Part shown: positions 1 to 36,976 of the stretch, piece by piece
Numbering within the stretch: the first letter of the stretch is position 1
How the letters are laid out: each line of letters opens with the position of its first letter
From: an uncultured Flavobacteriales bacterium
GTDB taxonomy: Bacteria > Bacteroidota > Bacteroidia > Flavobacteriales_D > Sanyastnellaceae
DNA length: 36,976 nt
Reading direction: 5' to 3'
NCBI GenBank assembly: GCA_913051865.1
Contig: CAJXHE010000009.1
Coordinates: 1 to 36,976, forward strand
The notes under the pieces: model-generated
The model's input: only the letters and a program-made list of their open reading frames with translations
Told to the model about the DNA's origin: nothing
The model's database searches: none
Translations under genes and position numbers: made by a program

Positions 1-63
1 GAGAAGTTAAGCTCACCAGCGCAGATGGTACTGCTACGGCGGGAGAGTATGTCGACGCCAACC
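1..63 (+). rRNA. rrf: 5S ribosomal RNA, 3' portion (truncated by window start)
   Basis: Sequence GAGAAGTTAAGCTCACCAGCGCAGATGGTACTGC...GGGAGAGTATGTCGACGCCAACC matches the conserved 3' two-thirds of bacterial 5S rRNA (GTTAAGC, GATGGTACTGC, GGGAGAGTA, GCCAACC). Confidence 0.9.
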
Positions 64-65
64 TT

Positions 66-91
66 GGGGGCCCTTCGGGGCCCCCTTTTTT
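66..91 (+). terminator. Rho-independent terminator of the rRNA operon
   Basis: Perfect 8-bp stem GGGGGCCC-TTCG-GGGCCCCC (66-85) followed by T6. Confidence 0.93.
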
Positions 92-109
92 GTTCTAAAA
101 ATTTGCAAC

Positions 110-1417
110 ATGCATTATTTAGTTACTATTGTAGGCCGACCTAATGTCGGTAAATCCACACTCTTTAATCGCTTAACGGAATCTCGTGAGGCGATTACGG
201 ATCCAACTAGCGGTACAACTAGGGATAGAAAGTACGGGAAGTCTGTTTGGACTGACCGTAAATTCACCGTGATTGATACTGGAGGTTGGATTACCAAAAG
301 TGACGACACTTTTGAGGCAGCGATACGTGCTCAAGTTGAGATTTCAATAGACGAAGCTGATTTGATCCTTTTTATGGTCGATGTCGGTGTGGGCGTTACA
401 GATCTAGACCTAGAGATTGCCAACATGTTACGTAGATCTGGGAAAAAAGTGATGGTTGCGTGCAACAAAGTCGATACTTCTGCCCATGATATAGGCAGTT
501 CGGAATTTTATTCGCTTGGTTTGGCTGATACGATTTACTCCATTTCCGCTAACAATGGTTTTGGTACAGGAGAATTGTTGGATGAGCTCGTCAATCAATT
601 GCCTGTTGAACCAGATGAAGTAGAAAATAAATTACCCCGTCTCGCTGTAGTCGGTCGTCCAAATGTTGGCAAATCAACCCTTGTCAATACCTTGCTTGGA
701 AAAGAACGGAACATTGTAACAGATATAGCAGGAACGACACGAGACAGTGTTCATACCAGTTATAACATGTTCGGTTTTGATTTCGAAATTATCGATACTG
801 CTGGCCTTAGAAAGAGGAAGTATGTTGAAGATAATCTTGAGTTCTATTCTACTGTAAGAACTGTAAAAGCTATTGATCAAAGTGACGTATGCCTTCTTTT
901 ACTTGATGCCCAAGATGGCATGGAGCGGCAGGACTTGCATATATTTTGGCAAATTGTAGAGAGTTATAGAGGGGTTGTCATTGTCGTGAACAAATGGGAC
1001 TTAATCACCAAGGATCACACGACGATGTTAGAATTTGAGGAGAAAATTAGAGAACGAATCGCTCCATTTACCGATGTTCCTATTGTCTTTACATCAAATT
1101 TAAAAAAACAAAGAATTTTCAAAGCACTTGAATCTGCTTTGACGGTCTATCAAAACCGAAGTAAAAAGATTTCGACAAGTAGGCTCAATGATTTCTTGCT
1201 TCCCATTATGGACAGGCAACCACCACCGACTTACAAAGGCAAATACGTTAGAATTAAATATGTAACTCAACTGCCTTCACAGACTCCCACATTTGCTTTT
1301 TACTGCAATCTGCCACAGTATGTTAAGGATCCCTATAAAAGATTTCTTGAAAATAAAATTCGAGATGAATTTGAATTGTCTGGCGTTTCACTCAGATTGT
1401 TTTTTAGGAAAAAGTAA
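110..1417 (+). CDS. der: Ribosome biogenesis GTPase Der (EngA), tandem G domains
   Basis: Two GRPNVGKST P-loops, DTxG and NKxD motifs in each half; C-terminal KH-like region. Confidence 0.97.
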   Translation: MHYLVTIVGRPNVGKSTLFNRLTESREAITDPTSGTTRDRKYGKSVWTDRKFTVIDTGGWITKSDDTFEAAIRAQVEISIDEADLILFMVDVGVGVTDLDLEIANMLRRSGKKVMVACNKVDTSAHDIGSSEFYSLGLADTIYSISANNGFGTGELLDELVNQLPVEPDEVENKLPRLAVVGRPNVGKSTLVNTLLGKERNIVTDIAGTTRDSVHTSYNMFGFDFEIIDTAGLRKRKYVEDNLEFYSTVRTVKAIDQSDVCLLLLDAQDGMERQDLHIFWQIVESYRGVVIVVNKWDLITKDHTTMLEFEEKIRERIAPFTDVPIVFTSNLKKQRIFKALESALTVYQNRSKKISTSRLNDFLLPIMDRQPPPTYKGKYVRIKYVTQLPSQTPTFAFYCNLPQYVKDPYKRFLENKIRDEFELSGVSLRLFFRKK

Positions 1418-1517
1418 GTGAGTTGATCCTTTAATCATCTATTTTTACAAGATTCAGCATTGCTTTAGTACATGCTTATTTGTTCGTTATTTTTGTTTCT
1501 CTTTTTTTATTATCACT

Positions 1518-2780
1518 ATGAGTCATTTTTTCACTTCCGAATCTGTGTCTGAGGGTCACCCAGATAAAGTTGCAGATGCTATATCAGACGCTTTAATTGA
1601 TCATTTTTTGGCATTTGATTCAACGAGTAAAGTTGCTTGTGAAACAATGGTGACTTCTGGACAAGTCATTTTGGCAGGAGAAGTGAATTCAAATGCATAT
1701 ATCGATGTTCAGAAAATTGCTCGCGATACAATCAGAAAAATTGGTTATACGAAAAGCGAGTATAAATTCGATGCAGAATCTTGTGGTGTATTAAGTGCGA
1801 TTCACGAGCAGTCAGAAGACATCAACCAGGGTGTTGTAAAAGACAATCCTGAAGAACAAGGTGCTGGTGATCAAGGAATGATGTTTGGTTATGCAAGCAG
1901 AGAGACAGATAATTACATGCCTCTACCTCTAGATTTGTCTCACAAACTGCTTTTCGAACTTGCCCAGATTAGAAAGGAGGGGAAGGAGATGAGATATCTG
2001 AGGCCAGATTCTAAAAGTCAAGTAACCATTCAATATTCTGATGACGGTGTTCCTGAACGAATAGAAGCAATCGTTGTGTCTACACAACATGACGATGGTT
2101 TTGAGGCAAATGATGATTTAATCCTTGCCAAGATTAAGAGTGATGTCTCTGAGATTTTAATTCCCAGAGTTAAAGCTCAGATGAGTGAAAGGGTACAGGC
2201 GCTTTTTAAAGGAGATTATAAATTACACGTCAATCCTACTGGTAAGTTTGTGATTGGTGGACCACACGGTGATTCGGGTCTGACAGGCCGGAAAATTATT
2301 GTAGATACATATGGCGGTAAAGGTGCACACGGCGGCGGTGCTTTCAGTGGAAAAGACCCTTCTAAAGTAGACCGTTCTGCGGCCTATGCGACAAGGCATA
2401 TTGCAAAGAATTTAGTGGCTGCCGGTGTGTGTGATGAGGTATTGGTCCAAGTCGCTTATGCAATTGGAGTGGCTGATCCTGTCGGATTGTATGTGGACAC
2501 CTATGGGACGTCTAAAGTTGATTTGTCAGATGGACAAATTGCCCAAAAAATTCAAGATTTATTTTCGATGCGACCGTTTGATATTGAGCAGAGATTTAAC
2601 TTGAGAATGCCGATCTATTCAGAGACTTCTTCATATGGTCATATGGGTAGAACGCCCCAAACAATCACGAAAACTTTCCAAGCTTTTAAAGGTGGTGAAA
2701 AAGTTGATATTGTTGTAGAATTGTTTCCATGGGAAAAGCTTGATATGGTCAATGACGTCAAATCTGCCTTCGGGATATAA
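1518..2780 (+). CDS. metK: S-adenosylmethionine synthetase
   Basis: [37 protein letters not shown] and [20 protein letters not shown] signatures. Confidence 0.98.
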
Positions 2781-3032
2781 CAAGATATCCTTGCCAATTT
2801 ATGACTTGGTATTACAGTTCATGGAATTGATTCAAACCTATGTTTATACTGACTGTATTTACTTTCGTTCGCTTTGTAAATGAGTATTCAAAGAGATTCA
2901 TTTATAGTCACTCTTTTCTGAACTCACTTTGTCTTTTTTCTTAGAAAGCGCTGTCATTTTATTTGTTGAAAACAGAGTCAATGAATTGTTCATAAGGATG
3001 GTGATCTGAATCGTAACTTGCAGACAGTAATA

Positions 3033-4571
3033 ATGAAAAAGACAACATCTAAAAATACTATGGCTAAAACAATTGACCGACTCTCAGTACAGAACAAGAC
3101 TTCTTTTTCTGAAGTCTCTCATGGGAGAGTGACGCCTCAAGCTGTAGACGTTGAAGAGGCTGTTTTAGGCGCGATGATGCTTGAGCAGTCTGCGGTTAAT
3201 TCAGTGATTGATGTGTTGAGCCCTGAGAGCTTTTATAAACCAGCTCACCAAAGAATATTTGATATTATTCAGAATTTGTTCAATGATTCTGAGGCGATTG
3301 ATCTTTTAACCGTCACAGAAGCACTTAGGAAATCAGGGGATTTAGAATTGGTTGGAGGTGCTTTTGCTGTTGCTAATTTGACAACAAGAGTCGCCAGTAC
3401 AGCGAATGTGGAATTTCATGCAAGAATTGTATCACAGAAATATATTCAAAGGGAATTGATTCGTGTGTCAAGTAACATTATTGAAAAGGCATTTGATGAG
3501 AAGACAGACGTCTTCGATTTGCTCGACGAAGCAGAATCAGGATTGTTTAAAGTTGCAGAAGGGAATATTAGGAAGAGCTACGAGACGATGAATGTCGTTG
3601 TCAAAAAAGCAATTGACAATATTGATAAAGCCAGAGCACAAGATGGTGGTGTAAGTGGTGTGCCTTCTGGATTTGCAGACTTAGATAAATTGACGGGTGG
3701 TTGGCAGAGATCTGACATGATTGTATTGGCTGCGAGACCTGGTATGGGAAAGACGGCCTTCGTGCTTACAATGGCGAGGAATATTGCTGTAGATCAAGGT
3801 ATACCTGTTGCTGTATTCAGCCTTGAGATGTCTTCAGTTCAACTCGTCCAAAGATTAATCTCAGCAGAAACTGAGATTAGTTCTGATAAGTTTCGAAAAG
3901 GCACCCTTGAAGACCACGAATATCAACAGCTGCATGACCGCATAGGTAAGCTTTCTAATGCGCCACTTTTCATTGATGATACACCTGGTCTTAATGTGTT
4001 TGAATTAAGGGCCAAATGCCGACGTCTCAAATCGACACATGGCATAGACCTCGTCATTATTGATTACTTACAATTGATGAATGGCAGCAATAGCGGAGGA
4101 GGGAATAGAGAGCAAGAAATATCGTCAATTTCGAGGTCTATTAAGTCAATTGCCAAAGAACTGGATATTCCAGTTATAGCGCTATCTCAGTTAAGCCGTA
4201 TGGTTGAAACCAGAGGAGGGGACAAGAGACCTATGTTATCTGACTTGAGAGAATCTGGTGCGATAGAGCAGGATGCGGATATCGTGTCCTTCATTTATAG
4301 GCCAGAGTATTATGGATTCACGGAACACGAACAAGGATTAGATACAAACGGTTTGGCTGAATTTATTTTATCCAAGCATCGTCACGGTAGTTTAGGCACT
4401 GTTCATATGAAGTTTATTAAACATTTGGCGAAGTTTGCCGACTACAGTGCTTTTGCAGATAATGGATTTGGCGGTGATTCTATATCACCGAATACGGCTT
4501 TTTCAGACTCCGGGACGATCACAGTAGGATCGAAAATGAATGAAGATTTAGAAAGCAATTCTCCATTTTAA
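3033..4571 (+). CDS. dnaB: Replicative DNA helicase DnaB (start could also be ATG at 3060)
   Basis: DnaB N-terminal domain (VDVEEAVLGAMML), Walker A ARPGMGKTAF, VIIDYLQLM, SDLRESGAIEQDAD. The ORF track begins at an upstream TTG (3018). Confidence 0.96.
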   Translation: MKKTTSKNTMAKTIDRLSVQNKTSFSEVSHGRVTPQAVDVEEAVLGAMMLEQSAVNSVIDVLSPESFYKPAHQRIFDIIQNLFNDSEAIDLLTVTEALRKSGDLELVGGAFAVANLTTRVASTANVEFHARIVSQKYIQRELIRVSSNIIEKAFDEKTDVFDLLDEAESGLFKVAEGNIRKSYETMNVVVKKAIDNIDKARAQDGGVSGVPSGFADLDKLTGGWQRSDMIVLAARPGMGKTAFVLTMARNIAVDQGIPVAVFSLEMSSVQLVQRLISAETEISSDKFRKGTLEDHEYQQLHDRIGKLSNAPLFIDDTPGLNVFELRAKCRRLKSTHGIDLVIIDYLQLMNGSNSGGGNREQEISSISRSIKSIAKELDIPVIALSQLSRMVETRGGDKRPMLSDLRESGAIEQDADIVSFIYRPEYYGFTEHEQGLDTNGLAEFILSKHRHGSLGTVHMKFIKHLAKFADYSAFADNGFGGDSISPNTAFSDSGTITVGSKMNEDLESNSPF

Positions 4572-4575
4572 AATA

Positions 4576-5835
4576 ATGATGAAATCTATTCTGTCCGGGA
4601 TCTTCATGTTACTTGCGATCCCCTTGTTTGCTTCAAGGATCTTAGTCCCCATGGACGATAGCCAAGCGAATCACTTGAAAGCATACGGCGTCACGTTTTG
4701 GGTTTTGGGAAATGGTGTCGAGGCCGACTGGTTGTTAAATTACAGAGGAGGTAGTTTTATGTTTAAGAACGTAGCTGCGATTGAGAACGAATGCATTATT
4801 AGAGGTGTGTCGTATCAAATTATTGCGGACGTTCAGGCAGCTCAAATTCTTGATGAGATTTCTGATCCAGAAGTGAATATGGAAATGGTGAAGTTAGAAG
4901 TTGCGCCCAGGGTGGCAGTGTATAGTCCAGCGGGCAAACTGCCCTGGGACGACGCTGTAACCCTTGTGCTTACGTATGCCGAAATCCCATATGACATTGT
5001 GTACGACGAAGAAGTCCTCACAGGCGTATTGCCTAAATACGATTGGTTACATCTGCATCACGAAGATTTTACAGGTCAATTTGGTAAGTTTTATAAAGCA
5101 TATAGAACTGCAACATGGTATCAAGATGAAGTCGCTTCTCAGAATGCTTCTGCGCAAATAATGGGATTTCAAAAGGTAAGCGAAATGAAGAGAGAGGTTG
5201 GGGTGACGATTAGAAACTTTGTGTTAGGCGGTGGTTTTCTGTTTACAATGTGTTCAGGTACAGATTCTTATGATATTTCTTTGGCTGCTCAAGAAGTCGA
5301 TATTTGTGAAGCAATGTTTGACGGTGATCCCGCAGAATCACAGGCGTCTTCTAAGCTTGATTTTTCAGAGGGTTTTGCCTTTCAGAATTACACTCTAGAA
5401 ATGGACCCACTTGTTTATGAGTTCTCCAATATCGATGGGACTAAGGATCACGCCAAGCTTAAACCGATCAACGATTTTTTCACGCTTTTTGATTTTTCAG
5501 CAAAATGGGATATCGTCCCTACCATGCTTACACAAAATCATCTCAGGGTGATCTCAGGTTTCATGGGCCAAACAACATCCTTTCGTAAATCCTTTATACG
5601 CCCTGATGTAACAATAATGGGTGATAACAGGAATCTCACAACTGCGAAATACATTCACGGTGAATTGGGGCAAGGTCAGTGGACGTATTATGGGGGACAT
5701 GATCCAGAAGATTATCGTCACATGGTGAACGACCCTCCAACCGATTTAAACTTGCATCCGAATTCTCCGGGATACCGGTTGATTTTAAATAACATCTTGT
5801 TTCCAGCTGCAAAGAAAAAAGAAAGGAAGACTTGA
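4576..5835 (+). CDS. Conserved secreted Bacteroidota protein, of the type commonly auto-named 'asparagine synthetase B'
   Basis: Signal peptide, then ILVPMDDSQANHLKAYGVTFWVLGNGVEADWLLNYRGGSF...YDWLHLHHEDFTGQFG...LGQGQWTYYGGHDPEDY, recognised as a Bacteroidota family. No asparagine synthetase motifs were seen. Confidence 0.75.
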   Translation: MMKSILSGIFMLLAIPLFASRILVPMDDSQANHLKAYGVTFWVLGNGVEADWLLNYRGGSFMFKNVAAIENECIIRGVSYQIIADVQAAQILDEISDPEVNMEMVKLEVAPRVAVYSPAGKLPWDDAVTLVLTYAEIPYDIVYDEEVLTGVLPKYDWLHLHHEDFTGQFGKFYKAYRTATWYQDEVASQNASAQIMGFQKVSEMKREVGVTIRNFVLGGGFLFTMCSGTDSYDISLAAQEVDICEAMFDGDPAESQASSKLDFSEGFAFQNYTLEMDPLVYEFSNIDGTKDHAKLKPINDFFTLFDFSAKWDIVPTMLTQNHLRVISGFMGQTTSFRKSFIRPDVTIMGDNRNLTTAKYIHGELGQGQWTYYGGHDPEDYRHMVNDPPTDLNLHPNSPGYRLILNNILFPAAKKKERKT

Positions 5836-5837
5836 CT

Positions 5838-6419
5838 TTATCCCTTTACGGTTGCAGTAAGCGTGAATAAAAACAAGTCGTTATCTTGTTCATTAAGTTC
5901 ATATTCTATAGGTCCGGCACAACGTTTAGCCATACTCATCAATCCCAAACCGGCACCTCCCTTTTCACTTACGCCTTCTTCACAAAGAACTTCAATGTAC
6001 CGTTTGCGTAATTCTAAATGGTCCATGCCGTTGACATTGTTCAGCTTAGAACGAAGTGTTGCAGCCATGTCTAAATCAATAATGTTGCCGCACTGAATTT
6101 GGAATCCAACAGGTGTATGTTCTATGGTTAAAAAAAGCAACGTCTCCCCATTTTCATCGATCCATCCATGACGGTGTACGTTTTGGATACACTCAATAAG
6201 TACATTACATACCCGTTTCATCTCTTTGCGCGCAGTACCACTTTGGGTTACAGCACTTTCAGCAAGCAAGAGTATTGCATCTCCAGATTGCGCATGCAAA
6301 GGTCCGGTATATGATACAAGTACTCCTAAACTGTTGTTATGCGAATCAGAGACGCAATGCAATCTTGATTGCAGCTCTCGCATAAGTGTTGATTGGGTAT
6401 CGGACAAGGATCGGGTCAT
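5838..6419 (-). CDS. SiaB-family protein kinase (GHKL ATPase-like, DUF6272-like)
   Basis: N-box-like RVCNVLIECIQNVHRHG and G-box-like EKGGAGLGLMSMAKR, in a short stand-alone domain of about 190 aa. Confidence 0.75.
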   Translation of the reverse strand: MTRSLSDTQSTLMRELQSRLHCVSDSHNNSLGVLVSYTGPLHAQSGDAILLLAESAVTQSGTARKEMKRVCNVLIECIQNVHRHGWIDENGETLLFLTIEHTPVGFQIQCGNIIDLDMAATLRSKLNNVNGMDHLELRKRYIEVLCEEGVSEKGGAGLGLMSMAKRCAGPIEYELNEQDNDLFLFTLTATVKG

Positions 6420-6592
6420 TAGAAAGGCTTTGACGAACAGGGCGAAAACATCGATAAGTGATCATAAAAAACCCATGAACAGCAACACGTGCAATATAGT
6501 CGTCAGTTCTTACAATACAAATGTTTTTTTCTTGACTTTTCCACAACATATTGTTTTACAACATTATGTTAAAATCCGGTCATGCTTTTAGA

Positions 6593-6871
6593 TTAATGGA
6601 TTCCCCTTATCGATGTCTCAACTAAAAGTGGATGTCCTTCTGGTGTTCTAATCATATTGTAAAAAGACGGGTGCATGAAATTGACTGTCCGGTCAAATGC
6701 TCTATTTGAAAAATAGCACTTCCATATTTCAAGCGCTATTCTTTTTGTAGTGTTCCAGGCGTATGGATTGAAGCCAGAGGGTCTTGGGAAAGAGTCTATC
6801 CAAAGTTTTGCTGTTGGAAGGTTCGAAATTGATGGTGATGACAACGATGGGGCGTGGATGGGGATAGACAT
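6593..6871 (-). CDS. Hypothetical protein, 92 aa; may not be real
   Basis: Open frame in an otherwise empty gap; no recognisable family. Confidence 0.3.
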   Translation of the reverse strand: MSIPIHAPSLSSPSISNLPTAKLWIDSFPRPSGFNPYAWNTTKRIALEIWKCYFSNRAFDRTVNFMHPSFYNMIRTPEGHPLLVETSIRGIH

Positions 6872-6965
6872 TTGAGTGGGTATTTTGTTTTATTAAACTC
6901 TACCCTACAAATGACATGATCTGCTACTCAATGTATTTACGTAGCACTTTTCTCTGTGTTTTTTT

Positions 6966-7994
6966 CTATAAAAACCCGTTTAATTCTTGTGACTTATTTA
7001 GACTTTCTGATAATTTTTCTTTCAAAATAGAGGGTGCCAAAACCTTGACTTCGGATGAGTACCCCAGGATCCACTGTATCAATTCATAGGTGATAATAAC
7101 ATTTAATGTCACTTGAATGGAAGCGCCTGATTTTGTTATTTTCTGGGATTCGTGCAGCGGTTTAGAAGACAAGTATCGTGCAAGAATGGGGTTGCATTCA
7201 AAAGCCACTTCAACTGGAGGCGAATCATCAATGACGGTAATTCCTATCGTGTGCTTGAAATACGTTTCAGAGTTAAAGTCTAACGACTGAGTGAATGTGT
7301 CGCTCTCGTCAGTTTTAATTTTTATAATTCGATCACATCCGAATGTTCGAATGATATGTCGTGCGGGGTCCCACGCGATTAAATACCAACTGTTTCTGTA
7401 TTCCTTTAGTAAATATGGATGAATCGTGTAGGTTGTTTCTACATCAGATGAGAATTTACGATAGGTTATTTGTGCTGAAAAATGATTTCTTGCTGCATGT
7501 AGAAGCGGTGCCAGATTTTGAGACCCGCTGGCAGATGGTGTTGATTCAAATTGCATATATCGATCAACACTCGAGGTGTCAAGGTTTGGTGCTACAGAAA
7601 GGCGGTCCGCGATTTTGCCTATGGCCAAATCAAATTGCTTAAAAATGGGAAGCGCTCTGAATTGAATGAGTGTATTTGCTGCAAATCGAATGGCATCGAG
7701 ATCGTCCTCGTTGAGCTGTATTTCGTTGATGCTGTATCCTTCATCTTCATAATAGTATCCACGGTGGTCTCTGTGGTATGAAATAGGGGCGTAGTATCCC
7801 AACTCGGACTCATTCCTCATTGCCCAAATATCTTTCTCAATTGTTGACTCACTAATATTTATACCATCACTGCCATATAACGCTTCCTCGCAAGCGGCGC
7901 GTAAATCCTCCTTGGATGGGAATGGATTTCGGGTGTTACTGATACATCGGTCAATAATCCTATAACGAAGTAAAGCGTATTTGTTAGCGGGCAT
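6966..7994 (-). CDS. WYL-domain transcriptional regulator
   Basis: N-terminal HTH-like region, then YRKFSSDVETTYTIHPYLLKEYRNSWYLIAWDPARHIIRTFGCDRI (WYL core). Confidence 0.87.
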   Translation of the reverse strand: MPANKYALLRYRIIDRCISNTRNPFPSKEDLRAACEEALYGSDGINISESTIEKDIWAMRNESELGYYAPISYHRDHRGYYYEDEGYSINEIQLNEDDLDAIRFAANTLIQFRALPIFKQFDLAIGKIADRLSVAPNLDTSSVDRYMQFESTPSASGSQNLAPLLHAARNHFSAQITYRKFSSDVETTYTIHPYLLKEYRNSWYLIAWDPARHIIRTFGCDRIIKIKTDESDTFTQSLDFNSETYFKHTIGITVIDDSPPVEVAFECNPILARYLSSKPLHESQKITKSGASIQVTLNVIITYELIQWILGYSSEVKVLAPSILKEKLSESLNKSQELNGFL

Positions 7995-8691
7995 TGTTCG
8001 TCTCTGATTTTAATTGATAACGTGATATCCCAGCAAGACCTCGTGGAACATATTGTGGGTCGTGTGTTGTTGGCATTCCAACGCGTGGGTATGTTTTCCC
8101 TGTATTGTGCATGTGGAAACAGTTTTTGTATTCACCACGCCGCAGTCGATCCCCATACGTGATGTTAATCCAGTTTACGCCGTGATAAACCCCTCTGTCT
8201 CCTCGGATATCTCTAATTTGTACATCGAGTAAAATGCATTTGTATCCCATCAGTTGAAAAGGCCCCCAAGAGGTCGCAAGGTTCTTTAGAGCTGCGTCAG
8301 AAGCATTTGCCAGGTGTGATGGGGTAATGTTCTCATAATTCTTACGTTTGCCATCACGGACTGCTTGAAGACGTCGAAAAACATGCGGTTCAAATCGTTC
8401 GCCCGCAGGTTTTATTCCGGAGCATTCCAATTGAATAAGTGACATTAAGTATGGATAGGGCAAATTGAAGGCCGCTGCAGCTTTTTTTACATCCTCGGAG
8501 TAATTGTCGACAACCGATGCGAAACCTGCTTTGTCGCTTGAGGATTGCCACGGGGTCACAAAATGTGAGTTGTAGTATATATATCCAAAATAGAGTGCCC
8601 CGAATATGATGAGTGCGCCCATTCCATGATAAATTCTGGAGTGGGGACGGTTTTTTGTTCGAACGCTCTGTTTTTTCTTTTTTTTCGCCAT
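7984..8691 (-). CDS. Membrane-anchored muramidase/lysozyme-like protein (N-acetylmuramidase, DUF3380-like)
   Basis: Basic N-terminus, one TM helix, then LIQLECSGIKPAGERFEPHVFRRLQ and SWGPFQLMGYK, typical of the N-acetylmuramidase fold. Confidence 0.7.
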   Translation of the reverse strand: MAKKKKKQSVRTKNRPHSRIYHGMGALIIFGALYFGYIYYNSHFVTPWQSSSDKAGFASVVDNYSEDVKKAAAAFNLPYPYLMSLIQLECSGIKPAGERFEPHVFRRLQAVRDGKRKNYENITPSHLANASDAALKNLATSWGPFQLMGYKCILLDVQIRDIRGDRGVYHGVNWINITYGDRLRRGEYKNCFHMHNTGKTYPRVGMPTTHDPQYVPRGLAGISRYQLKSETNNAR

Positions 8692-9408
8692 TTATAATGC
8701 CTCTAAAATCAAGGTGTGAATGAAGTGGATGATTGGGAGAATAAATAGCGAGGGGAGTAAATCGATCATTTTAAATGATTTAATCTCCATGAGATCTATC
8801 CCCAGGGCCAAAAGTAAAATACCTCCGGTTGCTGTAAGGTCGAGTATGAGTTCTGGAGAAATGCTTTGGCCAAACCCCATGAAAAACAAAGTCAATCCTC
8901 CTTGAATAAGGAGAACACCTATTGCAGAAAACAGAACGCCTTTTCCCAAAACTGCGGATAGAAAGAATGAACTGATCAGATCCATCGTCCCTTTAATAAA
9001 AAGCAAATGTGATTTCCCACTCAAGCCCTCATCCATGCATCCGATTAATGTTAAACCTCCGACACAAAATAATACAGTGGCTTTAATGAACCCTGAACCA
9101 AGAGAGTGTTCGGGCAGGTTATTTCCGTCTGGGTTACCCGATGAAACTTTGTCGAATTTGGACGTGAATTTTGTCAAACGATCGTGGAGAGAAAGTGTTT
9201 GGCCTAGAAGGGTACCTGACACCAGAGCAAGAAAAATATCAATAGGCTCAATCATTCCCGTGATCATATCGACACTTAATGCAACAGTAAATAGGCCAAA
9301 TACAACAAGTATTTTCGTCTGATTTTTATGGGAAATATATTTCTTGCAGAGCAGGCCTATTGTCGATCCGGCAGCCACTGCAACAGCATTAAATAATGTT
9401 CCTATCAT
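8692..9408 (-). CDS. DUF554 family membrane protein (YqgA-like)
   Basis: MIGTLFNAVAVAAGSTIGLL..., multiple TM segments, GTLLGQTLSLHDRL. Start reassigned from the ORF-track 9435 to the internal ATG. Confidence 0.82.
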   Translation of the reverse strand: MIGTLFNAVAVAAGSTIGLLCKKYISHKNQTKILVVFGLFTVALSVDMITGMIEPIDIFLALVSGTLLGQTLSLHDRLTKFTSKFDKVSSGNPDGNNLPEHSLGSGFIKATVLFCVGGLTLIGCMDEGLSGKSHLLFIKGTMDLISSFFLSAVLGKGVLFSAIGVLLIQGGLTLFFMGFGQSISPELILDLTATGGILLLALGIDLMEIKSFKMIDLLPSLFILPIIHFIHTLILEAL

Positions 9409-9465
9409 ATCGTTGTCTTCATTATACGGTCCCAAGTTACATTTGTGGAACCGTATTCAAAATGT

Positions 9466-10623
9466 ATGCGGGTGAAAAATAGATATAAAGCGGTGAAATT
9501 TACCCTTGAAAAGAAGGATACAAACTCCAATGCACGTGCGGGGTCTCTGGAAACAGATCATGGCGTGATCCAAACCCCAATTTTTATGCCTGTCGGCACA
9601 GTCGGTTCTGTGAAAGCAGTTCCTCAAACAGCACTTGTCAATGACATTAATGCAGACATCATATTGGGCAATACATATCACCTTTATTTAAGGCCTGGTA
9701 TGGATACGATGGAGAAGGCAGGTGGCTTGCATAAGTTTATGAGCTGGGACAGGCCGCTTCTCACAGACAGTGGCGGATATCAAGTGTACAGTCTGGCCAA
9801 CAATAGAAAGCTAACCGAAGAAGGGGCTACGTTTCGCAGTCACATCAACGGAGATTTAATGGCATTCACCCCAGAAAGCGTGATGGATATTCAGCGTACA
9901 ATTGGCGCAGATATTATTATGGCCTTTGACGAGTGCCCCCCTCATCCGTGTTCAAAAGAGTATGCCAAAACATCCATGCAACGTACCCACCGTTGGTTAG
10001 ACAGATGTGTAAATAGATTGGCTGAGACGGAACCCAAGTATGGGTTTAATCAAGAGCTGTTTCCTATTTTACAAGGCGGGTCCTATGAAGATTTGAGAAA
10101 AGAATCAGCAGAATATATTTCTGGAGTTGATGCAGCAGGTTATGCGATTGGTGGACTGAGTGTGGGTGAGCCTACAGAGGAAATGTACAAGACGTGTGAT
10201 TTGGTTTGTGGGATACTTCCAGAAGACAAACCCAGATATTTAATGGGTGTTGGCACGCCGGTAAATATTTTGGAGAACATTGCTTTGGGCGTAGATATGT
10301 TTGATTGTGTCATGCCTACAAGGAATGCGCGGACTGGTACGCTATATACTTGGGGAGGCGTTGTGAATATCAAGAATAAGAAATGGGAGAATGATTTTTC
10401 TGCGTTAGATCCGTTAGGTTCTGCCAGCGTTGACAAGATGTATAGCAAGTCATACGTGAGACATTTGATTCGAGCGAATGAATTGGTGGGCATGTATATT
10501 ACCAGTATTCACAATCTCTGCTTTTATTTGGATTTGGTTCGAGAGGCGAGAAAGCATATCATACAGGGAGATTTTGTTGCCTGGAAAAATAAAATGGTCG
10601 TGCAAATTTCTCAAAAACTTTAA
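9466..10623 (+). CDS. tgt: tRNA-guanine transglycosylase (start could be GTG 9493)
   Basis: IFMPVGTVGSVKAV, LLTDSGGYQVYSL, GGLSVGEP, RYLMGVGTPVNILE, FDCVMPTRNARTG. Confidence 0.97.
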   Translation: MRVKNRYKAVKFTLEKKDTNSNARAGSLETDHGVIQTPIFMPVGTVGSVKAVPQTALVNDINADIILGNTYHLYLRPGMDTMEKAGGLHKFMSWDRPLLTDSGGYQVYSLANNRKLTEEGATFRSHINGDLMAFTPESVMDIQRTIGADIIMAFDECPPHPCSKEYAKTSMQRTHRWLDRCVNRLAETEPKYGFNQELFPILQGGSYEDLRKESAEYISGVDAAGYAIGGLSVGEPTEEMYKTCDLVCGILPEDKPRYLMGVGTPVNILENIALGVDMFDCVMPTRNARTGTLYTWGGVVNIKNKKWENDFSALDPLGSASVDKMYSKSYVRHLIRANELVGMYITSIHNLCFYLDLVREARKHIIQGDFVAWKNKMVVQISQKL

Positions 10624-10638
10624 TATGATTCCTAGTCA

Positions 10639-11748
10639 GTGACACTCCTTGATCGATATATTATAAGTAAGTTTTTAAAGACCTTTTTCTTTATGTTGGG
10701 GGTGTTCTGTGTCATTGCGGTTGTTTTTGATTTGGTTGAGAATATCGGTCGGTTAATCACAAATGGTGCACCGCTATGGGAAACAGTAAAATATTACGCT
10801 GCTTTTTGTTTCTTTTTTGCAAACCTGTTAAGTGGGTTTATCGTGTTCTTAACTATCGTTTGGTTTACGAGCCGACTTGCACAGCATACAGAAATAATTG
10901 CCATGTTGAGTGGAGGTATGGCCTTCAGGCGTTTCTTGAGGCCTTATTTTGTAGCGGCTTCTGTATTGGTCGCGCTTTCTCTTTTTCTGACGCACTATGT
11001 CGTCCCACATGCAAATCAAAACAAGTTAGACTTCGAGATGCAATGGATCCATATTGACTTTCATGTCAAAGATCAAAACCTTTATCGAGAAGTTTCCCCT
11101 GGAACGATTGCATACTTCAGAAGTATTACGTACAACAGGAAAACAGGGTATAGATTCCAATTGGAGCGGTGGAATAAGAGCAACACCAGATTGGAACAGA
11201 GTATAAGTGCTGCGAAGGGGACGTGGATGGAGAAGGATAGTTTATGGCGACTCGTCAACGTTCATGTTCGCACGTTCAATGAAAATGGAACTGAGTCTTT
11301 TAAGTTTGTGAATCAACTTGACACACTTTTACCGATGAAGCTGGATGATTTTGCCCAACGGGCCGAAATTGTAAACAGTATGACGACTTCTGAACTGAGT
11401 CGCTATATAGAAAAGGTGAAATTGCGTGGCGCCGATACGTCTTCGTTTGAGTTGACCAAACACGCGCGGACGTCAACTCCTTTTGCGATATTTGTTCTTA
11501 CCTTGATCGGAGTAGGTATTGCCTCTAGAAAACAAAGAGGTGGGATAGGCGTTCATTTATTTATAGCGGTACTAGTTGGTTTCACATTTGTATTTACATC
11601 ACGTATCATTTCTGTCTATGCAGCCACAATGACAATCCCGGATTTCTTGCCTGTAAGTGATGGAGGAATACAGTTGTTGGCTGCTTGGTTGCCGAATTTG
11701 CTCTACCTGTGCCTTGGTTTCTACATTTACGCCAAAGCGCCGAAATAA
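10639..11748 (+). CDS. LptF/LptG (YjgP/YjgQ) family LPS-transport permease
   Basis: GTG start; MTLLDRYIISKFLKTFFFML, N-terminal TM helices, EIIAMLSGGMAFRRFLRP, C-terminal TM helices. Confidence 0.9.
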   Translation: MTLLDRYIISKFLKTFFFMLGVFCVIAVVFDLVENIGRLITNGAPLWETVKYYAAFCFFFANLLSGFIVFLTIVWFTSRLAQHTEIIAMLSGGMAFRRFLRPYFVAASVLVALSLFLTHYVVPHANQNKLDFEMQWIHIDFHVKDQNLYREVSPGTIAYFRSITYNRKTGYRFQLERWNKSNTRLEQSISAAKGTWMEKDSLWRLVNVHVRTFNENGTESFKFVNQLDTLLPMKLDDFAQRAEIVNSMTTSELSRYIEKVKLRGADTSSFELTKHARTSTPFAIFVLTLIGVGIASRKQRGGIGVHLFIAVLVGFTFVFTSRIISVYAATMTIPDFLPVSDGGIQLLAAWLPNLLYLCLGFYIYAKAPK

Positions 11749-12650
11749 GCAAAAAACCCCTCTTTTTTTGCTCTTTTTGCGACTTTTTGAGCCATTAACG
11801 TCACTTTAGCGTCTTCTGTTGCATTTTTTGCTTTCCCAAATAGTCCATATACGGAGGATCCGCTTCCTGTCATCTGAATATAATCTGCCCCAGCGTCCAT
11901 CATGAGTTGGCGCGCTTTTTTGACCGGCTCAAATCTGTTTGTGACAGACGTCTCAAAATCGTTCATGAATAAGTCATCCCACTTCTTTATTGGCGTGCCT
12001 AATAGGAACTCATTGTGATTATTCCTGTGGTGAGAAACATGGTGCGTTTGATGTTCGTTCGTTCTCTCATCCTCTTTCAGCCAAGAAAAGGCTTTTGACG
12101 TGTTGATGTGTACACCGGGATGTATAATAAGAATCTTCATCTCCTCCAGTCTTCGCCCCCACTTTTCATCTTGAATTGGGCTTAAAATTTCTCCTCTTCC
12201 CGTGACAAATGAGGTGCTGTTTTTTACAAAAAAAGGGCAGTCACTTCCCAACTCCTCTGCATATTTCTCCAAGGTGTCTTGGCTTAATTCCAGTCGACAA
12301 ATGTCATTGATGGCCTTCAGCATAAAAGTGCCATCTGAACTCCCTCCACCAAGTCCTGCACCTGTTGGTATGACTTTATGCAATTTTGCTTCTAAGGCTG
12401 GAAGTCGGAATTTTTCAGACAATATCTGATGCGCTCTGACGATGGTGTTGTCTTGAATGCTGCCATTCACTTCTATGCCCGAACATTCAAATTTCAATTC
12501 ACCTTCAGGTGCATTTTCACCAATATGTACTTCAAGAACGTCACACAATTGGGTAGGTATGAAAATGCTTTCAATATTGTGGAAACCATCCTCACGTTTG
12601 GCAAGGACTTTAAGTCCCAAATTAATTTTGGCAGGAGGGAAGTAAATCAA
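11727..12650 (-). CDS. ispE: 4-diphosphocytidyl-2-C-methyl-D-erythritol kinase
   Basis: PAKINLGLKVLAKREDGFHNIESIF, PTGAGLGGGSSDGTFML, MTGSGSSVYGLF (GHMP kinase motifs). Confidence 0.96.
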   Translation of the reverse strand: MIYFPPAKINLGLKVLAKREDGFHNIESIFIPTQLCDVLEVHIGENAPEGELKFECSGIEVNGSIQDNTIVRAHQILSEKFRLPALEAKLHKVIPTGAGLGGGSSDGTFMLKAINDICRLELSQDTLEKYAEELGSDCPFFVKNSTSFVTGRGEILSPIQDEKWGRRLEEMKILIIHPGVHINTSKAFSWLKEDERTNEHQTHHVSHHRNNHNEFLLGTPIKKWDDLFMNDFETSVTNRFEPVKKARQLMMDAGADYIQMTGSGSSVYGLFGKAKNATEDAKVTLMAQKVAKRAKKEGFFAYFGALA

Positions 12651-13610
12651 TTAATCAAAATATCCAAACCGTTTCAGTTTGCTTTCATCATTCCTCCAGT
12701 CCTTATCCACTCTTACATATAAATCGAGGAAGACTTTTTTATCGAGGAAAGCTTCGAGCTCTTTTCGGGCGTCGGTACCTACTCTCTTGATCATATTTCC
12801 GCCAGAGCCTATGACAATCATCTTTTGAGATTCTCTGGCCACTCTAATCTCAGCTCTAATATGAAATATATGTGGCTCCTCCCTGAATTCCTCAACGACT
12901 ACTTCACAACTGTAGGGTATTTCTTGCTTGTAATGTGTAAGAATCTTTTCTCTGACAATTTCAGAAACAAAAAACCGCATAGGCTTGTCTGTCAATTCAT
13001 CCTTAGGAAAGAAAGGATGGGCTTCGGGCAAATGTGCGACAATGCTATCGAGTAAAGTGTCAACATTAAAATTGTGGAGCGCACTAATCGGTGCGACTTG
13101 TGCTCTCGGGATTTTCTTTTTCCAATAATCAGCCCTTTTCATGGCCACTTCTTGCCCCTCTAAATCCACTTTATTAATTAACACAAAGACCGGGATGTCC
13201 ATATTGGCGATTTTGTCAAAAGTCGCTTCGTGTGCCATTGCATCCTCGTAAACATCTGTCACGAAAATAATGATGTCTGCATCCTGTAGTGCGGTCTTCA
13301 CAAACTTCATCATCCCTTCCTGCAGTTTATATGCGGGGTCTAGAACGCCGGGGGTGTCGCTATACACGATTTGCCAATTGGGCTGATTGACGATACCCAT
13401 GATGCGGTGGCGTGTCGTTTGGGCTTTCGCATTGATAATGCTGATATTCTCACCAACAAGACGATTCATTAGCGTGCTCTTTCCCACGTTGGGAGATCCC
13501 ACAATGTTTACAAACCCTGCTTTGTGTCCGTCAGGATATTCTGCCCCTGCTGGCATGGGAGGTAAATCGGGAAGACCGATTCCTTCGGGTTGTGTTTTTT
13601 GTTCGCTCAT
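12651..13610 (-). CDS. era: GTPase Era
   Basis: GSPNVGKSTLMNRL, SDTPGV, NKVDL, C-terminal KH domain (SQKMIVIGSGGNMIKRVGTDARKELEAFL). The start MSEQKTQ is preferred over the longer ORF start at 13640. Confidence 0.97.
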   Translation of the reverse strand: MSEQKTQPEGIGLPDLPPMPAGAEYPDGHKAGFVNIVGSPNVGKSTLMNRLVGENISIINAKAQTTRHRIMGIVNQPNWQIVYSDTPGVLDPAYKLQEGMMKFVKTALQDADIIIFVTDVYEDAMAHEATFDKIANMDIPVFVLINKVDLEGQEVAMKRADYWKKKIPRAQVAPISALHNFNVDTLLDSIVAHLPEAHPFFPKDELTDKPMRFFVSEIVREKILTHYKQEIPYSCEVVVEEFREEPHIFHIRAEIRVARESQKMIVIGSGGNMIKRVGTDARKELEAFLDKKVFLDLYVRVDKDWRNDESKLKRFGYFD

Positions 13611-13648
13611 ATTCCTGGATGCAAAGGTACGACGATGCAAGGTGACGT

Positions 13649-14095
13649 CTACTCTTTAAGCCAATCGATCAGCATGCGTCTTTGCGTTTCGGTAAGTCTC
13701 GCATCTGCGTGCGTTATTTTGTATGTCAGAATGGGCATCCATTTCTTTTCAATCAGTTCAGCGCTTTCGTTTTTCAGTGCGTCTTTCTGCGCTGGTGTAT
13801 AGGTGTCCCAAATAGAAAAATTCACTTTTGATTTACCCTTGTTGATGTGCCCCTCGAGCCACCAACTTACAGGAGCAACATGGCTATACCAAGGGTATTG
13901 TGTCAGGTTTGAATGGCAGTCGTAGCATACAGATTGAATCAGTTTTGTAACATCCGGAGGCGCTTCTTCTAACGTTAGGAAGTCTGATTCAGGCGTGATT
14001 TTGATTGGTGTCTTATCTGTCGTTTTCATTTGTATTGCAACGAAAACAATGAGTAATGTGATGAGTACACTTCGTTTGCTAGGTCTTTTAATCAT
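13649..14095 (-). CDS. Haem-binding domain protein (Haem_bd-like), membrane-anchored
   Basis: N-terminal TM then VCYDCHSNLTQYPWYSHVAPVSWWLEGHI...GK (CxxCH plus the Haem_bd pattern). The start is set to the ATG at 14095 because the upstream ORF extension overlaps a terminator-like hairpin. Confidence 0.85.
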   Translation of the reverse strand: MIKRPSKRSVLITLLIVFVAIQMKTTDKTPIKITPESDFLTLEEAPPDVTKLIQSVCYDCHSNLTQYPWYSHVAPVSWWLEGHINKGKSKVNFSIWDTYTPAQKDALKNESAELIEKKWMPILTYKITHADARLTETQRRMLIDWLKE

Positions 14096-14127
14096 GTGGT
14101 GAAGATATTCTATAAGATTGTAAATGA

Positions 14128-14159
14128 ACAAAAGCCGATCCGTGAGAATCGACTTTTGT
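14128..14159 (-). terminator. Likely intrinsic terminator of the Lacal_2735-SRPBCC-fasciclin operon
   Basis: On the minus strand, ACAAAAGTCGAT-TCTCACGG-ATCGGCTTTTGT forms a 12-bp stem with one G-U wobble and an 8-nt loop, ending in a T-rich tract (TTTTGTT). Confidence 0.6.
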
Positions 14160-14216
14160 CATATACATTGTATTGCATTGGGTTTGATTGCAATCTGCTT
14201 TCTAAGTCCTATGCTG

Positions 14217-14390
14217 TTACTTTTCAGGTTCTAGCTCCAACATCAATTTTTGAATTTCATTTGCTTTTGACGTTGCTTCGTCACTCAGCTTTCTATTCTT
14301 TGTCGAGAGCACAAACGCCTGCTTCATGAGTTTTTTATATTCAGAATTTAGTTTATCGTACTTTGATTTTTTTCTAAAAAAACGTATCAT
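14217..14390 (-). CDS. Lacal_2735-like small protein, 57 aa (missed by the ORF track)
   Basis: Own translation: MIRFFRKKSKYDKLNSEYKKLMKQAFVLSTKNRKLSDEATSKANEIQKLMLELEPEK. Matches the remembered pattern of short flavobacterial Lacal_2735 proteins. Its ATG overlaps the SRPBCC stop (ATGA, 4 nt). Confidence 0.8.
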   Translation of the reverse strand: MIRFFRKKSKYDKLNSEYKKLMKQAFVLSTKNRKLSDEATSKANEIQKLMLELEPEK

Positions 14391-14848
14391 GAGTTAAATA
14401 TTTTGTTTAAAGCAACTTTGCGGTAGTCAAAAACTGTCTTTAGCTTTCTTCGAATAAATATAAAGTTGACAAAGTCACCGATAATTCCAAAAGGCAGTGC
14501 ATATGTGACGATGTCTGTCATGCGAACATGATCTTCGTCAATCACTTTAAACATGTGCTGGTGATGCCATAATTTGTAGGGTCCATATACCTGTTTGTCA
14601 ATGAAGTAGTTTTGGTTTTTTACATGACTGATTTCTGTCACCCACTTGACACCTATATTAAAAAGTGGCGTGATTCTGTAGGTAATGATCATACCTTCCG
14701 ACATCTCCGTATGAGTTGATGTCATCATCTTAAAGCCAAGTTTTGAAGGCGTTAGCTTTTTGAGATTTGAAGGGTCAGATACGAAATTCCATAGATTTTC
14801 TATATCAGTCTTTACAACCTGTTCATCGTGTATTTGGTAATAACCCAT
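14387..14848 (-). CDS. SRPBCC family protein (START/polyketide-cyclase-like)
   Basis: DIENLWNFVSDPSNLKKLTPSKLGFKM...WVTEISHV...YGPYKLWHHQHMFKVIDEDHVRMTDIVTYALPFG. Confidence 0.85.
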   Translation of the reverse strand: MGYYQIHDEQVVKTDIENLWNFVSDPSNLKKLTPSKLGFKMMTSTHTEMSEGMIITYRITPLFNIGVKWVTEISHVKNQNYFIDKQVYGPYKLWHHQHMFKVIDEDHVRMTDIVTYALPFGIIGDFVNFIFIRRKLKTVFDYRKVALNKIFNS

Positions 14849-14869
14849 AATGAATTTTGGCCTTTAAAC

Positions 14870-16735
14870 TTATTGAATCGTTACAAACCTCTTGACTGTC
14901 TTTCCAGACTTGTAGATATCGAATACAATCGTATTTGTGGTGTTGTAATTGATTTCTCTTCCTGTGATGTCTACGCTGTACATGTAGATGTCATTTGAAA
15001 TGAGAGCGCTTGATTCAATGATGTTGCTTGTTGTCGTTTCGATGACTGCATCAATCACGTGCACAACGCCATTGTCAGCAGTTATGTCTGCGATAATCAC
15101 TGTTGCATTGCCAATCATAACTACGCCGTCTGCGATAGACACCATCACTTCACCTCCTTGCAATGTTGTAATCATCATGCCATCGGATAAATCTGTGCTC
15201 AATGTCGTTCCTGAAACAACATGATTTAGAAGTATTTGAGTGAGGTCTCCAGTTGGATCTGCAAGCAATGCATCAATAACATCTGCAGGAATTAAGCTGA
15301 ACGCGTCATCTGTCGGGGCAAATACTGTAAAGGGTCCTTCAGACGCGAGTGTTTCATCTAATCCTGCTGCTACAATTGCTGCCTCGAGTGTGGTGTGCAC
15401 CTCTGAGTTTGCAATAATGTCGAACACTGTGTTGGTTGGCATTTCAGGCTGTAAGATTGCATCAATCACATGTACAACGCCATTGTCTGCAATTATATCT
15501 GCGACAATCACTGTTGCATTGTCAATCTTCACCACGCCATCTGTGATGGATACCATCACTTCACTTCCTTGCAAAGTTTCGATCATCATTCCATCAGATA
15601 GGTCTGTGCTCAACGCTGTTCCTGACACAACATGGTTTAATAGTATTTGAGTCAATAGTCCAGTTGGATCTGCGAGTAATGTTTCAAGAATGTTTGCAGG
15701 GACTAAGCTGAATGCATCATCTGTCGGTGCAAATACTGTAAAGGGTCCTTCAGACGCAAGTGTTCCATCCAGTCCTGCAGCAACAATTGCTGTCTCTAGC
15801 GTGGCGTGCACCTCTGAGTTTGCAATAATGTCAAATACTGTGTTGGTTGGCATTTCAGGCTGTAATACTGCGTCGATTACATGAACAACGCCATTGTCTG
15901 CAGATATATCTGCGACGATTACTGTTGCGTTACCAATCATCACCATGCCATCTGTAATGGATACCATCACTTCACCTCCTTGTAAAGTTTCGATCATCAT
16001 TCCATCAGATAAATCTGTACTCATTGCTGTTCCAGATACAACGTGGTTGAGAAGTATTTGTGTGAGGTCTCCAGTTGGATCTGCAAGCAAGGTCTCAAGT
16101 ACGTTTTCAGGAATTACGCTGAACGCATCATCTGTTGGCGCAAATACTGTAAAGGGGCCATCAGAAGCGAGTGTTCCATCTAGTCCTGCTGCAACTACAG
16201 CTGCCTCGAGTGTTGTGTGTACCTCTGAGTTTGCAATTATATCAAATACTGTGTTGGTTGGCATTTCAGGCTGTAATACTGCGTCGATTACATGAACAAC
16301 GCCATTGTCTGCAGATATATCTGCGACGATTACTGTTGCGTTACCAATCATCACCATGCCATCTGTAATGGATACCATCACTTCACCTCCTTGTAAAGTT
16401 TCGATCATCATTCCATCAGATAAATCTGTACTCATTGCTGTTCCAGATACAACGTGGTTGAGAAGTATTTGTGTGAGGTCTCCAGTTGGATCTGCAAGCA
16501 GAGTTTCAAGTACGTTTTCAGGAATTACGCTGAATGCATCATCTGTTGGCGCAAATACTGTAAAGGGTCCATCAGAGGAGAGTGTTCCATCTAATCCTGC
16601 TGCAACTACAGCTGCCTCAAGTGTTGTGTGTACTTCCGAGTTTTCAATAATTCCGAAAATAGATTGAGAAAAAGCATTGAGTGAAAATAAGCATAGCAGT
16701 GATGCTAAAAAGAAATTATTGTTAAAGAGTTTCAT
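14870..16735 (-). CDS. Secreted protein with four tandem FAS1 (fasciclin) domains and a short T9SS-like C-terminal tail
   Basis: Signal peptide; four copies of VFDIIANSEVHTTLEAAVVAAGLDGTL..GPFTVFAPTDDAFS...LLNHVVSGTAMSTDLSDGMMIETLQGGEVMVSI...GVVHVIDAVLQP; C-term SVDITGREINYN...IVFDIYKSGKTVKRFVTIQ. Confidence 0.95.
   Translation of the reverse strand: MKLFNNNFFLASLLCLFSLNAFSQSIFGIIENSEVHTTLEAAVVAAGLDGTLSSDGPFTVFAPTDDAFSVIPENVLETLLADPTGDLTQILLNHVVSGTAMSTDLSDGMMIETLQGGEVMVSITDGMVMIGNATVIVADISADNGVVHVIDAVLQPEMPTNTVFDIIANSEVHTTLEAAVVAAGLDGTLASDGPFTVFAPTDDAFSVIPENVLETLLADPTGDLTQILLNHVVSGTAMSTDLSDGMMIETLQGGEVMVSITDGMVMIGNATVIVADISADNGVVHVIDAVLQPEMPTNTVFDIIANSEVHATLETAIVAAGLDGTLASEGPFTVFAPTDDAFSLVPANILETLLADPTGLLTQILLNHVVSGTALSTDLSDGMMIETLQGSEVMVSITDGVVKIDNATVIVADIIADNGVVHVIDAILQPEMPTNTVFDIIANSEVHTTLEAAIVAAGLDETLASEGPFTVFAPTDDAFSLIPADVIDALLADPTGDLTQILLNHVVSGTTLSTDLSDGMMITTLQGGEVMVSIADGVVMIGNATVIIADITADNGVVHVIDAVIETTTSNIIESSALISNDIYMYSVDITGREINYNTTNTIVFDIYKSGKTVKRFVTIQ
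15831..16500. repeat. 411-bp tandem repeat unit inside the fasciclin gene, with a 259-bp block that is identical by eye in two copies
   Basis: 15831-16089 and 16242-16500 read identically at an offset of 411 bp (137 codons). Confidence 0.88.
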
Positions 16736-16737
16736 TT

Positions 16738-16771
16738 TTTGTATAGTTATTTAATAAAAAGTTTATACAAA
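16738..16771. promoter_or_regulatory. Inverted repeat TTTGTATA-N18-TATACAAA upstream of the fasciclin gene
   Basis: Arms at 16738-16745 and 16764-16771; the distal arm overlaps the predicted minus-strand -7 element. Confidence 0.6.
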
Positions 16772-16800
16772 CATAAGAACATGAAAAGCCTTAAACCAAA
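16768..16800 (-). promoter_or_regulatory. Candidate Bacteroidota sigma-A promoter for the fasciclin operon
   Basis: Minus strand TTTG (16800-16797), N21, TATGTTTG (16775-16768), matching the TTTG / TAnnTTTG consensus. Confidence 0.6.
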
Positions 16801-16816
16801 ACTTTGTACAACTTTT

Positions 16817-16848
16817 TTTGAATAAGTGTATACATTATTCTAAATTTG
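16817..16848 (+). promoter_or_regulatory. Candidate Bacteroidota sigma-A promoter for the merR gene, with a TGTATACA palindrome in its spacer
   Basis: TTTG (16817-16820), N20, TAAATTTG (16841-16848); palindrome TGTATACA at 16827-16834; ATG follows at 16857. Confidence 0.65.
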
Positions 16849-16856
16849 CAATCACT

Positions 16857-17732
16857 ATGGCAAACTACTCAATAGAACAATTGTCCAATATAACTGGATT
16901 CAGCAAGTTGCTTATTAGGACTTGGGAGAATAGATACAAACTATTTAAACCCCAAAGAACGCCAACAAACATTAGGTTTTATGATGATAAAACGCTTGTG
17001 AAGGCTTTGAATGTTTCGATTTTAAAGGACAAAGGCTACAAAATTTCAAAAATCGCTACCCTCACGAGTACGGACATTGAAGAACTAGTGAGAAACGTCA
17101 CACTTGATGATGAGATTTATCATGTAAAACAATTAAATAAGGTCATTGAATCAGCCCTAACATTTAATAAATCATTATTCCACCAAGTCATAAACGATTC
17201 ATTAAATCGCTATGATACACTTTATGTTTACAAAAATATTTTGTTGCCAGCTTTAAATCGTATTGGATATTTGTGGCTTACGAATGACATTTTGCCTTCT
17301 CAAGAACATTTTCTGTCTGAGTTAATTAAGCAAAAATTATATTCAAGGATTGACAGGCTCATTCATGACGATAACCAAGACAAAGAAGTGTGGCTTTTAT
17401 TTCTGCCCGAAGGTGAGCATCATGAAATTGGACTTTTGGTGGCGAGTCTAATACTCAATGAAAATAATAAATCCGTCATTTATTTGGGGCAATCTGTCCC
17501 TTTGAAATCATTGGACATTTTAAATGACTATTTTACGATAAGTAAAATTATGTTTTTCGCCATCGCTCAATCGTCTGTGAATAGACTGGAAAAAGTTATC
17601 ACTTATCTGGATGAAACCTTCTCAGGTTCTGAAATCTTCCCTATTGCGAGAATTCAAAATAAGTCTTTAAAAGAATTTAAGAACGTTACAGTTATATCCT
17701 CAATAGATGAGTTTAATGCAATTCTAAAATAA
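16857..17732 (+). CDS. MerR-family regulator with C-terminal B12-binding-like domain (CarH/LitR-like)
   Basis: MerR HTH (YSIEQLSNITGFSKLLIRTWENRYKLFKPQRTPTNIRFYDD), W-x9-EH (WLTNDILPSQEH) and ExHxxG (EHHEIG), then a YLGQSVP Rossmann-like stretch. Confidence 0.87.
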   Translation: MANYSIEQLSNITGFSKLLIRTWENRYKLFKPQRTPTNIRFYDDKTLVKALNVSILKDKGYKISKIATLTSTDIEELVRNVTLDDEIYHVKQLNKVIESALTFNKSLFHQVINDSLNRYDTLYVYKNILLPALNRIGYLWLTNDILPSQEHFLSELIKQKLYSRIDRLIHDDNQDKEVWLLFLPEGEHHEIGLLVASLILNENNKSVIYLGQSVPLKSLDILNDYFTISKIMFFAIAQSSVNRLEKVITYLDETFSGSEIFPIARIQNKSLKEFKNVTVISSIDEFNAILK

Positions 17733-18356
17733 GTGTCAGACTATCATAAAATAAAAGCTTCCGATCTCAATGAAATGGAATCTCGACCTAGAGCCCAGCT
17801 TGTTAATTCTTTAAGTGGGTTTAAAAGTCCTGTCCTGGTGGGGAGTGTGAACGATAAGGGTGTACACAATTTAAGCATTGTGAGTTCACTCATGCACCTT
17901 GGATCAAGTCCCGCGTTGATGGGTATCGTTTTAAGGCCGCCTGGGGAATTCGCGCATACCTACAAGAATATTAAACAGACGAGGCAGTTTACGATCTCTC
18001 ATGTGCACAGTGATATTATCAAACAAGCTCACCGATGTAGTGCGAAATATCCGGAACATATTTCTGAATTTGAGGAAGTGGGCCTGACACCCACTATTCA
18101 TGATGCAAAAAACTGGAAGGCACCCGCAGTAGATGAGTCATATATCCGAATGGGACTTGTCTTAAATAAAATTATTGAGCTGCCGAATAAGTGTAATCTC
18201 ATGATCGGTGATGTGGAATGGGTAGAATTAAATCCACGCGTGTGTGATCAGAATCGTGTGAAGTTTGATTTAAATGACATTTGTATTTTAGGCGTGTATG
18301 ACTATTATAAAACAAGTCATCTCATGAAGTTAGGTTACGAAGAATACACACATTGA
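17733..18356 (+). CDS. Flavin reductase-like (flavoredoxin/FMN-binding split barrel) protein
   Basis: GTG start immediately after the merR stop; RPRAQLVNSLSGFKSPVLVGSVNDKGVHNLSIVSSLMHLGSSPALMGIVLRP. Confidence 0.82.
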   Translation: MSDYHKIKASDLNEMESRPRAQLVNSLSGFKSPVLVGSVNDKGVHNLSIVSSLMHLGSSPALMGIVLRPPGEFAHTYKNIKQTRQFTISHVHSDIIKQAHRCSAKYPEHISEFEEVGLTPTIHDAKNWKAPAVDESYIRMGLVLNKIIELPNKCNLMIGDVEWVELNPRVCDQNRVKFDLNDICILGVYDYYKTSHLMKLGYEEYTH

Positions 18357-18385
18357 TCCTCCGATGTTCATGTTCAGAATGATTT

Positions 18386-19102
18386 ATGGAAGATGAAGTT
18401 GTAAATATTCAGGGTGTCGATGTGACTTTTTTTCGAAGCCACCGTGCCAAACGGTTGAACATCACAATCAAACCCTTTGTAGGTGTTCGTGTGTCTGTAC
18501 CTTATTCGGTAAGTTTTAAAAAAGCAAAAGCACTCACTGAGAAACGCATCAGTTGGATCAAGCCGCATTTGTCTAAGATGCAAAGAGCAGAAGGGATGTT
18601 GACCGTCTTTGATCTTGACACAACATTCCAAACCAGGTCTCATCATTTGGTGTTGACATTTTCTGATACAGAAACCCTGAAGACTGTTGTCAGCGACAAC
18701 AAAATATCCGTTGCGATACCTCATTCCCAAAACATTGAAGATGCGGAGGTGCAAAATGTAATAAGACAAGCAATAGAGCTCGCTTGGAGAAAAGAAGCCA
18801 AGCTTCTTCTTCCTGGCAGAGTCAAAGAATTGGCCGAAGCGCACAACTTTGAATATAAAAATGTCGCCATTAAGAATTCAAAAACCAGGTGGGGAAGCTG
18901 TTCGTTTGACAACAACATCAACCTGAGCCTCCACCTTATGCGTTTGCCTGATTACCTAGTAGATTATGTCATTCTTCACGAATTGGTGCATACAAGGGTT
19001 AAAAATCACAGCAAAGATTTTTGGCAACTTCTAGACATCGTTTCTGGCGATGCAAGAAAACTAGATCGAGAGGTCAAGACTTACGCGATCAAGATTTATT
19101 GA
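18386..19102 (+). CDS. YgjP/SprT-like zinc metallopeptidase (DUF45 family)
   Basis: KNSKTRWGSCSFDNNINLSLHLMRLPDYLVDYVILHELVHTRVKNHSKDFWQLL (HExxH plus downstream HS..FW). Confidence 0.9.
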   Translation: MEDEVVNIQGVDVTFFRSHRAKRLNITIKPFVGVRVSVPYSVSFKKAKALTEKRISWIKPHLSKMQRAEGMLTVFDLDTTFQTRSHHLVLTFSDTETLKTVVSDNKISVAIPHSQNIEDAEVQNVIRQAIELAWRKEAKLLLPGRVKELAEAHNFEYKNVAIKNSKTRWGSCSFDNNINLSLHLMRLPDYLVDYVILHELVHTRVKNHSKDFWQLLDIVSGDARKLDREVKTYAIKIY

Positions 19103-19235
19103 TAAGAATCCAGGTTGGTTTTGGCTGTTACGTAAGATGTAATTTTTATGGTTTAGAGATATCTTATATACAGTTTCTGATATGTCGAGGCTATAAATTT
19201 GATTAGCTGTATCTTGATGCTTTAAATTATATTTT

Positions 19236-19763
19236 ATGCGATATTTAGTTACTTTTTTCTCTTTTTCTCTTTCTGTGGGTGTGTTTGGACAGGGCATGGT
19301 TAATTGCAGCTTGCTTACTGTTACTGATGTTATTATCAATAATGAAGAATTGACTATTGATGTAGCTGTAAATAATTCCGACACGATGGATGCGCATTAT
19401 CCTTATATCAATTATATCATTGACAGCAGTGGAGATACAATCCAAAATGGAGATATGGACTTGTTTGTGACTTTTTCAAATCAAACGTCATGGTATAATT
19501 ACAACTTGACATCTTCAATTTCACCAATATATCCATTAACAGTATATTTTACATACTCGAATCTAACTGGCAAGGATCCTGGGGATTACACATGCGAATT
19601 GACTTATGATATTTCTCAAAACATAAGTATTGATTTAATCAATGAAAAGACACTATATAAAATAGTGAATACATTAGGAAGAGAAGTGAATCACACGACG
19701 AACCAAATGCTCTTCCACATCTATGATGATGGTACGGTGGAGAAGAAGTTTGTAGTTGACTAA
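19236..19763 (+). CDS. Secreted hypothetical protein with a T9SS type A-like C-terminal tail
   Basis: Signal peptide; C-term LYKIVNTLGREVNHTTNQMLFHIYDDGTVEKKFVVD. Confidence 0.75.
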   Translation: MRYLVTFFSFSLSVGVFGQGMVNCSLLTVTDVIINNEELTIDVAVNNSDTMDAHYPYINYIIDSSGDTIQNGDMDLFVTFSNQTSWYNYNLTSSISPIYPLTVYFTYSNLTGKDPGDYTCELTYDISQNISIDLINEKTLYKIVNTLGREVNHTTNQMLFHIYDDGTVEKKFVVD

Positions 19764-19841
19764 TCCGTTATCGTTTTGGCGTTTCTTGAAGAGATTGTAT
19801 GCATTTCTTCTCGCTAAGCTTTAAAAAGCGAGGCAAAAGAA

Positions 19842-19869
19842 AAAGAGCAACCATTTCTGATTGCTCTTT
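19842..19869 (-). terminator. Intrinsic terminator downstream of tRNA-fMet
   Basis: Minus strand AAAGAGCAA-TCAGAAATGG-TTGCTCTTT followed by TTCTTTT. Confidence 0.75.
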
Positions 19870-19874
19870 CTTAG

Positions 19875-19947
<73 letters not shown>

Positions 19948-20106
19948 ATGAGGTTCCGATTCTGCGAAATACTAGGTCATAAATCCTAATGCCGAAGCGG
20001 GGACCAAAGGTAGTCCGTCTTTTTCAATATCCAACTATAATCTCAGTTTTTATCTAAATATTGCGATCCTTCTCTTTGAGTAGGTGCCCACCTGTATCAA
20101 CAGAGA

Positions 20107-21666
20107 TTAGCAGGATGTGCCAAAGCCTGAAAGGAGTATCAATAAGTCAGATATTCCGAAAGACGCATCTCCATCAATATCTGAAGTACAGTTTGTGCAT
20201 GCAAAAGCACCCAAGGCGAGAGTGAGGTCCTGAACAGTAATCAAGTAGTCATGGTTCAGGTCACCTGGGCAAGTAGGGGCATAAGTGATTTCGCACATGC
20301 TCGGGAGCGGATTTATTTCGATCTCTCCCATCGGTATAAGATTTCGGCCCAAAAATGCGCCATAGTTTGGCGCATATCGCTGCGCTTGAAATACAGAATT
20401 TCCAAATACAGTTGTCGTCTGTTGAAGAGGTCCCCATACGCTCACAGGATTGATGTAATCCCACGTAACTTCACCTGTATTATTAATCTCAATTAAGTGG
20501 CCGCTCGCACCTTCGCATATAAGCGTGTTGCCATTAGGAAGTCTTTGTGCGCCGCTTACGTTGTGAGAAAACAACTCGTTGCCTAATGTTTCAGGGTACC
20601 GCCATTCTGTATTCTCAGGACCATAGGGCGAGTCCGAACTGATCGGATATTCTCCATCCACTGAAAGTGGGAGTTTTAATTGTTCAATTGAGCTGTATTC
20701 TCCATCGGGTCTATTGGTGCCATTGTTGTAAATCAAAACATGCCCTTCTCCTGGAAGCCCAGGTTCAATCCAATGACAATTATGTTGTTGAAAAAGTGCT
20801 TGATCTTCTTCCGTTCCTCTTCCGTATGCCATTGGATTTCCCCAACGATATTTTATATCCGATGATGATTCTCTGTCAATAATCCAAAACTCACTAAATC
20901 CCCTCACGCTGATCATGATTTCATCGCTCAAAGGATTGTAATCTATAGAGTTTGTATGTAGCCAGTCCTGTGCCGTAGTAGAAGTTCCTCCCAATGCGTT
21001 AAAATTCACATCTATTTTTCCGGAAAAATCTATGGGGTGACCATACGAAGGTAGGCTTGGGTCAAAGTCTTGTATCAAGTGATCCCAAGCATCCCAACTC
21101 CATACGATATGTCCTCCTTCTGGATAAGAAGGTTCTATTTCCACAATATAGGTACTCCACACACTGAGTCCTGTTTTATTTGGATCTCTTCCTTTTGCAA
21201 TTGCGTCTTCTGCGCTATTCATTTTCCAAGCGATTGCAAGCACATTTCCATTGGGTAGGATCTCTATATCGTGATGCAGATGTACGCTGTCATTCGCCAT
21301 TGTGAAAGTCCATAGCAATTCGCCACTCCAACTAAACTTCTCAATGACTCCACCCGTTCCGCCGCCTTGGAAGACTTTAGAAGGAGTTCTTCCAGACCTC
21401 ATGATGCAACCGTCTTCAAGAAGGTATGCCATCATTCCAGCTCTGTGTGTGCTTTCCCAGCTGTTTATTTCAGACCCACAATTGTCTATTAAATAAGTGG
21501 TCATGTTCGAAACAGGGGCGAATAATGTATATCCGTTAAAGGACTCTGTTGTGTTTGTAAATAGACCCATCGTTTGATCGGTTTGAGACAAACAATTTAA
21601 AGTGAGACCCCATAAGGCAAATGTGATTGCTACATAATTTAAAGTCTGGTTAATTGGGCGTTTCAT
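20107..21666 (-). CDS. Secreted arylsulfotransferase (ASST)-like protein with C-terminal dockerin-like repeat
   Basis: Signal peptide; HHDIEILPNGNVLAIAWK, HTNSIDYNPLSDEIMISVRGFSEFWIIDRESS; C-term CPGDLNHDYLITVQDL...SDIDGDASFGISDLLILLSGFGTSC. Confidence 0.82.
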   Translation of the reverse strand: MKRPINQTLNYVAITFALWGLTLNCLSQTDQTMGLFTNTTESFNGYTLFAPVSNMTTYLIDNCGSEINSWESTHRAGMMAYLLEDGCIMRSGRTPSKVFQGGGTGGVIEKFSWSGELLWTFTMANDSVHLHHDIEILPNGNVLAIAWKMNSAEDAIAKGRDPNKTGLSVWSTYIVEIEPSYPEGGHIVWSWDAWDHLIQDFDPSLPSYGHPIDFSGKIDVNFNALGGTSTTAQDWLHTNSIDYNPLSDEIMISVRGFSEFWIIDRESSSDIKYRWGNPMAYGRGTEEDQALFQQHNCHWIEPGLPGEGHVLIYNNGTNRPDGEYSSIEQLKLPLSVDGEYPISSDSPYGPENTEWRYPETLGNELFSHNVSGAQRLPNGNTLICEGASGHLIEINNTGEVTWDYINPVSVWGPLQQTTTVFGNSVFQAQRYAPNYGAFLGRNLIPMGEIEINPLPSMCEITYAPTCPGDLNHDYLITVQDLTLALGAFACTNCTSDIDGDASFGISDLLILLSGFGTSC

Positions 21667-21731
21667 TAAAACCTTTTAAAATTTAACACTGACAGTGTTC
21701 TTGACTGTCCTCTAAGAGTCACTTTTATCAG

Positions 21732-21745
21732 GGGTAAATTTACCC
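21732..21745. promoter_or_regulatory. 14-bp perfect palindrome GGGTAAATTTACCC upstream of the ASST-like gene
   Basis: Direct reading; located 66 bp upstream of the 21666 start codon. Confidence 0.5.
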
Positions 21746-21830
21746 TAAATTCTTTGTTTACAGACGTAAATTTTCTGATTTTGGTTGCATCTGTATTCCC
21801 ATTTTCCCCTATCGTAAGTTACTGTTATGA

Positions 21831-22736
21831 TTAATGCATCTCTATATCTACTTTCTGAGATGAAGCATCATCAATCATGATTGCTTGCGTTGAAAAAGAA
21901 TCGCTCGCACGGGGTTTTGTTTCTGAGGTGTCAGTGTTTTTTTTGACGCCTGTTTCATTTAAGATAGCCTTTAAAAACCCGGCGGCGATAGGGGTTGCAA
22001 GTGAGCTGGCGGGGTCACTTCTTTCAGGGTGCCATTGTACGCCTATGAAAAAAGGATAGTGTGTTGTGTCGGAATGTCTTATTCCTTCGATTAATCCATC
22101 GGGAGCAATCGCCCAAGCATCCAAGTTGTCAGCGAGACGGGAAATTCCCTGGTGATGGTTGCTTACAGTTGCAGATTTGTTTCCAGGCTTTATATCTAAT
22201 GTGCCAAGTTTATGTGTGACGTAAATTTCATGTTCTGTAGAATTCCCGTCTTTTCCCCTGTGAATATCGCTTAGTGTGTCTGGGAGGTGAGGGTGGAGGC
22301 TGCCTCCCATATGAACGTTCATAAATTGAAGGCCTCGACATACTCCCAGACAGGGTTTTCCGCTTTCTAATGCATGGTTTAAAAGTGTGGTTTCGATTTC
22401 ATCCCTTTTGATGTCTATCGTGCCACACCGTATCGTGTCAAAAGCGTTGCCGTACAAAGCGGGGTGGATGTCTACTCCACCCGTCAATATGATGCCATCT
22501 GCATTTTTAAGGTCTACCGTTAATTGTGAAAGGGGAGTTGTGTAAGCATTGATCCAATTGAATGTAATTGTAGTATCAATATTCTCAATAAAATGACGAT
22601 ATGAGGATGAACTGTTTTGTTTGGACAGGACGATCGTCACCGAACGCGGCATTTCTTTAACATGATCCTTGTCATTACTACACGCAGCAAAAACGCAAAT
22701 AAAGAAGAATGAAAATAACAGACGTAGCTTATTCAT
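21831..22736 (-). CDS. Class I glutamine amidotransferase / gamma-glutamyl hydrolase-like (peptidase C26), predicted lipoprotein
   Basis: Lipobox FAAC at the N-terminus; CLGVCRGLQFMNVHMGGSLHPHL nucleophile elbow and GVQWHPERS. Confidence 0.85.
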   Translation of the reverse strand: MNKLRLLFSFFFICVFAACSNDKDHVKEMPRSVTIVLSKQNSSSSYRHFIENIDTTITFNWINAYTTPLSQLTVDLKNADGIILTGGVDIHPALYGNAFDTIRCGTIDIKRDEIETTLLNHALESGKPCLGVCRGLQFMNVHMGGSLHPHLPDTLSDIHRGKDGNSTEHEIYVTHKLGTLDIKPGNKSATVSNHHQGISRLADNLDAWAIAPDGLIEGIRHSDTTHYPFFIGVQWHPERSDPASSLATPIAAGFLKAILNETGVKKNTDTSETKPRASDSFSTQAIMIDDASSQKVDIEMH

Positions 22737-22752
22737 ACGTCAAAAGTATGGA

Positions 22753-23451
22753 TTAGCCTCTGTGAAGTCCGCATTCTTGTGACGATTTCTCCCACCACCA
22801 TCTTCCTGATCTGGGATGTTCGCCGTTTTTAACAGCCCTTGTGCACGGTTCACAGCCAATGGAAGGAAATCCCTTTTTGTGGAGTGTGTTAATGGGAACG
22901 TTGTTTTTTTCGATGTAGTTTTCTAAATCAGAATCTGACCAAGTGAGAAGTGGGTTGAATTTCAGGAGTCCTGAAAGTGAATCCAGTTCAATTCTGGGGA
23001 GATTATTTCTGTTCTCTGATTGTTCTGCTCTCAGTCCTGTAACCCAAACTATAGCGCCCTTTAATGATCTTAACAGGGGTTGAACTTTCCTCACCCCACA
23101 GCAATTTTTACGCGCTTCAACAGACTTGAATATTGCATTTATCTCTTGTCCATTAACGAGTTGTTCCAGACTTAAGGTGTCTGGAAAAAAGCACTCAATT
23201 TTCACATTGTATCTGGATTTCGTTTTGTCGATTAGCGCATACGTTTCAGGAAAGAGTCTTCCAGTATCAAGAGTGACAATCCTAATGGGTAGTTTATTTC
23301 TGCATATGATGTCGGTCAATACTTGGTCTTCGAGTCCTAGAGATGTAGTGAAAACAATGCCTTTCGGGTGAGTGTCACAAAGTTCTGTAAGCGCCACGAT
23401 GGGGTCTGGGTGCAGGTTGAATGGAATAGATTGAGTAGTCATAGCCTGCAA
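22753..23451 (-). CDS. cysH: Phosphoadenylyl/adenylyl-sulfate reductase, Fe-S type
   Basis: FTTSLGLEDQVL, VTLDTGRLFPETY, RKNCCGVRKVQPL, GCEPCTRAV, C-term ECGLH. True start may be the ATG three codons in. Confidence 0.92.
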   Translation of the reverse strand: MQAMTTQSIPFNLHPDPIVALTELCDTHPKGIVFTTSLGLEDQVLTDIICRNKLPIRIVTLDTGRLFPETYALIDKTKSRYNVKIECFFPDTLSLEQLVNGQEINAIFKSVEARKNCCGVRKVQPLLRSLKGAIVWVTGLRAEQSENRNNLPRIELDSLSGLLKFNPLLTWSDSDLENYIEKNNVPINTLHKKGFPSIGCEPCTRAVKNGEHPRSGRWWWEKSSQECGLHRG

Positions 23452-23506
23452 AGATAGTTTAATCCTACACGCTCTATAGGATTAACGATAAGTTAATCTG
23501 ATTTTG

Positions 23507-23911
23507 TCAAATTAAATCTCTTAGGTTCCTGTGATCAAGCACTTTAAGTTTAGCATCTCTCACCTCTGCCATAAGTTTATTCAAACCGCATGAGATCTCA
23601 TTACAATCATCACATCGCTCATAGAAATTTAATGAGACACATTTTAAGGGGGCTATGGGGCCGTCTAAAATTCGGATGATTTGAGCCAGACTGACCTCCT
23701 CAGGAGGCCTAAGAAGGAAATATCCACCACCTTTCCCCTTTCTACTACCAAGAATATCATTCTTTCGTAATTCTAACAATATCGTTTCTAGAAACTTTAC
23801 GCTCATTGGATGCTCCTTGACGATTTTGCTAATTGGAAGCGGGCCTTTGCCTTGATGTCGAGCTAGAGTTGTCAGCGCACGGAATGCATATTGAGGTTTT
23901 TTAGATAGCAT
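23507..23911 (-). CDS. Rrf2-family transcriptional regulator
   Basis: MLSKKPQYAFRALTTLAR, GSRKGKGGGYFLLRPPEEVSLAQIIRILDGP, CVSLNFYERCDDCNEISCGL (Cys cluster). Confidence 0.93.
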   Translation of the reverse strand: MLSKKPQYAFRALTTLARHQGKGPLPISKIVKEHPMSVKFLETILLELRKNDILGSRKGKGGGYFLLRPPEEVSLAQIIRILDGPIAPLKCVSLNFYERCDDCNEISCGLNKLMAEVRDAKLKVLDHRNLRDLI

Positions 23912-23947
23912 TATGTTTCGGATTCCAGTTCGGTAAAAGTAAGCTCA

Positions 23948-23984
23948 TAAATGTACATTTACCGGTTATATGAAATGGCCATTT
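23948..23984. promoter_or_regulatory. Two matched palindromes (AAATGnnCATTT) between rrf2 and the haloperoxidase gene
   Basis: TAAATGTACATTTA (23948-23961) and AAATGGCCATTT (23973-23984); cores begin 24 bp apart. Confidence 0.65.
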
Positions 23985-24051
23985 ATGAAAAGCCATCAAT
24001 AAAGCCATTAAAATCCATACCTTTACTTATATAAATTGAAGTGATATTCTA

Positions 24052-26238
24052 ATGTATAAGTTTCTTTTATCTGTGTTTTTATCATGCACATGTCTATCTG
24101 TGAGCTTTGCGCAAACAGGTCACATTGCTATAGAGTGGAATGAACAGGTTTTAGAAGCGATTAGAAACGACTTTGCAAGACCCACTCTTCACGCACGTAA
24201 CCTCATGCATTCCTCTGCAATCATGTACGATTGTTGGGCTGCATATGATACGACATCGTCACAGCAATATTTTTTAGGCAATACGATTGGAGACTTTTCG
24301 ATTGTCTTTGATTTCGACAATTTCGCATCAAACATTCCTGCCAATCCCATGGATAGGATAATGGCTCAAGAGGTTGCGATCAGCTATGGCGTTTATAGAC
24401 TAATTAAGCACAGGTATATGAATTCGCCCCAAGCGGAGTCTACGATGGAAAATATCCGTCTTCAGATGGCACATCAGGGGCTTGACACTTTAGTAGTATC
24501 AACAGATTATTTGAATGATGGGCCTCCGGCTCTTGGAAATTACGTTGCGGAACAAATAATTGCATTTGGTTTACAAGATGGTTCTAATGAGGTTAATGAT
24601 TTTTCAAACCTTTGCTATACACCAAATAACCCCAATATTTTACCAGAAGCTTCAGGTACTGGAGGGATTCTGGATCCGAATAGTTGGCAGCCCGTGGAGT
24701 TGTCAGTTGCAATAGACCAAAGCGGTGAGTTAATTACTGAGGTACCACCATTCTTAGGGCCAGAATGGGGCAATGTGCAAGGATTTGCACTTAGGGATTC
24801 AAATCTGACACAGTTGACACGAGATGCGTGCGTATATGACACCTATCACAATCCAGGACCTCCGGTTTTCATCGACACAACTGTTGCGTCAAATTTTGAT
24901 GAGAGTGATTACAAGTGGGGATTTGGTATGGTCATCAAATGGTCAGAACATCTCGACCCAAATGACGGAGTTATGTGGGATATTTCCCCAGCATCATTGA
25001 AGTATGATGGAGAAACGCCTGCCGTAGAAGATTTTGCATCTTTCTATGATTGGGAGCAGGGAGGATTAGCGAGTTGGCACAATCCAGATGGATCATTCGG
25101 TGGGAATGGACACCAAACAAACCCATTTACAGGTCTTCCCTATGAACCTAATATCATTCCTAGAGGAGATTATGGACGTGTGATAGCAGAATTTTGGGCA
25201 GACGGCCCCGATTCGGAGACCCCTCCTGGGCATTGGTTTACGCTTCTCAACGAATTTATTTTAGAGCCTAATTCTGGATCTCACAGATGGAGAGGTCAAG
25301 GTCCTGTCATTGAAGATCAGGAATTCATTGTTAAATCTTATCTGGCCTTGGCAGGAGCGATGCACGACTGTGCTATTACTGCTTGGAGTAACAAAGGGTA
25401 TTACGATTACATCAGGCCCGTATCTGCCATTCGTTTTATGGCAGAAAAAGGTCAAAGTACGGATCCTTCTCTTCCAAATTATCATCCTGCGGGCCTCCCT
25501 TTGGTGCCAGGCTTTATTGAAATGATTGATGATTCCCATCCGCTTTCTGATTTCGGAGGTGAGGACCATGTTGGTGACATTGCAATCCGTACTTGGAAGG
25601 GGCCAGATTATATTGAAATTCCACAGATTGATGAAGCTGGTGTTGATTGGATTTTGGCTGAGAATTGGTGGCCATATCAACGTCCAAGCTTTGTTACCCC
25701 GCCTTTTGCAGGTTATTTTAGTGGACACAGCGCGTTTTCAAGAGCTGCAGCAGAGCAGTTTGAAATGTTAACAGGTTCAGCTTACTGGCCAGGGGGATTG
25801 GCCGAATGGCCTGTCAACATGAATCAATTTCTCGTCTTTGAAGATGGTCCTTCAATGACCTTTAATCTTCAATGGGCGACCTTTATGGATGCTTCAAACG
25901 AAAGTGCACTTTCTAGAATTTGGGGAGGGATTCATCCGCCAGTTGACGATGCTCCTGCCCGTTATGCCGGTATGATGGCCGGGAAAAACGCGTTTCATTT
26001 TGCCGAGACCATTGTTTTTCCTGAGTTAGCAATGGAATTTGGTGGCACTGGATTTATCCCGAGTGATGTATGTGTGGGTGATTTTAATGCCGACGGCCAA
26101 GTAGGATCATCCGACTTTTTACTCTTCTTATCCGCATACGGTCTTGGGTGGACAGGTGCGTATGATATGGATGACAGTTCTCAAATTGGCGCCTCAGACT
26201 TGTTGATTCTTCTTCAGAAATTTGGCCAAGCCTGTTAG
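24052..26238 (+). CDS. Secreted vanadium-dependent haloperoxidase / PAP2-superfamily protein with C-terminal dockerin-like repeat
   Basis: K-x6-RP (KGYYDYIRP), FSGHS, SR-x5-H-x3-D (SRIWGGIHPPVDD); C-term CVGDFNADGQVGSSDFLLFLSAYG...YDMDDSSQIGASDLLILLQKFGQAC. Confidence 0.9.
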   Translation: MYKFLLSVFLSCTCLSVSFAQTGHIAIEWNEQVLEAIRNDFARPTLHARNLMHSSAIMYDCWAAYDTTSSQQYFLGNTIGDFSIVFDFDNFASNIPANPMDRIMAQEVAISYGVYRLIKHRYMNSPQAESTMENIRLQMAHQGLDTLVVSTDYLNDGPPALGNYVAEQIIAFGLQDGSNEVNDFSNLCYTPNNPNILPEASGTGGILDPNSWQPVELSVAIDQSGELITEVPPFLGPEWGNVQGFALRDSNLTQLTRDACVYDTYHNPGPPVFIDTTVASNFDESDYKWGFGMVIKWSEHLDPNDGVMWDISPASLKYDGETPAVEDFASFYDWEQGGLASWHNPDGSFGGNGHQTNPFTGLPYEPNIIPRGDYGRVIAEFWADGPDSETPPGHWFTLLNEFILEPNSGSHRWRGQGPVIEDQEFIVKSYLALAGAMHDCAITAWSNKGYYDYIRPVSAIRFMAEKGQSTDPSLPNYHPAGLPLVPGFIEMIDDSHPLSDFGGEDHVGDIAIRTWKGPDYIEIPQIDEAGVDWILAENWWPYQRPSFVTPPFAGYFSGHSAFSRAAAEQFEMLTGSAYWPGGLAEWPVNMNQFLVFEDGPSMTFNLQWATFMDASNESALSRIWGGIHPPVDDAPARYAGMMAGKNAFHFAETIVFPELAMEFGGTGFIPSDVCVGDFNADGQVGSSDFLLFLSAYGLGWTGAYDMDDSSQIGASDLLILLQKFGQAC

Positions 26239-26292
26239 GTACGACATGTCCTTTTTTAAATAATCTGCACAGAAAAAAAATAACAAAAGAAG

Positions 26293-26802
26293 ATGAAATT
26301 ATATTCTGAATTATTCAATGTAAGTAAGTACGTCCTTGTTGCTGTTTTATGTATGACCACCATCGGTTGTGATTCTGAAGGGACTGCACCGGATGCGATA
26401 CAAGATATTCCAAAGGAACTTACTGTGGAAGAAATAAATGCCGATCGGGGAGATGCGTGTGAATGTATTGATTCTGCGCTTCTAAAACTCAACGCTTTTC
26501 TTGAAGTCATGACTGAGGATACATATTCTACCAGTAAATCTCTGAATGATGGCCTGTCCCAAACAATGTCTGGATGTATGGCGCCAAAAGGCCAAAGAGA
26601 AGCAGACCTTGCTTGGTCAGAAGCAATCTCTAAGTGCGAATCATTTGTACAAGTAAGGGAAGCGATGTTTCAAGTGAGAGAGCGAGCACTTGTTTTAAAA
26701 GATATCGAACAAGACGAATACGCAAATAAATCAAAAGACTCCCAAGGTATGGGGGCAGCTGGGATTCTTGATAGACTTCGTGACGGTACTCAGGGTAATT
26801 AG
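26293..26802 (+). CDS. Hypothetical lipoprotein
   Basis: Hydrophobic N-terminus with lipobox (TTIGC); no recognised domain. Confidence 0.7.
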   Translation: MKLYSELFNVSKYVLVAVLCMTTIGCDSEGTAPDAIQDIPKELTVEEINADRGDACECIDSALLKLNAFLEVMTEDTYSTSKSLNDGLSQTMSGCMAPKGQREADLAWSEAISKCESFVQVREAMFQVRERALVLKDIEQDEYANKSKDSQGMGAAGILDRLRDGTQGN

Positions 26803-27026
26803 TCGCCTAAACCCAATTTTACGATAATGTCTTCTACTTCCTTTTGAGTCGTTCGTAAACGAGAATTACATGCTTCTAACAGTTCTGAAGCCCGCTTTAT
26901 AGACGTCGTCAAATCGTCAATGGACAGGGTTTCATCCTGCAAAGCACTCAATATTTCCTGTAATTCCATCAACGCTTCGTCATACTTGAGATCCTTGACT
27001 GGTTTTGGGGTGTTATTTTTTGCCAT
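26799..27026 (-). CDS. xseB: Exodeoxyribonuclease VII small subunit
   Basis: KYDEALMELQEILSALQDETLSIDDLTTSIKRASELLEACNSRLRTTQKEVEDI. Confidence 0.92.
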   Translation of the reverse strand: MAKNNTPKPVKDLKYDEALMELQEILSALQDETLSIDDLTTSIKRASELLEACNSRLRTTQKEVEDIIVKLGLGD

Positions 27027-28305
27027 GTTCGGTTTTGTGATGAATGTTTTTTACTTCTGCTTCAATCGAGCCCAAGTGAAACTCAATTTCTATGGTGTCA
27101 CCTTTTTTGACTTTACGTGTGTCACTGATCGCTTTCTCGTGATGTCTTACAATACTGAATCCTCTGGCGAGCGTTCGGCTCGGCTTCAATAATTCCATTG
27201 TCGAAGCCAAGCCAAGTAATGTTTCATTCTTCCGCTCTAGAATTCGAACCAACTCTCTGTTTAGATCCAATTTTAACGTGTCGAATAGTCTTTTTCTTGA
27301 AGTCAAAATTCTGCTCGGCAGATCTCGAAGAATAATCCTTGCACCACTTAGGATTGTTGCTTCTCGATGTATGACTGTTTTACTTCGACTCCCTACCCGT
27401 GTTGCAATGTCAACTAAAGTTGAAGAAAATGAATTTGTCCGATCCACTATAAAGTCTCCGACATCTGTGGGCGTTTTAAAGTCTCTGTTCGCCACTAAAT
27501 CAGCCAGACTGAAGTCGGATTCATGTCCGATACCTGTAAGAACGGGGACTTGAAGTGTACTGATGTCAATGGCAAGGGTGTAGTCGTTAAAACAATCAAG
27601 ATCCATTGGAGACCCTCCGCCTCTCAAAATAACGATCACGTCTGGATGTTCTTTGTCTGCTTGTAGAATCGCTTTAGACAGTTGTTTTGGCGCATCCACG
27701 CCCTGAACAGCTGTTGCGTACACCTTTATGTCATATTTGAATAAAAAATCGTTGTCGATCACATGTTTTACAAAATCTCTAAATCCTGCTGTTCCTGGAG
27801 AACCTATGAGCGCAATTTTTTGAATAACTAAAGGGAGTGGGAGTGACGCATTGAGCAGGTGAATCCCCTCTTTTTTTATTTTTAAAATGGCCTCCGCCTT
27901 TCGGCGTTCCAATTCGCCAAGCATAAAGGACAAATCAATTGCGTCAATTAACACGCTGAGTCCATGTACCTCATGAAAGGTTACACTGCATTTAAAAACG
28001 ATTTCACTTCCAACCTGTAAAACAGATTCAGCTGATTCCCCCAATTCTTTTTTAATCTTTTCAAAAGTACTGCGCCAAATATTTCCTTTTATCGCAGCTT
28101 GCTGAACGCCATTAGTTTCTTCAACAAGATCCAGATATGCATGTCCAGTTCTACTGACAGTGATTTTTGCAATCTCTGCCCTTACCCAAAAGCTCGCATG
28201 TCCCGTCTTACTTTCAAGTGTATTTTTTATACTCTTATTCAGTTGGTATAAAGAAAATACTTTCTTGTCTGCAGTCTTGTCTAAGATGGGATGACTACTT
28301 TCCAT
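27013..28305 (-). CDS. xseA: Exodeoxyribonuclease VII large subunit
   Basis: N-terminal OB fold, VIVILRGGGSPMDLDCFNDYTLAIDIS, VPVLTGIGHESDFSLADLVANRDFKTPTD. Confidence 0.95.
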   Translation of the reverse strand: MESSHPILDKTADKKVFSLYQLNKSIKNTLESKTGHASFWVRAEIAKITVSRTGHAYLDLVEETNGVQQAAIKGNIWRSTFEKIKKELGESAESVLQVGSEIVFKCSVTFHEVHGLSVLIDAIDLSFMLGELERRKAEAILKIKKEGIHLLNASLPLPLVIQKIALIGSPGTAGFRDFVKHVIDNDFLFKYDIKVYATAVQGVDAPKQLSKAILQADKEHPDVIVILRGGGSPMDLDCFNDYTLAIDISTLQVPVLTGIGHESDFSLADLVANRDFKTPTDVGDFIVDRTNSFSSTLVDIATRVGSRSKTVIHREATILSGARIILRDLPSRILTSRKRLFDTLKLDLNRELVRILERKNETLLGLASTMELLKPSRTLARGFSIVRHHEKAISDTRKVKKGDTIEIEFHLGSIEAEVKNIHHKTEHGKK

Positions 28306-29096
28306 GTTTGAGTCGCGAATTTGTATTTATTCTGATCGTGGGGTGTAAAATGAATGATCTTTAGGCCACGACTCATTTGATTTGTCTCAACATTGATTGT
28401 TTCATTTGAAAAGACCTCTCTGGTAAAGTTTTGACGCCCACTGATGTCAAAAATCACAATCGTCCCATCAACTTTTGGGTTTAATATAACCCCGGTGGAT
28501 GTTGCGATTGGTTGATTCATGATGGTGTTTTCTTCAATACCGATACTGCTGCTTTCAGTAAGAGAAAGCGCTGTTTCATCGTGACCATCTCCCCAGTTTT
28601 GATTTTGGAGGTTAGCGGCGATGCCAGACATAAAGAACCCCACATCTCCACTTCCTACATCAGGGGCACTCCACGTCGCTGTAAATATTCCTGTCGTACT
28701 TGGTGTGCTATGCTCCACGATATGGCGGTCACCGACTGCTTCTATCTGAACTGCATCGCCAGGGTTAGAAAATTCTCCTGCGTTTGAACCATCAGTTAGG
28801 ATTGAAGTGGCTTGAAAACCAAATCCAGCCGCGCCATTTCCTGAGACAAAAAAGTTCACCTCATAATTCTCGCCTGGGATATACGCTGTTATTTCTTCTC
28901 CGCTCGTGTTGAAAACAGAGATCGAGGTTGATGCGGTTATTGAACCTGGAGAATGACATAGTACGCAAGACTCAGAAGAGCCTGGAGCTCCTGTACGGTC
29001 TTGGTCTTGCGCTTCTGCGACACCGTTAGAACTAGACATCAATCCGATCGAGAGAATAGTGATGCAAAAAAACGAAATAATCAAATTGTTTTTCAT
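28281..29096 (-). CDS. Secreted protein with CxxCH motif, Reeler/choice-of-anchor-like domain and T9SS-like tail
   Basis: Signal peptide; RTGAPGSSESCVLCHSPGS; YEVNFFVSGNGAAGFGFQATSIL; C-term VDGTIVIFDISGRQ...KFATQTWKVVIPS. Confidence 0.75.
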   Translation of the reverse strand: MKNNLIISFFCITILSIGLMSSSNGVAEAQDQDRTGAPGSSESCVLCHSPGSITASTSISVFNTSGEEITAYIPGENYEVNFFVSGNGAAGFGFQATSILTDGSNAGEFSNPGDAVQIEAVGDRHIVEHSTPSTTGIFTATWSAPDVGSGDVGFFMSGIAANLQNQNWGDGHDETALSLTESSSIGIEENTIMNQPIATSTGVILNPKVDGTIVIFDISGRQNFTREVFSNETINVETNQMSRGLKIIHFTPHDQNKYKFATQTWKVVIPS

Positions 29097-29202
29097 TGTA
29101 CGAAATTACGATATTAATCAAATAAAGCAACCCCAATAGAAGTGGTTCGTTATACATAAAGGTGTAGTTATCTTTACTGTTGTAAATCTCACGTTAATTT
29201 AA

Positions 29203-29997
29203 ATGCTTCCACAAAAAGATTTTCATCATAAAAAAGTTGCGCTTCCTTCCAACGAGGACGTCCTATATGCGCGTTCAATTCAAGGAATGTTAGCGCCTAC
29301 AGATGAAGAGTTAAATGAACTCTTTCCGGATTTAGCTGTTTATGATAAGCCATTTGGTTATTTAAGCGGAGACTTTCTATTTGCCCGTAAAAAGAAGGAT
29401 CTGACTTTTTTGGCTGTGTGTGATTGTACTGGGCACGGTATTAGTGCTGCACTCATGACTGTGCTGGCAAGGGAGAAGTTGGCGCATGCATTTGACAAAT
29501 CGATTGGACCCGCTCATCTGTTGACCCGTCTTGATGAAAAGTTTAGAAGATCGATCTTAAGGGGTGATAAAGGCAGATTAATGAGAGCAGGCGCTGGAAT
29601 GGATTTGGCGGTTGTTGCTTTTAATCATGACAGAAAATCATTGAGGTTTGCAGGAGCAAGAAGGCCTCTTTGGATTGTCAGAGATGGAGCGTTGTTAGAA
29701 TACAAAGGCACGCCCAGGTCGATTGGTGGTAATTATTGGAGAGATGATGTTTTTGTTGAAACGACAATTCCCGTTAAGCCTCACGATTTGGTTTACATCT
29801 TTACGGACGGTCTGGCTGATCAGTTTGGCGGGTTAAAGGATAAAAAACTGATGACAAGTGGGTTGCGTAAACTGATTCTTGAAGCGTCTGAACTTCCGAT
29901 TAAAGACCAAGCTTCATTTATCTCTGATCGAATGAATCATTGGCAATCAAATTATGACCCCACAGACGATCAGATGCTGGCGGTATTCAAAATATAA
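29203..29997 (+). CDS. SpoIIE/PP2C-family serine phosphatase
   Basis: ARSIQGMLAPTDEELNELFPDLAVYDKPFGYLSGDFLF, VCDCTGHGISAALMTVLA, FAGARRPLWIV, VYIFTDGLADQFGG. Confidence 0.9.
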   Translation: MLPQKDFHHKKVALPSNEDVLYARSIQGMLAPTDEELNELFPDLAVYDKPFGYLSGDFLFARKKKDLTFLAVCDCTGHGISAALMTVLAREKLAHAFDKSIGPAHLLTRLDEKFRRSILRGDKGRLMRAGAGMDLAVVAFNHDRKSLRFAGARRPLWIVRDGALLEYKGTPRSIGGNYWRDDVFVETTIPVKPHDLVYIFTDGLADQFGGLKDKKLMTSGLRKLILEASELPIKDQASFISDRMNHWQSNYDPTDDQMLAVFKI

Positions 29998-30169
29998 TTT
30001 TCACGCCTTTTTTTTTCGCAGCGTCCAGGTATTTATACGTTACAAATATTTTCCAGCCCACGATCCCCTTTTCTAAATGAGATAGTTTTTCTAGATTTTG
30101 TTTTTTATAAAATTTAGGCAATACTGTTTTATTTAACCTGCTGAGTAAAGTCAGTAAAAAGTAATTCAT
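29987..30169 (-). CDS. Small conserved-looking protein, 60 aa
   Basis: MNYFLLTLLSRLNKTVLPKFYKKQNLEKLSHLEKGIVGWKIFVTYKYLDAAKKKG; start overlaps the stop of the upstream gene by 4 nt. Confidence 0.6.
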   Translation of the reverse strand: MNYFLLTLLSRLNKTVLPKFYKKQNLEKLSHLEKGIVGWKIFVTYKYLDAAKKKGVKIIF

Positions 30170-30717
30170 GATTGTTTCTTTTCTCCAGAAAAACTCTCCG
30201 CTTTGTACTTAAAGAGAATATTGAAGGTGGTTAACGATCCATATATTCGGGTAATATACTGTTGAAGTTTGATTTTATCTTGATTGTCTAATTTGTCTTC
30301 GGCATTCACCTGTTGCTCTAAAACTCTTAGTCGATCTCGTACCATCACTATTTTGTGGAAAAATGTTTCAACAGGTATTTCTTTCGTTTGCAATTCTGAA
30401 TCTTTTGGCTTTAGAACCATTGTCCCACCAAGCCATTTGTCACCCAATTGAATAGGCTGAGGTTCAAAATGTGTTGTTAATTCAGTTAGTTTGTCATCGA
30501 ATACAGCTTCTACCGCTTCGATAATGTCACTTAAATCTGGTTTTGGATGATCTCCCTTTGAAGGTTCAATAATTGTAAACCCATTATAATCTACTCCAAG
30601 TTCCTTCTCTCCTAACTCTTTGAAATAAATCCTGAAGTATTCCCCTTCTTTTCCAAAGATGACCCCTTCTCCGAAGGTTGGGTGGTCAATTTTCGCGCCT
30701 ATTCCTAACATGCTCAT
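30166..30717 (-). CDS. Conserved hypothetical protein with N-terminal Tudor/SH3-like segment
   Basis: IGAKIDHPTFGEGVIFGKEGEYFRIYFKELGEKEL resembles the UvrD C-terminal Tudor-like pattern; coiled helical C-terminus. Confidence 0.7.
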   Translation of the reverse strand: MSMLGIGAKIDHPTFGEGVIFGKEGEYFRIYFKELGEKELGVDYNGFTIIEPSKGDHPKPDLSDIIEAVEAVFDDKLTELTTHFEPQPIQLGDKWLGGTMVLKPKDSELQTKEIPVETFFHKIVMVRDRLRVLEQQVNAEDKLDNQDKIKLQQYITRIYGSLTTFNILFKYKAESFSGEKKQS

Positions 30718-30768
30718 TGTTTTTTTTAAATTTATTCAACACACTGACAATTTGTTCTGTTTCATTCC

Positions 30769-31686
30769 ATGTCGTTTCAACAGTCGGACGTGAGCAATTA
30801 TATCGTTTGTATCAAATCTGTCGAGTCCCAAGATAGAACTTTGACAGTTATGACTATAAACATAAATCGTAAATTTAGGTGGGACAGGGTCGTGGTGATT
30901 TTGATTGTCTTTGTATGTTGTTCAAGTGGAATGGTGGCGTTAGTTGGCGAAAACGATGAATTGCCTTCGAGACCTAAGTCATTGTCACACCCTGAACCAC
31001 TTCAAAGCGTCAAAGGATATATTATCCCAAATAAAACACTCGCCATTGGTACAAGTTCAACCAAAGCAGATGATGTGTTGCCTCAACCTGCGGTTTCCCT
31101 CGATGATAAATCACCCAATTTGGGTTCACTGCCCCCTTGCAGTTGTTGTAAAAAGACCCTTCATATTTCTAAAAACCCATATACCCGCCACCAGGCTGCT
31201 GCGAGATCTCTGCCAAATAGTTTTTTTGTCAAAAATGAAGCTGAATTAAACTACGGTCTCAACCAAAACAAATTGGTCAATGTATATGATGGCAGAGGGT
31301 ATAGAATCGGCCGTCTTACACACAGTAAAGCGATGCTTCTTCCTGAAGTCCGTTCACTGTTAGAGGAAATGGGGAATGACTATGCAGATGCTTTAGAGGG
31401 GACTGATTCTGAAGGAACGGTTTTTAGAGTAACCTCCATGACAAGGACACATGATCAGCAGAAAAAGCTAACAAGAAGCAACAGAAACGCCACGCGTGGG
31501 AAATCAACGCACAGTTATGGCGCTTCATTTGACATCGCGTTTATGGATAGAGCGAATTCAAAGGCGAATTGTAACCGACCTACACGTGAGATTCAAAAAC
31601 TTCTTCTTCGATATCAAAAAGAGGGTAGAATACTCATCATCCCAGAAAGAGGGTGTATGCATATCACTTTATTAAGGGTGAACTAA
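30769..31686 (+). CDS. DUF5715-like / M15-type peptidase-like protein
   Basis: One TM; VFRVTSMTRTHDQQKKLTRSNRNATRGKSTHSYGASFDIAFMD (SxHxxGxxxD) and a downstream MHITL. Confidence 0.75.
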   Translation: MSFQQSDVSNYIVCIKSVESQDRTLTVMTININRKFRWDRVVVILIVFVCCSSGMVALVGENDELPSRPKSLSHPEPLQSVKGYIIPNKTLAIGTSSTKADDVLPQPAVSLDDKSPNLGSLPPCSCCKKTLHISKNPYTRHQAAARSLPNSFFVKNEAELNYGLNQNKLVNVYDGRGYRIGRLTHSKAMLLPEVRSLLEEMGNDYADALEGTDSEGTVFRVTSMTRTHDQQKKLTRSNRNATRGKSTHSYGASFDIAFMDRANSKANCNRPTREIQKLLLRYQKEGRILIIPERGCMHITLLRVN

Positions 31687-33096
31687 AACTCTTTTCATTC
31701 CCCAATTGTCCGTCTTTATGAAGTAGATGCCTTCGGCGTTTGAGGAGAAGTTCACTTGTAACCCAGACCCTGAATGGATTGTTCGGCCTGTAATGTCCAC
31801 AACCTCCCACTTTACACTTGAGGGCAATCCTGCAATCACAGTTGCCCCATTTACGCTTGGATTTGGAGCGATAGTCCATGACTCATGAGTGGTTTCCCCC
31901 ACAAACCCTGTTTCACAATCAACGGAGAAGTCTTGCATCCACAGCATGCCTTCAAATATTGCAGGGCCGGCACAATCGCCGTGGTCTAGAGGACCGCCGT
32001 TTGAACTAGATACATTTAAGGCGCCATTTTCATTCATCCAGGCTTCGGCAACAAGTGCATTTTGATAAAACACCTGCTCATCTTGTGTACAGTAGTACAT
32101 TTTAAGTGGTGTTTGAGGCACCCACTCGTAAACATCATTGTCTTGTGCCGCAATGTTAAAAGGGTGGGTAGGGTCACCAGTAATTTCATCAACCAGACCT
32201 GGCTGAATAAGGTCTTCTAACAGAAATGGCAGGTAGTCATTAATTTCTCCGGCTGATATTTCCCCATTGAACATCCCCGGTAAATCACTTGCATAGGGTT
32301 CTTGGAAAACCTCACTTAAATCTTCATACAGGTTTCCGTAATAGCTGTTCCATCCGATGATGTTGTACGCCAAATATGCAGGATTAGAATAGCTGGTGTT
32401 TTCAAAAATCTGTATAAACTGTGTTCCTGAGATGTCATAAGGGCCACTTAATGGCGTTGATGCAGTGAGCGGGTATACATCTGAATAATTGGTCTCAAGT
32501 TCCCGAGAAAAGGCCATTGAGGCATGTCCTCCCTGAGAATATCCTGTAGAAAAGAATTCTCCATTGAAGCTATATCCCAATTCCTCACCGAGGGTTTCTG
32601 CAGCTTGAATGAGGTAGACGCCTGCGTCGGCTTCACTTTGTGCATGCACGTAAGGGTGCATTAATTCAGAAGTGCCTAGACCAACATAATCTGGCATAAG
32701 AACGATGAATCCTGGGCTCGACATTAAAAATCCAAATTGCCCTTCACCGGAGAGAAATGATGGTGCATCTGTACGCTTAAAAATTGTACCATGCATGTAT
32801 GTTAGCACGGGCAAAGAACATGCCTCGTCTACTCCTTGTGGGACAAATAAGGCGCCGCTTACTGAAATGGTGCTGTCTAAATATGGCATGTCATAAGTCA
32901 CGCGATAGGCATCAACGCCATATTCGGCGGTGTATGCATTTGAGGGGATTCCGAAAAACCCAGCGATGTCTGATATCTCAGCAGAGCTGTATGAAGCTAA
33001 TTCCTCTGTTGTTTGAGCAAATGTGCTCAAAGAAAGTGAAGTAAAGCAGATTACAGAAGCAAGAAAGAATTTATTCGAAAGTGTCATAATTGTCAA
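31672..33096 (-). CDS. Secreted alpha/beta-hydrolase (lipase/S9-like) with T9SS type A sorting domain
   Basis: Signal peptide; LPVLTYMHGTIF, FSTGYSQGGHASMAFSRELE (GxSxGG nucleophile elbow); C-term WTIAPNPSVNGATVIAGL...EGIYFIKTDNWGMKRVLVHP. Confidence 0.88.
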   Translation of the reverse strand: MTIMTLSNKFFLASVICFTSLSLSTFAQTTEELASYSSAEISDIAGFFGIPSNAYTAEYGVDAYRVTYDMPYLDSTISVSGALFVPQGVDEACSLPVLTYMHGTIFKRTDAPSFLSGEGQFGFLMSSPGFIVLMPDYVGLGTSELMHPYVHAQSEADAGVYLIQAAETLGEELGYSFNGEFFSTGYSQGGHASMAFSRELETNYSDVYPLTASTPLSGPYDISGTQFIQIFENTSYSNPAYLAYNIIGWNSYYGNLYEDLSEVFQEPYASDLPGMFNGEISAGEINDYLPFLLEDLIQPGLVDEITGDPTHPFNIAAQDNDVYEWVPQTPLKMYYCTQDEQVFYQNALVAEAWMNENGALNVSSSNGGPLDHGDCAGPAIFEGMLWMQDFSVDCETGFVGETTHESWTIAPNPSVNGATVIAGLPSSVKWEVVDITGRTIHSGSGLQVNFSSNAEGIYFIKTDNWGMKRVLVHP

Positions 33097-33098
33097 AT

Positions 33099-34487
33099 TT
33101 ATAAATGAATAACCTCATCATACGCTGCAGCTGCAGCTTCCATGATCGCCTCAGATAGCGTAGGATGGGGGTGTACTGTTTTGATGAGTTCATGTCCTGT
33201 TGTTTCAAGTTTGCGAACAGCCACAAGCTCCGCCACCATCTCTGTGACATTGGCTCCAATCATATGGCCGCCAAGAAGTTCACCGTATTTGGCGTCAAAA
33301 ATGAGTTTCACAAATCCATCTTTATGTCCTGAAGCGCTTGCTTTACCCGATGCAGAAAAAGGGAATTTCCCTACTTTAATGTCATAACCGGCTTCTTTTG
33401 CGGCCTCTTCAGTCATGCCAACACTCGCAACTTCAGGAGAGCAGTAAGTACACCCTGGTATGTTGCCGTAATCTAGTGCTTCAGGGCTCGCGCCAGAGAT
33501 CTTTTCTACGCAAATAATGCCTTCGGCAGAAGCCACATGTGCGAGTGATTGGCCAGGCACACAATCCCCAATTGCAAAGTATCCAGGGATGTTTGTTCCG
33601 TAGAATTCGTCCACGATAACCTTCCCGTTATCAGTAACAATGCCGACATCTTCAAGTCCGATATTTTCAATATTTGCGATTACGCCCACGGCGCTTAGGA
33701 CGATATCACATTCGATCACTTCTTCGCCTTTTTTTGTTTTTACAGTCACTTTGCATCCTGATCCAGATGTATCAACGGAGGTGACTTCCGCCGAGGTTTT
33801 AATACTGATGCCCTGCTTCTTCAATGAACGGCCAAGTTGCTTCCCAATCTCTTTGTCCTCAACAGGAACGATACTGTCCAAATACTCAACAACAGTAACG
33901 TCAGTTCCAATCGCGTTGTAGAAATATGCGAACTCTACACCTATCGCACCTGAGCCTACAACAACCATTTTCTTGGGTTGCGTTTTGAGTGTTAAGGCTT
34001 CACGGTAGCCGATGATTTTCTTTCCGTCTTGTTTGAGGTTTGGCAATTGACGTGAGCGTGCACCCGTAGCAATAATGATGTTACTTGCCTCAAGGACTTG
34101 CGTTCCACCGTCATTTGCCTTGACTTCGAGACGCTTTCCAGTAAGGACTTTTCCAGAGCCCATAATGACGTCAACTTTATTCTTCTTCAGTAGAAAAGTG
34201 ACGCCCTTTGACATTCCGTCTGCCACATCTCTACTTCGATTTACCATTGCTCCGAAATCCGCTTCAGACGAGGAGACCTTAATGCCATACGCTTCGGCAT
34301 GTTGGATGTATTCAAACACGTTTGCGCTTTTAAGAAGCGCCTTCGTGGGGATGCATCCCCAGTTAAGGCAAATGCCTCCAAGTTCCTCTCTCTCTACGAT
34401 GGCAGTCTTAAGCCCCAGTTGAGATGCACGAATTGCTGTTACGTAGCCACCAGGACCACTCCCTAAAACGATAACGTCGTATTTCAT
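33099..34487 (-). CDS. lpdA: Dihydrolipoyl dehydrogenase
   Basis: DVIVLGSGPGGYVTAIRASQLG, GGICLNWGCIPTKALL, HPHPTLSEAIMEAA. Confidence 0.96.
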   Translation of the reverse strand: MKYDVIVLGSGPGGYVTAIRASQLGLKTAIVEREELGGICLNWGCIPTKALLKSANVFEYIQHAEAYGIKVSSSEADFGAMVNRSRDVADGMSKGVTFLLKKNKVDVIMGSGKVLTGKRLEVKANDGGTQVLEASNIIIATGARSRQLPNLKQDGKKIIGYREALTLKTQPKKMVVVGSGAIGVEFAYFYNAIGTDVTVVEYLDSIVPVEDKEIGKQLGRSLKKQGISIKTSAEVTSVDTSGSGCKVTVKTKKGEEVIECDIVLSAVGVIANIENIGLEDVGIVTDNGKVIVDEFYGTNIPGYFAIGDCVPGQSLAHVASAEGIICVEKISGASPEALDYGNIPGCTYCSPEVASVGMTEEAAKEAGYDIKVGKFPFSASGKASASGHKDGFVKLIFDAKYGELLGGHMIGANVTEMVAELVAVRKLETTGHELIKTVHPHPTLSEAIMEAAAAAYDEVIHL

Positions 34488-34580
34488 TTTTTAAGTCTTA
34501 TTAAAGGAATTTTGATGTGGCGAAGTTAGTTATTTTAAGTCACCGTAGTAGTAAGTCTGTAAGCTACCTTTGCCTAATAA

Positions 34581-35156
34581 ATGAAAATTATGAGAAACCT
34601 CGTTTTATTTGGCCCTCCAGGTGCAGGGAAAGGAACTCAAAGTGAATTTTTAGTGAATCATTACAACCTTGTACATCTGAGTACTGGGGATGTTTTTAGA
34701 TATAACATCAAATCTGGAACGGAGTTGGGCCATCTGGCTCAATCTTATATGGATCAAGGTAAATTGGTCCCAGATGAGGTGACAATATCTATGCTAAAAG
34801 CAGAAGTAGAGAAACATTCTGAGGCAGAAGGGTTTATTTTTGACGGGTTTCCAAGGACGACAGCACAAGCAGAAGCACTTGACGCTTTTCTGATGTCAAG
34901 GGGACATTCAATTGAGTCCATGCTTTCTTTAGAAGTGGAGGAGAGTGAGCTTAAAAAGCGACTTTTGGCCAGATCAGTGACAAGTGGGCGTGCAGATGAT
35001 GCAGACGAAGCTGTGATCCAGAATCGTATCAATGTGTATCATGCAGAAACTGCGCCAGTCGCTGATTTTTACAAAGCATTGGGGAAATTTAAGTCCATCG
35101 ATGGACTCGGTTCGGTTGAGGAAATTACAACGCGTTTGGTTCAGGCTATCGGATAA
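34581..35156 (+). CDS. adk: Adenylate kinase (short-lid form)
   Basis: [42 protein letters not shown]. Confidence 0.96.
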
Positions 35157-35158
35157 TC

Positions 35159-36223
35159 ATGGCGCTTCAAAACTTTGTTGACTATGTGAAAATTTGCTGC
35201 CGTTCTGGTAAAGGAGGGGCCGGATCGTTACATATGATGCGTAACAGAACCACATCGAAAGGCGGGCCTGATGGTGGTGATGGTGGGAGAGGAGGTCACG
35301 TTATTGTGAGAGGAAGCTCCAACAAATGGACCCTTCTCCACCTGAAGTATCAAAAACACATCATAGCCGGTCACGGAGAAAGCGGAAGCCGAAATCACAG
35401 GCACGGCGCTGAGGGTGAAGATAAAATTATCGATGTGCCTCTAGGGACAATTATACGTGATGTTGAATCCGATAAGGTTGTTTGTGAGATCACTGAAGAA
35501 GGACAAACAGTGGTGGTGACGAGGGGTGGTTTAGGTGGGAGAGGAAATGACCATTTTAAATCTTCAACAAATCAAAGTCCTGAATATGCGCAACCAGGTC
35601 AAGATGGATTGGAAGAGTGGAAAGTTTTAGAGTTGAAGTTGCTCGGAGATGTAGGTTTGGTAGGTTTTCCCAATGCAGGAAAATCGACTTTGCTGTCAGT
35701 CGTGAGTGCTGCCAAACCTGAGATTGCGGATTATCCGTTTACGACATTACGACCAAATTTGGGGATTGTGGCATACAGAGATGATCGGTCCTTTGTGATG
35801 GCCGATATTCCGGGGATTATTGAAGGCGCTGCGGATGGAAAAGGTTTGGGTGTGAGGTTCTTAAGACATATAGAACGCAATCCTGTACTGCTTTTCTTGA
35901 TTCCTGCGGATGAAGATGATATTGTTGCAGCGTACCGGACATTGCTGGGAGAGCTAGAAAAGTACAATCCTCAGATGCTTGATAAACAGCGGATTTTAGC
36001 GATTTCCAAATCGGACCTTCTCGATGAAGAGTTGGAAGAAGAAATGAGGGCGCTGCTCCTCAAGGAAGCGCCTAATTTGAATCCCTTGTTTTTCAGTGCC
36101 ATGGCCCACAAGAATTTGGACACTTTAAAAGACCAAATTATGGCTGCCATAGAAGACGCAAATCCCGATACTGGACTCTCCAAGGGCCCCTTTGCACCAC
36201 TCCCGCCACCACTCGTTAAGTAG
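35159..36223 (+). CDS. obgE: GTPase Obg/CgtA
   Basis: Gly-rich Obg fold ([20 protein letters not shown]), [39 protein letters not shown]. Confidence 0.97.
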
Positions 36224-36225
36224 TT

Positions 36226-36976
36226 GTGAAAGAGCTTATTGTATATAGCGAAGAAGTGCACGAAGCGATGAGATGCGGTGTGCCTGTTGTCGCCCTGGAG
36301 TCTACAATTATTGCGCACGGAATGCCCTATCCTGAAAATGTCAATACCGCCAAGCAACTTGGAAGCATCATCAGGGATGCGGGTTGTGTTCCCGCGATCA
36401 TTGCTATTTCAGGAGGCAAGGTGTGCGTAGGAATTGATGACGCTTTGTTGGCGCGGATTGCAAAAGAAAAGGACGTGCTGAAAGTGAGTAGACGCGATAT
36501 ACCAATTGCAATCGCTTCCGAAGCGTTGGGTGCAACGACTGTAAGTGGAACCTTGGTCATTGCCCATGCAGCTGGCATTAAAGTGTTTGTGACAGGTGGG
36601 ATTGGCGGTGCGCACAGGGGTTCTGAAACGTCAATGGATGTCAGTTCAGACCTTGAGGAACTCGCCATTCGTGATGTGGCCGTCGTCAGTGCTGGAGTTA
36701 AGGCGATTTTAGATTTGCCGAAGACGCTCGAGATTTTAGAAACAAAAGGCGTGCCTGTGGTGGGATATCAAACGGATGAGTTGCCGGCATTTTATACAAG
36801 GTCGAGTGGCCTGAAGTTGGTCGCAACGGCGAACACGGTAGACGAGGTTGCCAGCATTATGAAGGCGAAATGGGATTTGGGCATCGGTGGATCTATTCTG
36901 ATTGCCAACCCCATACCTCACGCGTTTGAGGCAGATGCTAAGGTGATTAATACAGCCATTGAAAACGCTTTGGTGC
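36226..36976 (+). CDS. psuG: Pseudouridine-5'-phosphate glycosidase, truncated by window end (not in the ORF track)
   Basis: Own translation from GTG 36226: VKELIVYSEEVHEAMRCGVPVVALESTIIAHGMPYPENVNTAKQLGSIIRDAGCVPAIIAISGGKVCVGI...VTGGIGGAHRGSETSMDVSSDLEEL. Confidence 0.95.
   Translation, partial: MKELIVYSEEVHEAMRCGVPVVALESTIIAHGMPYPENVNTAKQLGSIIRDAGCVPAIIAISGGKVCVGIDDALLARIAKEKDVLKVSRRDIPIAIASEALGATTVSGTLVIAHAAGIKVFVTGGIGGAHRGSETSMDVSSDLEELAIRDVAVVSAGVKAILDLPKTLEILETKGVPVVGYQTDELPAFYTRSSGLKLVATANTVDEVASIMKAKWDLGIGGSILIANPIPHAFEADAKVINTAIENALV

Follow-up and report, generated by a model that had tools for sequence, protein, structure and literature searches.

CarH/LitR proteins, described in Thermus thermophilus, Myxococcus xanthus and Bacillus megaterium, are MerR-family vitamin B12 photoreceptors encoded beside their targets, classically carotenoid genes, and their known operators are tandem 11-bp direct repeats placed across promoter boxes. 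The LitR-LitS system of Streptomyces couples a MerR-B12 regulator to an ECF sigma factor. In flavobacterial carotenoid clusters (Nonlabens, Sediminicola), a MerR-family regulator stands in an equivalent position; the papers on these clusters give no operator. Characterised CarH proteins block the promoter in the dark as adenosylcobalamin (AdoCbl) tetramers and are released by light (PMC8156234), the core that they contact is TnnACA (PMC9304148), and the light-responsive signature of CarH/LitR proteins consists of GxxW, EH, GxxH and GxxxP (PMC11796333). The photooxidative-stress regulon of Rhodobacter RpoE/ChrR includes the fasciclin protein RSP_1409, a photolyase, a short-chain dehydrogenase/reductase (SDR) and folE2 (PMC7074977). 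Some marine bacteria induce proteorhodopsin in response to light. Work on Vibrio published in 2012 identified RpoS as a regulator and stated that regulators were unknown in all other organisms with proteorhodopsin (PMC3380642), and earlier authors had speculated that photolyase-like proteins might regulate proteorhodopsin in flavobacteria (PMC2668756).

We examined a divergent cassette from an uncultured Flavobacteriales bacterium of the family Sanyastnellaceae (genome bin of 1.97 Mb in 119 contigs, 82% complete); the window analysed is an entire 37-kb contig. The original prediction had placed five genes here, with fasciclin, SRPBCC and Lacal_2735 genes on the minus strand diverging from a CarH/LitR-like MerR-B12 regulator that is directly followed by a flavin reductase gene. 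All positions given for these genes were confirmed, as were the ATGA overlap, the 21-nt gap and the lack of any gap behind the regulator (Table 1). The fasciclin protein has a signal peptide-like N-terminus and is predicted to be secreted. Its four domains are highly alike, the first two nearly identically so, which points to recent tandem duplication. All Pfam matches of the SRPBCC-like protein were below cut-off. The minus-strand unit had also been described as closed by a hairpin plus T tract: the hairpin stood (0/200 shuffles were equally stable) and is the probable transcription end of the unit, whereas no canonical terminator with its own T tract was found. Scans for sigma-70-type promoters and terminators performed no better than chance. 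As claimed, the window holds no carotenoid or photolyase gene. Elsewhere in the same genome there are three photolyase-family genes (contigs C20, C44 and C56), and crtB, crtZ and a lycopene cyclase gene lie on C20. In the cassette, fasciclin faces carH in place of the carotenoid genes, a difference from the flavobacterial clusters. Further along the window (19103-19815), an unrelated 175-aa gene replaces the block of ygjP and then blh seen in loci L043 and L044 of two relatives; the bacterium's own retinal-forming blh, identified by TIGR03753, is near the end of contig C73.

Table 1. Features of the carH cassette and its divergent region, in window coordinates.
Feature	Position	Strand	Basis and remarks
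Strong RNA hairpin 3' of Lacal_2735	14119..14167	-	Folded stretch -31.5 kcal/mol, z -5.0
Lacal_2735 family small protein	14217..14390	-	NF033487, 56.5 bits (cut-off 32); ATGA overlap with SRPBCC
SRPBCC-like small protein	14387..14848	-	Polyketide_cyc, 16 bits, sub-threshold; 21-nt gap after fasciclin
Fasciclin protein, four tandem domains	14870..16735	-	PF02469, 450.6 bits; heads the minus-strand unit
Predicted CarH operator 1	16739..16770	.	Perfect TTGTATA-N18-TATACAA; overlaps -7 box of fasciclin promoter
Predicted Bacteroidota-type fasciclin promoter, TTG-N21-TATGTTTG	16768..16799	-	TTG-N17-24-TAnnTTTG pattern; conserved in G112, G113 and G104
Predicted CarH operator 2	16804..16835	.	PWM 28.8 bits; overlaps -33 element of carH promoter
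Predicted carH promoter, TTG-N20-TAAATTTG	16818..16848	+	Pattern match; present also in G112
carH (CarH/LitR-like MerR regulator, B12-binding domain)	16857..17732	+	ATG start; MerR_1, B12-binding_2
Flavin reductase-like protein	17733..18356	+	GTG start; PF01613, 63.2 bits; zero gap after carH stop codon

The assignment of the regulator to the CarH/LitR type is supported by domains, motifs and predicted fold. An N-terminal MerR winged-helix domain (PF13411, 46.9 bits, cut-off 21.6) is followed by the four-helix-bundle B12-binding domain (PF02607, 37.7 bits, cut-off 23), the domain order of the described photoreceptors. W140-x9-E150-H151 and the lower-ligand motif D/ExHx2G (E187-H-H189-E-I-G192) are both intact, with key residues invariant or nearly so among relatives, and the light-responsive signature is present (G137xxW140, E150H151, G186xxH189, G211xxxP215). 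T. thermophilus CarH was matched in the PDB by sequence alignment (E 1e-14) and was also the best Foldseek PDB match of the AF2 model (pLDDT 85.7, E 1e-14). The B12-binding Rossmann model PF02310 gave no match, which at first spoke against a B12 domain and was overruled by PF02607, the motifs and the fold. Unlike the known photoreceptors, the protein does not carry the corrinoid-tail motif SxT/V x22-27 GG of the classic B12 motif: the aligned position reads FAI and no GG follows. Its score against the NCBIfam equivalog NF052513 (CarH) is below cut-off (77.6 vs 400 bits), which makes it a homologue that falls outside this narrow model. No other such regulator was found in the genome. The genome encodes a cobalamin (corrinoid) adenosyltransferase (PF01923), so the cell can probably convert imported B12 to AdoCbl.

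Overlooked in the original prediction, the 121-nt region between fasciclin and carH holds two 32-nt palindromes of the form TTGTATA-N18-TATACAA, 65 nt apart. Both are kept, at the same or nearly the same separation, in five relatives of the genus (G112, G113, G104, G103 and G106). As in described CarH/LitR systems, the candidate operators lie across promoter boxes beside the regulator gene and contain the TnnACA core, here in both half-sites; in contrast to the tandem direct repeats of known CarH operators, they form an inverted palindrome with a fixed N18 spacer. Such an operator in the divergent region makes light or B12 control of the cassette, as originally proposed, more likely.

Across the whole genome, only one additional palindrome was found at ≤1 mismatch; it lies on another contig (C56:10261-10292), where a rhodopsin gene begins about 51 nt downstream of it. 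The rhodopsin (PF01036, 141.7 bits) is a proteorhodopsin by its D-T-E pump residues and Schiff-base lysine (RYVDWILTVPLMCVE and ADAINK in sequence). The predicted targets thus include fasciclin and proteorhodopsin and are not confined to the classical carotenoid genes. Chance alone predicts about three sites at ≤1 mismatch in this genome, which makes the mismatch count by itself weak, and forward and reversed patterns gave similar numbers at 2 mismatches. Mismatch counts were thus not significant genome-wide, and we therefore used a position weight matrix (PWM), spacing scans and shuffles. The PWM, trained solely on CarH-adjacent sites of other genomes, gave the three sites 35.2, 28.8 (operator 2) and 26.6 bits (rhodopsin site), with the next candidate at 8.4 bits, a gap of 18 bits; 6 Mb of random DNA contained no match of ≥16 bits. 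The rhodopsin-upstream site is kept in G104, G112, G101 and G102, with a different spacer in the last three; across five species the arms are conserved and the spacer is not. The contig of G113 ends at the rhodopsin gene. Before crtB, crtZ, photolyase or SDR genes of the genome, no palindrome was found at ≤2 mismatches. A near-match inside blh on C73 was dropped (14-nt spacer, within coding sequence).

The operator extends well beyond this genus. Scanning all neighbourhoods with the PWM revealed TTGTTTA-N18-TAAACAA at corresponding places in other genera, whose CarH loci contained 52 distinct exact copies with an N18 spacer, 6 with N19 and none at the remaining spacings scanned (12 to 25); the reversed control gave none (the spacing test was repeated with pattern-fetched loci left out and a few loci fetched for, or with, rhodopsin kept). 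Counting both dialects together, 106 sites lie ≤400 nt from carH, compared with 14 in the remaining 1.5 Mb. The dialects differ only at the nn of TnnACA. Position 5 covaries with the CarH recognition helix: TTGTATA occurs only with SKLL/NKIL-type helices (7 calls) and TTGTTTA with xHT-type helices (69 calls), with no crossing among these 7 A and 69 T calls, a further 5 with C or G and 35 loci without a call. One Flavobacteriaceae MAG (L195) has a third dialect, a perfect TTGTCTA-N18-TAGACAA upstream of a CarH with the recognition helix INVHS. We infer that CarH binds the palindrome because sites cluster at carH, dialect tracks the recognition helix and the half-sites hold TnnACA; together with the fixed spacing, this amounts to strong evidence from sequence.

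Sites before rhodopsin genes recur in the host family. Among its 74 rhodopsin-bearing genomes, 72 had enough upstream sequence, and a site was counted when ≤200 nt from the rhodopsin start. Within this survey of one family and incomplete genome bins, the palindrome precedes rhodopsin in 15/72 promoters at ≤1 mismatch (shuffles: mean 0.045, maximum 1) and in 25/72 at ≤2 mismatches (mean 0.65, maximum 3), leaving over half of the promoters without one. Because the species share ancestry and cannot be counted as independent cases, a tally by genus is more reliable: six genera have sites at ≤1 mismatch, with dialect A in g1, dialect B in g3, g12, g17 and g18, and dialect B or an A/B mixture in g4, in agreement with the CarH helices of the genus wherever these were read. 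Two genera (g19 and g21) have no palindrome before rhodopsin, and CarH control of rhodopsin may be indirect or absent there. Overall, we consider it moderately probable that Bacteroidota CarH proteins share a 32-bp N18 operator whose position 5 co-evolves with the recognition helix, and that proteorhodopsin has repeatedly been added to it, which would make the B12 photoreceptor a common direct switch for rhodopsin phototrophy among these bacteria.

Neighbourhoods of carH in related genomes, on whose conservation the original prediction depended, keep the arrangement in three close relatives and, in rearranged form, in two more divergent members of the genus. In each of G112, G113 and G104, the genes around carH encode fasciclin, SRPBCC, a haem-binding protein, flavin reductase and YgjP, the flavin reductase gene coming after carH; in G113 and G104, Lacal_2735 was also detected nearby and blh comes after the carH set. 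G103 has the gene set in rearranged form, and the carotenoid operon of G110 and G111 is headed by a different carH. We examined 80 Bacteroidota CarH loci from a public genome collection for neighbours. Most lie next to crtI-crtB; crtB adjoined 43 of them, an ECF sigma gene 28, fasciclin 7, photolyase 6 and SRPBCC 5. SRPBCC homologues stand beside CarH, crt or photolyase genes in five loci (L179, L180, L183, L187 and L196). L180 groups carH with genes for photolyase, SDR, Lacal_2735, glutathione peroxidase and SRPBCC, and tandem palindromes head the stretch that extends from SDR to carH. On the side opposite carH in L179, the crt genes are followed by flavin reductase and SRPBCC; in this locus and in L181, a palindrome lies between carH and crtI. 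Relatives' CarH-crt-photolyase loci thus hold the accessory genes of the window, which therefore belong regularly to a set of light-response genes. The same recurrence in other Bacteroidota led us to reject the view that the cassette is confined to its own lineage. In many other genera of the family (L049-L080), an ECF sigma gene comes after carH and the palindrome lies between the two (a lon protease gene lies beside them, as read in L050), a pairing like that of Streptomyces LitR-LitS and unlike the window cassette, which has no ECF gene. The occurrence of fasciclin, photolyase, SDR and PTPS-folE2 near the palindrome in the genus and in CarH loci of relatives resembles the Rhodobacter RpoE/ChrR regulon, which responds through another regulator to another signal, singlet oxygen. 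In L150 and L155 (genomes G105 and G106), a palindrome lies between 6-pyruvoyl-tetrahydropterin synthase and epimerase genes, with folE2 next in L150; pterin synthesis beside the palindrome could serve the photolyase antenna. Four perfect sites in G105 (L149, L151, L153 and L154) precede an SDR gene and three genes for secreted or surface proteins, none with an obvious light link. In L259, a double palindrome precedes a PAS-UbiA gene; the fasciclin-CarH locus of L261 is adjoined by a gene whose PAS start is very similar.

Several other readings were weighed against direct light control by CarH. The regulator might bind the palindromes and yet have lost light sensing, being B12-independent like CarA of Myxococcus, itself a precedent for such a shift, or sensing B12 status or redox, in which case rhodopsin would be tied to vitamin supply or stress. 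The unconserved SxT/V...GG motif fits this, as does the flavin reductase directly cotranscribed with carH, which could connect CarH to cobalamin reduction; we nevertheless regard it as rather unlikely, given that W-x9-EH, which separates CarH from CarA, is intact along with GxxW, EH, GxxH and GxxxP, and that the neighbours in relatives are light-linked photolyase and crt genes. Alternatively, this could be an ordinary CarH locus controlling nothing but its own promoter and fasciclin, with the rhodopsin palindrome a coincidence or a functionless inheritance. The number of sites expected by chance in this genome, and the presence of the site in only about a third of the family's rhodopsin promoters, would be compatible with that; the excess of rhodopsin-promoter sites over shuffles, the matching dialects, the PWM gap and the conservation of arms across five species make it distinctly unlikely.

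That the palindrome belongs to another regulator, such as a second MerR protein or a CarH-linked ECF system, with carH merely one target, might be suggested by sites in G105 (83% complete) and G101 (61% complete), in both of which CarH was not detected. It is hard to reconcile with the phylum-wide concentration of sites at CarH, the TnnACA half-sites and the tracking of the CarH helix by dialect, and in G107 (95% complete, no CarH) the two matches at ≤1 mismatch are not convincing beside three for the reversed control; we judge it very unlikely. The original prediction had suggested that the cassette may be a minimal envelope module that responds to light or B12 and stands by itself. Beyond the predicted secretion of fasciclin, nothing indicated an envelope function, and the conservation of the cassette within the genus is set against the dispersal of the same genes over relatives' carotenoid and photolyase loci, where they share the palindrome with crt, photolyase and SDR genes, and against an operator common to rhodopsin. 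A self-contained module apart from carotenoid and photolyase control is thus highly improbable.

We regard the cassette as one branch of a light regulon under CarH, and this regulon probably includes proteorhodopsin. The genes, the palindromes (with their spacing, conservation and placement on predicted promoter boxes), the agreement of dialect with helix and the sites before rhodopsin genes can be read from the genomes themselves; from these we infer binding by CarH, repression in the dark and AdoCbl as the chromophore. With fairly good confidence, we interpret the cassette as the home locus of a CarH-type B12 photoreceptor that controls its own gene and through which light would induce the fasciclin unit, carH-flavin reductase and proteorhodopsin together. 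In the dark, AdoCbl-bound CarH would occupy both palindromes between fasciclin and carH, blocking both promoters, and also the third site, which precedes proteorhodopsin at an unlinked position. Light in the green or blue range would break the Co-C bond and take CarH off the DNA, whereupon fasciclin-SRPBCC-Lacal_2735, carH-flavin reductase and proteorhodopsin would be induced jointly. By analogy with characterised CarH proteins, such joint dark repression and light induction is the likely logic. Points that count against this interpretation are the missing SxT/V...GG motif, the inverted architecture of the operator, the negative search for sites before crtB, crtZ and photolyase (in a genome 82% complete), the family's many rhodopsin promoters with no site, and the perfect sites of G105. 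Fasciclin genes are induced by light or singlet oxygen in Mycobacterium kansasii and Rhodobacter sphaeroides, which fits light induction of the fasciclin unit here.

A link between CarH and proteorhodopsin, or a description of the 32-bp palindrome, was not found in our searches of open-licence PMC literature, which is no proof of novelty. With a predicted B12-photoreceptor operator before rhodopsin genes, the regulation of proteorhodopsin becomes a question of direct binding. The two operator dialects and their matched recognition helices could serve as orthogonal parts for green-light gene switches. CarH absorbs green light, which green-type proteorhodopsins use as well, and the predicted operator before proteorhodopsin suggests how marine bacteria of this kind could turn the pump on in the light. 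If true, rhodopsin phototrophy would be tied to vitamin B12 supply.
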